Translations under genes and position numbers: made by a program | Origin: an uncultured Elusimicrobium sp. | Lineage (GTDB): Bacteria > Elusimicrobiota > Elusimicrobia > Elusimicrobiales > Elusimicrobiaceae | Length of the DNA stretch: 64,000 nucleotides | Assembly: GCA_902797165.1 (NCBI GenBank) | Contig: CADBRU010000008.1 | Coordinates: 62,001-126,000, forward strand | Reading direction: 5' to 3' | Shown here: piece after piece, positions 1 to 64,000 of the stretch | Numbering within the stretch: position 1 is the stretch's first letter | Layout: each line of letters begins with the position of its first letter | Notes under the pieces: model-generated | The model's input: only the letters and a program-made list of their open reading frames with translations | Told to the model about the DNA's origin: nothing | The model's database searches: none

Positions 1-45
1 TCTTTAGAAGATATTTATCCCGATATGGATGAACTGCTGGGGTAA
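1..45 (+). CDS. C-terminal end of an unidentified gene (partial)
   Basis: The first 14 codons of the window are open in frame 1 (ending DMDELLG) and stop with TAA at 43-45, just before the convergent prepilin gene ends at 47. Acidic C-terminal tails of this kind are common, but too little is visible to name a family, and a chance open stretch cannot be excluded. Confidence 0.35.
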   Translation, partial: SLEDIYPDMDELLG

Positions 46-46
46 A

Positions 47-583
47 CTAATAAGGTAGTTTGTAAACTTTATGACCGGATCCTTCATTTCCTACATAGGT
101 TCCGCCCATAGATTGGCAAGCCTTTTGATAAGTTTCATTGAGTCCGGCACAATGTACACCTTCTCTTTGAGCTCCCGTTGAAAGATGATCGAAGTAAAAA
201 GTAATGGCTCCTTTGGAAGTGCCATTTGGGTCCGGTACGCCGATAAATACACGGCTATTAAACGAATTGACTCCATATAAAGAAATTTCTATCCAACCAT
301 TATTAGCCAGTTGAGCTTGTAGGTGTGTATCGGTTTGGGTGGAAGGAGTGTACCCGCCTATATCTATACCTAAATTCTCTAAACGTGCGGTATATTGCCC
401 GTTTTCTAAATAATAAACTTCTTCGGCATCTTTAATAGAGCGTGCGGTTATAAATGCTTGAGATAAACGAGATTTTGCCACTGCCACTTGATATTGCGGC
501 AGAGCAATGGCAGAGAGTATGCCGATAATCAAAACTACTACCAATAGTTCAATGAGTGTAAAGGCTTTGTTATTTTTTATCAT
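47..583 (-). CDS. type IV prepilin-like protein (pilin paralogue 1)
   Basis: 178-residue class III-type prepilin: a short basic leader, then the FTLIELLVVVLIIGILSAIA helix with the conserved Glu5, then a globular domain. The residue before the Phe is Ala (NNKA/FTLIE), where prepilin peptidases normally find Gly, so processing may be less efficient. The C-terminal domain ends with a YQKACQSMGG-type motif and YKLPY, which is shared with the prepilin at 25082-25603. I chose the ATG at 583 because AAGGA lies just upstream and because a longer start would run back into recO. It follows recO by 10 bases on the same strand, so it may be co-transcribed. No pilus assembly gene is nearby. The role (major pilin, minor pilin or pseudopilin) cannot be read from the sequence. 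Confidence 0.85.
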   Translation of the reverse strand: MIKNNKAFTLIELLVVVLIIGILSAIALPQYQVAVAKSRLSQAFITARSIKDAEEVYYLENGQYTARLENLGIDIGGYTPSTQTDTHLQAQLANNGWIEISLYGVNSFNSRVFIGVPDPNGTSKGAITFYFDHLSTGAQREGVHCAGLNETYQKACQSMGGTYVGNEGSGHKVYKLPY

Positions 584-593
584 ATTTTTTCCT

Positions 594-1286
594 TTAATTA
601 AGAACGGCCGTCGGTGTAACAGAAACAGAATGTTCAATAGGATTATGTTCACTTTGCAACCCCAGCGGCTTGAGTGTTTGCAAAGGGAAATTGAGATACT
701 GATTTAAAAAGCGGCGGCATACTTCTTGGCATTTGCCTAAAGAAAGTAAATCTTCCGGTTCCGAAAAATTCAAACTGCTAAATGCTTCTTCGTGCATGCG
801 GCGCCAAAACTCAGGTGTAATTTGCAGTACAGGGTGATCTAACCCAAAGCCGGCAGCCGCCATTAAACGTAGCGTAAAAGCCGGGGCAAATGCGGGCGTC
901 GGGTCTGACAAATCTAATTCGGTTAAGGCTTGCAGTAACAAACGATATTTGTCCGGGCTGGGTTGGCGCAGCGGGGTTAGGCGCATCATCAGTTCGCAAC
1001 AATGCAGCGCCATGGTTTGCCGCCGGAGATTTTGCCGAATGGCGGGGAAAATATGGTTAATTTTGCCGCCGGTTACCGTTCCGATAACTTGCGGACTTTT
1101 TTGGTAAATGCGATATTCCGCACAGGCAAAAGGTTCGGACAGTGCTTTTAGTTTGCCTTTGGCTTTATTTACACCGGGAATACGCAAGTTAATCCGCCCG
1201 TAATTTTGTGTGTATAAAGACACAATACGGTCGTTTTCACGGAAATCTTGGCGGAACAAAATAATGCCCATGTCCGAAAAAATCAT
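594..1286 (-). CDS. recO: DNA repair protein RecO
   Basis: 230 residues, the usual RecO length. The N-terminus has the OB-fold pattern of the family (GIILFRQDFRENDRIVSLYT, then GRINLRIPGVNKAKG), followed by the helical C-terminal part. RecO is a recombination mediator that works with RecR to load RecA onto SSB-coated single strands and anneals complementary strands. The start at 1286 keeps five residues before the conserved MGIILFRQ; the ATG at 1271 is an alternative, and neither has a clear ribosome binding site. It is transcribed divergently from rpmH and is followed closely by a prepilin gene. Confidence 0.85.
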   Translation of the reverse strand: MIFSDMGIILFRQDFRENDRIVSLYTQNYGRINLRIPGVNKAKGKLKALSEPFACAEYRIYQKSPQVIGTVTGGKINHIFPAIRQNLRRQTMALHCCELMMRLTPLRQPSPDKYRLLLQALTELDLSDPTPAFAPAFTLRLMAAAGFGLDHPVLQITPEFWRRMHEEAFSSLNFSEPEDLLSLGKCQEVCRRFLNQYLNFPLQTLKPLGLQSEHNPIEHSVSVTPTAVLN

Positions 1287-1340
1287 ATATATAAATGTAG
1301 CAAATTTAGCGCGCGCGTGCGTAACCTTTCAAAAAATATT

Positions 1341-1369
1341 TGGAAAAGGACTATTTGATAAGTTATAAT
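1341..1369 (+). promoter_or_regulatory. candidate promoter of rpmH operon
   Basis: TGGAAA at 1341-1346 and a perfect TATAAT at 1364-1369 are separated by 17 bases, with about 90 bases of leader before the rpmH start. The -35 matches 4 of 6 consensus positions. Confidence 0.5.
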
Positions 1370-1430
1370 ATATAGGTCCTTTTGTGCCGCAAAATGCGGT
1401 CAAGGAGAATTTAACTTATAATATAGGAGT

Positions 1431-1458
1431 ATACGGGCCTGAAAAATTCCGCCCGTAT
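1431..1458 (+). promoter_or_regulatory. hairpin in the rpmH leader
   Basis: ATACGGGC at 1431-1438 is the exact reverse complement of GCCCGTAT at 1451-1458, giving an 8-bp stem with a 12-base loop. It ends 12 bases before the L34 start codon, where it would cover the region in which a Shine-Dalgarno site should lie. It may control translation of L34; this is inference. Confidence 0.4.
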
Positions 1459-1470
1459 AATAGAAGCAAA

Positions 1471-1608
1471 ATGTTACCTACATACAGACCTAATAAAGCC
1501 AAAAGAGCGAAACATATCGGATTCCGTGCCCGTATGGCCACTGCCGGCGGACGGAAAGTCCTTAGTTCCAGAAGAGCCAAAGGCCGCCACGAATTAATCC
1601 GGGCCTAA
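1471..1608 (+). CDS. rpmH: 50S ribosomal protein L34
   Basis: 45-residue, very basic protein beginning [18 protein letters not shown] and containing the family signature [24 protein letters not shown]34 is a small structural protein of the large ribosomal subunit. An in-frame longer reading exists upstream, but the family always begins at this Met. It is followed one base later by rnpA, the conserved bacterial order rpmH-rnpA-yidD-yidC-khpB. The usual neighbour dnaA is not upstream; recO is instead. Confidence 0.95.
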
Positions 1609-1609
1609 T

Positions 1610-2002
1610 ATGCTTAAACAGGGCTTGTCCAAAGGGCACCGCCTACATCTTAAAAACGATTTTAAAGAGATTATACAAGGCGGCAAACGCATACAAGATA
1701 AAAATCTTGTCCTTTGGTACAAGCCGGCCTCATTGGATACTTGTAAAAAACGTATGGGGCTGGTTGTATCTAAAAAGTTGGGTAGTGCGGTGGTGCGTAA
1801 CCGGACTAAACGGCTTCTTCGGGAAGCTTTCAGATTAAACCGGGAAAAATTGAAAGACGGGGTAGATTATATTTTTAGTCCTCGTCGCAGCGAAGAATGG
1901 ACTACACTTTTACGAGCAACTGATTTTTTGCTCAGTGTGTGTCAAAAGGCCGATTTATTAAAAGAAAACGTAACCCTATCGGCAACTGAAAAAAATGCAT
2001 AA
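1610..2002 (+). CDS. rnpA: ribonuclease P protein component
   Basis: 130 residues. The RNP motif is visible as [29 protein letters not shown], the basic helix that contacts RNase P RNA. RnpA is the protein cofactor for 5' maturation of tRNA precursors. It starts one base after the rpmH stop and overlaps yidD by 8 bases, which indicates translational coupling in the rpmH operon. The RNase P RNA gene itself was not recognised in this window. Confidence 0.93.
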
Positions 2003-2231
2003 AATTTCGCTGGTTTTGAAACGTATTGTATTAGTTTTGTTAAGTATTTTTATGCTGCTGGTTAGACCGCTTTTAGGTCCTAAAGGAGTGTGCCGTTTTA
2101 CTCCGACTTGCAGCCAATATGCTAGAGAAGCAATTGAAAAATACGGAATTTTGAAAGGAGGATGGTTGGCTCTAGTGCGTCTAAGCAAATGCCATCCGTT
2201 CCATCCGGGCGGCTATGATCCGCTTCCTTAA
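1995..2231 (+). CDS. yidD: membrane protein insertion efficiency factor YidD
   Basis: 78 residues with the complete YidD signature: one hydrophobic N-terminal stretch, then [43 protein letters not shown]. YidD is a small inner-membrane-associated protein that helps YidC-dependent insertion. It overlaps the end of rnpA and precedes yidC, as in most bacteria. Confidence 0.95.
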
Positions 2232-2304
2232 GTCCGTACCGTTTTGACTGAAAGCCTACTGAATAAGTCCAGCCGTTTGAACGGCCGTCTTATCAGAGGA
2301 TTTT

Positions 2305-3891
2305 ATGGACAGAAAATTTCTTCTGGCGGCATTATTTTTCATGTTGCTGCTAACGGGATATAATCAGTTTGTCGTGATCCCGCGTATGCAAAAACAGCAA
2401 GCCGCCCAGCAGCAAGCACTTGAACAAGCACAAACCGAAATACAAAGTGCAGAAACTGCTTCACCTGTAGCCAAAGTAAAACCTTCTTCCGCTCCGGAAG
2501 AATTGATTCGTTTTCAATCTCCCACTGCCCAAATTATCTTTTCTTCCAAAGGTGCCGGTATTAAAACCTTTCTTTTCAAAGATAAGGTGGAAGATGTTGA
2601 TTTAACCCCGTACAAAGGGGTCGGATATTTTGCTACTTTGCCGGAGTTGGACTTTGAGGAAAGTAAACGCACGCAAGATTCAATTACCTTCGTGGCAAAT
2701 CTCTCCTCCGGCGTAAGTTTACAAAAAACATATCGTTTCGGGGAGCAAGGGCTTAACGGGCTGGATATGATTTTTCATAATACTACCGCGCAAGCCTTTA
2801 CGATTCCGGCTTTTGATGTTAATTTCGGGCCGGGGCTTTCCACGGTAAAAAGTGAAATTAATGATAATGAACGGGAATCTAAGGCCGTTTATTTGATTCA
2901 AGAGCAAGGGAAGAAAAACCCGACCTTGGTTAAATTTACACCGAAAGATACCTCTCCCGCTTCCGGTAAAGATTGGATATGGGCGGGGGTACAAAACCGT
3001 TATTTCCTAAGCGTATTAATTCCGCAGAATTGGACCGCGGGCACTTTATCTACTCGCAAAGAAAAAGTGACCACCCGCAAACGTTTGTGGGGTCTAATGG
3101 GTCAAGCCCAAGTGGAGGGACCGCAATTATCCATTCACGTTCCGCCGCAAACTTTGGAAGCCAAATCTACCAAAGAATTAAAATCAGATTTCTACTTCGG
3201 ACCGAAAGATTATCAGTTGTTTGAAACCTTGCCGTACCATTTAAGCCGCAGTATTGAGTTTGGCTTTTTCGGTGCGTTAGGGCGTTTGGCACGAAATATA
3301 TTGGAACTATTCTATCGTTGGACCGGTAACTATGGGGTAGCCATTATTATGTTGACGATTTTGTTGCAAACTTTCTTATTTAAGTTTACGCAATTATCAC
3401 TCAAATCCAGTGCCCAAATGAAGAAAGTACAACCGGAAATGAAACGTTTGCAAGAGAAGTATAAAGGTAATCCGGAAGTATTAAACCGCGAAATGATGGC
3501 ACTCTATCAAAAGCATCACATTAATCCTTTGATGGGTTGTTTGCCGATGCTTATTCAGTTGCCTATTTTCCTGGCGTTGTTTAATGCACTGCGCACTTCG
3601 TGGTCTTTACACGGGGCAAAATTTATTTGGTGGATCACCGATTTATCTTCCAAAGATCCGTATTATATTTTGCCTATTTTAATGGGTGCGGTGATGTATT
3701 TGCAGCAACGGGCCACCATGCCGGCCGGTATGGATGCTACCCAAGCCGCTATGTTTAAATATATGCCACTTATTTTTACCCTGCTGTTTATGAATTTTCC
3801 GTCGGGGTTGGTATTATATTGGTTGACGAACAGTTTGATTACCTTCGGTATTCAAACATTGGTAAATAAGAAACTTGCTAAAGCAGACTAA
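2305..3891 (+). CDS. yidC: membrane protein insertase YidC
   Basis: 528 residues with Gram-negative YidC architecture: an N-terminal membrane anchor (about residues 4-21), a Gln/Ala-rich linker, a large periplasmic beta domain (about 60-320), and a C-terminal core of several transmembrane helices. The core includes NYGVAIIMLTILLQ, the cytoplasmic hairpin MKKVQPEMKRLQEKYKGNPE, and PMLIQLPIFLALFNALR. YidC inserts and folds inner-membrane proteins alone or with SecYEG/SecDF, whose genes lie near 49-51.7 kb. AGAGGA precedes the ATG. The large periplasmic domain supports a diderm host. Confidence 0.96.
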   Translation: MDRKFLLAALFFMLLLTGYNQFVVIPRMQKQQAAQQQALEQAQTEIQSAETASPVAKVKPSSAPEELIRFQSPTAQIIFSSKGAGIKTFLFKDKVEDVDLTPYKGVGYFATLPELDFEESKRTQDSITFVANLSSGVSLQKTYRFGEQGLNGLDMIFHNTTAQAFTIPAFDVNFGPGLSTVKSEINDNERESKAVYLIQEQGKKNPTLVKFTPKDTSPASGKDWIWAGVQNRYFLSVLIPQNWTAGTLSTRKEKVTTRKRLWGLMGQAQVEGPQLSIHVPPQTLEAKSTKELKSDFYFGPKDYQLFETLPYHLSRSIEFGFFGALGRLARNILELFYRWTGNYGVAIIMLTILLQTFLFKFTQLSLKSSAQMKKVQPEMKRLQEKYKGNPEVLNREMMALYQKHHINPLMGCLPMLIQLPIFLALFNALRTSWSLHGAKFIWWITDLSSKDPYYILPILMGAVMYLQQRATMPAGMDATQAAMFKYMPLIFTLLFMNFPSGLVLYWLTNSLITFGIQTLVNKKLAKAD

Positions 3892-3902
3892 GGAGCAATT
3901 TT

Positions 3903-4997
3903 ATGCCACAAAAAGTAAAAATAGAAGCCGCAGAAGTATCTCAGGCTATTACAAAAGGACTTAAAAAATTAGGCCTACGCAAAGATCAAGCAGAAGTAAA
4001 AGTTTTGCAGCAGCCGCGTAAAGGATTTTTAGGCATTGGCGCGCGTAACGCCATTGTGGAAATCCGTCAAAAACGCTGGGTATCGGATGATTTAGATTCC
4101 CAAATTTATATGGATGTGCCGAAGAAAAAACGTTCCCAAGGACGTAAAGGTGGTAATCGCGGCGGTCGCAAAAGCGGTATAAAAGAAATTAAACGCGGCG
4201 GAAGACGTGCGTATGGCTCTCGTCGCGCAGATAAAGCACCGCGCGAAAATGAAGCGCAGTTGCTGCCCGCCTTGGAAATTCAAAACGCGGTAATTCCGGA
4301 AAATTTGAAAGAGCCGATGCAACAAGCCCAAGCCTATATTGCAGACATATTGGCGCACATGGGCATCAAAGTAGAAAATTTGCATACGTGGTGGGATGAA
4401 AAACAAAACCGCATTTTAATTACATTAGATTGCGATAAACCGGCCATTGTAATCGGCAAAGAAGGCAAGACGCTCGAATCTTTGCAATATTTAACTACGT
4501 TGAGCATCAGCCGCCATTTTGCCAAACCGATTTCCGTAGTCGTAGATACGCAAAATTATTGGCGCAAAGCGGAAGATAAAATCAATGCGGATTTGGAATA
4601 TGGCATTAACCAAATTAAAAAAGGGTATAGCGTGTATCGTTTCCGCCCGATGAGCGCGCAACTGCGCCGCTACATTCACCGCGCCGCGGAAAATAATGAA
4701 TTTGTAATTACGGTATCTGAAGGGGAGGGGGAATGGCGTAAAGTAACTTTAAGACCTCGCCCGGCAGACCAACCGGTAGCCAAAGCGGCAGAAGCAATCG
4801 TCGCAGAACCGGTGGTTGTGGAAACCATTGAAAAGACGGTAGTGGAAACTCCGGCTACGGTAGTAGAAACCGTTACACAAACTACGGTAATCGAAACGGT
4901 AGCGGAACAACCGGCTCAAACCCCGGCTGAAACGGCCCCGGTTGCCGACGTGCAACCCGCGCCGCAAACTACTGTGCAAAATACCGAAAACAAATAG
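3903..4997 (+). CDS. khpB: KhpB/Jag RNA-binding protein with extended tail
   Basis: 364 residues, much longer than the usual 200-300. Order: Jag-N domain (1-50, GFLGIGARNAIVEI); a Gly/Arg/Lys-rich linker (about 70-105) resembling RGG-type RNA-binding tails; a KH domain (about 140-200, containing GKEGKTLESLQYLTTL); an R3H domain (about 205-285, PMSAQLRRYIHRAAENNEFV, then GEGEWRKVTLRP); and a Val/Glu/Thr/Pro/Ala-rich tail of about 75 residues rich in VVET-like repeats. KhpB proteins bind RNA with KhpA and affect cell division and envelope gene expression. It is next to yidC as usual, and a strong terminator follows. Confidence 0.92.
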   Translation: MPQKVKIEAAEVSQAITKGLKKLGLRKDQAEVKVLQQPRKGFLGIGARNAIVEIRQKRWVSDDLDSQIYMDVPKKKRSQGRKGGNRGGRKSGIKEIKRGGRRAYGSRRADKAPRENEAQLLPALEIQNAVIPENLKEPMQQAQAYIADILAHMGIKVENLHTWWDEKQNRILITLDCDKPAIVIGKEGKTLESLQYLTTLSISRHFAKPISVVVDTQNYWRKAEDKINADLEYGINQIKKGYSVYRFRPMSAQLRRYIHRAAENNEFVITVSEGEGEWRKVTLRPRPADQPVAKAAEAIVAEPVVVETIEKTVVETPATVVETVTQTTVIETVAEQPAQTPAETAPVADVQPAPQTTVQNTENK

Positions 4998-5013
4998 TTT
5001 ATTGGTGTTTATT

Positions 5014-5041
5014 AAAACCCCGCTTTGTGCGGGGTTTTTTG
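5014..5041 (+). terminator. rho-independent terminator after khpB
   Basis: AACCCCGC/GCGGGGTT stem followed by a T6 run. A TATAAT begins at 5042, directly after the T run, so terminator and prepilin promoter are fused. Confidence 0.85.
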
Positions 5042-5047
5042 TATAAT
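5034..5047 (+). promoter_or_regulatory. prepilin promoter with T-tract/-10 signature
   Basis: TTTTTTGTATAAT: the T tract of the upstream terminator abuts a perfect -10 hexamer at 5042-5047, 35 bases before the prepilin start. No canonical -35 is seen. The same T6-7-G(G)-TA(T/A)A(A/G)T signature precedes the prepilins at 24993, 25603, 44465 and 47031. Confidence 0.45.
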
Positions 5048-5082
5048 TTTACAAGCAGTATAAATTATTTTGGAGAAAATAT

Positions 5083-5604
5083 ATGAAAAAAGGTTTTACG
5101 CTTATTGAACTATTGGTAGTAGTGTTGATTATCGGCATTTTGTCTGCCATTGCTTTGCCGCAATATACCAAAGCCGTTGAAAAAGCACGCGCTACCGAAG
5201 CAGTGCAAAATATATCTGCTTTGCAAAAAGCAATTGATGTGTATGTATTGGAGAACGGATATCCCAGTAGCGGTATAACGAGATTTTTAGGAAATAACGC
5301 AACGGGTGTATTGGATATCGATATTACAGCGGGAATGAATTGTAGTGTCAGAGGTGGTGATGAATGCTCGAATAAACACTTTGCTTATTATGCACTTTGC
5401 ACTGCCACTTATTGTCAAGTTTCTGCTTGTCGTCTTGCAAATGGAAATAATGCATGCTTAGATTCAGATTATGAACTTGAGTTAATTAAAAATAAATCTA
5501 CGGATGTATGGAATAAAACATGTTATTACTGGGACGATAGAGATACGGAGTTTATTTGTAAAGGACTGGAACCTTTAGGTTTTACAAGAGGAAGTTGTTG
5601 TTAA
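5083..5604 (+). CDS. cysteine-rich type IV prepilin-like protein (paralogue 2)
   Basis: 173 residues. The leader is MKKG, cleaved before FTLIELLVVVLIIGILSAIA; Glu5 is present. The globular domain holds ten cysteines, including a terminal SCC, far more than the single disulfide of typical type IV pilins. The segment around TCYYWDDRDTEFICKGL resembles the end of the prepilin at 24517-24993. TGGAGAA gives a good ribosome binding site 8 bases before the ATG. The gene interrupts an otherwise conserved khpB-mnmE order and has its own promoter signature and terminator. Its specific role is not readable. Confidence 0.88.
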   Translation: MKKGFTLIELLVVVLIIGILSAIALPQYTKAVEKARATEAVQNISALQKAIDVYVLENGYPSSGITRFLGNNATGVLDIDITAGMNCSVRGGDECSNKHFAYYALCTATYCQVSACRLANGNNACLDSDYELELIKNKSTDVWNKTCYYWDDRDTEFICKGLEPLGFTRGSCC

Positions 5605-5636
5605 TTTCTCATAACAATTAAATGTAATCTTGATTA

Positions 5637-5668
5637 GGGCGGCAGCGTATTAAGCCGCCCTTCTTATT
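5637..5668 (+). terminator. terminator after prepilin 2
   Basis: GGGCGGC (5637-5643) and GCCGCCC (5654-5660) form a 7-bp stem followed by TTCTTATTT. The 95 bases that follow, up to mnmE, include a GC-rich alternating stretch around 5680-5715 that can also fold. Confidence 0.75.
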
Positions 5669-5763
5669 TGTGGTACGCGCACACGCGCCCGAGCGCCTAT
5701 AGGGGCGCGCGCGTTCGAAAAAACCCTATTCAAGCCTACCCAAAAATTATAAAATAACTATAT

Positions 5764-7122
5764 ATGCAAACCACGATTTGTGCCCCGGCCACCGGACCGG
5801 GACAAAGTGCGGTGTCGCTTATTCGTTTAAGCGGCCCGCAGGCGCTTGCTATTTTGCACAAACTCACCAAGGGGCAAAAAACATTTCCCGCGCGTGAGCA
5901 AGTATTTTGCCGTCTCTATGACGGAGAACAAATTTTAGATGAAGCTTTAGTTACTTATTTTGCCGCGCCGCGCAGTTTCACCGGGGAAGAGGTAGTGGAA
6001 TTTGCCTTGCATGGCTCTGCCTATATTCGCGGGCGGTTACTCGAACTACTTTGCGCCAGCGGTGCAGAACCGGCCAAACGGGGGGAATTTTCCTATCGGG
6101 CATTTCTAAACGGGAAAATGGACCTTTTGCAAGCACAGGGCCTTTGCGATTTAATTGCCGCCGGAAATAAAGCCGCTCATGATTTGGCGGTTTCTTCTTT
6201 AGACGGCCGTTTGAGCGGTTGTTTGATGCAAACTAAAACCGCGCTTACCAATTTGCTGGCACAAATTGAGGCGCGTTTGGATGATGTGGACGAAGAAATG
6301 CCGCCGCTTGATGCTCTGCAAACCGAGCAAATTTTGCAGACGCAAATTAATCAACTGGCGCAACTGGCGGATACTTTTTCCGTCGGAAGACTTTTAAAAG
6401 AGGGCTTGAAAGTAGCCATTGTGGGCGCGCCCAATTGCGGCAAGTCCAGTTTGCTTAATGCGCTGGTAGGTTTTGACCGTGCGATTGTGTCGGAGCAAAG
6501 CGGCACGACGCGCGATACGGTAGAAGAAACATTAGATTTAGACGGGCAAAAAATTATTTTGACCGATACTGCCGGCATTCGAGATCACGCACTGGACCCG
6601 GCCGAACAAGAGGGGATGAAACGCAGTTTGAAAGCCATTGAGAAGGCAGATGTTGTGCTTTTTGTGGCAGATCTGACGCGTGATTTAACTTTGCAAGAAG
6701 AAACTCTATGGGCAGACGTGCAAAAAGCCGATAAACCCACGGTGCTGGTATTAAATAAAACCGATGAAGCCCCGCAAGGACATTGTAAGTTAGAAGGCAA
6801 AGCACAATATACCATTTATGTTTCGTGCAAAAACGGAGACGGTATCGGCAAATTAAAACAGGAATTATTAAATTTCGTAAATGTGCCCGGTGTCAAAGCC
6901 ACCGACGGAGTGATGATTTCAAATTTGCGCCAATATCAAGCAGTTTTAGACGCGCAAACGGAACTGGAAAGTGCCTTGGTGCAATTTAAACGCGCCGGCG
7001 GTTTGGAGTTATATGCAGAGCATATCCGCGCGGCTTTACGGGCACTGAAAGATTTAACGGGAGAAGTAACGCCCGACGATGTATTGGATGTAATTTTTTC
7101 AACTTTTTGTTTAGGAAAATAA
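5764..7122 (+). CDS. mnmE: tRNA modification GTPase MnmE
   Basis: 452 residues, normal MnmE length. An N-terminal folate-binding domain (ATGPGQSAVSLIRLSGP) is followed by a helical domain holding an inserted G domain: G1 GAPNCGKSSLLN (about 220-231), G2 region SGTTRDTVEE, G3 DTAG, G4 NKTD. The protein ends in FCLGK, the C-terminal C-[IL]-GK motif needed for catalysis. With MnmG it makes the cmnm5 modification of U34 in several tRNAs. It abuts mnmG with no spacing. The start has little Shine-Dalgarno sequence. Confidence 0.96.
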   Translation: MQTTICAPATGPGQSAVSLIRLSGPQALAILHKLTKGQKTFPAREQVFCRLYDGEQILDEALVTYFAAPRSFTGEEVVEFALHGSAYIRGRLLELLCASGAEPAKRGEFSYRAFLNGKMDLLQAQGLCDLIAAGNKAAHDLAVSSLDGRLSGCLMQTKTALTNLLAQIEARLDDVDEEMPPLDALQTEQILQTQINQLAQLADTFSVGRLLKEGLKVAIVGAPNCGKSSLLNALVGFDRAIVSEQSGTTRDTVEETLDLDGQKIILTDTAGIRDHALDPAEQEGMKRSLKAIEKADVVLFVADLTRDLTLQEETLWADVQKADKPTVLVLNKTDEAPQGHCKLEGKAQYTIYVSCKNGDGIGKLKQELLNFVNVPGVKATDGVMISNLRQYQAVLDAQTELESALVQFKRAGGLELYAEHIRAALRALKDLTGEVTPDDVLDVIFSTFCLGK

Positions 7123-8907
7123 ATGTTTACTTACTCGCAAGTATATGATGTGTTGGTGATCGGAGGCGGACACGCAGGATGTGAAGCCGCGCTCGCGGCA
7201 GCCAAAACCGGCGCACGCACCTTACTGATGAGCCAAAATTTAGATACGTTGGCGCAAATGTCTTGCAATCCCTCTATCGGCGGTATTGCCAAGGGACAAA
7301 TTGTGCGCGAAATTGATGCCTTGGGCGGTGCTATGGGGCGTGTAACGGATGCCGCCGCCGTGCATTATCATATGCTTAATACCGGCAAAGGACCGGCCGT
7401 GCATTCTCCGCGGGTACAATGTGATAAGAAAACCTATCAATTTACCTATAAGCATATTGTGGAATTGCAACCCAATTTAGATTTAATTCAAGATGAAGCC
7501 GTGGAAATTGCTACGTCCGACAATAAAGTTTGCGGCGTGCGTACGCTGCGCAATACTTTTTATCAAGCCAAAACCGTGGTGCTCAGTACCGGTACTTTTT
7601 TGGGGGGGACGATTCATATCGGAGAAGAAATGTTCCCCGGCGGGCGTTATAATGATATGCCCAGCGTGCAACTGTCGGGTTCACTCAAACAAATCGGGCT
7701 ACATATTATTCGTTTCAAAACCGGTACGCCAATGCGTATCAATGCGCGCGGGGTAGATTTCTCTAAATTCCGTTTGCAACCGTCGGACAATCCGTTTCAA
7801 CCGATGTCGCATTTTACGGATGTAACCGAGCAAGCCAAACGTAAATTTTTATCCTGTTACATTACGCGCACAACGGAAGAAACCGATAAAATTTTGCGCG
7901 AAAATTTACACCGCTCCGCCATGTACAGCGGCAAAATTCATGCGTTAGGGCCGCGTTATTGTCCGTCGGTGGAAGACAAAACTAAAAAATTTCCGGATGT
8001 TAAAACGCACCCGTTGTTTTTAGAGCCGGAGGGAAATAATACCGAAGAGTATTATATTCAAGGTTTTTCTACCAGTTTGCCCGAAGACGTACAACGTGCG
8101 CTTTTAAAATCTGTTCCGGGGCTTGAAAATGCGTCCATTACGCGGGCGGGTTATGCGGTAGAATATGATTTCTCCGATCCGATGGATTTGTTCCCGTCTT
8201 TGGAAAGTAAAATTATTCCGGGGCTTTTTTGCGCGGGACAAATGAACGGTACTACCGGTTATGAAGAAGCCGGCGGACAAGGCTTTGTGGCGGGGGTAAA
8301 CGCGGCGCGTAAAACGCAAGGGAAAGAACCCTTTGTATTACGTCGCGATGAGGCTTATATTGGGGTACTCATTGATGATTTGGTAACCAAAGGTGTTAAT
8401 GAGCCGTACCGTATGTTTACTTCTCGGGCGGAATACCGCATTTTGCTGCGCAATGATAATGCGGATTTACGTTTGTGTCCGCATGGCTTTGCATTGGGTA
8501 CTTTAGACGAGAAATATAAACCCGCTTTTGAAAAATATGCACGTGAAGTAGCCTGTTTGAAAGAAAATTCACGTTACCAAGTAGATGAAACAAATTTGTA
8601 TCCGTGGAGTGCCGAGAAGGTGCGTTTTCACGTGGATGTACATCAAAAATATGCCGGCTATTATGATCGGAATAAAAAAGATGCGGAAAAGTTGGCCCTT
8701 GCCGATAATATCGTAATTCCGGAAGGATTCGACCCGTCAAGTGTAAAAGGACTGCTGTTTGAAACGAGTCAGAAATTAAAAACAGTTTGTCCGCGTACGT
8801 TGGGGCAGGCCTCACGCATCCCGGGCGTTACCCCGGCCGATGTGCAACTCTTAGCCATCCATATTGAGCGGTATCGGAGACTTAAACATGCAGAAAAAGT
8901 TGCTTGA
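7123..8907 (+). CDS. mnmG: tRNA uridine 5-carboxymethylaminomethyl modification enzyme MnmG
   Basis: 594 residues, slightly shorter than the usual 620-630. The N-terminal FAD-binding motif is GGGHAGCEAALAAAKTG; MSCNPSIGGIAKGQIVREIDALGG and GYEEAGGQGFVAGVNAA are diagnostic. MnmG is the FAD/NADH-dependent partner of MnmE in the MnmEG complex. The ATG directly follows the mnmE stop, and the end overlaps the rsmG start by 20 bases. Confidence 0.96.
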   Translation: MFTYSQVYDVLVIGGGHAGCEAALAAAKTGARTLLMSQNLDTLAQMSCNPSIGGIAKGQIVREIDALGGAMGRVTDAAAVHYHMLNTGKGPAVHSPRVQCDKKTYQFTYKHIVELQPNLDLIQDEAVEIATSDNKVCGVRTLRNTFYQAKTVVLSTGTFLGGTIHIGEEMFPGGRYNDMPSVQLSGSLKQIGLHIIRFKTGTPMRINARGVDFSKFRLQPSDNPFQPMSHFTDVTEQAKRKFLSCYITRTTEETDKILRENLHRSAMYSGKIHALGPRYCPSVEDKTKKFPDVKTHPLFLEPEGNNTEEYYIQGFSTSLPEDVQRALLKSVPGLENASITRAGYAVEYDFSDPMDLFPSLESKIIPGLFCAGQMNGTTGYEEAGGQGFVAGVNAARKTQGKEPFVLRRDEAYIGVLIDDLVTKGVNEPYRMFTSRAEYRILLRNDNADLRLCPHGFALGTLDEKYKPAFEKYAREVACLKENSRYQVDETNLYPWSAEKVRFHVDVHQKYAGYYDRNKKDAEKLALADNIVIPEGFDPSSVKGLLFETSQKLKTVCPRTLGQASRIPGVTPADVQLLAIHIERYRRLKHAEKVA

Positions 8908-9535
8908 TTTTGCCGCTTTGATGGGACTAAAACTGTCAGACCGTGCCGTCGATTTATTAGTGCAGTACGTTGAATTGGTTTGGCAGAAAAAAGATACACT
9001 TAATTTAACCAGTGTATCTGATAAAAATGAGATAATTACCCGCCATATTTGTGACGGGCTAGTAGCGGCAAATCTAGTGACTAAGGAATATAAGGGACAA
9101 AAAAATTTTACGGCGGCGGACATGGGTTGTGGAGCGGGGTATATCGGGCTTGTTATAGCCATTGTTTTGCCAGAGGTTAAAGTCGTTTTGGTGGAAAGTT
9201 TGCAGCGCAGATGTGCTTTTTTAAATTGGGCCATTATGAAATTAGGACTTACCAACGTGCAAGTTCTTTGTGTGCGGTTGGGACAGGCAGACGTCGGTTT
9301 ATTTGACATTGTTACCGAGCGCGCCATGGGGCAATTAGAGGCTATTTTCCCTTTGATAGTGCCCACGCTCAAAGAAAGCGGTCGTTTTTTGGCCTATCAA
9401 AGTGTGGGTAAGAGTGGTAATGAGCACTTGCCGCTGCAAATGCAAGTAAAAGAAGAAAAACCGTATATGTATCGTTTGCCCGACGAGCAAAAAGATCGTT
9501 ATATTAGGATATTTTTAAAACATGGACATCATTAA
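8888..9535 (+). CDS. rsmG: 16S rRNA (guanine527-N7)-methyltransferase RsmG
   Basis: 215 residues. The SAM-binding loop is visible as AADMGCGAGYIGLVIAI, with the family motif LNLTSV upstream and TERAMG in the middle. RsmG methylates N7 of G527 in 16S rRNA. I chose the ATG at 8888 rather than an upstream start because GGAGA lies 7 bases before it and the protein then has normal family length. It overlaps mnmG and the following peptidase gene. In many genomes parA-parB follow; here they do not. Confidence 0.93.
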   Translation: MQKKLLDFAALMGLKLSDRAVDLLVQYVELVWQKKDTLNLTSVSDKNEIITRHICDGLVAANLVTKEYKGQKNFTAADMGCGAGYIGLVIAIVLPEVKVVLVESLQRRCAFLNWAIMKLGLTNVQVLCVRLGQADVGLFDIVTERAMGQLEAIFPLIVPTLKESGRFLAYQSVGKSGNEHLPLQMQVKEEKPYMYRLPDEQKDRYIRIFLKHGHH

Positions 9536-10805
9536 ACAAATTACTTTTCTTTTGTGGGTTTTGGTGATTGTAATACTTACCCCGATCGTGTTGCGCCATT
9601 TTGATATAGACGTAAAAACAGTCTACAGAAAGGTTTTGTTCTTGGATGATTCATCTGATAACGTAGCCAAACGAGATGCTTTGGCAAGCCCTAAAACAGA
9701 ATTAAAATCCGAAGTTTTTAATGAACTATTTCAAAACAGCAGCGCAGAAGAAACCCCGGAGCAAAAGGAGCAAGCCCAAAAAGAATTTGAAAAAATGATG
9801 GCAGGGTTGAAAAAAGACGAGGCAGCCCAGTATCCGCAAGACCATTTAATGCAAGAAATATCCGGTATTCCTATGCCTTTTAGGCATGAAAAGGGCGCAG
9901 AGCATAAAGTGCATTTCTTGCCGCCGCCGCCGGGTTTTGCCACGGCCGAAACGTTTAGTTATCTGGTTTATCGTGAAAAGCCGCCCATCAGCGAAAAATT
10001 GAAAAAAGTATTAGACACTATCCACGGGAATTTGATGTTGGATCTAACGCCGTTTACGTTAATTAATAAACCGGATAAGATCCTGGTTATGTTGTTTGAC
10101 AATCGGAATAGTTACATGAATTACACAAAGCGTCCGGCGTGGTCGGGGGCGGCCTCTGATTTGCGTTCGGACACGATGTACGTCTTGGAAGGACCTAATT
10201 TTTATTCTCTTTCCGTGCATGAATTAACCCATTTGTATTTTGACGGTTATTTCTTGCCGTCTATTTCTCCGCTTTGGCTTTCGGAAGGAATTGCAGTATA
10301 TATGCAAATTTTTGCAACTAAAAAGAAACCCGGGTGGTTAGATCCGTCTTTGGAGCGTATTTTGGAAGGGGAATATATTCCGCTGGAACAAATGATGCAA
10401 ATGGACGATATATCTTCCTTATCCAGTCATCAGGCGGAATTGTGGTATACGCAAGCCTACAGCGTGGTGGACTATTTATTAAATAGCCGCAGCCGAGATG
10501 AATTTTATCATTTTTCTAATGAACTTAAAGCCGGCACTCCGGCACATTCGGCCCTGTATCGTGCGTATGGGATGCCATTTACCAAGATTTCGGTTTTACA
10601 AAACGTGTGGTTGCATGATTTAAGCCGTAAAATGGGGGCTCAGACGGGTACGTCCCGCCGCAATGTGCCGGCGGAAGTGCTTTCTTCCACCCAAACGGTT
10701 CGGGTACCTGTTAAGCAAACTACCGCGCAGCCCAGTCAACCGCAGAAAACGGTTATCCCGAAATTAAAAATGGTAGAAACAAATGGCTATAAGGGGAACT
10801 TTTGA
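9522..10805 (+). CDS. membrane-anchored gluzincin (peptidase MA-like) metalloprotease
   Basis: 427 residues. One N-terminal membrane segment (about 6-25) is followed by a low-complexity Glu/Lys/Gln linker, a domain with the zinc motif HELTH (233-237) and a second Glu at 255 in LWLSEGIAVY, 18 residues downstream, which fits a gluzincin active site of the peptidase-MA type. A Pro/Thr/Gln-rich tail ends the protein. It probably acts on periplasmic proteins; the substrate is unknown. The start overlaps rsmG by 14 bases, and its stop lies one base before the rsmH start, so it is tightly embedded between two rRNA methyltransferase genes and may be co-expressed with the division cluster. Confidence 0.75.
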   Translation: MDIIKQITFLLWVLVIVILTPIVLRHFDIDVKTVYRKVLFLDDSSDNVAKRDALASPKTELKSEVFNELFQNSSAEETPEQKEQAQKEFEKMMAGLKKDEAAQYPQDHLMQEISGIPMPFRHEKGAEHKVHFLPPPPGFATAETFSYLVYREKPPISEKLKKVLDTIHGNLMLDLTPFTLINKPDKILVMLFDNRNSYMNYTKRPAWSGAASDLRSDTMYVLEGPNFYSLSVHELTHLYFDGYFLPSISPLWLSEGIAVYMQIFATKKKPGWLDPSLERILEGEYIPLEQMMQMDDISSLSSHQAELWYTQAYSVVDYLLNSRSRDEFYHFSNELKAGTPAHSALYRAYGMPFTKISVLQNVWLHDLSRKMGAQTGTSRRNVPAEVLSSTQTVRVPVKQTTAQPSQPQKTVIPKLKMVETNGYKGNF

Positions 10806-10806
10806 T

Positions 10807-11685
10807 ATGACGACATGGACACACATTCCCATTTTAGCAGAGCCAATAGCAGATTTATTATTGCGCAAAGAAAACGGTACTTATATGGACGGTACGCTAG
10901 GGCTTGGCGGTCATACTAAATTATTTTTAAGCCGCCTAGGTCCAAAGGCTCGTATATTCGGATTTGATAAAGATGAAGAAGCCTTGCAAATGGCACGGGA
11001 ACGGGTGGCGGATGAGCGTTTAATTGCCATTCATGCTTCCTATACACAAGCGCCGGAGGAATTGCGTGCTAGAGGAGTGGAAGGAGTAGACGGTGCCTTG
11101 TTTGACTTGGGGCTTAGTTCTTATCAGTTAGATAATCCGGCGCGCGGATTTAGTCTGCTGCGCAATGGTCCTTTGGATATGCGTTTTGATCTATCGGCTG
11201 ATTTGACGGCCGAAAAAATTGTTAATGAGTGGGGACTTGCGGAATTAGAGCGTATTATCACAGATTACGGTGAAGATCGTCATGCACATGCTATTGCCAT
11301 GGCCATTATGGCTGCGCGCAGAGAAGGAAGAATCGATACTACTTTTAAATTGAAAAATATTGTGGAAACGGTGGTGCACGGACGTGGGAAAATTCATCCG
11401 GCTACGCAAACTTTTCAGGCGTTGCGTATCGCTGTAAACGAGGAACTGGTCTGCGTGGAAAAAATTACGGATTTGCTTGATAAAATTATTTTGCCCGGCG
11501 GTCGTGCGGCTATTTTAACCTTTCATTCCTTGGAAGATAGATTAGTAAAGTTGCATTTCAAAGGACTGGTAGAGACGGGCAAGTGGCAACTGGTCAATAA
11601 ACATGTTATAGTGCCGGAATTTGCCGAAATAAAACATAATTCCCGGGCACGCAGTGCTAAATTGCGAGTGATAGAAAAATTATGA
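10807..11685 (+). CDS. rsmH: 16S rRNA (cytosine1402-N4)-methyltransferase RsmH
   Basis: 292 residues. MraW signatures are MDGTLGLGGHTKLFLSRL, FDLGLSSYQLDNPARGFS, MRFD, RIAVNEEL and ILTFHSLEDRLVK. It methylates N4 of C1402 in 16S rRNA and typically heads the division/cell-wall cluster, as here. An earlier in-frame start is possible, but the ATG at 10807 has AAGGGGAA upstream and directly follows the peptidase stop. mraZ, its common partner, is absent. It overlaps ftsL by 4 bases. Confidence 0.95.
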   Translation: MTTWTHIPILAEPIADLLLRKENGTYMDGTLGLGGHTKLFLSRLGPKARIFGFDKDEEALQMARERVADERLIAIHASYTQAPEELRARGVEGVDGALFDLGLSSYQLDNPARGFSLLRNGPLDMRFDLSADLTAEKIVNEWGLAELERIITDYGEDRHAHAIAMAIMAARREGRIDTTFKLKNIVETVVHGRGKIHPATQTFQALRIAVNEELVCVEKITDLLDKIILPGGRAAILTFHSLEDRLVKLHFKGLVETGKWQLVNKHVIVPEFAEIKHNSRARSAKLRVIEKL

Positions 11686-11936
11686 AATTGTTTAAACTGG
11701 TTTTCTTTTTAAGTCTTTTAATATTCGGAATTGTGGTGATGCGCAGCGAAGTCAACCGTTCCGGGCGCGCTATCGGAAAACTGCGCAACGAAGTGGAAAT
11801 TAAAGAAGCGCGCAATCAATATTTAAAATTAGAAACACAACGATTATTGGGACCGGAAGAAATTATGCGCATAGGTCAAGAAAAATTGCATTTGCGCAGA
11901 ACGCCGCCGAGCCAAATTGTAAAATTGGAAAAGTAA
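11682..11936 (+). CDS. ftsL: cell division protein FtsL-like
   Basis: 84 residues: one N-terminal transmembrane helix (about 4-20) and a charged coiled-coil stretch rich in Glu/Lys/Arg/Asn, ending with EEIMRIGQEKLHLRRTPPSQI, the usual FtsL/DivIC tail. FtsL is a bitopic scaffold that links FtsQ/FtsB to FtsW-FtsI. Sequence conservation in this family is poor, so the call leans on topology and on position between rsmH and ftsI. Confidence 0.8.
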   Translation: MKLFKLVFFLSLLIFGIVVMRSEVNRSGRAIGKLRNEVEIKEARNQYLKLETQRLLGPEEIMRIGQEKLHLRRTPPSQIVKLEK

Positions 11937-13643
11937 ATGTTACGTCTGAGAACTTCGTTTGCATATAATGCCAAAGCCCGCATGAAAATATGTGGGTGGT
12001 GTGTGTTGGCTTTGGCCGTATTAATTTGCGGAAAATTATTTTATATGCAAACTTTTCAGCACGAAGAATTTGCCAGTAAAACAGAACGTACGATTTATAA
12101 TTATTTAAAAGAAGATCGTTTGCGCGGGCAGATTTACGACGTAAAAGGCCGTGCTTTGGCAGAATCGGTGCGGACGCATTCGTGCGGCATCAGTAAGCGT
12201 TATGTACAAAATGAAAATGAAACGATTAAATTTTTGGTAGATACGTTGGGCTTGTCTAAAAAGGAATTGGAAAAGAAATTTAAAGGAACTCAAAAATTCT
12301 TCTTTGTGGCTAAAAAGATAAAACCGGATGTATATACCAATTTGGCACCGGTATTGCGCACGCCGTTGGGACAAGGGTTGGAAGTAACGCCGGAATATGA
12401 ACGTATCCATCCGTATGGTAGTAGCGCTATCGATTTGTTGGGTATGGCCAATTCTAAAAATTTAGGTTTATCCGGTTTGGAGCAGATGTTTAATGACGAA
12501 CTAAGCCAAGATATCAGTAAACGCCGTGCCAGACGTTCCAGCCGCGGGGAAGTTATTTATGACCGCAGTTTGAAAGAGGAAAAATCGGTAGGGAATTTAT
12601 ATCTGACTATAGACATGTTGGCCCAATATTATGCCGAAACCGCTTTGGATAAAGCGGTGAAAGATTATGAACCCGAACACGGTATTATTTTGGTGCAGCA
12701 GCCTACGACGGGTCGCATTTTGGCCGCCGCCTCTTATCCGCGTAAAGACGGACAATCTTTGCCTTTCCAATTTACATATGAGCCGGGCTCTACTTTTAAA
12801 ACGATTGCTGTTGTGTCTGCCTTGGATGCCGGATCTGTATCTATACATGATGCTATTGATATGGAACATAGAAGTTGGGACGTGGCCAAAGGTTTTACGA
12901 TTAAGGATAAACAACACAAAAAAGATTATATGACGATCCCGGAAATTATGGCGGTATCTTCCAATATCGGCGCGGGGAAAATAGCGTTAGAACTGGGGGC
13001 TAAAAATTTGTTTTATTATATTACGGCTTTCGGATTCGGAACGAAAACCGATATCAACTTTAATGGGGAATCAAAAGGGCATGTGCCGCCTTATACTGAA
13101 TGGACGAAGGTGGACACCGTCACGAAAGGGTACGGATATGGTATTTCTTTAACTCCGATACAACTAATAGGGGCTTATTCCGCCATTGCTAACGGCGGCT
13201 GGCTCATGCAACCCCATTTAATAGATCATATCGAATATCCGAATGGGAAAATAGAGAAAAAAGCCAAAGTGCAAAAAATACGCCAAGTAATTAAACCGGA
13301 AACCGTGGCTACTATGAAGAAAGTGTTGGAGCATGTAGTTTTGGAAGGGTCCGGCACAAAGGCCAAAGTGCCCGGTTACAGTGTGGCGGGCAAGACGGGT
13401 ACGGCAGAAAAGTTGTCTAAGGAAGGCGGTTATGCCAAACGCCGCCACGTGGTGTCTTTTTGCGGTTTTACTCCGATAGAGGATCCGCGATTTACGATTT
13501 TGGTTATTTTAGATAATCCCGCCAAATATACATTCGGCGGTACGGCAGCCGCCCCTGTATTTAAGGAAGTGGCTGAGGGGTTATTAGCCATGGAGGGGGT
13601 ACCTATGGACGAGCCGGAAACTGTACCTCAGAAAAAGAAATAA
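11937..13643 (+). CDS. ftsI: septal peptidoglycan transpeptidase FtsI (PBP3-like)
   Basis: 568 residues, class B penicillin-binding protein. N-terminal membrane anchor (about 18-38); dimerisation domain with RGQIYDVKGRALAES; transpeptidase domain with active-site Ser285 in STFK (285-288), SSN (341-343) and KTG (486-488). It cross-links septal peptidoglycan with its glycosyltransferase partner FtsW, encoded downstream. There is no PASTA domain. The ATG directly follows the ftsL stop. Directly downstream is murF; the usual murE between them is missing. Confidence 0.93.
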   Translation: MLRLRTSFAYNAKARMKICGWCVLALAVLICGKLFYMQTFQHEEFASKTERTIYNYLKEDRLRGQIYDVKGRALAESVRTHSCGISKRYVQNENETIKFLVDTLGLSKKELEKKFKGTQKFFFVAKKIKPDVYTNLAPVLRTPLGQGLEVTPEYERIHPYGSSAIDLLGMANSKNLGLSGLEQMFNDELSQDISKRRARRSSRGEVIYDRSLKEEKSVGNLYLTIDMLAQYYAETALDKAVKDYEPEHGIILVQQPTTGRILAAASYPRKDGQSLPFQFTYEPGSTFKTIAVVSALDAGSVSIHDAIDMEHRSWDVAKGFTIKDKQHKKDYMTIPEIMAVSSNIGAGKIALELGAKNLFYYITAFGFGTKTDINFNGESKGHVPPYTEWTKVDTVTKGYGYGISLTPIQLIGAYSAIANGGWLMQPHLIDHIEYPNGKIEKKAKVQKIRQVIKPETVATMKKVLEHVVLEGSGTKAKVPGYSVAGKTGTAEKLSKEGGYAKRRHVVSFCGFTPIEDPRFTILVILDNPAKYTFGGTAAAPVFKEVAEGLLAMEGVPMDEPETVPQKKK

Positions 13644-13661
13644 GGATTTGAAGGAGAGATT

Positions 13662-14999
13662 ATGAAATTGAACTTGTCTTTACAAAAATTAGCCTCGGTA
13701 ACGGGAGGCACATTGCATGCAAAAGATCCCGAACGCAAAATTCAATCTTTTGTGACGGATAGCCGCGTAGTAGGCCCCGGTGATACCTTTTGGGCACTGA
13801 AGGGAAATGCGCATGATGCACATGATTTTATTGCAGACGTAATTAAAAAAGGTGCCACCTTGGTGGTGGGGGAAACCGGGCGCTTGTCTGCTTGTAAAAA
13901 TATAGATACTTTAGAAGTAAAAAATACGTTAGTAGCCTTACAGGAATTAGCCAAATATCATCGTTTAAATCACGTATTAAAAGTAGCGGCTATCACGGGT
14001 TCCAACGGTAAAAGTACGACCAAACAAATGCTTAAATCTATTTGTTTGCAAGCCGGAGAAACCATTGCGAATATGGGCAATTTCAATAATCAGTTTGGGG
14101 TGCCGTTTTCTTTACTGGAAATACAACCGAAACATCAGTATGGCGTTTTTGAATTAGGGGCGTCTCACCCGGGAGATATTGCCGAAACGGCCAATTTAGT
14201 GGTGCCGGATGTGGCCGTAATTACCAATGTGTCTGCGGCTCATTTGGAATTTTTTAAAGATTTGGAAACTGTATATAAGACCAAGACGGAAATTGTAAAT
14301 GCGTTACCCTCGACGGGTATACTGGTTTACAATGCAGATGATCCGCTGCTGGCGCGTTTGGAGAACTATAAGGGCAAATCTATTTCCTTTGGATTTAGCC
14401 CACGTGCAGATTTACGTATTTTAGATACCGAAGATTTTTCCTTTACGTATAAAAATGAGGCCTATGTGATTAAGTTACATTTGGAGCGGCATAATAAATT
14501 AAATGCCGCCGCCGCCTGTGCCGCCGCTATTGGTTTAGGTATTTATATGGACAAAATCCGTGAAGGGCTGCTTTGTTTTACTCCCATGCCCATGCGTATG
14601 GAAAGAGTGCAGAGAGGGGAAACAACCTTTATTTTGGATTGTTATAATGCCAATCCGGCCAGCATGCAAAATGCCTTGGGGCTTTTGGGAAAAGAATGTA
14701 ATACCCCGCGTATGGCCGTGCTGGGAGATATGAAAGAATTGGGGGCTACTTCCAAAGAATATCATCGTTTGGTAGCCCATTGGTTACTGGAAAACAAAAT
14801 TGATTATGCGTTTTTAGCAGGTAAAGAAATGAAGTATGCCGCGGATATCCTAAAGGGAAATACCGCTATCAAACTGTTTTATGCAGAGCAACCCTCTGCT
14901 TGGACGGGAGATCTGAAAAAATTGATTGCAAAAGGCGGTGTGTGCTTGCTCAAAGCCTCCCGCAGTATGCAATTTGAAAATATCATGAAGGAGATATAA
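13662..14999 (+). CDS. murF: UDP-N-acetylmuramoyl-tripeptide--D-Ala-D-Ala ligase MurF
   Basis: 445 residues with Mur ligase architecture: an N-terminal substrate domain with VTDSRVVGPGDTFWALKG, an ATP-binding loop AITGSNGKSTTKQML, NFNNQFGVPFSLLE, ELGASHPGDI, and the C-terminal domain with DCYNANPASMQNAL and VLGDMKELG. FNNxxGxP and DxYNAxPxS are typical of MurF rather than MurE. It adds D-Ala-D-Ala to the UDP-MurNAc-tripeptide in the cytoplasm. AAGGAGAG precedes the start. It lies directly before mraY. Confidence 0.94.
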   Translation: MKLNLSLQKLASVTGGTLHAKDPERKIQSFVTDSRVVGPGDTFWALKGNAHDAHDFIADVIKKGATLVVGETGRLSACKNIDTLEVKNTLVALQELAKYHRLNHVLKVAAITGSNGKSTTKQMLKSICLQAGETIANMGNFNNQFGVPFSLLEIQPKHQYGVFELGASHPGDIAETANLVVPDVAVITNVSAAHLEFFKDLETVYKTKTEIVNALPSTGILVYNADDPLLARLENYKGKSISFGFSPRADLRILDTEDFSFTYKNEAYVIKLHLERHNKLNAAAACAAAIGLGIYMDKIREGLLCFTPMPMRMERVQRGETTFILDCYNANPASMQNALGLLGKECNTPRMAVLGDMKELGATSKEYHRLVAHWLLENKIDYAFLAGKEMKYAADILKGNTAIKLFYAEQPSAWTGDLKKLIAKGGVCLLKASRSMQFENIMKEI

Positions 15000-15002
15000 G
15001 CC

Positions 15003-16088
15003 ATGTTATACTACCTGTCGTTATTCAAAGATGATATTAGTTTTTTAAATATCTTCAATTACATTACCTTTCGTACCGGTGGTGCAATTGTAACTGCGTT
15101 TTTTCTTTCGCTGTTGTTAGGCCCGAGTTTGGTTTCCAGACTACGTGCCTTAAAAATACAACAAATCGAACGGCAATACGGCCCGGCATCTCACTTAGCC
15201 AAAAACGGAACACCGACAATGGGCGGCCTGTTAATCTTGATTAGTTTACTAGTGAGTGTTTTCTTTTGGGCGCGTTTAGACAATGCATATATCGGACTCA
15301 TGTTATTTACGACGGTATGTTTGGCATTTGCCGGTATATTGGACGATTACACCAAATTAATCAAACATAATCCCGAAGGCATTGCCTCTTCGGTTAAATT
15401 GACGATTCAATTAATTACCGCCGTGGGCGTGGTGGGATATTTGGCCTTTAATCCGCCTAACGGGGAATATACGACTTCTTTGATTATTCCGTATATGAGC
15501 AAGACATTTATTAATTTGTCTGTCTTTTACTTTGCGTTTTCTATGCTTGTTATCGTGGGGTCTTCCAATGCAACTAATTTGACCGACGGTTTAGACGGCC
15601 TTGCAAGTGGTTGTATGGTGTTTGCCGCGGTTGCCTATGCGGTATTTGCATACTTGGCGGGTAACATTAATTTCGCGGAATACTTGAAAATTATTTATGT
15701 GCCCGGCGCCGGTGAAATTACGGTTTTTCTGGGAGCATTGATCGGGGCTTGTTTGGGTTTCTTGTGGTTTAATGCATATCCGGCCAGTGTATTTATGGGA
15801 GATACAAGTTCGTTATTTTTGGGCGGTGTATTGGGTACTGCCGCCTTGTGTGTAAAACAAGAATTATTGTTGCCGATCGCCGGCGGAATCTTTGTAATTG
15901 AAACCGTTTCCGTGATGCTACAAATGACTTATTTTAAAGTCACTCATGGTAAACGTTTGTTCAAAATGGCACCGATACATCACCATTTTGAATTAAGCGG
16001 TGTGCCGGAATCAAAGGTAATTGTGCGTTTTTGGATTATGGGGGCTATGTTGATGTTATTATCCCTTGCCTCCTTAAAGATTCGTTAA
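15003..16088 (+). CDS. mraY: phospho-N-acetylmuramoyl-pentapeptide-transferase MraY
   Basis: 361 residues, about ten transmembrane helices. Diagnostic motifs: KNGTPTMGGLLIL, the catalytic Asp pair in GILDDYTKL, NATNLTDGLDGLA, NAYPASVFMGDTSS and APIHHHFEL. MraY moves phospho-MurNAc-pentapeptide to undecaprenyl phosphate, giving lipid I at the inner membrane. It follows murF and precedes ftsW. Confidence 0.96.
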   Translation: MLYYLSLFKDDISFLNIFNYITFRTGGAIVTAFFLSLLLGPSLVSRLRALKIQQIERQYGPASHLAKNGTPTMGGLLILISLLVSVFFWARLDNAYIGLMLFTTVCLAFAGILDDYTKLIKHNPEGIASSVKLTIQLITAVGVVGYLAFNPPNGEYTTSLIIPYMSKTFINLSVFYFAFSMLVIVGSSNATNLTDGLDGLASGCMVFAAVAYAVFAYLAGNINFAEYLKIIYVPGAGEITVFLGALIGACLGFLWFNAYPASVFMGDTSSLFLGGVLGTAALCVKQELLLPIAGGIFVIETVSVMLQMTYFKVTHGKRLFKMAPIHHHFELSGVPESKVIVRFWIMGAMLMLLSLASLKIR

Positions 16089-16097
16089 GAGAAGATT

Positions 16098-17318
16098 ATG
16101 TTTAAATTATTTTCAAAATCAAAGAGTAGACAATCTGCTTATCGTCGTCCCGTTTCTTTATATAGCAAAACGGGAAGTTCTAGTGCGTCTTCGGAAGAAT
16201 GGACATGGCTGCAGATTGATAAAAAATTGGCTTTTATCACGTTTACTTTTGTGGTTTTTGGACTGATTTTTACGTATTCTTCTTCCGCATTTGATTCTAT
16301 TTCTTACTTCGAGCGGCAATTGGTTTTTGATATTGTTGGTGTGATTATTGCTTTATTTTTGAGCCAAACCTATAGCCGTATACAACAAGTCATTAAACCC
16401 GTTTGGCTACTCTATGCTACGTGGGTACTTTTAATCATTGTGTTATTTACCAAACCCATTGCCAACGTGCATCGTTGGATTCCGATCGGACCATTTAATT
16501 TGCAACCGTCCGAAATCGCAAAAGTAACCTTGGTAATTTATTTGGCAGATTATTTGAGTAATGTGCAAGGTAAATTGGGACGCAATTGGAAACTGTTGTT
16601 AAAACCGTTGTTCTATTCGGGAGTTACCTTCTTTCTGATATACAGAGCCCCTGATTTCGGAACTATGCTCTTAATGGCTGTAGTAATGCTTATGATGTTT
16701 TGGGCGGCCGGAGCAAATTGGAAAGAAATAGGCGGTATAATTGCTTTGGGAATTCCGATAATATTGTATCAATTAATTTTTACTCCATATCGTTTGGTGC
16801 GTATTTTAAACTTTTTCCATCCTGAAGGTAACGAGGCCGATGCGGGCTATCAGGTGATACGTTCCTCTATGGCGGTCGGTTCCGGCGGTTGGTTTGGAAA
16901 AGGATGGGGCAATAGTGAACTTAAACTGCAATATTTGCCCGAGGCACATACCGATTTTATCTTTGCCATTATGAGTGAAGAAATGGGGCTGATACAAGTG
17001 TCACTCGTCGTGGTTTTCTTTTGTTGGTTATTAATACGCGGTATTAGTTTGGCTTGTGTGGCCAAAAATACATTTCACAGTTTGGTAATTTTCGGTCTGA
17101 CATTAATGATTGTGGGCCAAGCATTTTTTAATATGAGTATGGTGATTGGTATTATTCCGCCGAAAGGGATCCCTTTGCCGTTTTTCTCTTATGGGGGCTC
17201 TTCTATGGTCATGACGTTAGCCATGATAGGTATTATTTGTAATTTGGCGGCACAATCGGCGGCGCCGCGTAAGGCACGTTCGGATGATTTTGCAGATTAT
17301 AAACCGAGGAATAGATAA
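16098..17318 (+). CDS. ftsW: peptidoglycan glycosyltransferase FtsW
   Basis: 406 residues, a SEDS-family multi-spanning protein. Conserved patches are HRWIPIGPFNLQPSEIAK, APDFGTMLLMAVV, the loop with AHTDFIFAIMSEEMGL, and GIPLPFFSYGGSSM. It polymerises lipid II at the septum with FtsI. An unusually Ser/Arg/Lys-rich cytoplasmic N-terminus of about 45 residues precedes the first helix. FtsW rather than RodA is chosen from position between mraY and murG; the two are hard to separate on sequence alone. Confidence 0.9.
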   Translation: MFKLFSKSKSRQSAYRRPVSLYSKTGSSSASSEEWTWLQIDKKLAFITFTFVVFGLIFTYSSSAFDSISYFERQLVFDIVGVIIALFLSQTYSRIQQVIKPVWLLYATWVLLIIVLFTKPIANVHRWIPIGPFNLQPSEIAKVTLVIYLADYLSNVQGKLGRNWKLLLKPLFYSGVTFFLIYRAPDFGTMLLMAVVMLMMFWAAGANWKEIGGIIALGIPIILYQLIFTPYRLVRILNFFHPEGNEADAGYQVIRSSMAVGSGGWFGKGWGNSELKLQYLPEAHTDFIFAIMSEEMGLIQVSLVVVFFCWLLIRGISLACVAKNTFHSLVIFGLTLMIVGQAFFNMSMVIGIIPPKGIPLPFFSYGGSSMVMTLAMIGIICNLAAQSAAPRKARSDDFADYKPRNR

Positions 17319-17319
17319 T

Positions 17320-18414
17320 ATGAATAAACGTTTTTTGATAGCGGCCGGTGGAACGGGCGGACATTTTTATCCGGGCTTTTCGTTAGGGAAAATGCTTAAT
17401 GCCCAAGGATGCAGCGTATTATTTATAGTGCGTAAAGGGGATATAGCCTCCCGTGTACTGGCGGACAATAAAATTAAGTTTGAAGAAATCGATTTTTGTC
17501 CGTTTCCGCGTTCTATTAATCCATGGAAATATGTTGTTTTTGTAAATAAGTTATTTAAAGCATTAAGACAAACAAGTGCTATTATTAAACAATTTAAACC
17601 GGATGTGGCCGTCGGCATGGGCGGATATATTTCCTTCCCGTTGATTTTTACGGCACATCTGAAAGGTATTAAAACAGCCTTGCATGATTCAAATACCAAA
17701 ATCGGTTTAGCCAACAAAGTTTGTTCCTATTTCACGGACTTGGTCATGCTGGGATTACCGACAAACGAGAAAATTCGTCGCAGCGTGTTGGTCGGTACAC
17801 CGATTCGCCAAGAATTTGCAGGAGAATGTAATCACAAAAAAGTATTAAAAGATTTGGGACTTAATCCTGCTTTTAAGACCGTTCTTTTGTTCGGCGGCAG
17901 CCAAGGTGCACGCGGGCTTAATTCGGCACTTATCGAATCGGTCAAACGGCTGGTGGCGGAAAATGAAAACCTGCAATTTATTCATATCAGCGGAGAGCGT
18001 TGGTATCAAACGATTGTTAATGCATATGGTAAAATCAACCGTGTATTAGTACTGCCTTATTCAAATGAAATTTATGACTTGTTAAAAGCATGTGATTTGA
18101 CAGTTTGCCGCAGCGGTGCCGGCACATTGGCGGAACTGATTTGTTGCCGAAAACCGGCCATTTTGGTCCCTTTCCCGTCGGCGGCGGGCAATCATCAGTT
18201 CTATAATGCCAAAGTGTTACAAAGCGTTTGTTGCGTGGCTTTGGTGCAAGAGGGGGAAACCCTGCAAGGGGAATTGTATGGACTGATGGATCATATTTTA
18301 AATGCTCCCAATAATGCCGTTTTGCATACCATGCAAGAAAATTACACAAAACTTAATTTGCCCGATCCGCTGACTGCGTCGGAACGAATTGCGGATCTAT
18401 TGAAACATTTATAA
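17320..18414 (+). CDS. murG: UDP-GlcNAc--lipid I GlcNAc transferase MurG
   Basis: 364 residues, GT28 family. The N-terminal glycine-rich loop is AAGGTGGHFYPG; the second domain has LFGGSQGARGLN, CRSGAGTLAELICCRKPAILVP and AAGNHQFYNA. MurG converts lipid I to lipid II on the cytoplasmic face of the membrane. The ATG at 17320 is one base after the ftsW stop, with GAGGA upstream. The cluster ends here with a bidirectional terminator; murB, murC, murD, ddl and ftsQAZ are not present. Confidence 0.95.
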   Translation: MNKRFLIAAGGTGGHFYPGFSLGKMLNAQGCSVLFIVRKGDIASRVLADNKIKFEEIDFCPFPRSINPWKYVVFVNKLFKALRQTSAIIKQFKPDVAVGMGGYISFPLIFTAHLKGIKTALHDSNTKIGLANKVCSYFTDLVMLGLPTNEKIRRSVLVGTPIRQEFAGECNHKKVLKDLGLNPAFKTVLLFGGSQGARGLNSALIESVKRLVAENENLQFIHISGERWYQTIVNAYGKINRVLVLPYSNEIYDLLKACDLTVCRSGAGTLAELICCRKPAILVPFPSAAGNHQFYNAKVLQSVCCVALVQEGETLQGELYGLMDHILNAPNNAVLHTMQENYTKLNLPDPLTASERIADLLKHL

Positions 18415-18427
18415 TTGTCGCGAATAT

Positions 18428-18470
18428 AAAATTTACCCCGTATCGAATTTCGGTACGGGGTATTTTAATT
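18428..18470. terminator. bidirectional terminator between murG and mltG
   Basis: TACCCCGTA (18434-18442) and TACGGGGTA (18454-18462) form a 9-bp stem with A/T-rich flanks on both sides. It serves the convergent murG and mltG genes. Confidence 0.8.
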
Positions 18471-18478
18471 AAAACGAT

Positions 18479-19447
18479 TTATTTTTGTTTATATTTATTT
18501 TTCTTTTGAATGTGCTCGTTATAAGTCTGACTGAAGTCATGCCGGCCGGTATTATCTGCCACGAAATAAATGGCTTCAAAATCGGGTTCCGGATATAACA
18601 CTGCTTTTACCGACTCAAAACTGGGATTGGCAATCGGTCCCGGGGGGAGTCCGTTATGCCGATACGTGTTATAGGGGGACGGATCGCGCAGATCGCGGTA
18701 AGTCAGCCCTTTTTTCCAATAACGATTCTCTTTGAAATTAAAGCCGATGGCATATTGCACGGTAGGATCTGCTTCCAAACGTTTACCGATTTTGAGACGA
18801 TTTAAATAAACGGCTGCAATTTTAGGACGTTCATCATGATAAATGGCTTCCCTCTCTACGATAGAGGCAACCGTTAAAATTTCTTTTTCCGTTAAATTGG
18901 TTTTACTTTGATTAATCAGCGGTTTGATGCGCTTGTTATATTGCGCCACCATGGCATCAATTACTGCCCACGCGGGGGTATTTTCGGCAAAGTAATAAGT
19001 GGAGGGGAACAGTTTACCTTCTAAATCGCGTTTGCGTACAATGTCTAGAAAGGCTTGTGCATTGGTGATGTTATTTTCCGACAGCATTTCCGCTATTTCT
19101 TCACTGCGCCAACCCTCTAAGGTGGTTAAGCGGGTTAAATGTTGGCAAAAACCGCTTTTAATACAGTTTAAAACCGATTCGGAGGACATATGGGTGCGCA
19201 AATCATATTTACCTGCTTTTAAGTCTTTTTCGGAAGAAGACAAACGGGCTACAATTTTAAACCAAGTGACACTTTCAATGACATCTTTTTCTTTAAGTAA
19301 GCGTGCTACTTGTGAAACGGTTTGTCCGGGTTTGATTTCTACCACAACTGGTGTTCCCTGACGGAAATAATGCCATTTAATCACACATACAAGTGCGATT
19401 AAACTGAGCAAACATACCGTGAGGAAAATACAAATCCGTTTTTTCAT
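18479..19447 (-). CDS. mltG: endolytic murein transglycosylase MltG
   Basis: 322 residues, YceG-like. One N-terminal transmembrane helix (about 4-22), a LysM-like small domain (IKPGQTVSQVARLLKEKDVI), and the catalytic domain with ASIVEREA containing the catalytic Glu, followed by ERPKIAAVYLNRLKIGKRLEADPTVQYA and NTYRHNGLPPGPIANPS. MltG cuts nascent glycan strands and is thought to set chain ends. Its start lies 6 bases after the tyrS stop, so the two are probably co-transcribed. Confidence 0.93.
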   Translation of the reverse strand: MKKRICIFLTVCLLSLIALVCVIKWHYFRQGTPVVVEIKPGQTVSQVARLLKEKDVIESVTWFKIVARLSSSEKDLKAGKYDLRTHMSSESVLNCIKSGFCQHLTRLTTLEGWRSEEIAEMLSENNITNAQAFLDIVRKRDLEGKLFPSTYYFAENTPAWAVIDAMVAQYNKRIKPLINQSKTNLTEKEILTVASIVEREAIYHDERPKIAAVYLNRLKIGKRLEADPTVQYAIGFNFKENRYWKKGLTYRDLRDPSPYNTYRHNGLPPGPIANPSFESVKAVLYPEPDFEAIYFVADNTGRHDFSQTYNEHIQKKNKYKQK

Positions 19448-19453
19448 AGTGTG

Positions 19454-20614
19454 TTAGTGTACCAGTTTAAAGAAAGCGCGTTTGCCGGCTTGCAAAACAT
19501 CTCCGTCTTTAAAAGTAAGCGGGCCGTCTTGCAAAATCTTTTCACCGTTTAGGCGGACGGCACCTTGCTCAATCAGGCCGCGGGCTTTGTTTTTGCTGGC
19601 GGCGGCTTTTGCCTCAAACAAAATGGCGGATAAAAGCATTCCTTCTGCCGGTTTGAGTTGGGGCATTTCGTCGGGATTTTCTTTTTTAGAAAATACTTTT
19701 TCAAAATTTTCACGGGCAGCCGCTGCGGCAGCCTCGTCATGGAAGCGTGCCGTCAAAAGCCCAGCTAATTTCTTTTTGGCCTCCATGGGGTGCATGGCTT
19801 TAATGGCGTTTAGATCTTCACTGGTCAGCAGTTCATAGTAACTGAGCATTAGTTCATCACTAATAGACATTAATTTGCCAAACATGTCATTCGGAGCGTC
19901 ATTAAGTCCCACATAATTTCCATATGATTTGGACATTTTTTTCACGCCGTCCGTGCCCACCAAAAGCGGTACGGTGATAGCCACTTGGGGTTCCTGTCCG
20001 TTTTGCTTTTGGAGTTGACGTCCGACGAGTAAATTGAAAATTTGGTCCGTTCCGCCCAGTTCGATATCGGCTTTGAGAGCCACGGAATCTTGTCCCTGAA
20101 ACAAACTGTACAAGACTTCCAGTAAACTAATTGGGCTGCCGGCGGCCATGCGTTTTTTAAAATCGTCACGCTCTAACACTTGGGCCACGGTTACTTTTTG
20201 CAAGGTATGCATTAAATCTGCACCGTGTACAAAGGGGTCCAGCCACTCACTGTTAAATTTGATTTCCGTTTTGGTGGGATCAAGTACTTTGAATGCTTGG
20301 TCGGTATAGGTTTTTGCATTTTCCAAAATCTTTTCGCGGGGTAAAACCGGGCGGGTGCTGTCGCGTCCGGAAGGGTCTCCCACGGCAGCCGTAAAATCAC
20401 CGATAACGAGCACCGCCGTATGTCCTAAATCTTGGAAACGGCGTAGTAAGGATAATGCCACGCTATGCCCTAAATGTAGGTCCGCACTTGTCGGGTCACA
20501 GCCGAGTTTTACTTTTAATTTTTTACCGCTTTCTAATTTTTTTTGCAGTCCTTCTTGATTTACTACATCCACGCAACCACGTGTTAAAAATGCAATTTGT
20601 TCTTGAATGTTCAT
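19454..20614 (-). CDS. tyrS: tyrosyl-tRNA synthetase
   Basis: 386 residues, class I synthetase. The HIGH-like motif is DLHLGHSVAL, the KMSKS loop is KKMSKSYGNYV, and a C-terminal S4 RNA-binding domain contains ARGLIEQGAVRLNGEKI. The pattern LGCDPTSADLHLGH and the KMSKS form of the loop suggest the shorter TyrRS subgroup common in epsilon-proteobacteria and similar lineages. AGAGGT lies upstream of the ATG. No T-box-like leader is visible in the 77 bases before it. Confidence 0.95.
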   Translation of the reverse strand: MNIQEQIAFLTRGCVDVVNQEGLQKKLESGKKLKVKLGCDPTSADLHLGHSVALSLLRRFQDLGHTAVLVIGDFTAAVGDPSGRDSTRPVLPREKILENAKTYTDQAFKVLDPTKTEIKFNSEWLDPFVHGADLMHTLQKVTVAQVLERDDFKKRMAAGSPISLLEVLYSLFQGQDSVALKADIELGGTDQIFNLLVGRQLQKQNGQEPQVAITVPLLVGTDGVKKMSKSYGNYVGLNDAPNDMFGKLMSISDELMLSYYELLTSEDLNAIKAMHPMEAKKKLAGLLTARFHDEAAAAAARENFEKVFSKKENPDEMPQLKPAEGMLLSAILFEAKAAASKNKARGLIEQGAVRLNGEKILQDGPLTFKDGDVLQAGKRAFFKLVH

Positions 20615-20651
20615 AATTACCTCTTAAAGTATCCTGTTTCTATTGTAGCAT

Positions 20652-20676
20652 AATGCGCGCGCGTAAGTACGTACTT
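20652..20676. repeat. alternating GC tract and 12-bp palindrome between tyrS and priA
   Basis: A GCGCGCGCG run at about 20655-20663 is followed by the perfect palindrome AAGTACGTACTT at 20665-20676. Both lie in the 77-base gap upstream of tyrS. Similar GCGCGCG-type runs occur near 1310 and 5710. The role is unknown; it could be part of the tyrS promoter region. Confidence 0.35.
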
Positions 20677-20691
20677 GGCGTATTATCTGAA

Positions 20692-22647
20692 TTAATAAAA
20701 ATCGTATGGGTCTGCCAATAATTTAAATTCGGTTTTTTTAGAAGGTTTCAATTGGTCTAACGTCTTAACTAAAGAAGTATATTTTTCCGCGTTTGTTTTA
20801 AACAAAATATATTGTTTGAGTGTTTTGTCGGTTTTTTTGCCTGTCTTAACGGGTCCTAATACTTCCGTCGAAAAAGGCGCGGCCGCACTCATAATGCGCG
20901 CAATTTCCGCCTCGATTAAAACAGGGTCTTTTCCCTTAACTAGTACTTTGACTAATTTGATGAAGGGGGGGTAATTAAAACTTTTCCGTGCCAGTAATTC
21001 TTCTTCAGCGGCAGTTTGATAATCTATTTGTAAATTTTCAAATGGATAAATGTCAGACGAGGAAGCCTGCACAAATAAAACACTTTGCGTGCGGCCGGCT
21101 AATTTATTTTTAAGTTTAAATAAAAGTTGTCCGAATTTTTCGGAAGCGCGAAAATCGGGCCCGTCTAATTCCAAATCAGCGTCCATAATAGCGGCCAATG
21201 TAATACGTTTGCAGTGAGCTATTTCCAGGGCTTGGCGTGTGCCTACCACGATATCTGCTTTGCCTTGCTCGACGGCTTGGCGGATTTGATACCCTTGCCC
21301 GTCTTTGTTTTTTAACGTGTCGGAATCTAAGCGCAGTACGTGCGCCGATGGGAATAACTTGTTTATTTCGGTAACTATTTTTTGAGTACCGCCGCCGCGT
21401 GATTTGAAAATTTTATTTTGGCATTTGGGACAAGTTTGGTCTAAGGATTCTCTGTGACCGCATTTTTTGCAGATTAAATAATCACCGTCTTGCTCGGTTT
21501 TCTCACGAGAGAGAATACTACCGCACTCTTTGCATTTGGCATAAGCGCCGCAATTAAAACAATAATAGGTATTTGCATATCCGCGACGGTTCAAAATAAG
21601 TAGGGCGGCCTGTTTTTGTTCCAAATTTTGTTGCAAGGCGTGGAGTAACGGGTCTGATATAAGAGCAGATTTGCTCCCTTTCTTTTCGGTAATGCGAATG
21701 GTTAAATTGGGTTGTTTTTCGGCTACGTAAACAGGTTCAAGGTGTTTCTGCTGCACACTATGTAATAATTCCAAAGAGGGGGTCTCCGAGGCGTAAATTA
21801 ACATGGCTTCATGTTGTTTACAACGAAAAGCCATTAAATCGCGCAAGTGAAAATACGGCTTGTTTTCTTCTTGCTTGTAGTTGTCATGATCGGCCTCTAA
21901 AATAGCGGCCATGCGCAAGTTTTTAAAAGGCAAAAGCCCGCCGGAGCGGACGGATACCACAATGCCGGGCAGCCCGTTAGATATACGGGAAAAAATAACT
22001 TTCTTTTGGCTGAGTAGCATTTTGCTATGCCAGCAATATATGTTTTCCGTACCGAATAATTTTTGTAAATAAAGGGTAAAATGTTGTGCGGCCAGCACGT
22101 CGGGAACGGTGAGTAATACTTGCCCGAAATTTTGCCAAACTTGCGCGGCTAAACGCACGATGATATCCGTCTGAGTTTGGCGGTTTGTTCCGCTTAATAG
22201 AATAGGTTGATATCCGTTTTGTAGTTTATCTTGCAATTGCGTCAGCGCTTCGGCCGCCGGACCGGAAAGCGGAGCAAACGCGGGCATGTTTAACGTTAGA
22301 TTTTGTGTTTGATAGGGCAATAATTTAAAATAAGCCTGCGGCGGAATAAGTGCAAATAAAATTTGTCCGATAGCGCCGCCCCACGTTTGTTTCATAAACT
22401 GGGCAAGCGGAAATAAATCAGAGCCAAATAGCGGTTTTTCGTCTAATACACACGCGATTTTTTTGATAAGGATATGGTTTTGTAAAGTAGTTTGTTGAGA
22501 AATGGAAACTACCAGTCCCGTAGTCAACATCCGTCCGAAAGGCGCGGTGACGCGCACGCCCGGCATGACCAGTGAGGCAAGTTCTTCCGGTACGGCATAA
22601 TCAAAATCTCTGTCTAACGGAACATCAAAAACTACTTTGCAATACAT
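20692..22647 (-). CDS. priA: PriA-like primosomal protein with degenerate ATPase motifs
   Basis: 651 residues aligning with PriA from end to end: the 3'-DNA-binding domain (FDYAVPEEL, then GVRVTAPFGR), the helicase-like core and the C-terminal domain. The zinc-binding insert is intact, with eight Cys at 363, 366, 372, 375, 393, 396, 406 and 409. The Walker A position reads SGTNRQTQTDI (152-162) with no GK[ST], the DEEH box reads EADH (251-254), and the late helicase motifs (GTQM..KG, QxxGRAGR) are replaced by GTRQALEIAH and FKLKNKLAGRTQ. ATP hydrolysis is therefore unlikely. It ends the gmk-rpoZ-UDG-priA run, one base after the UDG gene. Confidence 0.85.
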   Translation of the reverse strand: MYCKVVFDVPLDRDFDYAVPEELASLVMPGVRVTAPFGRMLTTGLVVSISQQTTLQNHILIKKIACVLDEKPLFGSDLFPLAQFMKQTWGGAIGQILFALIPPQAYFKLLPYQTQNLTLNMPAFAPLSGPAAEALTQLQDKLQNGYQPILLSGTNRQTQTDIIVRLAAQVWQNFGQVLLTVPDVLAAQHFTLYLQKLFGTENIYCWHSKMLLSQKKVIFSRISNGLPGIVVSVRSGGLLPFKNLRMAAILEADHDNYKQEENKPYFHLRDLMAFRCKQHEAMLIYASETPSLELLHSVQQKHLEPVYVAEKQPNLTIRITEKKGSKSALISDPLLHALQQNLEQKQAALLILNRRGYANTYYCFNCGAYAKCKECGSILSREKTEQDGDYLICKKCGHRESLDQTCPKCQNKIFKSRGGGTQKIVTEINKLFPSAHVLRLDSDTLKNKDGQGYQIRQAVEQGKADIVVGTRQALEIAHCKRITLAAIMDADLELDGPDFRASEKFGQLLFKLKNKLAGRTQSVLFVQASSSDIYPFENLQIDYQTAAEEELLARKSFNYPPFIKLVKVLVKGKDPVLIEAEIARIMSAAAPFSTEVLGPVKTGKKTDKTLKQYILFKTNAEKYTSLVKTLDQLKPSKKTEFKLLADPYDFY

Positions 22648-22648
22648 A

Positions 22649-23557
22649 TTATGCCTGAGGACGTTTGAGTCCCATTTCTTTCATAACCATTTGTAAATCG
22701 GCCCATGCATCTTTTTTCCAGTTTGGGTTACGCAATAAAGCGGCCGGGTGAAAAGTGGCAATGATCTTAATCGGGGTTTTTAATTCGACGGTGTCTAAAT
22801 GCAGAATATGAAATTTCCCGCGTAGCGCACCCAAAGAATCGGTATCACTGATTAGGGCCTTGGAGGCCACTCCTCCCAAAGCCACGATATATTTGGGGGA
22901 AATGGCGGCAATTTGTTGCTCGAGAAATTTGCGGCAAACCGCAATTTCTCCGGCGTTGGGAGCGCGGTCATTTCCGCGCGATTCGGGGGTTTCCGGATTG
23001 ATCATGGGATGACATTTGGCAATATTTGCGATAAATACTTGCTCACGTTTAAGTCCCATAGCGGCAATCATTTTGTCTAATAATTGCCCGGCGCGGCCGA
23101 TAAACGGACGGCCTTGGTGGTCTTCATCAAACCCCGGGCCTTCGCCGATAAACATTAGTTTGGCGGCCGGGTTGCCCTCTCCGGGTACGGCATGCAAACG
23201 GGTGTTTCCTAACGGGCAACGGTGGCAATTGTGAATTTCTTGCGCTATTTGATCTAATAAAATTTGTTTTTCTTTGGCATTCATATCTTCGGTCTCCGGT
23301 TGGGGGGAAGGGATATCTTGCACTGCAGTGTTGGGCGTTGCATCCGCGCGCAGAGGTTGCACGGGAATTTTTACATGGGCCGGATGTTTCCCCGGCGGTA
23401 CAAAGGCTACGGTTAAATGATTATCTTCTTGCTTTTGATTTTTAGACACAAACGACGCAGCGGCCTGAGAACAGGCCGCCGGTATCAATTCGTCTTCTTC
23501 GCGGCTAGACAGAAATTGTTTGAAATCTGCTGCCAATTTGCGAACGTCGTCTTTCAT
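22649..23557 (-). CDS. family 4 uracil-DNA glycosylase
   Basis: 302 residues. The N-terminal ~95 residues are not conserved. The catalytic domain has CHRCPLGNTRLHAVPGEGNP, motif A GEGPGFDEDHQGRPFIGRAG and the final FHPAALLRNP. Four cysteines (CHRC, AKCHP, AVCRKF) match the iron-sulfur ligands of family 4 enzymes. It removes uracil from DNA to start base-excision repair. It is placed between rpoZ and priA with 1-3 base gaps, so it is in the same operon. Confidence 0.9.
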   Translation of the reverse strand: MKDDVRKLAADFKQFLSSREEDELIPAACSQAAASFVSKNQKQEDNHLTVAFVPPGKHPAHVKIPVQPLRADATPNTAVQDIPSPQPETEDMNAKEKQILLDQIAQEIHNCHRCPLGNTRLHAVPGEGNPAAKLMFIGEGPGFDEDHQGRPFIGRAGQLLDKMIAAMGLKREQVFIANIAKCHPMINPETPESRGNDRAPNAGEIAVCRKFLEQQIAAISPKYIVALGGVASKALISDTDSLGALRGKFHILHLDTVELKTPIKIIATFHPAALLRNPNWKKDAWADLQMVMKEMGLKRPQA

Positions 23558-23560
23558 AGA

Positions 23561-23860
23561 TTATAAGCGAAGCGGCTCTTTGGCTTTGCGTTCGGCTTCC
23601 AAACGGGCTTCTTCGGCTGCTTTTAATTCCGCTTCTAAATTTTGGCGGCGGATTTCTAACACAGCATCTTTGCTCATTTTGCCGGACAAAATATCGTCTA
23701 ATGCTACTTTGATGACGGCTGCGTGCGGTTGGAATTTATATTCGGTTCTTTTTTTGAGTTCCTTGGCCCAAATAGAGGCAAGTACCACCACATCATAGCG
23801 GTCTCCGTCAAAGTTCATGAGTTCGGCTTCAATATTTTGTTTATTTTTGGTGTTCGCCAT
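23561..23860 (-). CDS. rpoZ: RNA polymerase omega subunit
   Basis: 99 residues. The core pattern DRYDVVVLASIWAKELK followed by KVALDDILSGKM matches omega, with an Ala/Glu-rich C-terminal helix. Omega helps assemble RNA polymerase and is a ppGpp-binding partner in some bacteria. The order gmk-rpoZ-priA is widely conserved, which supports the call for this short, weakly conserved protein. Confidence 0.85.
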   Translation of the reverse strand: MANTKNKQNIEAELMNFDGDRYDVVVLASIWAKELKKRTEYKFQPHAAVIKVALDDILSGKMSKDAVLEIRRQNLEAELKAAEEARLEAERKAKEPLRL

Positions 23861-23868
23861 ATATACTC

Positions 23869-24468
23869 CTATTTTTTAATAAATTTTTTTAAATCTTTTT
23901 GGCAATGCAATGTTTTTAATTGTTCCGCGCGGATAATTGCCAACGTGTCCGCTACTGCGTCTTTGAGTTGATCATTAATAACCAAATAATCATAATGCGG
24001 AATTTGTTTTATTTCCTTTTGGGCGGTTTTCAGACGTAATGCTACATCTTGCGTGTTGTCATTGCGCGCAAGTAAACGTTTTTTCAAAACGGCCATACTG
24101 GGCGGCATTAAGAAAATTTTAACCGCTTGCGGATATTTGCTTGCTACAGTTTGCGCGCCTTGCACATCAATCACCAGTACCGGGCAAATGCCTTTTTTCA
24201 GTAGACCCTCTACCGAAGATTTGGGGATGCCGTAATAACTGGTATGTACGTGCGCCCATTCGAGCATTTTTCCTTTTTTGATAGCGGATAAAAATTGTTT
24301 TTCCGTCCAAAAATGATAATCTTTTCCGTTTTTCTCTCCGCTGCGCGGCATGCGAGTCGTGGCCGTAACCACGCGCGCTAAAGTTTTATTTTGCTTTAAC
24401 ACGTTTTGTATGACGGTTGTTTTTCCGCCGCCTGACGGAGACGACATAATGATAGGAAAAGCTCTCAT
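23869..24468 (-). CDS. gmk: guanylate kinase
   Basis: 199 residues. The P-loop SSPSGGGKTTV is at about 9-19; TTRMPRSGEKNGKDYHFW, FLSAIKKGKMLEWAHVHTSYYGIPKSSV and VLVIDVQGAQTV are the GMP-binding and lid segments. It phosphorylates GMP to GDP. The start at 24468 gives the normal distance to the P-loop, but there is no Shine-Dalgarno site: the ATG lies inside the 3' arm of a 9-bp hairpin (24461-24494) that is followed by TTTT. Confidence 0.95.
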   Translation of the reverse strand: MRAFPIIMSSPSGGGKTTVIQNVLKQNKTLARVVTATTRMPRSGEKNGKDYHFWTEKQFLSAIKKGKMLEWAHVHTSYYGIPKSSVEGLLKKGICPVLVIDVQGAQTVASKYPQAVKIFLMPPSMAVLKKRLLARNDNTQDVALRLKTAQKEIKQIPHYDYLVINDQLKDAVADTLAIIRAEQLKTLHCQKDLKKFIKK

Positions 24469-24494
24469 ACTGCTATTTTAGCAAATATGAGAGC
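24461..24494 (-). terminator. hairpin spanning the gmk start codon
   Basis: On the minus strand GCTCTCATA pairs perfectly with TATGAGAGC; an inner GCTA/TAGC stem closes an AAA loop. It begins 22 bases after the prepilin stop at 24517 and is followed by TTTT, so it looks like that gene's terminator, but the 3' arm contains the gmk ATG. It may act as a terminator, an attenuator or a translational switch. Confidence 0.55.
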
Positions 24495-24516
24495 CTAAAT
24501 TAAAGGGGGTAAACTA

Positions 24517-24993
24517 TTAATAATCAAAGCCTTCTATAGCCTGATATCCCTGTGCAGCGGTACAAATAGCCTTTCCTCTATCATCAGGATAACCACATTT
24601 ATGTATCCATGTACCATTGGTACTTCGTTCTGCAAATATTGTAACATAGTCATTTGTCGTGTAATAGTGATATACGTATACATCTGCCATAGGACCAGCT
24701 AGGTCAAGACCTACTTTACCATTACCAACCCAACAAGAATCATCATCATCGTAGTCACAAGGAATATCTATTGACAAACCGACATCATTTGGATCACCAT
24801 TATAATTTCTTGCTGTAGGATTTTCTAATAATAATACTTCCGTTGCTCTTTCCAAACTACTAGCGATTTGTACAGATTGCGCCACTTTTGCTTTATCCAC
24901 GGCTTTTTGATATTGCGGTAGTGCAATGGCTGACAAAATACCGATAATTAAGACTACTACTAACAGTTCAATGAGCGTAAAACCTTTTTTCAT
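24517..24993 (-). CDS. type IV prepilin-like protein (paralogue 3)
   Basis: 158 residues: MKKG leader, FTLIELLVVVLIIGILSAIA helix with Glu5, then an acidic globular domain with a DYDDDDSC patch. The end KCGYPDDRGKAICTA resembles the prepilin at 5083-5604. The start at 24993 has AAGGAG 6-11 bases upstream; an in-frame longer reading lacks support. The leader is identical to that of the adjacent paralogue at 25082-25603, although the coding starts differ at many synonymous sites. It sits just upstream of gmk on the same strand. Confidence 0.88.
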   Translation of the reverse strand: MKKGFTLIELLVVVLIIGILSAIALPQYQKAVDKAKVAQSVQIASSLERATEVLLLENPTARNYNGDPNDVGLSIDIPCDYDDDDSCWVGNGKVGLDLAGPMADVYVYHYYTTNDYVTIFAERSTNGTWIHKCGYPDDRGKAICTAAQGYQAIEGFDY

Positions 24994-25063
24994 AGTTTTC
25001 TCCTTAAGGGGAATATCCCTTTGAAAATTATACAAAAAAACCCCTGCACAAAATAGGCAGGGG
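24989..25063 (-). repeat. 75-bp leader repeat, copy A
   Basis: Identical to 25599-25673 over 75 bases. It contains, in minus-strand order, a terminator (CCCCTGC/GCAGGGG plus T7), a TATAAT at 25032-25027, a small AAGGG/CCCTT hairpin, the AAGGAG ribosome binding site and the prepilin start codon. Confidence 0.9.
25034..25063 (-). terminator. terminator after prepilin 4
   Basis: CCCCTGC (25041-25047) and GCAGGGG (25057-25063) form a 7-bp stem, followed on the minus strand by seven T. It lies 19 bases after the prepilin stop at 25082. Confidence 0.85.
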
Positions 25064-25081
25064 AAATTTATCTTGGTAAAA

Positions 25082-25603
25082 TTAAATAGGAAGTTTGTAA
25101 GCCCGTCCGCCCTCGGCCCCTCCGAAGGTATCTTTGTCTACTCCTCCCATAGATTGGCAAGCTTTTTTATATACGTCACTTTTGCCAAAGCACCAATGAC
25201 CGGAGCGCTCTGCTGTACTGTGTTGGTTAAAATAAAACATAATTCCTTCGAAATAACCATCGGGAAGTAAAATTTCTACACGGTCCGGAGGTCCTCCGTA
25301 TCCGTTCAAGGCAATATTAATTTTAACCTTATTGGACAATTTGATTTTTATAAAATCTTCCACGTTAGATTCTACTGTATAATTACCCAAAGAAATATCC
25401 AAAGCATCCAAATCGGTGGTATATTCTCCGGCCGCCAAATAGTTGCGTTCTTCGGCCTGTTGAATGGCTTGCGCCAAAATAAATCCTTGTGTGAGGCGGC
25501 TTTTGGCAACGGCTACTTGATATTGCGGCAAGGCAATAGCCGACAAGATACCGATGATTAATACGACTACCAACAGTTCGATAAGTGTAAAACCTTTCTT
25601 CAT
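25082..25603 (-). CDS. type IV prepilin-like protein (paralogue 4)
   Basis: 173 residues: MKKG leader, the FTLIELLVVVLIIGILSAIA helix, then AVAKSRLTQGFILAQAIQQA. The globular domain ends with HWCFGKSDVYKKACQSMGG and YKLPI, the same subfamily as the prepilin at 47-583. The single Cys pair would form a C-terminal disulfide loop. It has its own promoter signature (T7-G-TATAAT) and terminator. The leader is shared base for base with the next gene downstream. Confidence 0.88.
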   Translation of the reverse strand: MKKGFTLIELLVVVLIIGILSAIALPQYQVAVAKSRLTQGFILAQAIQQAEERNYLAAGEYTTDLDALDISLGNYTVESNVEDFIKIKLSNKVKINIALNGYGGPPDRVEILLPDGYFEGIMFYFNQHSTAERSGHWCFGKSDVYKKACQSMGGVDKDTFGGAEGGRAYKLPI

Positions 25604-25673
25604 AGTTTTCTCCTTAAGGGGAATATCCCTTTGAAAATTATACAAAAAAACCCCTGCACAAAATAGGCAGGGG
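25599..25673 (-). repeat. 75-bp leader repeat, copy B
   Basis: The second copy of the terminator/promoter/ribosome-binding-site cassette, 610 bases from copy A. Here its terminator part serves the TRL-like lipoprotein gene and its promoter part serves prepilin 4. Confidence 0.9.
25644..25673 (-). terminator. terminator after TRL-like gene
   Basis: The same CCCCTGC/GCAGGGG stem with a T7 tract as at 25034-25063, located 20 bases after the stop of the lipoprotein gene at 25694. Confidence 0.85.
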
Positions 25674-25693
25674 TAAAAATGTAAAACAACAGA

Positions 25694-25996
25694 TTAACTT
25701 CCGGTTACAATTGTGCAGACTTCTGCATAAATGGCGTAACCTTTGACTTCTTTATCCACGGAGGCAACCTTGGTAATGTTTCCATTCTTTTTGGCGGCTT
25801 CTATGGACATATCACCTTGTACCAGTAAGCCCAGTACATTGGTGGCACACGCGCGGCCTACTTTTTTACCGGTGTTCCCGGTTACCATCATGGGTTGGGT
25901 GGTTTGCGCAAATAAAGCCATGCCGGCTTCGGTTGCGGGGGTAGCACACGCACCTAATAAAGTGCAGGCAAAAACTACGAATAATGCTTTTCTCAT
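25694..25996 (-). CDS. TRL-like family lipoprotein
   Basis: 100 residues. The signal peptide MRKALFVVFACTLL is followed by a lipobox LGAC, so Cys17 is the probable lipidated residue. The mature part has the pattern KVGRACATNVLGLLVQGDMSIEAAKKNGNITKVASVD, close to the TRL-like family of short exported proteins of unknown function. It lies between ppdK and two prepilin genes, with terminators on both sides, so it is a single-gene unit. AGGAGTGA precedes the ATG. Confidence 0.75.
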   Translation of the reverse strand: MRKALFVVFACTLLGACATPATEAGMALFAQTTQPMMVTGNTGKKVGRACATNVLGLLVQGDMSIEAAKKNGNITKVASVDKEVKGYAIYAEVCTIVTGS

Positions 25997-26017
25997 AAGT
26001 CACTCCTCATATGTAAA

Positions 26018-26046
26018 ATAAAACCCCGGCAATTCACCGGGGTTTT
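26018..26046 (-). terminator. terminator after ppdK
   Basis: AAACCCCGG/CCGGGGTTT stem with a 7-base loop; the minus-strand 3' side is T-rich. It lies 10 bases past the ppdK stop. Confidence 0.85.
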
Positions 26047-26055
26047 GAAAACTAC

Positions 26056-28851
26056 TTATTTATGTTTCTTTTTAGCCAAAATATCTTTGGCGGCGGCTTG
26101 CGCAGCGGCCAAGCGGGCTATAGGCACGCGGAAGGCAGAGCAAGAAACATAGGTGAAACCTTCGCGGTGGCAGAATTGCACACTTTCCGGATCACCGCCG
26201 TGTTCACCGCAGATACCGACTTTCAAGTTCGGTTTTACTTCGCGCCCTTCAATAACTGCGTGGGTAATTAAGCGGCCCACACCGTGTTGGTCCAAGGTTT
26301 GGAACGGATCGTGTTCCAAGATGCCTTGTTTCAAATATTCGGGCAAGAAAGAACCGATATCATCGCGGGAGAAACCAAAGGTCATTTGCGTTAAGTCATT
26401 GGTACCGAAAGAGAAGAAATCTGCTTCGGAAGCAATGTCTCCGGCCAAGACGGCCGCGCGCGGAATTTCAATCATGGTACCGACGGAGAAATGTAATTTT
26501 TTCTGTTTGGTTTTGGCTACTACTTCTTCGTAGGCTTGACGAATGATTTTCTTTTGAGCAATGATTTCGTTTTTGTCACAGGTCAGCGGAATCATGACTT
26601 CCGGTGTAATTTTTACACCTTCTTTCATCAGTTCGGCTGCGGCTTCAAAAATAGCGCGAGATTGCATCAAAGTAATTTCCGGATAGGTAATACCCAAACG
26701 GATACCGCGGTGACCCATCATCGGGTTTACTTCGTGCAAACCGGCGGCACGTTCTTTGAAGGTTTCCATGGAAATCTTTAATGCTTTGGCCAATTCTTGT
26801 TGTTTGTTGGGCAAGGTAGGCACGAACTCATGCAAGGGGGGATCCATTAAACGTACGGTTACATTGTATCCCGCCATGGCTTTCATGGTTGCTTTGATTT
26901 CTGCTTTGACATACGGGAATAATTCTTCTACTGCGGCTTTGCGTTCGGCTTCGTTACCGGCCAAAATCATTTTGCGCAAGATGAAGAGCGGTTTTTCGGA
27001 ATTTTTACCGTAGAACATGTGTTCCACACGGAAAAGTCCGATACCTTCCGCACCGAATTTGCGGGCTTTTTCCGCATCTTCTTTGGTGTCGGCATTGGCG
27101 CGCACTTTCAAGACGCGCAGTTTGTCACACAAGCCTAAGAAATTAGCCAAGTTTTTATTGCCTTCGCCGGCGCCTAACATTTTTAAGCCGCCCGCATAGA
27201 CTAAACCTTTGGTACCGTTTAAGGTAAGTTCATCACCTTCTTTAAAGGTTTTGCCACCCATTTTAACGGTTTTCTTGGCCATGTCTAATTCGAGTTCTCC
27301 GCAACCTACGATGCAGCATTTACCCCAACCGCGGGCAACTAAGGCCGCGTGAGAGGTCATACCGCCGCGTTGGGTCAAAATACCCGCCGCCGCGCGCATA
27401 CCTTCAATGTCTTCGGGGTTGGTTTCTTCGCGCACTAAAATAGCGTTGACACCCTTGTTATTTAAAGCAATTGCATCATTGGAGTTGAACACGATTTTAC
27501 CGGAAGCACCGCCGGGGCCCGCAGGTAAACCTTGGGCAATGGCTTTGGCATCTTTTTCGGCTTTCGGGTCAATGGCGGGCAGTAAAAGTTCACCCAATTG
27601 AGCCGGGCTGACGCGCAGCACCGCTTCTTCTTTGGTAATGAGTTTTTCTTTTACCATGTCTAAAGCCATTTGTACGGCGGCAATACCGTTGCGTTTACCG
27701 ACGCGGCATTGCAACATCCACAAAGTTTCGTGTTCAATAGTAAATTCAATATCCAACATATCATGGAAATGTTTTTCCAAGCGTTTTTGGATTTGGTCCA
27801 ATTCCTTATATACCTTCGGCATCACTTTTTCTAATGTCGGCAAGTGAGCAGAGTGGGCATTAGTGGACCATTTGTTCATCGGGGAGGGGGTGCGAATACC
27901 GGCTACGACGTCTTCTCCTTGAGCATTGATTAAATATTCACCGTAGAAATGGCTGTCTCCGTTACCCGGGTTGCGAGTAAAGGCCACACCGGTAGCAGAG
28001 GTATTGCCCATGTTACCGAATACCATGGTTTGTACGTTGACAGCAGTACCCCAATCGTGCGGGATGTTTTCAATTTCGCGGTAAGCAATGGCGCGTTTAC
28101 CGTTCCAAGAAGCAAATACCGCACCGATAGCGCCCCACAATTGTTCCATCGGGTCATCGGGGAATTCTTTGCCTAACACTTTCTTAACGGTTTCTTTAAA
28201 TTTGGCGGCTAATTTTTTGAGTTCTTTGGCCGGAATTTGGGTATCGTCTTTGACGTGTAATTTCTTTTTCAAATCACCCATCATGCCGTCTAAGATTTTG
28301 CGGATGCCTTCACCGTCTTTGGGTTCGATGCCGGCTGCTTTTTCCATTACTACGTCGGAATACATCATAATCAAGCGGCGGTAAGCATCATATACAAAGC
28401 GTTCATCTTTGGTTTTGGCAATCATGCCCGGAATAGTTTTTTCCGTCAAACCGATGTTCAAAATGGTTTCCATCATACCCGGCATGGAAGCACGCGCACC
28501 GGAACGGACAGACACTAAGAGCGGATTGGTTTCGGAGCCAAATTCTTTTTTGGCTAATTTTTCTACTTTTTTAAGGCTGGCTTCTACATCTGCCTTTAAG
28601 GTTTTAGGATAAGTTTTTTTATTGTTCCAATAGTAGGTACAAACTTCTGTGGTAATAGTAAATCCGGGAGGAACGGGCAATTTTAAGGTACCGGCCATTT
28701 CAGCCAAGTTGGCGCCTTTACCGCCCAACAATTCTTTCATCTTACCGTTTCCGTCGGCTTTTCCGCCGCCGAAAGAGTACACCATTTTATTTGTTTTTGC
28801 AGCCGCTTTCACAATTTTTTTAGCGGCTTTTTTTGTGGTTTTCTTTACCAT
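26056..28851 (-). CDS. ppdK: pyruvate, phosphate dikinase
   Basis: 931 residues. An N-terminal ATP-grasp region (GGKGANLAEMAGTLKLPVPPGFTI, SVRSGARASMPGMMETILN), a central phosphohistidine domain with GGMTSHAALVARGWGK, and the C-terminal PEP-binding TIM barrel (FSFGTNDLTQMTFGFSRDD, GICGEHGGDPESV). It interconverts pyruvate + ATP + Pi and PEP + AMP + PPi, and in fermenters often runs in the glycolytic direction; the pyrophosphatase gene at 43.3 kb handles PPi. The first 22 residues form a Lys/Ala/Thr-rich tail not seen in typical PPDK, similar in style to the tail on the biotin carrier at 33.4 kb. GGAGAA precedes the ATG. Confidence 0.96.
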   Translation of the reverse strand: MVKKTTKKAAKKIVKAAAKTNKMVYSFGGGKADGNGKMKELLGGKGANLAEMAGTLKLPVPPGFTITTEVCTYYWNNKKTYPKTLKADVEASLKKVEKLAKKEFGSETNPLLVSVRSGARASMPGMMETILNIGLTEKTIPGMIAKTKDERFVYDAYRRLIMMYSDVVMEKAAGIEPKDGEGIRKILDGMMGDLKKKLHVKDDTQIPAKELKKLAAKFKETVKKVLGKEFPDDPMEQLWGAIGAVFASWNGKRAIAYREIENIPHDWGTAVNVQTMVFGNMGNTSATGVAFTRNPGNGDSHFYGEYLINAQGEDVVAGIRTPSPMNKWSTNAHSAHLPTLEKVMPKVYKELDQIQKRLEKHFHDMLDIEFTIEHETLWMLQCRVGKRNGIAAVQMALDMVKEKLITKEEAVLRVSPAQLGELLLPAIDPKAEKDAKAIAQGLPAGPGGASGKIVFNSNDAIALNNKGVNAILVREETNPEDIEGMRAAAGILTQRGGMTSHAALVARGWGKCCIVGCGELELDMAKKTVKMGGKTFKEGDELTLNGTKGLVYAGGLKMLGAGEGNKNLANFLGLCDKLRVLKVRANADTKEDAEKARKFGAEGIGLFRVEHMFYGKNSEKPLFILRKMILAGNEAERKAAVEELFPYVKAEIKATMKAMAGYNVTVRLMDPPLHEFVPTLPNKQQELAKALKISMETFKERAAGLHEVNPMMGHRGIRLGITYPEITLMQSRAIFEAAAELMKEGVKITPEVMIPLTCDKNEIIAQKKIIRQAYEEVVAKTKQKKLHFSVGTMIEIPRAAVLAGDIASEADFFSFGTNDLTQMTFGFSRDDIGSFLPEYLKQGILEHDPFQTLDQHGVGRLITHAVIEGREVKPNLKVGICGEHGGDPESVQFCHREGFTYVSCSAFRVPIARLAAAQAAAKDILAKKKHK

Positions 28852-28989
28852 GTTATGTATTCTCCATTACTATGTAGCAAAGTCAAAAGGGCAAAATACA
28901 GCACCCCATTTGAATAGGTTTCTAGACTCATATATTGTATTTAATTCGGTAGTGTGTTTGCAAGTGTGCCACAAAGTCCTAGTTACATA

Positions 28990-29043
28990 TAGGTCCTTGG
29001 GGAAAATTTTAAATAGGTCCAAAAAACCTTGTCATTTAGGTCC
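28990..29043. repeat. phased TAGGTCC direct repeats
   Basis: TAGGTCC occurs at 28990-28996, 29014-29020 and 29037-29043, spaced 24 and 23 bases start to start. A related TAGGTTT lies 75 bases upstream of the first (28915). They are in the 254-base gap between ppdK and a small ORF. Roughly two-turn spacing could suit a DNA-binding protein. One near-consensus DnaA box, TTATCCACG, lies just after them at 29058. Confidence 0.4.
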
Positions 29044-29105
29044 AAAGACTCTCGTATTTATCCACGCAGAAAGATATCCTATAAGTAAGCAAAGAGGAGT
29101 AAATT

Positions 29106-29267
29106 ATGCCGACTATTGTAGAAATTGAAAAAGTACAAACCATTAAAGAGCGCCGCTTGGAGCGTGAATTTGCGTGGTTAAAAGGAGAATTTGAAAATAT
29201 TCATACGGTTAACGATGTGGAACTGTATAATACGGAACGCTACGCAAAATTGCATCTGAAGATCTAA
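29106..29267 (+). CDS. small hypothetical protein
   Basis: 53-residue ORF, MPTIVEIEKVQTIKERRLER... rich in Glu, Lys and Arg with a predicted amphipathic helical N-terminal half; no signal peptide or membrane segment. GAGGAG lies 7 bases before the ATG, which supports translation. I do not recognise a family. It is separated from ppdK by a divergent intergenic region and from rpsO by a promoter and a terminator-like hairpin. Confidence 0.55.
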   Translation: MPTIVEIEKVQTIKERRLEREFAWLKGEFENIHTVNDVELYNTERYAKLHLKI

Positions 29268-29271
29268 TGGC

Positions 29272-29300
29272 TTGGTTACTCAAAACGAATCTGCTATAAT
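29272..29300 (+). promoter_or_regulatory. candidate promoter for rpsO-pnp
   Basis: TTGGTT (29272-29277) and a perfect TATAAT (29295-29300) with a 17-base spacer, starting five bases after the small ORF stop. The transcript would carry a leader of about 180 bases before rpsO. Confidence 0.55.
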
Positions 29301-29321
29301 ATATATAATAAAGGTACATAT

Positions 29322-29362
29322 AAAAAGGTTTTCCAAAATACTATTTCGGAAAGCCTTTTATT
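29322..29362 (+). terminator. terminator or attenuator in the rpsO leader
   Basis: AAAAGGTTTTCC pairs with GGAAAGCCTTTT (one G-U pair) and is followed by ATTTTG. Because it lies just downstream of the promoter at 29272-29300, it could work as an attenuator of rpsO as well as the terminator of the small ORF. Confidence 0.6.
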
Positions 29363-29446
29363 TTGTATAATAAGATGTACTCTAAATGTACAAATTAAAA
29401 AAGGAGAAGGTTGGACTCCGGCTCGGTGTATCCTAAGGTGATGGAA

Positions 29447-29477
29447 CACTTGGTCGTTACAGTTGTCAACCTAAGTG
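29447..29477 (+). promoter_or_regulatory. hairpin next to the rpsO start (candidate S15 operator)
   Basis: CACTTGGT (29447-29454) pairs with ACC-T-AAGTG (29469-29477) as 8 base pairs with one bulged T, 14-base loop. It ends 9 bases before the rpsO start codon and covers the expected ribosome binding region. S15 represses its own translation through leader RNA structures in several bacteria, but these differ in sequence; this assignment is inference. Confidence 0.4.
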
Positions 29478-29486
29478 TAGAAAAAC

Positions 29487-29756
29487 ATGGTATTATCAAT
29501 GCAAGACAGAAAAGACATCATCAGCAAGTTTCAAACCAGTGCCAATGATACTGGTTCTGCTGCTGTACAGATTGCGTTAATCACAGAACGCATTTCTTAT
29601 ATTTCCAATCACTTGAAAAGCAATCCGAAAGATTTTGCGGGTGAACGGGGACTGAATAAACTCGTCGGTCAGCGCAAACGCTTGTTGGCTTACTTGAAAA
29701 AATCTGATTTCGAAAAATATCAACAAGTAACCAAAGAACTCAAATTAAGGAAATAA
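29487..29756 (+). CDS. rpsO: 30S ribosomal protein S15
   Basis: 89 residues, exactly family length. Conserved segments: FQTSANDTGSAAVQIALITERI, LTERISYISNHLK-type helix, GLNKLVGQRKRLLAYLKK and the final YQQVTKELKLRK. S15 binds 16S rRNA helix 22 early in 30S assembly. The start at 29487 gives normal length; MQDRKD four codons later is an alternative. It lies 5 bases before pnp, the classic rpsO-pnp pair. Confidence 0.95.
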   Translation: MVLSMQDRKDIISKFQTSANDTGSAAVQIALITERISYISNHLKSNPKDFAGERGLNKLVGQRKRLLAYLKKSDFEKYQQVTKELKLRK

Positions 29757-29761
29757 TCGTA

Positions 29762-31873
29762 ATGGAAAATTTTAACCACAAATTTGACATCCACTCCTTG
29801 GATGTGGAAATTGGCGGGCAAACGATTAATTTGCAAACCGGCTTGATTGCCAAGCAATCAGACGGAGCAGTGATGGTCACTTTAGGAGATACTAAAGTAC
29901 TGGCCACTGCCGTTTGTACCAAAGAGCAAAAGCCGGGTTTGTCCGACTTTATGCCGTTAACCGTCAATTATAAAGAGCGCGCCTATGCCGCCGGGAAAAT
30001 TCCGGGCGGTTTTTTTAAACGTGAAGGCCGCGCCAGCAAGAAAGAAACCCTTTCTTCCCGTATTATTGACCGTACCTTGCGCCCGATCTTTCCGGAAGGT
30101 TTTGCTTGCGAAACCAATGTAACCGCAATGGTACTTTCTTATGATGAAGAACACGGTGCAGATATTATCAGCGTGCTCGCCTCTTCTGCCGCACTGGTGA
30201 TTTCTTCCATTCCTTTTAATGAACCGGTGGCCGCTGTACGCATTGGCCGCATTAACGGAGAGTATATTGTCAACCCGACAAAATCTCAAGAAGAACAATG
30301 CGATATGGATCTAGTCATTGCCGGTTCTGCACAAGGTTTGCTCATGGTGGAAGGTGGTGCTAAAGAAGTAGAAGAAGAAGCCATCATTAAAGCCATGGAA
30401 GTAGCCAAACCCGCTATCGATAAGATGTGCGAAGTGCAAAATAAACTACGAGAACTTTGCGGAAAAGCCAAATTTGAATATGCGGTAGAAAAATTGCCGC
30501 AAGAAGTAGCCGATTTGGCCAACGGTAAATTCCGCGAAGAAGCCAAAAAGATTTTACACGCGTTTTCCGATAAGCAAACCCGTGATTTGCAAGTGGCACA
30601 ACTGAAAGCCTCTTTCGCAGAAGAGTTAGCCGCTAATTACGGTGATAATGCCGCTACTTATGCCGCATTTGCTTTGGAAAACATTATGTACGAAGAATCC
30701 CGTGCGATGGTACTTAACGAAGGCGTGCGTGTAGACGGTCGCAAACCGGAAGAAATCCGCCCGCTCAGTTCTATGGTAGGTCTCTTGCCGCGTGCGCACG
30801 GTTCAGCCTTATTTACCCGCGGTCAAACTCAATCTTTAGCGGTTGCTACTTTGGGTACGGGTGATGACCAACAAATGGTAGAAGGTTTAGATGAAACTTC
30901 GTATGAACGCTTTATGTTGCATTATAACTTCCCGGGTTTTGCTACGGGAGAATGCAAACCGGACCGCAGCCCCGGCCGCCGCGAAATCGGCCATGGTGAA
31001 TTGGCCCGCCGCGCTTTAATGCCGCTTATCCCCAGTGAAGCGGAATTCCCGTACACGATTCGTGTCGTGTCCGACATTATGGAATCTAACGGTTCTTCTT
31101 CTATGGCAAGCGTTTGCGGTGGTTCTTTAGCCCTGTTTGATGCCGGCGTACCGATGAAAGGTGCTTGCTCCGGTATTGCCATGGGTGCTATTTCCGGTAA
31201 CGGTAAATTTGTAGTCTTGTCCGATATTATGGGACTGGAAGATCACCTCGGTGATATGGACTTTAAACTTACCGGTTCTCGCAAAGGTATTACGGCCTTC
31301 CAAATGGACGTAAAACTTAAAACCGGTATTCCTTTAGATGTTTTGCGCCAAGCCATTGCGCAAGCAACCCGCGGCCGCATGCATATCATGGAACATATGG
31401 AAAAAACCATTGCCGAACCGAACAAACAAGTATCCCGTTATGCTCCGGTAATTTTCAAAATGAAAATCCCCGTGGACAAAATCGGTGCTTTAATCGGCCC
31501 GGGCGGTAAAAATATCAAACGTATTACCGAAACAACGGGTACGAAAATTGATATTGATGAAGACGGTACCGTGTCCATTGCCGCCGCTAACGGTGATAAG
31601 TTAGACGCCGCCAAAGCGGAAATCGAAATGATGACTGCCGAAGCGGAAGTCGGTAAGATTTACAAAGGCAAAGTGGTTTCTATTCAACCGTTTGGTGCCT
31701 TTGTGGAAATCTTGCCGGGCAAAGATGGCCTGTTGCACATTTCGCACATTGCCAAAGAACGCATCAACAAGGTAGAAGATGTTCTTCACATTGGAGATGA
31801 AGTAGAAGTCAAATGTATTGAAATTGACAACAGCGGCAAAGTGCGTTTGTCTCGCAAAGTCTTACTCAAATAG
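29762..31873 (+). CDS. pnp: polyribonucleotide nucleotidyltransferase (PNPase)
   Basis: 703 residues. Two RNase PH domains (TDVKVLA-like GDTKVLATAVCTKE and GTGDDQQMVEGL, SDIMESNGSSSMASVCGGSLA, SDIMGLEDHLGDMDFKL), then a KH domain (IGPGGKNIKRITETTG) and an S1 domain (GKVVSIQPFGAFVEILPGKDGLLHIS). It degrades RNA 3' to 5' by phosphorolysis and often forms a degradosome core. Transcription of the rpsO-pnp operon ends at the terminator 20 bases downstream. Confidence 0.97.
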   Translation: MENFNHKFDIHSLDVEIGGQTINLQTGLIAKQSDGAVMVTLGDTKVLATAVCTKEQKPGLSDFMPLTVNYKERAYAAGKIPGGFFKREGRASKKETLSSRIIDRTLRPIFPEGFACETNVTAMVLSYDEEHGADIISVLASSAALVISSIPFNEPVAAVRIGRINGEYIVNPTKSQEEQCDMDLVIAGSAQGLLMVEGGAKEVEEEAIIKAMEVAKPAIDKMCEVQNKLRELCGKAKFEYAVEKLPQEVADLANGKFREEAKKILHAFSDKQTRDLQVAQLKASFAEELAANYGDNAATYAAFALENIMYEESRAMVLNEGVRVDGRKPEEIRPLSSMVGLLPRAHGSALFTRGQTQSLAVATLGTGDDQQMVEGLDETSYERFMLHYNFPGFATGECKPDRSPGRREIGHGELARRALMPLIPSEAEFPYTIRVVSDIMESNGSSSMASVCGGSLALFDAGVPMKGACSGIAMGAISGNGKFVVLSDIMGLEDHLGDMDFKLTGSRKGITAFQMDVKLKTGIPLDVLRQAIAQATRGRMHIMEHMEKTIAEPNKQVSRYAPVIFKMKIPVDKIGALIGPGGKNIKRITETTGTKIDIDEDGTVSIAAANGDKLDAAKAEIEMMTAEAEVGKIYKGKVVSIQPFGAFVEILPGKDGLLHISHIAKERINKVEDVLHIGDEVEVKCIEIDNSGKVRLSRKVLLK

Positions 31874-31892
31874 TCTTATTGAATGACTGATT

Positions 31893-31925
31893 AAACCCCG
31901 GGGTTTATACTCCGGGGTTTTTTGC
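31893..31925 (+). terminator. terminator after pnp
   Basis: AAACCCCGG/CCGGGGTTT stem with a 10-base loop and a T6 run. Confidence 0.85.
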
Positions 31926-31960
31926 AAATGCATTTGCCTATAATTAAGTACAATATAAAT

Positions 31961-33400
31961 ATGAAGAAATACTTGATTCAAACTTTTTGTTTGTTTTTAT
32001 GCTTTGCGCTACTGCTGCAAGGTTGTACTTACAACGGTAAACTTAAACATGATGTCTATCATCACCAAGATTATTCCGATAAAATTGATGCGCGGGTGCT
32101 GGTGATTTCGGATAAATATTATAATTCTACCGTTTGGCTTGACCAAGATTTAATATATTCTTATAACCTTAATGACGGCCTTCCTACGGAAGTGGCAGAT
32201 GCTTTATCTACCTTATTTACGGATGTGAAAGTGGGGGAGTATAAAGACCGTAAAAATTATGATTTTGTAACGGAAATTGAGTATGAGGCACATATCCATA
32301 CCGGGCCGATGGCCATTGATTATGAAGATTTATTGCTTCCTTATTATACGGATAAACCTATTTTAATTACGACGTTAAAATTAACAATTCGTAACCCGAA
32401 AACCGGCTATGCGGTAGCACGGTACAGTCATTCCAGTTATCATATTGTGCCTACTTTTATGAGAGATCCCGGTTTGTTTGCGGCGGGATTGGTTTCGGTG
32501 CTGAGTTTGGGGTTATTATCTCCTTTATATATTCAAGTGCGCGGCAGTAAACTAAGACGTACTTTAGAGCGCGGAATAGAATATGCCTTGTATAAAAATA
32601 TCATGGCGGAAATGAATGAAGACCGTGTAAACTTTGACAAAAATAAATTAATAGAAAATACAAATACACGGGTGGACGACAAATATCTTTCTCTTATGAA
32701 AGCAACCGTTTACATCACAACCGGAGAGGGAATCGGCTCCGGTTTTTTTATTAGTCCGGACGGATATATTGTAACCAATGCCCATGTGCCCGGTAGAAAC
32801 AGAGATGTAGGAGTCGTTTTATACGATGAACGTAACATATTGGATAAAACGGAGCCTGCTGATGAGCCGGATCCGGATGCTATTCGCAACAAAATGCGTT
32901 TTGCCCGCGTGATTAAACGCAATGTCCGACGTGATTTGGCTTTGCTGAAAATGGAAGGGAATAACTTTCCTTATTTGACGTTGGAAACCAATCATAATAA
33001 CTATATGACAGGCAATAAAGTAGTGGCTATCGGCGCCCCCAGAGCCATTGAATGGACCGCTACGGAAGGTATTATTAGTGCGGTGCGAAATGATAACGGA
33101 CGAGAAGTCATCCAAACCGATACCGCCATTAATAACGGCAATAGCGGAGGACCGCTGATTGATTTAAAAACCAAAAAAGTCATAGGTGTAAATAGTTACG
33201 GCCGACGGCCTGAAGCCGAATTAGAAGACCTCAGTAGAGGAGTGGAAGGGTTAAATTTTGCCATATCCTCACTGGAAGTCATGCGTACATTAGGGGTCAA
33301 ACAACCTTTTAATAAACAAGATTTTGCAGATACGGCAGACGTAGAATTGCCCAATGTCCCACAATGGCAGCGAAATTATGTAAAATATAATGAAGATTGA
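31961..33400 (+). CDS. lipoprotein with trypsin-like (HtrA-type) serine protease domain
   Basis: 479 residues. Signal peptide and lipobox: MKKYLIQTFCLFLCFALLLQ, then GC. The N-terminal ~220 residues are an unrecognised domain with one hydrophobic segment near 170-185. The C-terminal protease domain carries the triad: His in GYIVTNAHV, Asp in RRDLALLKM and Ser in NNGNSGGPL. No PDZ domain follows, unlike DegP/DegQ. It probably acts at the envelope on misfolded proteins. A longer in-frame start exists upstream but would spoil the signal peptide; a TATAAT at 31939-31944 leaves only a very short leader. Confidence 0.8.
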   Translation: MKKYLIQTFCLFLCFALLLQGCTYNGKLKHDVYHHQDYSDKIDARVLVISDKYYNSTVWLDQDLIYSYNLNDGLPTEVADALSTLFTDVKVGEYKDRKNYDFVTEIEYEAHIHTGPMAIDYEDLLLPYYTDKPILITTLKLTIRNPKTGYAVARYSHSSYHIVPTFMRDPGLFAAGLVSVLSLGLLSPLYIQVRGSKLRRTLERGIEYALYKNIMAEMNEDRVNFDKNKLIENTNTRVDDKYLSLMKATVYITTGEGIGSGFFISPDGYIVTNAHVPGRNRDVGVVLYDERNILDKTEPADEPDPDAIRNKMRFARVIKRNVRRDLALLKMEGNNFPYLTLETNHNNYMTGNKVVAIGAPRAIEWTATEGIISAVRNDNGREVIQTDTAINNGNSGGPLIDLKTKKVIGVNSYGRRPEAELEDLSRGVEGLNFAISSLEVMRTLGVKQPFNKQDFADTADVELPNVPQWQRNYVKYNED

Positions 33401-33437
33401 AACTGTTTAAATATATCAAAATGAGGTTACTTCTTAT

Positions 33438-33947
33438 ATGAAAAAAACAGTCAAAAAAGTAACAACCAAAAAAGCCGTCCCTACCAAAAAGACGACGGAG
33501 AAAGAATCCCCGATTTTGAAAGATGTTAAACAATTGTATGCTTTCATGCAAGACAATGCAATTGATACCATTGAATATGACCAAAACGGTTTGTATTTGC
33601 GTTTAGTTAAGTCTAAACCCGCCGTTGTGCCGGTGCCGGTAACTAACGGAACTATGGCTTCCGCCAATGGTATGCCGACTGCCACGGTGGCTTCAAATGA
33701 ACAATATAAAGAAGTAATTAAATCTCCTTTGATGGGTATTTTCTTCCGCGGCTCTACACCGAGCGCTCCTCCGTTTGTCAAAGAGGGTGCGGAAGTAAAA
33801 AAAGGGGAAGTCATTTGCTTAATTGAAGCCATGAAGGTATTTAATGAGGTCCGCGCAGAGTTTGATTGCATCATTCAAAAAGTATTAGTGGAAAACGGCA
33901 AACCCATTAAACAAGGGGATGCTTTGTTTGCAATAGAGAGGATTTAA
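33438..33947 (+). CDS. accB: biotin carboxyl carrier protein of acetyl-CoA carboxylase
   Basis: 169 residues. The C-terminal biotinyl domain has IEAMKVFNEV, with the biotin-accepting Lys in EAMK (Val where most have Met). The preceding PLMGIFFRGSTPSAPPFVKEG is typical of AccB, including the thumb region. The first 25 residues are Lys/Thr-rich, a tail like that of the PPDK here. AccB carries carboxybiotin between AccC and AccAD in fatty-acid synthesis. accC, usually next, is not in this window; a winged-helix protein gene follows instead, 2 bases away. Confidence 0.92.
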   Translation: MKKTVKKVTTKKAVPTKKTTEKESPILKDVKQLYAFMQDNAIDTIEYDQNGLYLRLVKSKPAVVPVPVTNGTMASANGMPTATVASNEQYKEVIKSPLMGIFFRGSTPSAPPFVKEGAEVKKGEVICLIEAMKVFNEVRAEFDCIIQKVLVENGKPIKQGDALFAIERI

Positions 33948-33949
33948 TT

Positions 33950-34186
33950 ATGACCCCTTGGCAAGAAATGATACAAGCCTGTTGCGGGCGTATTTTGGAA
34001 TATTTGCAAGATAAAAAAGAGGCTACTTCGTGGCAACTCAAACTGGCATTACATTTGTCCAGTTCCGTGTTATATATTTGTTTAGGTATCTTGCATAATC
34101 AAGGTAAAATCAATTTAGAGGCCGACGGTATTAATTACAAAGTGTCACTGCCTAATCCGGATATACAGCAACAAAATCCTTTCTAA
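33950..34186 (+). CDS. small winged-helix protein (DUF2582-like)
   Basis: 78 residues with a winged-helix pattern: a helix RILEYLQDKKEATSWQLKLAL, a recognition-type helix HLSSSVLYICLGILHNQGKI, and a short beta wing. This resembles the small stand-alone wHTH domain of the DUF2582 type. DNA binding is plausible but untested. It is 2 bases downstream of accB and ahead of a terminator, so the two genes form an operon; a role in regulating biotin or fatty acid genes would be guesswork. Confidence 0.65.
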   Translation: MTPWQEMIQACCGRILEYLQDKKEATSWQLKLALHLSSSVLYICLGILHNQGKINLEADGINYKVSLPNPDIQQQNPF

Positions 34187-34200
34187 ATTGATGTGATTTT

Positions 34201-34231
34201 AAAACCCCACAATGTGCTTGTGGGGTTTTTC
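34201..34231 (+). terminator. terminator after accB operon
   Basis: AAAACCCCAC (34201-34210) pairs with GTGGGGTTTT, 9-base loop, T5 run. Confidence 0.85.
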
Positions 34232-34349
34232 ATTTGGCAAATTAAGCAGATGACTGGGTGAACTTGTGATTTTTACAAAAAGTAGGAATATGTAAATTTT
34301 GTCCGATCTGCTGAGATATTTCCCCGTAAAATTAGTAAAATATACATAT

Positions 34350-36689
34350 ATGGCTAGATCTAGATATTCATATACATATAAAAGATCAAAAAAGAAAACC
34401 AAAAAACAATCTTCGGTGCGGTGGCTGAGTTCTGCGCTCTACATTTTAGGGTTTGCTATAGACGCATGGCTGTTTGCCATTTTGTGGTTTAACTTTTCCA
34501 AGGGAAACGCCGGAGATATCGTTTGCCAATACCTCTACCAAATATTTGGCCAAAGTGCGGCTTTAATTCCACTGTTAATGACGTATTGGCTGATTCGCAG
34601 TGTTATTAAAAAGACGGGGGCCTTTTTCTTTTTCTTAATCGGTGCCGTAATTACATTATCTGCTTTTTCCGGTGTACTTACGATGTTAAAATTAATTTTC
34701 ACCGATTCCCAAATCAATGGGGGACTGGTAGGGGAGAAATTATTTTATTTCTTTGAGGGAATCGTCGGTAAAGTAGGGGCTTCTTTATTCTCTATTGCTT
34801 TGTTGCTGGTGGGGGGAAATCTATTAATCTCTATTCCGTGGAAAGTAGTGATTGAAAAAACAGTAGAGTTTTTGCACAATGATTTCCAAAATTGGATTGA
34901 AGCCCGAGCGGAATTGAAAGAAAAAGTGAAAGAAGCCAAGCAAGAGATGAAACAATCCAAGGGTGCTAAAGAAGAAACGGAAAGTGAAACTACGCAAGAA
35001 ACGGAAGATGATTCTTCTCCTCGTAAACCCACTATTTATCGTCCGAACACTCAAATAAAAGCCCCGGTGGCGGGACTGGTCAAAGAAGTCCCTCACGCCA
35101 AAAAAGCAGCCCCGGCCGAAGAGTCCAAACCGGCGGAAGAAGAACCGCAAGATACGCCCGAGCGCAAACCGTTTGATCCGGCTACTTTTCAGTTGCCGTC
35201 TTTAGATTTGTTAACAGATCCTTCTAATAACGGTATCGTAGGCCCCTCCGACGAAGAAATCGAAAGAGCCACGCAACATTTGGAAAGAACGTTGCAAAAT
35301 TTCGGTGTGGGGGCGCATGTAACCGGTGTTTCACCCGGTCCGGTAGTTACCCGTTATGAAATTTTGCCCGATGCCGGTGTCAAAATGTCCACCATTACAG
35401 CTTTGACGCAGGATATTCAAGCCAGTATGCAAGCGCGCTCTATCCGCGTGCAAGCCCCTATCCCGGGTAAAAATACCATGGGTTTTGAAATACCCAATGC
35501 TAACTCCGTAACGGTTACGATGAAAGAAATTTTACAATCTCCCGTTTATGCCTCCTCTAAGGCAATTTTACCGATTGCGCTTGGACGCCATGCCAACGGG
35601 GATCCGGCTGCTACCGTTGCCGAAAAATGGCCGCATATTTTAATTGCCGGCGCTACCAACAGCGGTAAATCTATTTGTTTACATACAATCATCATGTCCT
35701 TGCTGTTTAAGCATAAACCCGACGAAGTTAAATTCTTGATGATTGACCCCAAACGGGTGGAATTGACTTTATACGAAGGTATCCCGTATTTATACGATCC
35801 GAAAACTTCTTGTGATGATGCAGATATTATTACCCAGCCGGCAGATGCCGCTAAGTCACTGCAAATGCTTGTTAAAGTCATGGAAAAACGCTTAGATATG
35901 TGTCAGTTAGCCAAGGTTAAAAATATCGAAGGGTATAACGCTTGGGCTAAGAAAAATAATGAAGAAAAAATGTTCTACGTCTTTGTTATTATCGACGAAA
36001 TGGCTGATTTGATGTTACAAACCAAAGCCTCTGTAGAAGATTCCATTCAGCGTTTGGCACAAATGGGCCGCGCTATGGGTATCCACTTGATTTTATGTAC
36101 GCAGCGCCCGTCCGTAAAAGTAGTAACGGGTATCATTAAAGCCAATATGCCTTCACGTATTGCTTTGCAAGTGGCATCCGGTATTGATTCCAAGGTTATT
36201 TTGGACTCAGTCGGTGCGGAAAACTTGCTCGGTCGCGGAGATATGTTGCTATTAGATTCTTCCAGTCAAACGCCGCTTCGTATCCAAGGAGCGTATGTGT
36301 CGCCGGAAGAAATACAATCGGTGGCCGATTTCTTACGCGCGCAAGGCGGTCCGGATTATCCGGTGCAAATTATGGAAGACCACAGCGCCACCCTACGCCC
36401 GCAAGACGGACTGGGTACTTCTCCGGAAGAATTATTACAGGCTTTACGTTTGATTATGGAGCGCAAGCGTGTATCGCAAGATTTACTGAAAGCCAATTTC
36501 GGTTCGTCTGCCCGTGCTACAAATATCTTGAGTGTGCTTGAAATGAAAGGTTTTATTTCCAAACCGGAAGGTTCAAACCGTTGGGAAATTCATTATGAGA
36601 TGATTCAAGAACAAATCACGGCTTTGGAAAACCGGGAACTGGATAAATATGCCGAAGAGGATACGGAATATGAAACCGTTTATAAATAG
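34350..36689 (+). CDS. ftsK: DNA translocase FtsK
   Basis: 779 residues. A basic N-terminus, four transmembrane helices (roughly residues 30-185), a short Glu/Lys linker, then the alpha/beta motor with Walker A GATNSGKS, Walker B VFVIIDEMADLM and LCTQRPSVKVVTG. The C-terminal gamma winged helix (RVSQDLLKANFGSSARATNILSVLEMKGFI) recognises KOPS-type sequences. FtsK clears chromosome ends from the septum and activates XerCD at dif. I prefer the ATG at 34350, which gives a basic start; an upstream in-frame TTG at 34299 is possible. Its end overlaps the LolA-like gene by 20 bases. Confidence 0.95.
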   Translation: MARSRYSYTYKRSKKKTKKQSSVRWLSSALYILGFAIDAWLFAILWFNFSKGNAGDIVCQYLYQIFGQSAALIPLLMTYWLIRSVIKKTGAFFFFLIGAVITLSAFSGVLTMLKLIFTDSQINGGLVGEKLFYFFEGIVGKVGASLFSIALLLVGGNLLISIPWKVVIEKTVEFLHNDFQNWIEARAELKEKVKEAKQEMKQSKGAKEETESETTQETEDDSSPRKPTIYRPNTQIKAPVAGLVKEVPHAKKAAPAEESKPAEEEPQDTPERKPFDPATFQLPSLDLLTDPSNNGIVGPSDEEIERATQHLERTLQNFGVGAHVTGVSPGPVVTRYEILPDAGVKMSTITALTQDIQASMQARSIRVQAPIPGKNTMGFEIPNANSVTVTMKEILQSPVYASSKAILPIALGRHANGDPAATVAEKWPHILIAGATNSGKSICLHTIIMSLLFKHKPDEVKFLMIDPKRVELTLYEGIPYLYDPKTSCDDADIITQPADAAKSLQMLVKVMEKRLDMCQLAKVKNIEGYNAWAKKNNEEKMFYVFVIIDEMADLMLQTKASVEDSIQRLAQMGRAMGIHLILCTQRPSVKVVTGIIKANMPSRIALQVASGIDSKVILDSVGAENLLGRGDMLLLDSSSQTPLRIQGAYVSPEEIQSVADFLRAQGGPDYPVQIMEDHSATLRPQDGLGTSPEELLQALRLIMERKRVSQDLLKANFGSSARATNILSVLEMKGFISKPEGSNRWEIHYEMIQEQITALENRELDKYAEEDTEYETVYK

Positions 36690-37314
36690 TTTGATTGGTA
36701 TTGCTTTGGTGGGCTTATCGGTAGCAGTGTATGCAGATGAGCCGGTGGCTTCGGCCCCGCAAAATACCAAAGATTATGTGGCTTGTTTCGGGGAATGGGA
36801 TACGCATTTACATACCTTGCAAACCTATTTTGTGCAAACCACCGAATATGACGGCACGCCTATCAGCACCTCGGAAGGTCGTATTTATTACCAGCAAAAC
36901 GGTCCGAAATTGCGTTTAGACACGTTAGAAAACAAAGTGCCTACGCAAACCGCTTTAACGGATAAAAAACAAATCTACGTTTTAGATGAAAAAGGCAAAG
37001 AAATAACCAAAGTTTCTTGGAATGAATGGCTACTGGGGCAACCCAATCAGGCTTTGTTTGACTTCGGAAATTATACGCAACTTTTGCAGAAGCACACCGT
37101 TTTGGTACAAGAAATCGGCACAAAAACAGTTACGCTGCGTTTATCTCCGAAACAAACCGGTGATAATTACACGTTGTATGTCCGCATAGATAAGGAAACT
37201 TGTTTTCCGCAGAGCATTACCATTGAATCGGACTTAATGCAGACAAAGGCCACTTTATCGAATACAAAAGTAAATGCCGCTTTACCAAAAGATTTATTCA
37301 AAGGACTCAAATAA
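36670..37314 (+). CDS. LolA-like outer-membrane lipoprotein carrier
   Basis: 214 residues. Signal peptide MKPFINSLIGIALVGLSVAVYA, then a beta-rich domain with the LolA pattern: LQTYFVQTTEYDGTPISTSEGRIYYQQNGPKLRLD and later YTLYVRIDKETCFPQSITIES. LolA ferries lipoproteins across the periplasm. Its position directly after ftsK (as in many proteobacteria) supports the call. The start overlaps the ftsK 3' end. Distant homologues bind other lipids, so a strict Lol role is not certain. Confidence 0.8.
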   Translation: MKPFINSLIGIALVGLSVAVYADEPVASAPQNTKDYVACFGEWDTHLHTLQTYFVQTTEYDGTPISTSEGRIYYQQNGPKLRLDTLENKVPTQTALTDKKQIYVLDEKGKEITKVSWNEWLLGQPNQALFDFGNYTQLLQKHTVLVQEIGTKTVTLRLSPKQTGDNYTLYVRIDKETCFPQSITIESDLMQTKATLSNTKVNAALPKDLFKGLK

Positions 37315-37315
37315 T

Positions 37316-37942
37316 ATGATGACATTGGCTAATAAAATTACTTTAACCCGCGCAGCCCTTTCCATTGTAATGTTTATTTTTATTCTGCTACCTTTCGGGT
37401 GGTCGCGTTTTACCGCTACGGTAATTTTTATTGTGGCGGCTTCTACCGACTGGGTAGATGGCAAAATTGCCCGTGAAACAAATACCATTACTCCGTTTGG
37501 GGCTATTGTAGATCCGTTTGTAGATAAAATTTTGGTGGCGGCTGCTTTGTTTGCTTTTGTGGGTATTAAAGAATTAGATGTGCCTATTTGGGCCGTTTTC
37601 TTTATTTTGCTGCGTGAACTAATGATTTCTACCTTGCGTGTCATTGCGGCCTTGGAAGGCAAGGTTATGGCGGCGGAACGGTGGGGGAAATTTAAAACCG
37701 TGATTCAAATGGTAGCGGTAGGCACGATTTTCTTTGTACTGGATGTATATCATTTGTCCCATTTATTAAGCGGAATGCCGCAGAAAGTATGTCAAATTAT
37801 TTTCTTAACGTTGCAGCAGGTCCCGTATGCGATTACGGCCATTGCGGCGGTAATTACGTGGCTGAGTGCTATTTCGTATTTAAAGAATAATTGGGAACTA
37901 CTCAAGAAATCGTGGAGTTTGCCGTATGCAACGCATCATTAA
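37316..37942 (+). CDS. pgsA: CDP-diacylglycerol--glycerol-3-phosphate 3-phosphatidyltransferase
   Basis: 208 residues, multi-spanning. The CDP-alcohol phosphotransferase motif is complete: DGKIARETNTITPFGAIVDP followed by FVDK, fitting DGx2ARx8Gx3Dx3D. PgsA makes phosphatidylglycerophosphate, the committed step to phosphatidylglycerol. Two ATG codons in tandem begin it; AAGGA precedes. It overlaps pgpA by 17 bases, and together the two genes complete phosphatidylglycerol synthesis. Confidence 0.92.
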   Translation: MMTLANKITLTRAALSIVMFIFILLPFGWSRFTATVIFIVAASTDWVDGKIARETNTITPFGAIVDPFVDKILVAAALFAFVGIKELDVPIWAVFFILLRELMISTLRVIAALEGKVMAAERWGKFKTVIQMVAVGTIFFVLDVYHLSHLLSGMPQKVCQIIFLTLQQVPYAITAIAAVITWLSAISYLKNNWELLKKSWSLPYATHH

Positions 37943-38414
37943 TGCACTTGCCAGCGGACTATACATCAGTTATTTACCGGCGCTCATTATTCCGTTCAAA
38001 AAAAACACAGGTGCCGGGTTTTTAGGAACTTTACTTGCGGTTCCTTTTGTATTTTTATTGCCGACGGATTTTATTTTATATTTGGTCTTTTTATTAGTTT
38101 TTTGGGTGGCAAGCGTGTGGATATGCGCCAAGGCCAAATTGCCGGGGAAATATCAGGGCCACGATAACCCTAAAATCGTATTGGATGAAATGGCCGGTTA
38201 TTTTACGGCTATGATGTTTTTGCCGCATACATGGCCGTTTATAATAGCGGCTTTTGTATTGTTTAGAACCTTTGATACATTGAAACCTTGGCCTGTGAGT
38301 CACTTTGACCGCATCCCGAATGCTTTTGGGGTCGTGTTTGACGACGTGGCAGCCGGCTTGATGGTCAATATCTTGATACAGATTTTTATCATTGTAACTC
38401 GCGCAGGAATGTAA
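37926..38414 (+). CDS. pgpA: phosphatidylglycerophosphatase A
   Basis: 162 residues with several membrane segments. Signature: HDNPKIVLDEMAGYFTAMMF, FRTFDTLKPWPVSHFDRIP and GVVFDDVAAGL, the acidic PgpA active-site pattern. It dephosphorylates phosphatidylglycerophosphate to phosphatidylglycerol. The reading frame starts inside the end of pgsA, which indicates coupling. Confidence 0.9.
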   Translation: MQRIINALASGLYISYLPALIIPFKKNTGAGFLGTLLAVPFVFLLPTDFILYLVFLLVFWVASVWICAKAKLPGKYQGHDNPKIVLDEMAGYFTAMMFLPHTWPFIIAAFVLFRTFDTLKPWPVSHFDRIPNAFGVVFDDVAAGLMVNILIQIFIIVTRAGM

Positions 38415-38486
38415 ATAGCATTGTTGCGCTTGCGGTAAAATATTACCGCCGAATAAAATTTAAAAATTAATTAAGGAGACAAACTT

Positions 38487-39125
38487 ATGGAATTTAGCAG
38501 TATGACAAATATAAAGGAATTAATTGCCGCCGGTGGGCCGGTATTGATTCTACTCATGATATTATCCGTCTATTCGTTAGCGGTTATTTTAGAACGTTTT
38601 TTCAAATTTCGTCACAGTATCGGGGTTTCCCGCAAATTGATTTCTTTTTGCTTGCATCCTATTCATTCCGACAATTATGATAAAGTAAAAGATGCTTGTT
38701 TACGTCCTATGACCAAAGATACACCGGCTTCCAATGTAATTTTGGCATTACTGGCCAAAATGGACCGCAGTAAAGCCGAACAAAAAGAAATTGCCGATTC
38801 TATAATTGATTGGGAAATTACCAAATTACAACGCAAATTGACAATCTTGGGTACATTGGGCAGTATTACTCCGTTTATCGGTTTGTTTGGAACAGTTATC
38901 GGCGTTATTCACGCGTTTAAAGACTTGGCCGGAGCAACGGCTTCTGCCGGCGGGGCCTCTATTGTGGCGGCCGGTATTGCAGAGGCCTTGATTAACACAG
39001 CAGCCGGTTTGTTTGTGGCTATTCCGGCAGTTATTGCGTACAACTATTTTCTGTCTAAAACCAATTATTTTAGTAAAGAGTTAGAAACGATTGCTAACGA
39101 GATAATTTTCCAACAACGTGGGTAA
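38487..39125 (+). CDS. exbB: ExbB/TolQ-family proton channel protein
   Basis: 212 residues, three transmembrane helices. The first hydrophobic segment is GGPVLILLMILSVYSLAVIL; the C-terminal pair includes LGTLGSITPFIGLFGTVIGVI and ALINTAAGLFVAIPAVIAYN, the family's core. With ExbD it forms the proton-driven motor that energises TonB- or TolA-type partners. AAGGAG precedes the start. Order exbB-exbD-tonB-like favours the ExbB reading, although TolQ cannot be excluded. Confidence 0.88.
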   Translation: MEFSSMTNIKELIAAGGPVLILLMILSVYSLAVILERFFKFRHSIGVSRKLISFCLHPIHSDNYDKVKDACLRPMTKDTPASNVILALLAKMDRSKAEQKEIADSIIDWEITKLQRKLTILGTLGSITPFIGLFGTVIGVIHAFKDLAGATASAGGASIVAAGIAEALINTAAGLFVAIPAVIAYNYFLSKTNYFSKELETIANEIIFQQRG

Positions 39126-39127
39126 TT

Positions 39128-39529
39128 ATGGCGCATAAACAAAGAACAGTCATGGCTGATATTAACATGGTGCCGTTTATCGACATCACGTTGATTTTAT
39201 TGATTATCTTTATGGTGATGAGTCCTTTGCTGGTACAAATGCAAATGAACGTAGATTTGCCCAAATCAAACGCTATTAATACAACGGCAGAGGATGATGT
39301 AATTCGTATCGAAGTACAAAAAGACGGTACGATCCGTATTGAAACGCAAACCTATACCCTGAAAAATTTAGAAAAAGAGTTAGTCTTGCGTATGGGAAAG
39401 GCTAATAAAAAAACCATTTTGGTAGAGGCGGATAAATCCGTCCCTATACAAACCGTAGTAGATGTTTTTGATATAGCCAAAAAATTAGGAGCAGCCAAAT
39501 TAGGTATTGGTGTTCTTTCTAAAAACTAA
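39128..39529 (+). CDS. exbD: ExbD/TolR-family protein
   Basis: 133 residues, one transmembrane helix. It begins with a short basic N-terminus, then ADINMVPFIDITLILLIIFMVMSPLL with the conserved membrane Asp, and a periplasmic domain with ILVEADKSVPIQTVVDVFDIAKKLG. It is the ExbB partner; the Asp carries protons. It starts 2 bases after exbB and overlaps the TonB-like gene by one base. Confidence 0.9.
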   Translation: MAHKQRTVMADINMVPFIDITLILLIIFMVMSPLLVQMQMNVDLPKSNAINTTAEDDVIRIEVQKDGTIRIETQTYTLKNLEKELVLRMGKANKKTILVEADKSVPIQTVVDVFDIAKKLGAAKLGIGVLSKN

Positions 39530-40260
39530 TGAACCGATATTTTGCTTTATCTTGTATTTTGCATTTGGTGCTGGCCTTAACTGTAGTGTTTGTGATGGAT
39601 TCTGCCAAAAAAGAGTCCAAAACCACCTACACCATTGATTTTATAGGCAGCAGCAAAGTCGTGGCTATGCAAAATCAAGCCGTCGCCGCTCAACCGGAAA
39701 CTCCGCCGGCCGCACCTAAAGAAGAGGCTCCGAAGGAAGAACCTAAACCGGTTAAGAAGGCAGAAACAAAAAAAGCCCCCAAAGTGTATGATTCCAAATC
39801 GGAGATTTCCGCCGAAAAACAAAAGAAGAAAAAAGAGACCCCCAAACCTGAGCCGTTGGCGGCGCCCAGTGTTCTGGATGAAGCGGAAAATAATGCCTCT
39901 AAAGATACCGCGGCAAGCACTCCGATGGATGACGGAGAAGGTGCTTTTGAAGGGGGAAATATTCAAACCGATTTTGCCACTTTTCCATATCCGTGGTATA
40001 TCACACAAGTACGTAATAGTTTGTGGAGCGAGTGGGAAAAACGTCGACCGGCCGGAGTAACCTTGCGGGCTTTGATTAGTTTTGCAATTGACCGGGAAGG
40101 AAAAATTAAAAATTTGAAAATAGAAAACTCTTCCAACGACGATAGTTTCGATTTTTCTGCGAAATCAGCCGTTATTAATGCAGGGCCGTTTCCGCCGCTT
40201 CCGATGTTGTATGAAAAGGATGAACTGACGGTAACGGTAGAATTTAAACAGGAGAAATAA
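39529..40260 (+). CDS. TonB-like energy transducer
   Basis: 243 residues. One N-terminal membrane helix (about 5-24), a long Pro/Glu/Lys/Ala-rich spacer (about 48-130) typical of TonB and TolA, and a small C-terminal domain with PWYITQVRNSLWSEWEKRRPAG and ISFAIDREGKIKNLKIENSSNDDSFD, a TonB C-terminal-like fold. It would span the periplasm and couple ExbBD to outer-membrane receptors or to the Tol-Pal system. No receptor gene is present nearby. Confidence 0.82.
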   Translation: MNRYFALSCILHLVLALTVVFVMDSAKKESKTTYTIDFIGSSKVVAMQNQAVAAQPETPPAAPKEEAPKEEPKPVKKAETKKAPKVYDSKSEISAEKQKKKKETPKPEPLAAPSVLDEAENNASKDTAASTPMDDGEGAFEGGNIQTDFATFPYPWYITQVRNSLWSEWEKRRPAGVTLRALISFAIDREGKIKNLKIENSSNDDSFDFSAKSAVINAGPFPPLPMLYEKDELTVTVEFKQEK

Positions 40261-40261
40261 T

Positions 40262-40774
40262 ATGACAGGATGGCAACGATTCTTTTTGTTGTTTTTGATG
40301 TCCATAGCGCTTTTAATTTGCTTTCCGCAATACGGAGATGACGGAAAAATATTCTTGGCTTTGGCTTTTATTTTATGGACCAGTATTATTATATTCTTTA
40401 CCGTTATTATGAATTTGCTGGCTATTGTAAAAGTAGATTTCTTACATCGTTTGTTTAGTTTAATGTTACTGATTGTGATGGCCGCGTCGTTACTATATTA
40501 TTTCCCGTTAGAAGGAGACGAAACCCCTTACATTCGTCTGAAAAATAAAGAGTGGCCCACCAAAGAAGACATGCAACGGGGTGCCAAACGATTAACTTTC
40601 TCATATGATTTTGTAAACAAAGGTACAAAACAAAACCACCCGTTAAAGGACCAAATGGATACAGTTTCTAAAATTAAAAAGCGGGTAGAAGATAAAGTAC
40701 AAGAACAAATCGATAGTTTCAACATTGTCATCGAAGATGAGGAAGAAGAAGAAAATACCGAGGAAAAAGAATGA
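40262..40774 (+). CDS. hypothetical membrane protein
   Basis: 170 residues, no family recognised. Three hydrophobic segments (about 5-20, 28-55 and 60-80) are followed by a hydrophilic C-terminal half ending in an acidic run of Glu and Asp. It starts 1 base after the TonB-like stop and overlaps the next gene by 4 bases, so it belongs to the exbB-exbD-tonB operon and may be an accessory of that motor; this is context only. Confidence 0.65.
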   Translation: MTGWQRFFLLFLMSIALLICFPQYGDDGKIFLALAFILWTSIIIFFTVIMNLLAIVKVDFLHRLFSLMLLIVMAASLLYYFPLEGDETPYIRLKNKEWPTKEDMQRGAKRLTFSYDFVNKGTKQNHPLKDQMDTVSKIKKRVEDKVQEQIDSFNIVIEDEEEEENTEEKE

Positions 40775-41736
40775 AAAAAACAGTATTAGTTACGGGAGGA
40801 AATGGGTTTATCGGCAAGCGTTTAACAGATGCCTTGCTGCAAGCCGGATATAAAGTTAGAATTGTTTCTCGTCATGCTCCTCGTATCCAGCCGGTTAATC
40901 CGGATGTTTCTATTGTACAAGCCGATTATCAAAGTGTAGACTCTCTTAAAAAAGCCATGCAAGGCTGCAGTATGGTATATCACTTAGCGGCGGCCATTTT
41001 TGGCTTTAAATACGAAGATTTCTATAAAGCCAATGCCCAGGCTACCCACAACATGGTAGCGGCCGCTAATGCCACAAGCAGCGTTGAGCGGTTTATTTAT
41101 ATGTCTTCCTTGGCGGCCAGCGGTTTTGCTGACAAGGCGGACAAACCCCGTTTGGAAAGTGAGGATCCAAAACCCATTTCCGATTACGGCGCTACAAAAC
41201 TGGAAGGGGAAAAAGCCCTTAGTGAGTTAAATCCGAATATTACGTGGACGATTTTCCGCGCGCCGATTGTGTATGGCGGCAGTGAATCGGGCGTATCCAA
41301 AATAGCCGCGTGGGTCAAACGCGGTTTAATGGTCAATACGTCGGGAAACGGTTTGTTTAGTTTTGTATATGTGGGAGATTTGGTATCTGCACTGGCCGCA
41401 GTTCCCACGACAGCCGGCACGGAAAAACAAATATTCTTCGTGTGCGAAGAGCAAAATTATCCGTGGCCTGTATTTATTGAGCAAATGGCACAGGCTATGG
41501 GCGTGCGCAAGCCTTTTATGCCGCAAGCGCCGTCTTGGATGTTACATGTTGCGGCGGCCGCTTATTCAATGATCGCGCGCCTTACAGGTGCGCAACCAGC
41601 CTTAAATTACGATAAAATCAAAGAAGCCATGATTCCCGGGCATTGGATATGTGACGGTAGTAAATGGCGTAATTTAAGCGGGCAACAGTTTACTCCGTTA
41701 AAAGAAGGTTTAACTAAAAGTTTTAGTAAAAAGTAA
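40771..41736 (+). CDS. NAD-dependent epimerase/dehydratase (extended SDR)
   Basis: 321 residues. Rossmann nucleotide loop TGGNGFIGKRL at the start, an acidic position in VQADYQ, YHLAAAIFGF, the catalytic Ser in YMSSLAAS, and YGATK with the active Tyr and Lys. The substrate (nucleotide sugar or other) cannot be read. It overlaps the previous membrane-protein gene by 4 bases, an odd placement for a sugar enzyme, and is followed by an unrelated nuclease-like gene. Confidence 0.82.
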   Translation: MKKTVLVTGGNGFIGKRLTDALLQAGYKVRIVSRHAPRIQPVNPDVSIVQADYQSVDSLKKAMQGCSMVYHLAAAIFGFKYEDFYKANAQATHNMVAAANATSSVERFIYMSSLAASGFADKADKPRLESEDPKPISDYGATKLEGEKALSELNPNITWTIFRAPIVYGGSESGVSKIAAWVKRGLMVNTSGNGLFSFVYVGDLVSALAAVPTTAGTEKQIFFVCEEQNYPWPVFIEQMAQAMGVRKPFMPQAPSWMLHVAAAAYSMIARLTGAQPALNYDKIKEAMIPGHWICDGSKWRNLSGQQFTPLKEGLTKSFSKK

Positions 41737-41754
41737 TGTTAAGGAGGCCGAAAT

Positions 41755-42981
41755 ATGCCGCCCGATACCGAAGAAATTCAGCAACTTTTAACGCAAGCCT
41801 TACCGCCCATTGAAAAATATTACGAATATATCGCACAACATCCTTCTTGGAATATATTTTACGCACTGGGTAAAACAAAGTATTTGGATGAATTGATTCA
41901 TTCTTATTTTTTGGCTACGGTTCTGCGCACCAAAATAGACGGAAAATTTATATTTTTGCAATTGTTTTTAGATTTGCTGCGTCAAAAATTTTCATACGAA
42001 TATAATGCGGCAGATTTGCATCAAACCCCGCATATAGAAACGGAATATAGTATCGGCCCTATCACACAAGACTACATGAGTGGGGGGCGTATTGATCTGC
42101 TTGTTAAAATATCCGACAAAATCCTTGTAATAGAAAATAAAATCGGCGCCGACGATCAGCCCAAACAATTATATCGCTATTTTAAGAAATTTCCCGAGGC
42201 ACAACTTCTCTATCTTACTCTGACGGGGTACGAGCCGTCCAAAGAATCTCTCTATAAGTTGGAAGAAGAAGGCGGTACTTACGAATGTTTGTCTTATAAA
42301 AAAGACATTTTGTCTTGGCTGAAATCTTGCGCGGCAGAGTTGGATAAACCCAATAATATGCCTTGCTTTTGGATAGAGCAATTGCAAACAAATTTAAGCC
42401 AATACCAAAAAATTTTAGAGGATCTTACCGACGAAGGAGCCAAAAAAAGTATGAATGAAGAAATTATCAAAATTGCCAATGTAAATAAAAATAATTTTAT
42501 GAGTGCTTTACATATCGGCCGTAATTACACTGAAATTTTTAATCAAACCATACGGGAAAAATTGATTCATCCTTTGCGTCAGTTTGTAGGTCCGGATTTT
42601 AAGATTGAAGAAACAGGTACGCCGGATAAAATTGCGGGCATTTTAATTTATAAAGAATCTTGGAAACATATAGCCCTTCGTTTTAACAGTGAGCATTGGG
42701 AGGGTTTAACCGCTTTGTACGGCCTTTCTAAGATAAATAAAAAAGTAACATTCTCTGAAACCTTAAAAGATTATTTTAATGAGAAACATTTCCCTTCCTA
42801 CCGCAGAACGCAGTATTGGCCGCTCATTGGGGAATTGGCTTATTCTGTTAATGAAGACGATACCGCCGTTAAACTATGGGACGAAGAAGAAAGTGCCAAG
42901 ATTTTGGAGCATTTTAAAGACAAGATTGCTGAACTTATGAAAATCGTGCAGCAAGCCGAGAAAGACGGGATAGAATTATAA
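41755..42981 (+). CDS. PD-(D/E)XK nuclease-superfamily protein
   Basis: 408 residues. The N-terminal half carries a nuclease core: GGRIDLLVKISDKILVIENK, with the Asp and the E-x-K pair of a PD-(D/E)XK site, then DQPKQLYRYFKKFPEAQLLYLTLTG. This matches the PDDEXK_4 type of proteins whose partners and targets are mostly unknown; several relatives occur in defence or mobile contexts. AGGAGG precedes the ATG. It sits between housekeeping genes and a tRNA-Ser gene, a common integration site, but no integrase or att repeat is visible. Confidence 0.75.
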   Translation: MPPDTEEIQQLLTQALPPIEKYYEYIAQHPSWNIFYALGKTKYLDELIHSYFLATVLRTKIDGKFIFLQLFLDLLRQKFSYEYNAADLHQTPHIETEYSIGPITQDYMSGGRIDLLVKISDKILVIENKIGADDQPKQLYRYFKKFPEAQLLYLTLTGYEPSKESLYKLEEEGGTYECLSYKKDILSWLKSCAAELDKPNNMPCFWIEQLQTNLSQYQKILEDLTDEGAKKSMNEEIIKIANVNKNNFMSALHIGRNYTEIFNQTIREKLIHPLRQFVGPDFKIEETGTPDKIAGILIYKESWKHIALRFNSEHWEGLTALYGLSKINKKVTFSETLKDYFNEKHFPSYRRTQYWPLIGELAYSVNEDDTAVKLWDEEESAKILEHFKDKIAELMKIVQQAEKDGIEL

Positions 42982-43022
42982 TTTTATCTCAATAGGTTTG
43001 CCTAATTTGATATAATATAAAG

Positions 43023-43048
43023 GCCGTCTGCTATTAATCTACGACGGC
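43023..43048 (+). promoter_or_regulatory. hairpin between promoter and tRNA-Ser
   Basis: GCCGTC pairs with GACGGC across a 14-base loop, between a TATAAT (43011-43016) and the mature tRNA start at 43061. It is likely the 5' leader of the tRNA precursor. Confidence 0.35.
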
Positions 43049-43060
43049 TCTACGGATTTA

Positions 43061-43151
43061 GGAGAGGTGGCCGAGTGGCTGAAGGCAGCGGTTTGCTAAA
43101 CCGCCATACAGGTTAATTCCTGTATCGAGGGTTCAAATCCCTCCCTCTCCG
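43061..43151 (+). tRNA. tRNA-Ser(GCU)
   Basis: 91 bases including the discriminator G. Acceptor stem GGAGAGG (43061-43067) pairs with CCTCTCC (43144-43150). The anticodon stem GCGGT/ACCGC encloses TTGCTAA, giving anticodon GCU at 43095-43097. A long variable arm (TACAGG...CCTGTA) marks it as a class II Ser tRNA, and GGTTCAAATCC is the T loop. CCA is not encoded. A TATAAT at 43011-43016 is the probable promoter -10. Confidence 0.95.
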
Positions 43152-43165
43152 AAATTTTTTTGCCT

Positions 43166-43265
43166 ATTTTCTTTTATCACTTTGTTCTCGTTCCCTCGGG
43201 TACTTCGGGCTCCGCCCTTTTACAGTACACACTCGGTCACTGCGGCCTCGTGCTAAAAGAAAAAT
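43166..43265. repeat. imperfect inverted-repeat element downstream of tRNA-Ser
   Basis: ATTTTCTTTTA at 43166-43176 is nearly the reverse complement of TAAAAGAAAAAT at 43254-43265, and inner CAC/GTG pairs extend it. The ~75 bases between contain a CCCTCGGGTACTTCGGG hairpin and GC-rich segments unlike the surroundings. No gene is seen here. It could be a repeat of REP/MITE type or a processed tail of the tRNA transcript. Confidence 0.4.
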
Positions 43266-43288
43266 ACTTTATGTAGAATTTATGAAAT

Positions 43289-43318
43289 AAAAAACCCCGG
43301 ATTTATTCCGGGGTTTTT
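43289..43318 (-). terminator. terminator after ppa
   Basis: AAAACCCCGG/CCGGGGTTTTT stem, A- and T-rich on both sides, 15 bases past the ppa stop. It may also stop the convergent tRNA-Ser transcript. Confidence 0.85.
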
Positions 43319-43333
43319 GGTGTGTTAAGACCT

Positions 43334-43894
43334 TTAGAAATTACTGAATTTTACGAATTTATTTTCATAGGCTTCAAAGGCCTCTTGTAAAATCTTGGCG
43401 GCCACATCTTTATCGAAAATCTTTTCGACGACTACGGTTTTATTTTCCAATTTTTTGTAATCTTCAAAGAAACTCATGATTTCCGATACTAAATGTTCGG
43501 GCAGTTCGGTGATATTGCGGTAATGGCTGACATTGGGGTCCCCTTGGGCCACGGCCACAATTTTATCGTCTGCCTCTCCGTTATCCAACATGCGCATAAC
43601 GCCGATAATACGCGCCGGCACAATGCACAAAGGCACTACTTCGGCTTGCGATAAAATCAAAATATCCAGCGGGTCTTTATCGGCCCCATAGGTGCGGGGA
43701 ATAAATCCGTAATTGGCCGGATAATAGACGGAAGAATACAATACACGGTCCATACGCAAAAGGCCGCTTTCTTTATCCAGTTCATATTTGGCGCGGGTGC
43801 CTTTGGGAATTTCGATAATTCCGTTGACGATATCCGGCAAGGTTTCTTTATTGCCGGGGGAAACGTGATGCCACGGGTTAAAATTAGTGAACAT
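43334..43894 (-). CDS. ppa: inorganic pyrophosphatase (family I)
   Basis: 186 residues. [20 protein letters not shown] and the metal-binding signature [10 protein letters not shown] are present, with [13 protein letters not shown] between. It hydrolyses PPi and would pull PPi-producing reactions, including the PPDK of this genome if that runs toward PEP. GAGAGGA lies 6 bases before the ATG; a TATAAT at about 43931-43926 is a probable -10. Confidence 0.95.
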
Positions 43895-43994
43895 AAAAAT
43901 CCTCTCTTGGTTAATTTACACTATGATTATAGCAATTTCGCATTTGCCGAGATAATGAAATTTAACGCAAGAGAGGACTTATTTGGATATTCTT

Positions 43995-44465
43995 TTATAG
44001 CGTACAACCATCACCGCCACAAACTAATTTGCAGTAGTCTTTACTATCAATATCTCCATTGTCATAACAAGATATAGTCCCATCATTCTCCAAAAACAAA
44101 TCATATACATATTCTGTTCTATCATTACCAATAATACGATTAGCATATATGTCACTTATACTCTCAAATCCATATTGCCAATCTTTTGTATCTATACAAT
44201 TTGAATCCACACAATTTGTTTGTCGCCACTCACCCGGTAATTCAATAGTTAGATGCTCAAGTAAATTGTTACATTCTGTACTATCTTCTCCAAATTCCAA
44301 AAAACACAATTGTTTATTTTGATGAATTGCTTTTAACATAATTCTTGCTTCGGCAACGCGGCTTTTTTCTACTGCTTTTTCATATTGCGGCAGCGCAATT
44401 GCCGACAAAATGCCGATGATTAATACGACTACCAATAGTTCAATTAACGTAAAACCTTTTTTCAT
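43995..44465 (-). CDS. type IV prepilin-like protein (paralogue 5)
   Basis: 156 residues: MKKG leader, FTLIELLVVVLIIGILSAIA, then EKAVEKSRVAEARIMLKAI. The end KDYCKLVCGGDGCTL is shared with paralogue 7 at 55389-55877, giving a subfamily with six conserved cysteines. TAAGGAGAAA is the ribosome binding site, and a short GGGG/CCC hairpin lies just upstream of it. The promoter signature is T6-GG-TATAGT (-10 at 44503-44498). It lies between the FMN reductase gene and ppa. Confidence 0.88.
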   Translation of the reverse strand: MKKGFTLIELLVVVLIIGILSAIALPQYEKAVEKSRVAEARIMLKAIHQNKQLCFLEFGEDSTECNNLLEHLTIELPGEWRQTNCVDSNCIDTKDWQYGFESISDIYANRIIGNDRTEYVYDLFLENDGTISCYDNGDIDSKDYCKLVCGGDGCTL

Positions 44466-44536
44466 CTTTTTCTCCTTAGGGATAAACCCCTCATAAAACT
44501 ATACCAAAAAATGATTTGTTAAGTTTAATAAAGTTT

Positions 44537-45151
44537 TTACCGGATAAAATGGGTCGGTTTCCATTCTTCCGCTTCGGGAGGCGTGACTTTATCTGCGTGA
44601 ATTTTTTTAAGTAACCAGGCCATATTTCGGCCCAAGGTGCGCATGGTTTGCATGCCTTCTTCGTCCTGTTTGGCTTCACCGGGGGTACGCCCGTGCACGC
44701 TGTTCCAATATTGAGACGATACCACCGGCATATTGTTAATGGTAAAGTATTTATTCAAACGGTCAAAGGTAGCACTCGCTCCGCCGCGCCGGCAGACCGC
44801 TACGGCCGCACCGGGTTTATAGCGCAGTTTGCGCCCGCATGAGTGAAATAAGCGGTCTAATAGGGCACACAAAGATCCGTTCGGCCCGGCATAATAGGTG
44901 GGGGAGCCGATTACAATTCCGTCAATATTATCCAATTCTGCGGTAATTTGTTTGTACAAATCGTCTTCAAACACACAATGGCCGATTTCTTTACATTTTC
45001 CGCACGCTATACAACCGCGTACCGCTTGCGCACCGAGTGAAATGATTTGAGTTTTTACGCCCTCTTTTTCTAAAGCACCGGCTACTTCGCTCAGCGCCAA
45101 AAATGTGTTTCCTTGCGTGTGGGGGCTTCCGTTAATTAATAATACTTTCAT
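44537..45151 (-). CDS. NADPH-dependent FMN reductase-family protein (iron-sulfur flavoprotein-like)
   Basis: 204 residues, flavodoxin-like fold. The phosphate-binding loop is INGSPHTQGNTFLAL; GCIACGKCKEIGHCVFEDD places four Cys as in iron-sulfur flavoproteins of the Isf type; GSPTYYAGPNGSLCALLDRLF is the flavin contact. It probably passes electrons to a redox partner in the anaerobic cytoplasm; the substrate is unknown. I use the ATG at 45151 (GGAG 8 bases before); the longer frame overlaps dxs. It is 8 bases after the dxs stop, so likely co-transcribed. Confidence 0.85.
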   Translation of the reverse strand: MKVLLINGSPHTQGNTFLALSEVAGALEKEGVKTQIISLGAQAVRGCIACGKCKEIGHCVFEDDLYKQITAELDNIDGIVIGSPTYYAGPNGSLCALLDRLFHSCGRKLRYKPGAAVAVCRRGGASATFDRLNKYFTINNMPVVSSQYWNSVHGRTPGEAKQDEEGMQTMRTLGRNMAWLLKKIHADKVTPPEAEEWKPTHFIR

Positions 45152-45159
45152 ATAGTCTC

Positions 45160-46902
45160 CTATTTTAAGAGTTTTTTCACGTCGGCGGTAATGAGTTGCG
45201 GGGTTAAGTGATAGCGCGCATATAATTCCTCCAACGGCACGCGGTCGGCAAATACTTTGTCCGCACCATAGCAAAGCACTTTGACATTGCTGGGGCCGAA
45301 ATAGCGCGCAATTTTTTCACCGAAACCGCCGTCAATCACTCCGTCTTCCAAAGTAAGTACGATTTGATGATCTTTTTTCAGTTCATTAAGTAAGTCACTA
45401 TCCACACCGGTTAAATAGCGCGGATTGATTAAAGTGGGGGAGATACCCAATGTTTTTTCCATTTCCGCACAAACTGCTTCCCCAAGTCCAAAGAAATTAC
45501 CCGCGGCAATAATAGCCACTTGTTTTCCGTGGCGGACCGCTTCGTATTTATTCAAATCGGAATAATCGGTTTGTACAGGTTTTTCGGCGTGGCGCATTTC
45601 CGTAAACGGTACACGAATTGCCACCGGATGGGCGGTTTGTTTGAGTGACCATTCTAACATAGCAATATATTCCTCGGCGTTGGTCGGTGCCAAATAAATC
45701 ATGTTGGGAATGTTGCAAATCAGCGGAATATCATAAAGCCCGGCGTGGGTTACGTTATCGGGCCCGATGGCCCCATAGTGAATGAGTAATGTGGCGGGGG
45801 AATTATTCAACGCCAAATCTTGCGATAATTGGTCATAGGTGCGTTGAATAAAAGAACTGAGTACATTGAGTACCGGTTTGGCTCCCGCACGCGCTAAAGC
45901 CGATGCATAGGCCACCGCGTGTTCTTCTGCAATGCCTACATCGGTATAATTTTTGCCCAATTTGGCGCGCACGTCCGGAGTTAGTCCGTATGCGCCCGGT
46001 GTTCCCGGGGAAATAACGCATAAAGTCGGCTCGGTTTGTTGTTTTTTAAGTAGATAATCTACGGTTAAAGAAATATAAGAGGGAGCATACTCCGTGGGTT
46101 TATTATCCAGTGCACCGGGGCCCATATAGTGGAAAAATTCTTTATTTTCTTCGGCCGGTTTGCAACCTTTTCCTTTTAATGTGTGAATATGTAATACGAC
46201 GGGGTGCTTACTGTCTTTTACCTTCTTAAAAGCGTCAATTAAGGCGGCTATGTCGTTGCCTTGTTCCAAATACATATACTCAAAACCCATGGCTTTGAAA
46301 ATATTATTTTCCGCTTGTCCGCGGGTTTGGCGCAGCAGTGCTAAATTTTTATAAATACCGCCGTAATTGGGGGCAATGCTCATTTCATTATCGTTAAGAA
46401 TTAAAATGTAATTGCTGTCCAGTTCCGCGGCATTGTCTAAGCCTTCCAAAGCCTCACCGCCGCTTAAAGAGCCGTCTCCCAAAATGGCAACTACATTATA
46501 TTTTTCACCTTTCAAATCGCGTGCTTTGGCAAGCCCCACGGCCAAACTGGGTGCGGTGGAAGTATGCCCGATAAAAAAGGTATCGTGTTTACTCTCTGCG
46601 GGATTGGTAAACCCGGAAAATGTGTGGTATTTATCCGGATCGGTAAAAGCGGCTTTGCGTCCGGTCAGCATTTTATGCGGGTAGCATTGATGAGAAACGT
46701 CAAATACAAATTTATCCGTCGGAGAATTAAACACATAATGCAGCGCAATAGTGGGCTCAATAAAGCCCAAATTCGGCCCTAAATGCCCGCCGGTGGTGTT
46801 TACGCGTTTAATAATGGCCGCGCGCATTTCTTCGGCAAGGGTTTGCATTTCTTCAATGGATAAATGTTTTAAATCTTTCGGTTCATTGATTTTTTCTAAC
46901 AT
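45160..46902 (-). CDS. dxs: 1-deoxy-D-xylulose-5-phosphate synthase-like protein
   Basis: 580 residues, shorter than the usual 620-640. The thiamine diphosphate motif is GDGSLSGGEALEGLDNAAEL ... LNDNEMSIAPN, and the pyrimidine domain has DVGIAEEHAVAYASALARAG. Typical DXS residues are altered: HTxSGFP becomes HTFSGFTNP, and RYPRG becomes RVPFTEMRH. It most probably condenses pyruvate and glyceraldehyde 3-phosphate to make DXP for isoprenoids, but a divergent transketolase-like role is possible. It leads an operon with the flavoprotein. Confidence 0.8.
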   Translation of the reverse strand: MLEKINEPKDLKHLSIEEMQTLAEEMRAAIIKRVNTTGGHLGPNLGFIEPTIALHYVFNSPTDKFVFDVSHQCYPHKMLTGRKAAFTDPDKYHTFSGFTNPAESKHDTFFIGHTSTAPSLAVGLAKARDLKGEKYNVVAILGDGSLSGGEALEGLDNAAELDSNYILILNDNEMSIAPNYGGIYKNLALLRQTRGQAENNIFKAMGFEYMYLEQGNDIAALIDAFKKVKDSKHPVVLHIHTLKGKGCKPAEENKEFFHYMGPGALDNKPTEYAPSYISLTVDYLLKKQQTEPTLCVISPGTPGAYGLTPDVRAKLGKNYTDVGIAEEHAVAYASALARAGAKPVLNVLSSFIQRTYDQLSQDLALNNSPATLLIHYGAIGPDNVTHAGLYDIPLICNIPNMIYLAPTNAEEYIAMLEWSLKQTAHPVAIRVPFTEMRHAEKPVQTDYSDLNKYEAVRHGKQVAIIAAGNFFGLGEAVCAEMEKTLGISPTLINPRYLTGVDSDLLNELKKDHQIVLTLEDGVIDGGFGEKIARYFGPSNVKVLCYGADKVFADRVPLEELYARYHLTPQLITADVKKLLK

Positions 46903-47003
46903 TGTGTCTCCTAGAGGATAAAGATATACATATCATTGGTCATGCGATGGGTAATATCCTTATATAAATTGTACGATATAGGAGCCGTTTTTTGGTAAAA
47001 TAT

Positions 47004-47020
47004 TTTCTAATAATTAGAAA
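47004..47020. promoter_or_regulatory. 17-bp palindrome abutting the prepilin 6 ribosome binding site
   Basis: TTTCTAAT-A-ATTAGAAA is a perfect palindrome between a TAAAAT (46996-47001) and GGAG (47021-47024). It could be an operator or an RNA hairpin affecting translation. Confidence 0.5.
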
Positions 47021-47030
47021 GGAGAAATTT

Positions 47031-47501
47031 ATGAAGAAAGGATTTACATTGATTGAACTGCTGGTAGTAGTCTTAATTATCGGTATTTTGTCTGCTATTG
47101 CCTTGCCGCAATATACCAAAGCCGTGGAAAAAGCCCGCGCCAGTGAAGCCATGATTATAATGCGATCTATTGCCGATGCTAACAAACGTTATCATATGGC
47201 TAATGGAACTTATGCCACTTTGCTTTCCGATTTAGATATTGATGTGCCGGGAAGTGAAGTGGGGGATGAATTGCAGCGTAGAGCAACAAAGTATTTTGAA
47301 TATGGGTGTAAAAGTTATTCTACAGAAAATCAAATTGCGGTTGCGCAACGTTTACCATCAGACACAAATTATGCTTTAGCCATCGACTGGGATGGGCTTT
47401 GGTGGTGTAAAGGATATAGTGCGGAAGGGGTAAAAAACTGCAAAATGTTAGGCGCTACGAATGCTACGGCAACTGATGTGTTGTACGAGATAAAACACTA
47501 G
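47031..47501 (+). CDS. type IV prepilin-like protein (paralogue 6)
   Basis: 156 residues: MKKG leader, FTLIELLVVVLIIGILSAIA, EKARASEAMIIMRSIADANK. The globular end (DWDGLWWCKGYS...NCKMLGATNA) does not match the other paralogues closely. I chose the ATG at 47031, preceded by AAAGGAGAAA; an upstream in-frame start is not needed. Its promoter signature is T6-GG-TAAAAT, in a region with no terminator nearby, which argues the T tract is a genuine promoter element. It is divergent from dxs and convergent with the acyltransferase gene. Confidence 0.87.
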   Translation: MKKGFTLIELLVVVLIIGILSAIALPQYTKAVEKARASEAMIIMRSIADANKRYHMANGTYATLLSDLDIDVPGSEVGDELQRRATKYFEYGCKSYSTENQIAVAQRLPSDTNYALAIDWDGLWWCKGYSAEGVKNCKMLGATNATATDVLYEIKH

Positions 47502-47509
47502 AGATTAAT

Positions 47510-48211
47510 TCAGCCCTTTGTATTATCGAAATGCTTTTGGTTAATAAACATTTCAGACGCTTCCGTTACACGGTCTAATTCGTGTTTGAGTTCTTCTTTG
47601 GCGGCGGCTAAATCGGTTTCAGACGTGATATAAAAGGCTTTACCGTATGTAAGCGCGGTTTTGCCAAAAGGCAGCGGAATACGCATTTTATCCCACGAAT
47701 TAACGGTAAATTTATGGCTTAGCGCTGTACCCACCGGAATAATCGGCAGACCTGTTTTAAGTGCTAAATATAAAGTACCCGGATGCACCTGATAGATCGG
47801 TCCCTTGGGCCCGTCGGGCGTCAGCATGGGGTGATATCCTTCTTTAACCGCGTGCATTAATTCAATTAAAGCCCTTGCTCCGCCGCGTGTAGAACTTCCG
47901 CGTACGGCTTTCATACCAAAGCGCGGCAATACCCGCGCAATATATTCTCCGTCTTTACTTTGGCTGATTAGCGCGGCTATTTTTTGTCCGCGGTAGGGAT
48001 ATAATAAGAAAAGTTGCTGGTTGTGCCAAATACAGTAAATGTAATTTTTGCCCTGTTTTTCCAGTTCTAAAAATTCATTTGTTTTAAACCAATAAATCCT
48101 TGTAGTCCAGCCTAAAAACACACTGTACACATAGGCAAACCAAGATACCAGTTTGTGCGAAAAGGAAACTTTGTTTTCCGTCGATTTAGATTTAGTTTTT
48201 GCTTTAGTCAT
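47510..48211 (-). CDS. DUF374-family lysophospholipid acyltransferase-like protein
   Basis: 233 residues. A Lys/Thr/Ser-rich start, a hydrophobic segment near 20-40, then the acyltransferase core: IYCIWHNQQLFLLYPYRG (the H of the HX4D-type site), VRGSSTRGGARALIELM, LTPDGPKGPIYQVHPG. Relatives transfer fatty acyl groups to lipid A or glycerolipids in the inner membrane. Its ATG overlaps the stop of the upstream gene (TAATG), so the two are coupled. Confidence 0.82.
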   Translation of the reverse strand: MTKAKTKSKSTENKVSFSHKLVSWFAYVYSVFLGWTTRIYWFKTNEFLELEKQGKNYIYCIWHNQQLFLLYPYRGQKIAALISQSKDGEYIARVLPRFGMKAVRGSSTRGGARALIELMHAVKEGYHPMLTPDGPKGPIYQVHPGTLYLALKTGLPIIPVGTALSHKFTVNSWDKMRIPLPFGKTALTYGKAFYITSETDLAAAKEELKHELDRVTEASEMFINQKHFDNTKG

Positions 48212-48840
48212 TATTTTTTCCCTTTTCGTTTTTTCTTTTGCCACGGAACCGTAAACAGTACGGTGGCTTGCGGAATAATTTGTCCGTCTTTTATAGATAC
48301 ATCAATTTTATCACAGTGTATTTGCTTCAAAATTTCGGGCAAAATCTTTTGGGCCGTAGTATCGTCTAAGCGGGGGGAATCTTTGAATAGTTTCGGCTCC
48401 GGCGCAAGACCGATTTTAGGCACGTAAATAAATTGCGGATCTAACGCCTCATATTCTTCTTTTTCCGCTTGTTCTTTGACAAGGTCGAGCACAAAGAGCG
48501 TAGCCGTGCGTAAAAATTCAAATAAAACGGTTTGTGCGGCTAATTGTTCCGGTCCTTGCAACGTGTTTGCGTGATCGGTACAGGCCGCGCCCAAAGTAAC
48601 CGCGCACGCGCTAAACATACCTTGCGCGGCAATGGTGTGCTCCGGCAAATCCCAAAGTACATTTTCATTAAGTTCATAGACGGTGCCGGGGTCTAATTTT
48701 TGAGAGAGATCAATAATAAAACGTGTCAGCGCAATTTCATCAGTCAGTCCGGCGGCAGACAAATCAAGCCCTAACCGTTGCACTTTACGCAAGATTTCTT
48801 TTTGACGGGTGCTGATTTTGAAGCGTTTTATTTTGCGCAT
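48211..48840 (-). CDS. hypothetical protein coupled to acyltransferase gene
   Basis: 209 residues, no signal peptide or membrane segment, with a basic C-terminus ending KKKRKGKK. The middle (ACAVTLGAACTDHANTL, then a long helical stretch) weakly resembles the pattern of methionine synthase activation domain proteins, but I would not assign it. It is translationally coupled to the acyltransferase gene by a TAATG overlap. Confidence 0.6.
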   Translation of the reverse strand: MRKIKRFKISTRQKEILRKVQRLGLDLSAAGLTDEIALTRFIIDLSQKLDPGTVYELNENVLWDLPEHTIAAQGMFSACAVTLGAACTDHANTLQGPEQLAAQTVLFEFLRTATLFVLDLVKEQAEKEEYEALDPQFIYVPKIGLAPEPKLFKDSPRLDDTTAQKILPEILKQIHCDKIDVSIKDGQIIPQATVLFTVPWQKKKRKGKK

Positions 48841-48878
48841 ATGTTTTCCTTTTTATAAACACTCCGTAAAGTGCTTGT

Positions 48879-48911
48879 AAAAAGGCCGGGCACACATAAT
48901 GCGCACCCGGC
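48879..48911 (-). terminator. terminator after secF
   Basis: On the minus strand GCCGGG (48911-48906) pairs with CCCGGC (48890-48885) across an imperfect inner stem, followed by TTTTT. It lies 15 bases past the secF stop. Confidence 0.8.
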
Positions 48912-48925
48912 TTATTAAGTAAATA

Positions 48926-49954
48926 CTATCTTCTGTTACGGCGGCTCTTGCGGGTTGCTTTATGAGCATGCGCTTGAGCCGGTTGCTCTGCAGAAGCAGT
49001 GGGAGCGGCTACCGGTTTGGCAACGGCTTTTTTCTCTGCTCTGCGGGCCACTTGTTCGGCTTGTGCGGCGTCGGCACGGTCTCCTTTGCTCCACACATAC
49101 ACGAGCGGGGTTGTTAAAGCAATGGTGGTATAGAAACCACAAATACAACCCACCAGCATCGCAAATGAGAAGGAGTTCAAGGCTTCTCCGCCGATGAAAT
49201 ACAGCACAAATAACGCACCCACTACCGTTACGGAAGTAATGACCGTACGAGACAAGGTTTCATTAATAGATTGATTAATGAGTTGTCCTAAAGTAGCGCG
49301 CGGGTTTAAGCGCATATTTTCACGGATACGGTCGAAAATAACAATCGTATCGTTAATAGAGAAACCGGCTACCGTTAAGAAAGCCGCCACTACCACGAGG
49401 TCAATTTCGCGTTGCGTAATGGCAAAAGCAACGGCCATTACAAACAAGTCGTGGAATAAGGCTACTACGCCCGAAGTACCCCACAAAATGTTATTGAAGC
49501 GGAAAGCCACGTAAATAATGATGAGAACCAAAGACAAGATGATGGCCCATGCGGCACGTTCTGTCATATTTTGTCCGACGGTAGGTCCGACAAAGTTGGT
49601 TTGTTGTACCACATACGGTACGTTTAAGGTATCTAAGGCTTTTTCAATGCGGGCTTGCACTTCGCCTACATTGGCTTCGGAACCTTTTTCACGTACGGCA
49701 TAGGTATTTTCACCGTAACTTTGTAAATCGGAACTTTGACCCGTTTGTACTAAGGCAGAACGGATTTGTGCCATATCTACTTTTTGTTCGAATTTTACCT
49801 GTACCATGGTACCGCCGGTAAAATCAATACCCATATTCAAACCTTTGGTTGCAAATAAGAAAATACCTAATGCAAAGATACAGGCCGAAATGGTGAAATA
49901 CACTTTCCTATACTTAAGGAAATCAATGTGTGTTTTGGGGAAAAATGTCATCAT
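48926..49954 (-). CDS. secF: protein-export membrane protein SecF
   Basis: 342 residues, six transmembrane helices. Hallmarks: GIDFTGGTMVQVKFE, VGPTVGQNMTERA, GFSINDTIVIFDRIRENMR and NQSINETLSRTVITS. SecF works with SecD to drive late steps of protein translocation using the proton gradient. A ~45-residue Ala/Lys/Arg-rich cytoplasmic tail ends it. It overlaps secD by 4 bases. Confidence 0.96.
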   Translation of the reverse strand: MMTFFPKTHIDFLKYRKVYFTISACIFALGIFLFATKGLNMGIDFTGGTMVQVKFEQKVDMAQIRSALVQTGQSSDLQSYGENTYAVREKGSEANVGEVQARIEKALDTLNVPYVVQQTNFVGPTVGQNMTERAAWAIILSLVLIIIYVAFRFNNILWGTSGVVALFHDLFVMAVAFAITQREIDLVVVAAFLTVAGFSINDTIVIFDRIRENMRLNPRATLGQLINQSINETLSRTVITSVTVVGALFVLYFIGGEALNSFSFAMLVGCICGFYTTIALTTPLVYVWSKGDRADAAQAEQVARRAEKKAVAKPVAAPTASAEQPAQAHAHKATRKSRRNRR

Positions 49955-51366
49955 AAACTGATCTCCTTGGGATTAGAAGTTAAGACCAGTTCGTAAATCG
50001 CACGAGTTACAAACACGGCGGTAAACAAACTGACTGTCAAACCGATAATTAAGGTCACCGCAAACCCTTTGACCGGACCGGTACCGAATTGCAACAAACA
50101 GCAACCTACGATAATGGTCGTAATGTTAGAGTCAAAGATAGCGGACCATGCTTTTTCATAGCCCAGTTGGATAATGGTTTGAATGGGTTGGCCCAAGAGT
50201 TTTTCTTCGCGCATACGTTCAATGATCAGTACGTTTGCGTCAATGGCCATGGCTAAAGACAGGATGATACCTGCGATACCCGGCACAGTTAACGTAGCGG
50301 AGAAATAACTCATGATAGCTACCATTAATACTAAGTTTAATACTAAGGCAATATCGGCGATAAAACCGGCCCATTTGTAGTAAATAATCATAAAGACTAA
50401 AATACCCAAGAGTGCATATAAAGAAGCACCTAAACCGGATTTAATGGAGTCTTCACCCAAGGTAGGTCCGATGGTTTTCTTTTCGATTACATGCACCGGA
50501 GCCGGTAAAGCACCGGCTTTCAAAACAATGGTTAATTGTTTGGCTTCTTCTAAGGTGAAAGTACCGGAAATGCGTCCGTCTTTGGTAATGCGGCTTTGTA
50601 CCACGGGAGCCGATTGAATGGTGTTATCTAATACAATGGCTAATTGTTTACCGAGGTTAGCACCGGTTAATTGTCCGAATTTTTTGGCACCTTCCGCGTT
50701 GAAGGAGAAAGCAACTTCCGGATAACCGTTGTCACCGTACATGGTCAGGCGCGCATTTTCCAAATCGGCACCGGTTACTTTAGCGGTCTTATCCGCCACA
50801 TAATAACCGCCGTCTTTGGTGCGGAAAATGGTATATCCTTCCGGCAGTAACTGAGCAATTTCGGGTTTTAACACACCGTCTTGATCATACGGCTCTTCCA
50901 TGCTTTCCAATTTTTCAATGGCTTTTTCTGCGCCGGTAGTATCGTTTTTAACGATGTGAAATTCCAGCATAGCCGTTTTACCGATTAACGCTTCTGCGGC
51001 GGCGGGATTGGCCACACCGGGCAATTGGACTAAAATCCATTTGTCGCCTTGGCGGGTAATTTGCGTTTCACCTACGCCGTATTGGTCAATACGGTTGCGG
51101 ATGATTTCAATGGCACGCGCCATGGCTTCATTAAGCGGCTCTTTGGTGCTTAATTTGGACACGTCAAGTTCCAGTAGCAAACTGCTGCCGCCGCGCAAGT
51201 CTAACCCTAAGTTTAACATGCGGGCCGGACGTTCGCCGAGTGCTTCTAGTTTGACGCGTTCGTCATTGGGCTTGGAATACCAGCGGTAATTAGGGTAAAT
51301 CAGCGCCAGAGAACCCAAAAGTACAACGATGATTACGATCCATTTAATGGCCAGTGATTTGGACAT
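49951..51366 (-). CDS. secD: protein-export membrane protein SecD
   Basis: 471 residues, six transmembrane helices and a shortened periplasmic P1 domain. LGLDLRGGSSLLLELDVSK, VQLPGVANPAAAEALIGKTA, LKAGALPAPVHVIEKKTIGPTLGEDSI and AMAIDANVLIIERMREE are conserved. It forms SecDF with the adjacent secF product. It overlaps secF by 4 bases and yajC by 1 base; yajC-secD-secF is the standard operon. Confidence 0.96.
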   Translation of the reverse strand: MSKSLAIKWIVIIVVLLGSLALIYPNYRWYSKPNDERVKLEALGERPARMLNLGLDLRGGSSLLLELDVSKLSTKEPLNEAMARAIEIIRNRIDQYGVGETQITRQGDKWILVQLPGVANPAAAEALIGKTAMLEFHIVKNDTTGAEKAIEKLESMEEPYDQDGVLKPEIAQLLPEGYTIFRTKDGGYYVADKTAKVTGADLENARLTMYGDNGYPEVAFSFNAEGAKKFGQLTGANLGKQLAIVLDNTIQSAPVVQSRITKDGRISGTFTLEEAKQLTIVLKAGALPAPVHVIEKKTIGPTLGEDSIKSGLGASLYALLGILVFMIIYYKWAGFIADIALVLNLVLMVAIMSYFSATLTVPGIAGIILSLAMAIDANVLIIERMREEKLLGQPIQTIIQLGYEKAWSAIFDSNITTIIVGCCLLQFGTGPVKGFAVTLIIGLTVSLFTAVFVTRAIYELVLTSNPKEISL

Positions 51367-51677
51367 TAGTTGGCTCCTCCTTTTTGATTAGATCCGTTTG
51401 AGATGGTATCTAGGATACTTGATTTCAAAACAGTAATTTTTACACCTTCTGCAATTTTTACTTCCAGTGTGTGATCTTTGAAACCGACTACACTGCCGAT
51501 AATTCCACCCTGAAGAATAACCTGATCACCTTTTTGCAGAGCGGTAATTTTGGCTTGTCTTTGTTGTTCACGTTTTTTTTGTGAGTGTCCGGACATCAGA
51601 ATGAAAATGAATAATCCGGCGAAGATCAGCATCATAAATAAATTGGCTGCTCCTCCGCCTTGTGCTGCTGTGTTCAT
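51366..51677 (-). CDS. yajC: preprotein translocase subunit YajC
   Basis: 103 residues. One transmembrane helix (about 10-28), then KKREQQRQAKITALQKGDQVILQGGIIGSVVGF, the YajC pattern. It is a small partner of SecDF-YidC. The ATG is preceded by GGAGGA, and the next gene is secD. Confidence 0.94.
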   Translation of the reverse strand: MNTAAQGGGAANLFMMLIFAGLFIFILMSGHSQKKREQQRQAKITALQKGDQVILQGGIIGSVVGFKDHTLEVKIAEGVKITVLKSSILDTISNGSNQKGGAN

Positions 51678-51762
51678 ACATCCTCCGTAAATAAGATATA
51701 CTGATACTATTTAATTTTAGCATATTTATCGCGCGTAAGGCGGGGGAGTTTGCGGGCAATAC

Positions 51763-53499
51763 TTAATCCACCCAAAAAGTGGTCATTAAATCAATGAGTT
51801 TTTTATCGGACGGGCGGGTGGAGTTTAAGGAAAACACCTGCCTGTCTTTTTGGGTAGTTACTACCGCATAATCTTCTTTGATGTCAAACACGCTGCGCGG
51901 CGTATTTTGCTCAAATAAACTATGCCCGAAGAATCCTTTCGGTTGCGGTAAATTAAGTAAATCTAAGACGGTAGGTGCAATGTCTAATTGGCTGGCCAGT
52001 GTGTCGGTTACCAGCGGTTTATTAATTGCCGGCACAGTAACAATGGCAAAGGGGATGCGGTCAAACACCGGGTCAAACGGTTTGAATAAACCGGGTGTGA
52101 TCATATTGGAAAAAGACGGATGATCCGCAGTTACCAAAATCAATGTGTTTTCATCCAGTAAATTTTTAGTACGTAAGTTTTCGATAAATCGTTCAATATC
52201 TTGTCCCACACGGGCAAAGGCACGCGGCAAGGTCGGCCGGTCATAAAATTGCGCGTCAATTTCTTCATATTCTTCACCCAAATAATCAAGACGGCCTAAA
52301 GGCACGTGCGTATCTACCGTCAGCAAAGTCAAAAAAGTTTTTTCGTTGCGGTGTTCATCCAAATAATCGGCGGCATAGTCAAATAATTTGCGGTCCAGTA
52401 AACCCCACCAATCCAAATAATCTTTATAGGCCGTCTCCTGCTCAAAGAAATTCCACCCGCGCACCGTTTCAAAACCCGCTTGATGAAAGAGTTCGTTTTC
52501 ATGCATATAATCTTCATGTGCACCGCGTACAAAAGCGGTATGAAATCCGTTTTTTTGAAGTTCCTTCACAAAAGAAATCGGATAAGCATTGGAAAAACTG
52601 AGTTCCGCATACGGATGTGAGGAAAAAATAACCGTTAAACCGTATAAGGTAGAGAGTGTGACTGTTTGCAAGGTGTCGGAGGGATACTTATCAAATAAAG
52701 CATCATATCCGCGCCCGGCGGCGACGGGGATATTCACATTAAAGCGGTGCATATATTTGGCTGATAAAGATTCGGTAGCAATCAAAATCACGCGCGTGTA
52801 ATTTTTGCCGATGCCCGTATTTTTGGCAGTAAATACATTATATTGTTGTGCCGTGGCAGCAATATCGGCGGGCAAATTGTCGGTAATTAAGGCCTTTTGG
52901 GGCGTGGCCGTCAGTGCATTAAATAAATATACGGGAAGCGGGGGGAGAAAATATCGTGCAAAAAAGTCATTGGGTTTTTCAAGTACCACAAACGGATTTA
53001 CAAAAATAAAAAAGAGTAAAATGCACGCATAAAAACCCGTTTGTTTAAGTGCCTGTTTGTAAGGAACCGCTTTGAACCCTTTATATAATAAGGTAGCGCA
53101 AAAGAGCCCCAGCGCCGCAAAATAAGACAGCAGTCTCCAGTCGGTCATAAAATCATAATCGCCGCCTTGCAACGTGTCAAAATACTTCGCACCGAAGCGT
53201 TCCTTAAAATAAATAAGCAGTGTTAAATCTGCGGTGGTGACAAAATAATAAAGAAATAAAAGAATACCCAAAAACCATTTATTTTTAAGGTGCAACGCAT
53301 TTAATAAAGAAAGACAAAAACCAAGAAATGCAAATTCCACCATAAACCGCACCGTTAAGGTCACGATCCACGCAAACGGATCGGTTACTTGCACTTGCAC
53401 AAGCCCAAAAGCGCTCACCGCTACCGCCGGCAAAGATGCCACCAATAACAATTTATAATTGGCAAACAGGGGGGATAAAAAATGTAAAAAACGTTTCAT
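51763..53499 (-). CDS. sulfatase/phosphatase-superfamily membrane protein (LTA synthase/EptA-like)
   Basis: 578 residues. Four to five N-terminal transmembrane helices (about residues 15-165) precede a soluble alkaline-phosphatase-superfamily domain: VILIATESLSAKYMHRF, a Thr-rich nucleophile region TLQTVTLSTLYGL, LTVDTHVPLGRLD, LVTADHPSFSN, and APTVLDLLNLP. Such proteins move phosphoethanolamine or phosphoglycerol groups onto envelope glycans or lipids. The substrate cannot be assigned. An in-frame TTG at 53511 is an alternative start. It is divergent from thrS. Confidence 0.78.
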   Translation of the reverse strand: MKRFLHFLSPLFANYKLLLVASLPAVAVSAFGLVQVQVTDPFAWIVTLTVRFMVEFAFLGFCLSLLNALHLKNKWFLGILLFLYYFVTTADLTLLIYFKERFGAKYFDTLQGGDYDFMTDWRLLSYFAALGLFCATLLYKGFKAVPYKQALKQTGFYACILLFFIFVNPFVVLEKPNDFFARYFLPPLPVYLFNALTATPQKALITDNLPADIAATAQQYNVFTAKNTGIGKNYTRVILIATESLSAKYMHRFNVNIPVAAGRGYDALFDKYPSDTLQTVTLSTLYGLTVIFSSHPYAELSFSNAYPISFVKELQKNGFHTAFVRGAHEDYMHENELFHQAGFETVRGWNFFEQETAYKDYLDWWGLLDRKLFDYAADYLDEHRNEKTFLTLLTVDTHVPLGRLDYLGEEYEEIDAQFYDRPTLPRAFARVGQDIERFIENLRTKNLLDENTLILVTADHPSFSNMITPGLFKPFDPVFDRIPFAIVTVPAINKPLVTDTLASQLDIAPTVLDLLNLPQPKGFFGHSLFEQNTPRSVFDIKEDYAVVTTQKDRQVFSLNSTRPSDKKLIDLMTTFWVD

Positions 53500-53548
53500 A
53501 TCATTCGGCAATATACGTGCTAATTTGATATACTTATTATATAAATTT

Positions 53549-53565
53549 AAGCGGTCCGTCCGCTT
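53549..53565 (+). promoter_or_regulatory. hairpin directly upstream of thrS ribosome binding site
   Basis: AAGCGG (53549-53554) and CCGCTT (53560-53565) form a 6-bp stem with a 5-base loop, touching the GAGG Shine-Dalgarno site at 53566-53569. ThrRS of E. coli represses its own translation through leader hairpins; a similar role here is inference. Confidence 0.4.
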
Positions 53566-53576
53566 GAGGTTGATTT

Positions 53577-55328
53577 ATGGAAAATAATGAATTAGAGACG
53601 AAACGTCATTCGTGCGCGCACATTATGGCTGCCGCCGTACAACAATTATTCCCCGGTACGAAACTCGGTATCGGTCCCGCCATTGAAAATGGCTTTTATT
53701 ACGATTTTGATTGTCCGCATGCTTTCACGCCGGAAGATTTGAAAACTATTGAAACTAAGATGAAAGAAATCATCAAAGCGCGTGTTCCCTTTGAGCGCAA
53801 AGAGATGAGCAAAGCCGATGCCAAGAAATTTTTTGAAGAGCGCGGCGAAAAATATAAATTGGAACTCTTGGAAGAATTGGAAGACGGCCAAATTTCCGTT
53901 TATCTCACGGGTGACTATGCCGATTTATGCCGCGGACCTCACGTAGAGCATACGGGCAAAATTAATAATTTCAAACTTTCTGCCATTGCCGGTGCATATT
54001 GGCGCGGGGATGAAAAACGCCCGATGTTACAGCGCATTTACGGACTCAGTTTTAACACCAAAGATGAACTTAATGCCTATGTGAAACAACAGGAAGAAGC
54101 CGCCAAACGCGACCACCGCAAATTAGGCCCGGAACTGGATTTATTTAGCATTAATGACCACGTCGGTCCGGGACTTATTTTAATGCATCCCAAAGGTGGT
54201 ATGCTGCGCAAAGTTTTAGAAGATTGGATCAAAGACCAAAACTTGAAACGCGGTTATGATCTCGTCGTAAGTCCGCATATTGCGCGCCTACATTTATTTG
54301 AAATCAGCGGGCATGCCGGCTTTTACAAAGACAGTATGTTCCACCCCATGGAAGTAGACAATGAGGCCTATCAAATTAAGCCGATGAACTGCCCCTTCCA
54401 CGTGGAAATTTATAAAACTCACTTGCGTTCGTATCGTGATTTGCCATTGCGCTTTTCCGAATTAGGTACGGTATATCGTTACGAACGGTCCGGTGCTTTG
54501 CACGGGATGCTCCGTGTGCGCGGTTTTACGCAAGATGATGCACACATTTTCTGCACGCCCGAACAAGTAGAAAGCGAAGTGAAAGCGTGTTTTGAATATG
54601 CTATGCACATTTTTAAGACCTTTGGTTTTGAAAAATATGCAGTGGAACTTTCCACGCGTGATCCGGAACATCCGGAGCATTTTACCGGAGAAGTAAAAGA
54701 TTGGGAACGCGCCGAAAATGCACTCAAACACGTGCTGGAAGAAAATCATATTGAATATACCACTCACGCCGGAGAAGCGGCTTTCTACGGACCGAAAATT
54801 GATATCAAAGTAATGGACGCCATTGGCCGTTTGTGGCAGTTATCTACGATTCAGTTTGATTTCAATTTGCCGCAACGTTTTGATTTGGAATATGTCGCAC
54901 CGGAAGGACGTGAGCGCCCTATCATGGTACACCGTGCTATGTTTGGCAGTATTGAACGCTTTACGGGTGTATTAATTGAACACTATGCGGGGTGGTTCCC
55001 GCTTTGGTTAGCACCGGTGCAAATCAAACTTTTGACACTGACGGATGACCAAATTCCGTTTGCCAAAGAAGTAGCCGCCAAAATGCGTGAAGCGGGTTTA
55101 CGCCCGGAACTGGATATCCGTCCGGAAAAATTGGGGCTGAAGATTCGCGAAGCGCACATGCAACGTATCCCGTATACGGGCATTATTGGGGCCAAAGAAG
55201 CAGCGGAAGGCAAAATGACCATCCGCTTGCGCGACGGTAAAAATACTGAAGCCCTGCCGGTAGATGAAATCATCAAACAAATGAAGCAAGAAGTAGAATC
55301 GTTTAGTTTGACTAATCTACTCAAATAG
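53577..55328 (+). CDS. thrS: threonyl-tRNA synthetase lacking the TGS domain
   Basis: 583 residues; the usual length is about 640. It starts almost directly at the N2 editing domain (RHSCAHIMAAAVQQLFPG; zinc-like editing site residues follow) and lacks the N-terminal TGS domain. The class II catalytic core is intact: MNCPFHVEIYK, motif 2 RYERSGALHGMLRVRGFTQD, motif 3 VHRAMFGSIERF; the anticodon-binding domain closes the protein. The start is supported by GAGG and by the lack of an upstream frame. Confidence 0.95.
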   Translation: MENNELETKRHSCAHIMAAAVQQLFPGTKLGIGPAIENGFYYDFDCPHAFTPEDLKTIETKMKEIIKARVPFERKEMSKADAKKFFEERGEKYKLELLEELEDGQISVYLTGDYADLCRGPHVEHTGKINNFKLSAIAGAYWRGDEKRPMLQRIYGLSFNTKDELNAYVKQQEEAAKRDHRKLGPELDLFSINDHVGPGLILMHPKGGMLRKVLEDWIKDQNLKRGYDLVVSPHIARLHLFEISGHAGFYKDSMFHPMEVDNEAYQIKPMNCPFHVEIYKTHLRSYRDLPLRFSELGTVYRYERSGALHGMLRVRGFTQDDAHIFCTPEQVESEVKACFEYAMHIFKTFGFEKYAVELSTRDPEHPEHFTGEVKDWERAENALKHVLEENHIEYTTHAGEAAFYGPKIDIKVMDAIGRLWQLSTIQFDFNLPQRFDLEYVAPEGRERPIMVHRAMFGSIERFTGVLIEHYAGWFPLWLAPVQIKLLTLTDDQIPFAKEVAAKMREAGLRPELDIRPEKLGLKIREAHMQRIPYTGIIGAKEAAEGKMTIRLRDGKNTEALPVDEIIKQMKQEVESFSLTNLLK

Positions 55329-55341
55329 AAATTCTCAAATT

Positions 55342-55375
55342 AAAAAGGGGCGGCCTTATCAGCCGCCCTTTTTAT
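55342..55375 (+). terminator. terminator after thrS
   Basis: AAAGGGGCGGC/GCCGCCCTTTTT stem with a 7-base loop, 14 bases past the stop. It also faces the end of prepilin 7. Confidence 0.85.
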
Positions 55376-55388
55376 TAGTGATAGATAC

Positions 55389-55877
55389 TTATAAAGTACA
55401 ACCGTTAGCACCGCATAACATTTTGCAGTAGTCTTTAGCATTGTTTGATGTCTTGTAACAGGTAATAGTACCATTGGAAGATTGAATTTCCAACCAATAG
55501 GGATTGCTATCCCCTATCATACGATCAGCATAAAATACTCCTCCTCCTTCTGCTTCATAAACCCAATCTTTTGTTTTGAAGCAAGGACTTGTTCCCGATA
55601 TACAATTATCAATGTCAGATTCAAATTCTCCAGACAGAGGAATAGTTAAGCGGTCTACTATCATGTCCGTGGCGGAATTACAGTCACTATTATCATCGTC
55701 ACCGAATTCTAACACACATAACTGGTAATTTTTTTGCAAAGTATTTAGTGCAATCCTTGCCTCAGCCACGCGACTTTTTTCTACCGCTTTTTCATATTGC
55801 GGCAAAGCAATGGCGGAAAGTATGCCGATAATCAAGACAACTACTAATAATTCTATTAACGTAAAACCTCTTTTCAT
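55389..55877 (-). CDS. type IV prepilin-like protein (paralogue 7)
   Basis: 162 residues: MKRG leader, FTLIELLVVVLIIGILSAIA, EKAVEKSRVAEARIALNTL. The end KDYCKMLCGANGCTL and the placement of six cysteines match paralogue 5 at 43995-44465. The leader contains a perfect tandem 10-base repeat (55886-55905) that duplicates the Shine-Dalgarno site. It lies between thrS and the outer-membrane barrel gene. Confidence 0.88.
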   Translation of the reverse strand: MKRGFTLIELLVVVLIIGILSAIALPQYEKAVEKSRVAEARIALNTLQKNYQLCVLEFGDDDNSDCNSATDMIVDRLTIPLSGEFESDIDNCISGTSPCFKTKDWVYEAEGGGVFYADRMIGDSNPYWLEIQSSNGTITCYKTSNNAKDYCKMLCGANGCTL

Positions 55878-55885
55878 AAAAATAC

Positions 55886-55905
55886 CTCCTATATACTCCT
55901 ATATA
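55886..55905 (-). repeat. tandem repeat carrying two Shine-Dalgarno sites
   Basis: CTCCTATATA occurs twice back to back on the plus strand, giving TATATAGGAG twice before the prepilin start at 55877. The nearer copy is 9 bases from the ATG. Repeats of this type can expand or contract. Confidence 0.7.
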
Positions 55906-55971
55906 AAGTATAGTCTTTTTTCTATAGATTTTCTACTCCTTTTTTAATTTGCTTCCGTACGTGATATTTTT

Positions 55972-56001
55972 TTGACAAAGTTTTGACGTATTTTATATAT
56001 T
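55972..56001 (+). promoter_or_regulatory. promoter of the outer-membrane barrel gene
   Basis: TTGACA (55972-55977) and TATATT (55996-56001) with an 18-base spacer, 38 bases before the start codon. Confidence 0.6.
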
Positions 56002-56038
56002 GCTAGTGTAGGTAAATTTATAAGTAGGGGAAATCAGC

Positions 56039-56953
56039 ATGAAGAAAATAGGTCTCTTAGTGGGTTTGTTGTTTGTGGGAGTGTTTGCTTTTGCACAAGA
56101 TAAAGTGCACAATTTTTCTATTTCCTATGAAATAGAAGATTATCAGTACAGAGAACCGGGGCTCATGAAAGTAAAGTCTCAACCGAAACAAGGTGCGAGT
56201 ATTGTTTATACCCGCCGCGGGCTGAGATCTTTAGACGGTGATGTGAGTGATGACAACACTTTTGCCTCTATCGAATTTCGTTATATGACCGGCTCCGGTA
56301 AATATATCGGCGGTACGGTATCTTATGATTATGAGACTCATGTTGAAACGGTTACGCCCTTTACTTATGACGGCATAGACGATTATTATATGGAACTGGG
56401 CTTACGCTTAGGTAAAGTCTATAATTTAGGTCAAGAGTGGGATATTTGGCCGTATTTCGGCGGAGCGTGGAGACATTTAACCAACCACTTGGAGCAATCC
56501 GGCCCGGGTGGATATAAACGTGAATCTACCTACTGGACCTTACCGCTCGGTTTTAATGTTCGCTACCACCAAGATCCTTTTGACCACGAATATGGATGGA
56601 ATGTTACTTTAAACGCGGAATTTGATTGGTTACTTAAAGGTATTCAATACAGCGGTCCTATGCCAAATGCCGTTACAGATATTTACGATAATACTTACAA
56701 TTTGTCCGGAAACAGCAACCGCCAAAATGAAGGTTACGGCGTGCGCGGCAGTATTAAAGTGGAAAAGAGCCTTGGCAAAGTAGGTGTCTTTATAGAGCCG
56801 TTTGCCCGCTATTGGCATATTCAAAACTCTACTATCGGATATAAATTGATTGAAAATCCGGATGGAACACCTACGCCTTATTATATAGACGGTTATTATG
56901 AACCGACGAATCGCACCTACGAATACGGCTGCAAAGTAGGTATTACGTTCTAA
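56039..56953 (+). CDS. outer-membrane beta-barrel protein, unknown function
   Basis: 304 residues. Signal peptide MKKIGLLVGLLFVGVFAFA, cut before QDK. The mature part alternates polar and hydrophobic residues and is rich in Tyr, Gly and Asn, with repeated beta-strand patterns such as ASIEFRYMTGSGKYIGGTVSYD and a terminal GITF ending in Phe, the usual outer-membrane insertion signal. I do not recognise the family. It has its own strong promoter and terminator, so it is a single-gene unit. Confidence 0.75.
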   Translation: MKKIGLLVGLLFVGVFAFAQDKVHNFSISYEIEDYQYREPGLMKVKSQPKQGASIVYTRRGLRSLDGDVSDDNTFASIEFRYMTGSGKYIGGTVSYDYETHVETVTPFTYDGIDDYYMELGLRLGKVYNLGQEWDIWPYFGGAWRHLTNHLEQSGPGGYKRESTYWTLPLGFNVRYHQDPFDHEYGWNVTLNAEFDWLLKGIQYSGPMPNAVTDIYDNTYNLSGNSNRQNEGYGVRGSIKVEKSLGKVGVFIEPFARYWHIQNSTIGYKLIENPDGTPTPYYIDGYYEPTNRTYEYGCKVGITF

Positions 56954-56966
56954 GCAGTATTTTTTC

Positions 56967-57000
56967 AAAACCCTCACACATTTGGTGTGGGGGTTTTTTT
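56967..57000 (+). terminator. terminator after barrel gene
   Basis: ACCCTCACAC pairs with GTGTGGGGGT (one G-U pair), followed by T7. Confidence 0.8.
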
Positions 57001-57070
57001 ATGTGATTTGCGGTACAAAAAGGAACCCCGCCCTAGTAAAGGGCGGGGATAGGAGGGTCTTATATAGTGA

Positions 57071-57340
57071 TTAAGGGATGGAATCCATCACTTGGCGGAG
57101 TTCTTCTTCACTTTTATCGCGTACTTCTACGGTCTTTTCTTTGCCCTTTTCACCTTTAATAATAACAATTTGACTTTCTTTTACGGCAAAGAAATCAGCC
57201 AAAAATGTTTTCATAATAGCATTAGCCGGGCCATCATCTACTTTTTTGTTTTTGATTTTCATACGTAATACACTGCCAATCCGGCTGATAATTTCATTGG
57301 GACCCGTAGAACTGGCAATGACTCTAACCTTAATAATCAT
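57071..57340 (-). CDS. DUF167 (YggU-like) family protein
   Basis: 89 residues. The family core is VRVIASSTGPNEIISRIG, then VDDGPANAIMKTFLADFFAV and VIIKGEKGKEKTVEV. The function is unknown across the family. It lies 14 bases downstream of yggS, a common pairing, and is probably in its operon. Confidence 0.85.
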   Translation of the reverse strand: MIIKVRVIASSTGPNEIISRIGSVLRMKIKNKKVDDGPANAIMKTFLADFFAVKESQIVIIKGEKGKEKTVEVRDKSEEELRQVMDSIP

Positions 57341-57354
57341 AACTCCTCCAAATG

Positions 57355-58044
57355 TTAGGCAAACAGTTTACTGCCTACCCGCGGCAAGGTAGCCCCTTCG
57401 GCTACGGCTGCCTCAAAATCGTTACTCATTCCAAGTGACAAATAGCGCTCTTGTTGTGTGGCAAAGTCCCGTTCAAAAGCAAGTCTTATTTGCTTAAATA
57501 TGGGCCGTAATTCGTTTCCGTTGGTGGTTTGCGGGGCAATGGCCATATACCCGCAAGGCCGCAAATAAGGCAACTTTTGCAACTCTTTTACCAAAGTAGG
57601 TGCAAGTGCTAAAGAAATGCCGGATTGTGTTTCCCGGTCGGTTAGTTTAATTTGCACCATTACACGCAAGGTTTTATTAAGTTTATGAGCGTGCTCACTA
57701 AGCAGTTGCGCGATTTGTAAATTGTCAATTGAATCAATAAAATCAAAAAATCGGGCGGCTTGTGCCGCTTTGTTTTTCTGCAAATGACCGATAAAATGTT
57801 TTTGTACCGGATATTTTGCAAAATCAGGCCGCTGCCAACGTGCAAGTGCTTGCTGCACGCGGCTTTCACCAATATGTCTGATCGGAGTGTTGTCTAACAA
57901 AGTGCGTACGTCTTCATCTGCAGCATACTTGGTTACAGCCATTAGGTTTACTTCACAAAAAGGTCGGTTTGTGCTTTGACAGGCTGCCTCAATGGCAGTT
58001 TCAATTGCGGTGAAATTTTGTTTAAGTTGCAACGACCTATCCAT
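57355..58044 (-). CDS. YggS/PLPBP-type pyridoxal-phosphate homeostasis protein
   Basis: 229 residues. The PLP-binding Lys is in NLMAVTKYAA; HIGESRVQQALARW, KHFIGHLQKNKAAQAARFFDFIDSID and YLSLGMSNDFEAAVAEGATLPRVG follow the family order. It is a single-domain fold III protein without known catalysis that keeps PLP and amino/keto acid pools balanced. AAGGG precedes the ATG, and a good promoter lies upstream. Confidence 0.93.
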   Translation of the reverse strand: MDRSLQLKQNFTAIETAIEAACQSTNRPFCEVNLMAVTKYAADEDVRTLLDNTPIRHIGESRVQQALARWQRPDFAKYPVQKHFIGHLQKNKAAQAARFFDFIDSIDNLQIAQLLSEHAHKLNKTLRVMVQIKLTDRETQSGISLALAPTLVKELQKLPYLRPCGYMAIAPQTTNGNELRPIFKQIRLAFERDFATQQERYLSLGMSNDFEAAVAEGATLPRVGSKLFA

Positions 58045-58060
58045 AAATAACCCTTGACAT

Positions 58061-58090
58061 ATTATATCAAAATTTACTTAAATGATGCAA
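58061..58090 (-). promoter_or_regulatory. promoter of yggS-DUF167
   Basis: On the minus strand TTGCAT (58090-58085), an 18-base spacer, then TATAAT (58066-58061), with a leader of about 15 bases before the ATG. Confidence 0.55.
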
Positions 58091-58109
58091 TTTTTTACGT
58101 CGGCATAGA

Positions 58110-58493
58110 TGAAAAAAGAGCCCTCTGCGTTATTCACACAGAGGACTCTATACTGACGCTTTCATCTTTCTTCCTTTCCTAATGGATACAATGGTCACAA
58201 TACAGTGAATATTTTCGTCTGTTTACTGTGCAAACCGTTCAAGTTCTCGGCACACACTCTCCTACTCAAAGGAAAGACCCGAGACGGGAAAACGGACTAA
58301 TATGCACACCTCACAACCACAAGAAAATATTTTTTTCTGTCTCCAAACCGTACACTTACGTTTCGCCACTCTTCGTGGTTCCCACCGGTACGATCCGATC
58401 AGTTTTATATACGCCGCGCTGCCTTGCATCTCTTGGCAAAACTAACGCAACCTATACATTTTCTGTCTTGCATCCCACTATTCCATCTAGGAT
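58110..58493 (-). ncRNA. candidate structured non-coding RNA, ~380 nt, family unknown
   Basis: No reading frame of note on either strand, but there is a promoter at 58527-58500 and a strong terminator at 58149-58112. Four nested helices form one long arm: 58303-58308/58227-58232 (6 bp), 58291-58295/58235-58239 (5), 58279-58284/58245-58250 (6) and 58270-58276/58257-58263 (7, one G-U). Two more hairpins lie at 58345-58363 and 58366-58378. A 12-base near repeat, GATGCAAGACAG and GATGCAAGGCAG, is in the 5' part. I looked for tmRNA, RNase P RNA and SRP RNA signatures and found none. It fills the 489-base gap between yggS and the regulator gene. Confidence 0.65.
58112..58149 (-). terminator. terminator of the ~380-nt RNA
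   Basis: On the minus strand GAGTCCTCTG pairs with CAGAGGGCTC, then TTTTTT. It is an ideal rho-independent terminator with no gene immediately upstream, which supports a non-coding transcript. Confidence 0.85.
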
Positions 58494-58499
58494 ACTATT

Positions 58500-58527
58500 A
58501 GTATAAGGGTTTTTGCCAAAAAATCAA
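58500..58527 (-). promoter_or_regulatory. promoter of the ~380-nt RNA
   Basis: Minus strand TTGATT (58527-58522), a 16-base spacer, TATACT (58505-58500), just past the stop of the regulator gene at 58534. Confidence 0.6.
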
Positions 58528-58533
58528 GGGCTG

Positions 58534-59202
58534 TTAAAACGGTTTTATGCGTTTAAGCAAAATACCGATTGGTTGCCAATTTGATTTTTTATTTTTGAAT
58601 TTCGGCGTTTTAATTTGGTATTGAATTTTGCCGTTTTTATAATTCGATTGCGCCACGCAAAAATCCCCTTGTTTATCGGTGAGTACCACCCAGTGCGCAG
58701 CGGTGATTTTGCTGCAGGGTTTTATGAAGGACAAATCACTTTCGCAAACGGCATCCGGCAAACCGATTTCTTGACTGCGTACAATATATTTGGCACCTTG
58801 TGCATAGCGGCGGGGGATGCTCCACCATTCCAAAATATTTTCTTCGGGATATTGTGAGAAATCTGCCGGTACATTGGATAAAAACGGTAATTTAACCGTA
58901 TTTTCAATTAAATTATCCGAATAATTAAGAGTAGGTTCGTGTAATGCTTTGTTGTTTTTAGCATTCGGCAAGGGGTAAGAGGTGCCGGAAATATTGTCAA
59001 ATAATTTCAAAACGCCGTAAATATCTAACTTAAATAAGGCGGCCATTTGTTCAATATATCCTTTGGAAGGATGCCTTTTGCCGGTGGCCCATAAGGCGGT
59101 GGTGGCGGTGGATACTTTTAATGTTTTTGCTAACTTGGCCTGTGCGCCTCTTAAGGTGCCGTGATTCCATTCTTTGAGTTGTTTGTCAAATTTGCTTATC
59201 AT
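58534..59202 (-). CDS. LexA/CI-like HTH regulator without the S24 catalytic dyad
   Basis: 222 residues. An N-terminal XRE-type helix-turn-helix (LRGAQAKLAKTLKVSTATTALWATGKRHP) is followed by a C-terminal domain that follows the LexA/CI peptidase pattern (VKLPFLSNVPADF, AKYIVRS..., HWVVLTDKQGDFCVAQ). The catalytic GDSM is replaced by RSQEIGL (142-148), and the Lys position by VAQ (183-185), so self-cleavage is not expected. It probably represses promoters nearby, including its own. GGAG precedes the ATG at 59202. It is flanked by two candidate RNAs. Confidence 0.75.
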   Translation of the reverse strand: MISKFDKQLKEWNHGTLRGAQAKLAKTLKVSTATTALWATGKRHPSKGYIEQMAALFKLDIYGVLKLFDNISGTSYPLPNAKNNKALHEPTLNYSDNLIENTVKLPFLSNVPADFSQYPEENILEWWSIPRRYAQGAKYIVRSQEIGLPDAVCESDLSFIKPCSKITAAHWVVLTDKQGDFCVAQSNYKNGKIQYQIKTPKFKNKKSNWQPIGILLKRIKPF

Positions 59203-59226
59203 GCTTGTTTCTCCTATATAATATGT

Positions 59227-59254
59227 TGTATAGACAGAAATAAGAGGAAAACAA
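59227..59254 (-). promoter_or_regulatory. promoter of the HTH regulator gene
   Basis: Minus strand TTGTTT (59254-59249), a 16-base spacer, TATACA (59232-59227). It nearly abuts the divergent promoter at 59262, so one operator could control both. Confidence 0.5.
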
Positions 59255-59261
59255 AAATAAT

Positions 59262-59291
59262 TTGACAAATACTAACAAAACTTACTATACT
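59262..59291 (+). promoter_or_regulatory. strong promoter of the ~165-nt RNA
   Basis: A perfect TTGACA (59262-59267) and TATACT (59286-59291) with an 18-base spacer. No protein gene follows before a terminator. Confidence 0.7.
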
Positions 59292-59297
59292 AACATT

Positions 59298-59462
59298 GTT
59301 GTAAGTTCTACCGAAGTTCGAATTGTTTTCCTACGGACGGAAAGTGTAACCTAAACACGTTTGGAGAGGGGCCGGCTCTCGGTCCTGCATCATACCCTAG
59401 TGATGTGTTGCTCTCCACTGTCCCGACCGCATATTTCTTGCTCATCTATGCGGTCTTATTCT
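59298..59462 (+). ncRNA. candidate structured non-coding RNA, ~165 nt, family unknown
   Basis: It is bounded by a near-consensus promoter (59262-59291) and a terminator. No reading frame is seen. Hairpins: TTTCC/GGAAA at 59327-59343; GTGT/ACAC at 59344-59358; and an arm closed by GGAGAG/CTCTCC (59363-59368/59411-59416) holding two inner hairpins at 59370-59385 and 59387-59406. The size fits 6S RNA, but the long, single, bulged rod of 6S is not obvious. It may act in trans, or be tied to the adjacent regulator. Confidence 0.65.
59425..59462 (+). terminator. terminator of the ~165-nt RNA
   Basis: GACCGCATA (59425-59433) and TATGCGGTC (59447-59455) form a perfect 9-bp stem followed by TTATTCT. 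Confidence 0.8.
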
Positions 59463-59481
59463 ACCAAAATTAGAGGCACTT

Positions 59482-59573
59482 GAGTTAGTAAAGTTATAAA
59501 TATCCTTTTTGAAATAAGCCGATCTATAAGGGGGATTACTTATTTTTTCGGATAAAAATAACTTTACTAACTC
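59482..59573. repeat. 92-bp inverted-repeat element
   Basis: GAGTTAGTAAAGTTAT (59482-59497) is the exact reverse complement of 59558-59573; after a 3x3 mismatch, TATCC/GGATA adds 5 more pairs. It lies between the terminator at 59462 and a possible micropeptide ORF. No target-site duplication is seen. Confidence 0.65.
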
Positions 59574-59589
59574 TGTTAGTTTTAATACG

Positions 59590-59670
59590 ATGGATATTTG
59601 GCTACGAATTTGCATATCTATATTTTTGTTTGTGGGTTTTTACATTACGTGGCAGGAGTGGAATCAATAA
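59590..59670 (+). CDS. possible 26-residue membrane micropeptide
   Basis: ATG at 59590 opens 26 codons to [18 protein letters not shown] then [11 protein letters not shown]. One hydrophobic helix is flanked by charged or aromatic residues, the style of type I toxins and other small membrane proteins. No Shine-Dalgarno site is apparent, and the length is short enough to arise by chance, so this is tentative. It lies directly behind the inverted repeat at 59482-59573. Confidence 0.25.
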
Positions 59671-59709
59671 GTCTATCCGTAAAATCTGCGCACCCTGTAA
59701 ATTTTTTCG

Positions 59710-59715
59710 TATAAT
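59710..59715 (+). promoter_or_regulatory. -10 element of clpP
   Basis: A perfect TATAAT 28 bases before the clpP start; the -35 position (TGCGCA) is weak. Confidence 0.45.
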
Positions 59716-59743
59716 AAAACAAATTACTAATCAGGGAGTGTGT

Positions 59744-60334
59744 ATGATTGTACCTACTATTATTGAAAAGAATGTCGGCTATGATATTTTTTCACGCCTG
59801 CTCAAAGACCGCATTATCTTTGTAGGCGGACGGGAAGGGGAAGTAGACACCGCCAGTGCCAATATGATTATTGCGCAACTCTTGTATTTGGACGCGGAAG
59901 ATTCCCAACGCGAAATTAATTTGTATATCAATTCTCCGGGCGGTATGGTAACTGCCGGATTGGCTATTTACGATACCATGCAGTTTATCAAAGCCCCCAT
60001 TACCACCATTTGTATGGGACAAGCCATGAGTTTCGGCGCAGTTTTATTGGCCGCCGGCTCCAAAGGTCGCCGCTATGCATTACCCCATGCGCGCATTATG
60101 ATTCACCAACCGTTAATTTGGGGAGGTGGCATTTCCGGTCAAGTAACGGATATTGAAATCGAAACACGCGAATTGCGTGATAATAAAGAGCATTTATTAG
60201 ACATCTTGGCCAAACATACCGGTCAACCGAAAGAAAAAATCCGCCAAGATAGCGAACGTAACTATTACTTGTCTGCCGAAGAAGCCAAAGCCTACGGTAT
60301 TATTGATGAAGTATTAACCTTGCGTGATAAATAA
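59744..60334 (+). CDS. clpP: ATP-dependent Clp protease proteolytic subunit
   Basis: 196 residues. The catalytic Ser is in [14 protein letters not shown], the His in HARIMIHQP, and the Asp in the C-terminal third; [23 protein letters not shown] is diagnostic. ClpP forms the tetradecameric chamber fed by ClpX or ClpA/C. I use the ATG at 59744 (GGGAG upstream); a longer frame has no support. clpX and tig are not adjacent. A terminator follows. Confidence 0.95.
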
Positions 60335-60349
60335 GATAGTTAAAACATT

Positions 60350-60381
60350 TAAAACCCCGGGCATTTACCCGGGGTTTTTTG
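60350..60381 (+). terminator. terminator after clpP
   Basis: AAAACCCCGGG/CCCGGGGTTTT stem, then a T6 run. Confidence 0.85.
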
Positions 60382-60452
60382 CGTGGTAGTCCCAGTACCC
60401 TAAATGGTATAATTTATAAAGAGTATTATTCTTTAAATAGTGTTGTCAAAAA

Positions 60453-62354
60453 ATGCATTATTCTTACGATATTTTTGATACGGTTATTTACCGTACGGTT
60501 CCTTCTCCGTCCGATATTTTTTATATTATGGAAAAACTACCGGAGATCGAAGCGTTGCGGGCGTTTTCCCACAAATCATTTGCTATTTGCAGAAAACGTA
60601 TCGAATTTTGGTTGCGCCGGACACGAGGAAAAGAAATAACTATCGAAGATATTTATTCAACATTGCAGAAAAAATTTCATCTTACCCAGCAAGAAACTGC
60701 AAAATTGCAAGAGATTGAGTTGAATGTTGAACGTGAACATTCTTTCTTAAATAAGTCTATTCTTGAGGATATTAAACGCCATATTCAATCAGGTGAAGAA
60801 GTTATCTTAATTTCAGATATGTATTGGCATGCAGAACAAATTCGTGCATGGTTAACCGGTAAGGATGAAATCTTTAACCAAATCCCTATTTTTGTAAGTT
60901 GCGATTGGAATGCCAGCAAGGCAAACGGTAAATTGTTTAATCTTGTGAAACAGCAAAAAAAATGGGAATTTGCGAACTGGACTCATACGGGGGATCACAA
61001 AAACGCTGACGTAGAAATCCCAACTAAATTAGGGATTCGTGCCATACAAGTGCCTAAATGTCAAAAATATGATTTTGAAGGGAAGATAGACCATAGAAAT
61101 TTAGAGATGTTGGAAACATATGGTTTGATTGCATGCGTGCGCAATGCCGAAGATAGTGCCGCTTTTTGTTTGGGAGTATCTGTGGCTGCTCCTTTGGTAT
61201 ATCAGTATGTGGAATGGGTTATTACGCAGGCCGTTTCACGGGGGATTTCTGCTTTGTATTTTGTTATGCGCGATGGGTATATTTTGAAACAAGTGGCTGA
61301 TATAATCATTCAAAAACGACAATTACCTATCAAAACCTCGTATATCTTCGGTTCTCGGGTAGCATGGCGATTACCGGAAATGTCAGTAGCCAAATTGGAA
61401 GGATTATCCGTGTGGGATAAATCAAATTGGATTTTCAGAGATCCGGCAGTGGCTTATGTTCCCTTTGAAAGATTAGGATTTTCTAGAAAAGAAATAGATG
61501 AATTATTAGGGCCAAATGTAGGGAAACAACCCTTATATTCGTTTAAAGATTTTAAGTCTGTATTAGCCCAATCTTTGTCCAATTCTGAGTTTAAAACCAA
61601 ATTAGAGCATCATATTAAAGCAGCTGGAGATAATTTAGACGCTTATTTGCATCAAACAGTCAACTTTTCAGAGTCTTTTGCCTTTGTAGACACAAATAGT
61701 ACCGGTAAAACTCAGAAAGATTTATCTCAATTCTTACAGAAACGTCAATCAAATCAAGTGGAAATACCATTTTTTTATCATACTTATTTGGCAGATACCC
61801 CTGCCGACAAATCTTGTCAGTTCGTGTTTACGAATAAATCAGCAGATGATAAACGCTTTCCGGAGGCTTTTTATCGTGCCCCTTATAATCCATGTTTGGG
61901 CTATATGAAGACGAAATCAGGCACGATTGAACCTAAATTCCATGAAAGCACACATTGTGCATGGAACGAGTCTTTTGATTATGACTCTTATTTAAGAGGG
62001 ATTTTATCTTTTGCATCGACCAAAGAAACGACACCATATCGGCAGTTACCTTTGTCTTTATATGTAGATTTTTTACAAAAAGTTGTTAACTTTAAGATAT
62101 GTTCACGCGATTTAGTCTGTCAGATAGCGGAGTTGCCTTTTCAGCCGGATATGTACGGAGACGAATTATTGGATTTTTATCCACAAATCCGGTGGATGGA
62201 CTTATTCCACCCTTTTTCACAATTGATTTATTATCCGAAAGGTTCCTATTATCGTGCGGGTGGAATATGGATAATGATTTATCAGTGTCTTTTCTTTTTA
62301 ACAAGACTAAAACGTATGAGTAGAAACAGACGAAATAAAAGATATAGCAATTAA
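60453..62354 (+). CDS. HAD-superfamily hydrolase-like protein of polysaccharide clusters
   Basis: 633 residues. The N-terminal third has a HAD fold: motif I DIFDT at about 6-10 (SYDIFDTVIYRTV), motif II ILISDMYW, motif IV GDHKNADVEIPTKLGI. A long C-terminal region contains YFVMRDGYILKQVAD and SFAFVDTNSTGKTQKDL, similar to the HAD-like proteins (COG5610 type) found beside glycosyltransferases in capsule and O-antigen loci. The exact reaction is unknown. The start has no clear Shine-Dalgarno site; a TATAAT lies at 60408-60413. Base use is more AT-rich than upstream. Confidence 0.7.
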   Translation: MHYSYDIFDTVIYRTVPSPSDIFYIMEKLPEIEALRAFSHKSFAICRKRIEFWLRRTRGKEITIEDIYSTLQKKFHLTQQETAKLQEIELNVEREHSFLNKSILEDIKRHIQSGEEVILISDMYWHAEQIRAWLTGKDEIFNQIPIFVSCDWNASKANGKLFNLVKQQKKWEFANWTHTGDHKNADVEIPTKLGIRAIQVPKCQKYDFEGKIDHRNLEMLETYGLIACVRNAEDSAAFCLGVSVAAPLVYQYVEWVITQAVSRGISALYFVMRDGYILKQVADIIIQKRQLPIKTSYIFGSRVAWRLPEMSVAKLEGLSVWDKSNWIFRDPAVAYVPFERLGFSRKEIDELLGPNVGKQPLYSFKDFKSVLAQSLSNSEFKTKLEHHIKAAGDNLDAYLHQTVNFSESFAFVDTNSTGKTQKDLSQFLQKRQSNQVEIPFFYHTYLADTPADKSCQFVFTNKSADDKRFPEAFYRAPYNPCLGYMKTKSGTIEPKFHESTHCAWNESFDYDSYLRGILSFASTKETTPYRQLPLSLYVDFLQKVVNFKICSRDLVCQIAELPFQPDMYGDELLDFYPQIRWMDLFHPFSQLIYYPKGSYYRAGGIWIMIYQCLFFLTRLKRMSRNRRNKRYSN

Positions 62355-62375
62355 AACACTAAGAGCAGAGATTAT

Positions 62376-63605
62376 ATGAAGGGATTATTTTTTGTGCCTT
62401 ATTTTCCACCGGAAAAGTGTTCCGGATTGAATATTTTGACGGATCTACTGGAAGGCTTTGCCGCAAAAGGCTGGGACATAGATGTGTTTGTTCCTACGCC
62501 TACAAGAGGGGTTTCTGACCAAATACGGCACGAATATGCACAAAAACGGATTGAAATTTGTTTTGATGGAAAAATAACAATTCATCGGATGCATTTGTAC
62601 AGAGAAGGAAAAGGTTTTTTATCACGTGCGTTGCGTTATGTGATCTTTAGTATAGAATGTTTGTGGAAAGCACTTACTGTCCCGGCTGATTTTATCTTTT
62701 CTACAAGTGGTCCACCCACGCAAGGTGTAGTATTGGGAGTTGCTAGGATACTATCACACAAAAAGTTTATTTATAATTTGCAAGATATTTTTCCGGATTC
62801 GCTTGTCACGTCCGGTATTTGCAAAGAGACCTCTTTTTTAATGAAAATAGGACGGGAGATGGAAAACTTTACTTATCGGCATGCGGATATTATTATCACC
62901 ATTACGGAAGATATGAGGAAAAATGTACTGGGCAAAGGCGTAAATCCCGATAAAGTGCAAGTAGTACGTAATTGGATGGATGTTAATCAGGTGAAACCCG
63001 TACCTCGAGTACAAAATAAATTGTTTGACGAATTGGGTTTGCCGCGTGATAAATTTTATGTAGTATATGCGGGTAATTTGGGAAAAGTTCAAGGCGTAGA
63101 GGTAATTGTTGCGGCCGCTGAAAAATTACAAGAAAATTCGCATATTCATTTTGTTATTTTCGGTAATGGCAGCGAGGAAGAGAATATTAAACATCAGATT
63201 GCGGATAAACAATTAACCAATATGTCCTTGTTCCCGCTGCAATCTATGGACCGAGTCCCTGAGGTGTATAGTTTGGGAGATGTGGCAATTATATCATGCC
63301 GCGCCGGAACCGGAGGCAGCGCTATGCCCAGCAAAACATGGACAATTATGGCTACGGGAACACCTATTGTTGCTTCCTTCGATTTAGGCGGGGAAATGGA
63401 AAACATTATTCGAACGGCCGATTGCGGCGTGTGTGTGCAGGCCGGGGATGCTCAAATTCTTTCAAATACGCTGGAGCGGTTATATAGAAATCTACTGCAA
63501 GTAGAACAGTGGGGAAAAAATGCGCGTGTCTATGCTGAAAAATATGTCAGCAAAGAAAAATCGGTTGATCAATATATTCATTATATCATCGGAGGGCAAA
63601 AGTGA
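62376..63605 (+). CDS. glycosyltransferase family 4 (WcaI/WbuB-like)
   Basis: 409 residues, GT-B fold. The N-terminal domain starts LFFVPYFPPEKCSGLNIL, and the C-terminal domain has VVYAGNLGKVQGVEVIV, FVIFGNGSEEENIK and a donor-site stretch with the Glu-rich pattern around GTGGSAMPSKTWTIMATGTPIVASFD. It would add a sugar to a surface-glycan intermediate on the cytoplasmic side. The last four bases overlap the next gene (GTGA). Confidence 0.85.
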   Translation: MKGLFFVPYFPPEKCSGLNILTDLLEGFAAKGWDIDVFVPTPTRGVSDQIRHEYAQKRIEICFDGKITIHRMHLYREGKGFLSRALRYVIFSIECLWKALTVPADFIFSTSGPPTQGVVLGVARILSHKKFIYNLQDIFPDSLVTSGICKETSFLMKIGREMENFTYRHADIIITITEDMRKNVLGKGVNPDKVQVVRNWMDVNQVKPVPRVQNKLFDELGLPRDKFYVVYAGNLGKVQGVEVIVAAAEKLQENSHIHFVIFGNGSEEENIKHQIADKQLTNMSLFPLQSMDRVPEVYSLGDVAIISCRAGTGGSAMPSKTWTIMATGTPIVASFDLGGEMENIIRTADCGVCVQAGDAQILSNTLERLYRNLLQVEQWGKNARVYAEKYVSKEKSVDQYIHYIIGGQK

Positions 63606-64000
63606 AGATCTTATTGGTTTCTCCGTTGCCGCCTCCATCGGGTGGAATGGCTCGGTGGACACAAATGTATTTAGATAAATGTCAGCAAATGGGCATAACG
63701 GTTGAACTAGTTAATAGTTGTGTTAGTGTCGCGCGTGCAAATCGTATTTCACGCTCATTTTCTTGGTTTGATGAAATTAAACGCACGTGGAATATTATAC
63801 AAGAACTGCGCCGTGCGCGTAAGCGCTTCAAACCGGATATTATACACTTATGTTCACCTTGCACCAAATGGGGACTTATGAGAGATTATTTGTGTGTCCA
63901 AGTTGCAGGTGATACACCGCTGGTGTTTCATTGTCATTGTAATATTGTAGATCAGGCTACTACCCGTCTTAGCCAATGGATATTAAAGCGGATTGTCGCA
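63602..64000 (+). CDS. glycosyltransferase, N-terminal part (cut by window end)
   Basis: 133 codons visible, beginning with GTG that overlaps the previous stop. The start MKILLVSPLPPPSGGMARWT and later FKPDIIHLCSPCTKWG and PLVFHCHCNI fit the acceptor domain of a GT-B family 4 transferase. It continues the polysaccharide cluster past the right edge. The family call rests on the N-terminal pattern only. Confidence 0.75.
   Translation, partial: MKILLVSPLPPPSGGMARWTQMYLDKCQQMGITVELVNSCVSVARANRISRSFSWFDEIKRTWNIIQELRRARKRFKPDIIHLCSPCTKWGLMRDYLCVQVAGDTPLVFHCHCNIVDQATTRLSQWILKRIVA

Follow-up and report, generated by a model that had tools for sequence, protein, structure and literature searches.

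A 64,000-nucleotide stretch of DNA from an uncultured Elusimicrobium species (here called the window; GenBank assembly GCA_902797165.1, contig CADBRU010000008.1, positions 62,001 to 126,000 of the forward strand) carries a gene for a structured RNA of about 385 nt, RNA1, on its minus strand at positions 58110 to 58498. We propose that RNA1 represents a new family of stand-alone structured RNAs in which a ribosome is recruited to a slot with room for a single ribosome, and that it acts in trans as a translation-coupled regulator, a reading to which we give roughly even chances. This family of large structured RNAs is nearly universal in one animal-gut genus and missing from Rfam. It would couple an elaborate fold to the smallest plausible open reading frame (ORF), of which the frame and the stop codon are kept and the peptide is not. 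If so, RNA1 offers a clean case in which translation serves to act mechanically on an RNA and not to make a product.

A previous sequence-only reading of the locus had described a promoter, a strong terminator, and a structured RNA of about 380 nt. A consensus scan recovered the promoter, TTGATT-16-TATACT, at positions 58527 to 58500 (minus strand), and in relatives TTGNTTT...TATACT is found at the matching position, directly past the stop codon of a repressor gene. The 5' end of RNA1 was placed from the -10 box. The terminator was also recovered by the scan, at 58149 to 58117, and is taken as an intrinsic terminator spanning positions 58112 to 58149 (minus strand); it corresponds to covarying helix 10 of A1, the alignment of the window's clade, and the base of its stem overlaps the stop codon of a mini-ORF described below. 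The 411 nt from 58500 to 58090 (minus strand) have a predicted folding energy of -143.7 kcal/mol (z = -8.17), and 0 of 100 dinucleotide shuffles were equally stable. In the minimum free energy (MFE) fold, the ends of the RNA are joined by the closing helices P1 and P2, whose 5' strand lies at 58475 to 58492 and whose 3' strand lies at 58178 to 58201 (both minus strand). These are covarying helices 1 and 2 of A1, and their 3' strand stops right before a Shine-Dalgarno-like (SD-like) sequence.

Further elements of that reading could be placed on this fold. The 82-base arm of four nested helices (UGUGCA/UGCACA, CCGUU/AACGG, UCUCGG/CCGAGA, and CUUUCCU/AGGAGAG) was located in the MFE fold at 58308 to 58227 (minus strand), and it makes up the central domain of the model R1. 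Among relatives, covariation is seen in the middle of the arm (helices 8 and 9 of A1; helices 6 to 8 of A2, the alignment of the other long-form clade). What had been noticed as a 12-base near repeat is a pair of GACAGAAAA boxes at 58467 to 58459 and 58342 to 58334 (minus strand), the second of which comes right after a conserved AACUG...CGAAGAG hairpin domain. Both boxes are kept in long-form relatives, the first in A1 and A2 and the second in A1, A2, and A6 and in the model R2. The statement that the locus has no reading frame holds for long frames, as a 92-amino-acid antisense ORF and a 55-amino-acid sense ORF are both broken in 17 of 17 compared relatives, but it overlooked a five-codon ORF at 58165 to 58148 (minus strand).

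Compensatory changes in related genomes, which had been named as potential support for the helices, were found in both long-form clades and in the shorter form. In A1 (18 sequences), 94.8% of the 81 predicted pairs are formed, and both sides change at 45 of the 81 pairs, compared with 21.9 in shuffles. When the partners were slid by 1 to 3 columns, pairing fell to 32 to 46%, a comparison in which the predicted structures are favored over the slid versions because they were derived from the same alignments. In A2 (29 sequences), 32 of 51 pairs covary, compared with 22.5 in shuffles, and the compensatory cells number 200, compared with 62.5. The shorter form (A3) shows compensatory changes at 45 of 88 pairs, and nine RNAs of the family have fold z scores between -4.2 and -8.7. 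With its compensatory changes, its own predicted promoter and terminator, and no conserved long ORF, RNA1 has, as far as sequence comparison can tell, the characteristics of a stand-alone structured noncoding RNA.

Searches against known RNA families returned none that fits. At gathering scores, Rfam matched a single tRNA in the whole window, and RNA1 itself had no match. No family in Rfam 15 exceeded its curated threshold for RNA1 in the window or at 20 homologous loci; a lax search produced chance matches only at the window locus and sub-threshold matches only at the 20 others. RNA1 is not the tmRNA of this genome, which lies on contig C13 (RF00023, 128 bits), nor its RNase P RNA, whose true gene is on contig C32 (RF00010, 197 bits), and neither model matches at the RNA1 locus. 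It is likewise not a 6S or signal recognition particle (SRP) RNA by the models RF00013, RF00169, and RF01854, which do not match the locus. ARAGORN found no tRNA-like domain in RNA1, and a literature search found no report of it. The sequence-only reading had left the choice between a divergent known family and a new large bacterial RNA. The lack of an Rfam match, the presence of tmRNA and RNase P RNA elsewhere, and the covariation support the second option. Separately, the 6S, small SRP, and large SRP models matched nothing in the window's genome or in 12 relatives, while control genomes did give matches; in Elusimicrobiota, SRP RNA may have disappeared or may have diverged strongly.

The distribution of RNA1 is narrow and, within its range, nearly complete. 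A blastn search turned up relatives in 15 further genomes of the window's genus, and no relatives were found in phage and plasmid records. The named records of relatives are Elusimicrobiaceae or Elusimicrobiales metagenome-assembled genomes, one of them from yak rectum; a tentative guess is that the genus corresponds to Candidatus Avelusimicrobium. Altogether, about 62 of the 66 genomes of the genus (family Elusimicrobiaceae) have a homologue, in single copy. Two models of separate parts of RNA1, R1 and R2, served to search 341 genomes of the phylum. R1 matched only in the window's genus; R2 matched there too, and its single match outside the genus (in G099) is false, since it lies inside a coding gene. 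RNA1 was undetected in the other 99 genera, an absence that is bounded by the sensitivity of the models, as R1 misses most of the window's own clade. From the stretches downstream of repressor orthologues we assembled 60 RNAs of 313 to 428 nt, each with a -10 box (TATACT or TATAAT) right past the repressor stop codon.

The repressor gene upstream of RNA1, at 58534 to 59202 (minus strand), is predicted from domain and LexA profile matches to encode a CI/LexA-like protein with an XRE helix-turn-helix (HTH) domain and an S24 fold. Orthologues are present in 63 of the 66 genomes of the genus, and there is no clear orthologue in other genera. Within this protein family, which also matches LexA profiles, HTH_3 was found in 13 of 15 members and Peptidase_S24 in 6 of 15. 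The GDSM serine motif of the S24 fold is intact in some relatives (L043, L044, L049, L050, and L055) and lost in the window's clade, which suggests that the repressors of this clade have lost autoproteolysis. Divergent from the repressor gene, at 59297 to 59470 (plus strand), is a second structured RNA of about 165 nt, RNA2. Its promoter, TTGACA-18-TATACT at 59262 to 59291 (plus strand), is conserved genus-wide, with the sequence TTGACAAA..CTAACAAAACTTACTATACTAACA nearly invariant. RNA2 shows compensatory change at 18 of 40 pairs in the window's clade and has no Rfam match. AACTT..ACTAAC half-sites (59278 to 59296) overlap its -10 box, and TTGAGTTAGTAAAGTTA recurs genus-wide past its terminator (59480 to 59580), forming in the window a long inverted repeat with ATAACTTTACTAACTC. 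These half-sites and repeats are likely operators of the HTH-S24 repressor.

Dependence of RNA1 on the repressor could be rejected. Paralogous HTH genes occur without RNA1, and one genome (G060) has RNA1 with its mini-ORF while both the repressor and RNA2 are missing at the locus; RNA1 is therefore more than an accessory of the repressor. Another genome (G041) has the repressor with no RNA1 beside it. RNA2 is part of the local cassette, and RNA1 can do without it in some genome. In a crude test of pairing between RNA1 and RNA2, own pairs were no stronger than swapped ones. On the other side of RNA1, the order in the window's clade is repressor, RNA1, and then yggS with a DUF167 gene. An extended -10 promoter of yggS, TTTAAGTAAATTTTGATATAATATGTCAAGGG, lies at 58045 to 58080 (minus strand) and is nearly invariant in that clade.

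The most telling feature of RNA1 lies between P1 and the terminator. In the window, the SD-like sequence GGAAAGGAAG (58170 to 58179, minus strand), recognized by its duplex with the anti-SD sequence, precedes the mini-ORF AUG AAA GCG UCA GUA UAG (MKASV*; 58148 to 58165, minus strand). All 60 assembled RNAs contain the equivalent arrangement of an SD-like purine stretch, an AUG, four or five sense codons, and a stop codon. Two further RNAs beyond these 60 also have the mini-ORF, and one homologue outside the set (L083) has lost the layout. The mini-ORFs total five or six codons, comprise 42 distinct sequences and 35 peptides among the 60 RNAs, and end in UGA (27), UAG (23), or UAA (10), with the stop codon falling anywhere between 5 nt within the terminator stem and 3 nt ahead of it. 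Such a stop follows only 16 of 290 control AUGs elsewhere in the same RNAs (5.5%; 5.3% in shuffles). The mini-ORF sequences are related and hence are not independent trials, yet as few as ten independent lineages would already leave a chance origin untenable.

Several other properties of this segment bear on the proposed recruitment of a ribosome. The AUG lies 12 to 17 nt past P1. Every one of the 18 A1 sequences has exactly 12 nt here, 24 of the 29 A2 sequences have 14 nt, and the distance from P1 to the terminator is 28 nt in A1. Across the 60 RNAs, the duplex of the SD-like and anti-SD sequences has a median energy of -8.0 kcal/mol at the slot, compared with -4.2 kcal/mol elsewhere in the RNAs; in the short-form clade, the SD-like sequences are weak and in part overlap P1. 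The predicted unpaired probability of the slot is 0.62, compared with 0.33 for the remainder, and it is higher in 60 of 60 RNAs. In the clade whose mini-ORF begins MEEST, UGA, UAA, and UAG interchange at one position, and in one case the exchange comes with a 1-nt deletion and a stop codon that is still in frame. The mini-ORF is the most conserved feature of the RNA1 layout. Because the peptide differs across clades and there is little synonymous codon change within them, what is preserved is either the act of being translated or the RNA sequence itself. Probably the act of translation matters here and the peptide does not.

We envisage that transcription from RNA1's own promoter would yield a transcript of about 385 nt whose 5' and 3' parts pair as P1. 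Past P1, a mostly unpaired slot of about 28 to 35 nt, the size of one ribosome, would be left exposed. To this slot a ribosome, or a 30S subunit with fMet-tRNA, would most likely be recruited, and it would run through a cycle of five or six codons and come to a halt at the terminator hairpin. With no more than 12 to 17 nt between P1 and the AUG, the binding of a ribosome is probably coupled to the closing of the body. A bound ribosome would press on P1 or open it, linking translation to the shape of the roughly 330-nt body; either translation would remodel the body, or the body would gate the entry of the ribosome. RNA1 would then act in trans on a regulated target. Only tentatively do we go further and suggest a new class of bacterial regulatory RNA, a stand-alone folded RNA with its own slot for a single ribosome, in which initiation and termination on a content-free ORF of five or six codons would open or close the body; acting in trans, the RNA would thereby report on the cell's translational state or control it.

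A pairing function is a serious rival to this mechanism, although on balance we consider it unlikely. In that case the stretch from AUG to stop would be untranslated and would serve as an RNA-pairing or protein-binding site, for example through palindromic dimerization, making RNA1 a homodimer or oligomer. Large bacterial RNAs such as GOLLD, ROOL, and OLE do form homo-oligomers (PMC12286853). The center of the mini-ORF is often self-complementary, with GUCGAC, GUGCAC, and CUGCAG (and G-U variants) substituting for one another, and a perfect palindrome of at least 6 nt is present in 18 of the 42 distinct ORFs, compared with 5.2 in shuffles, an excess that relatedness among the sequences inflates. 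Since synonymous changes are few and the center is self-complementary, part of the conservation of the mini-ORF may indeed serve RNA pairing. However, 13 of the 42 distinct sequences lack a palindrome of this kind, also when G-U pairs are counted, whereas the AUG, the frame, and the stop codon are present in all 60 RNAs.

In the lambda bar minigene, a few translated codons tie up tRNA or ribosomes. The mini-ORF of RNA1 could be a toxin or a trap for tRNA or ribosomes of this kind, held in check by the repressor or by RNA2, but we regard this as distinctly unlikely. The CreT RNAs of CreTA modules are a second model: they consist of an SD sequence, an AUG, a mini-ORF of a few codons, and a downstream stable stem-loop, and their effect arises from translation with no peptide needed (PMC8501985). 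The 3' part of RNA1 has this layout (one CreT also has a six-codon ORF), and a repressor gene adjoins it. CreT RNAs are defined by tandem rare codons, and they are recognized by growth arrest on expression that cognate tRNA relieves and by repression through CreA and Cas. In RNA1, tandem identical codons occur in 3 of 42 distinct ORFs and are AAA or GAA, which rank as the commonest codons; tandem rare codons are absent, and the mean relative adaptiveness is 0.65 for the mini-ORFs, compared with 0.76 for gene starts. Moreover, different clades use different codons, a folded body of 330 nt is not something that CreT RNAs require, and universality across the genus together with persistence without the repressor fits a core function better.

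That RNA1 is a dual-function RNA whose product is the peptide of five or six residues is very unlikely. Residues do recur, with M-E-E-S-T-R/K/N in one clade and M-N/K-E-C/S-T in another, but the 35 peptides are unrelated between clades and vary little synonymously within them, which is not the pattern of a conserved peptide. We assign still less probability to a cis-acting role, in which RNA1 would control the gene downstream of it as a leader or attenuator, with the mini-ORF as leader peptide. A leader peptide followed by a terminator is the classical attenuator layout, and yggS does come next on the same strand in the window's clade. Nonetheless, yggS is the next gene in only 17 of 60 loci, and it has a conserved promoter of its own. 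Elsewhere the terminator is followed by an ABC transporter, GTPase, DksA-like, pilin-like, or other gene (names read from translations), and no same-strand downstream gene is conserved across the 60 loci. A cis-acting leader is unlikely because the genes past the terminator differ and are convergent in about half of the loci. Scarcely credible, finally, is a highly diverged housekeeping RNA (SRP, 6S, tmRNA, or RNase P), for although SRP and 6S RNAs went undetected in the genome and its relatives, leaving a role with no candidate, tmRNA and RNase P RNA are already present elsewhere in the genome, inspection by eye shows no SRP domain IV motif in RNA1, a rod of the 6S type is also missing, and RNA1 is confined to one genus as far as detected, whereas SRP RNA is expected phylum-wide.

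RNA1 resembles several known systems in part. Like GOLLD, ROOL, and OLE, it is a large stand-alone bacterial RNA with an elaborate conserved structure and a possible self-pairing site, but it is shorter, matches none of them in sequence or in Rfam, and carries the conserved mini-ORF slot. It shares with tmRNA (RF00023) a similar length, closed ends, and a short ORF inside a structured RNA; its ORF, however, lies at the 3' end and has an SD sequence and an AUG start where tmRNA has a resume codon, and the tRNA-like domain is missing according to ARAGORN. As in leader-peptide attenuators, a tiny ORF has its stop codon abutting a terminator, except that this terminator closes a predicted independent transcript with no conserved downstream gene. 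In functional terms, the closest precedent is CreT, with its matching order of SD sequence, AUG, mini-ORF, and stem-loop. No CRISPR/CreA partner of RNA1 was noticed, and RNA1 differs from CreT in lacking tandem rare codons and in having a covarying body of about 330 nt and the distribution of a core-genome element.
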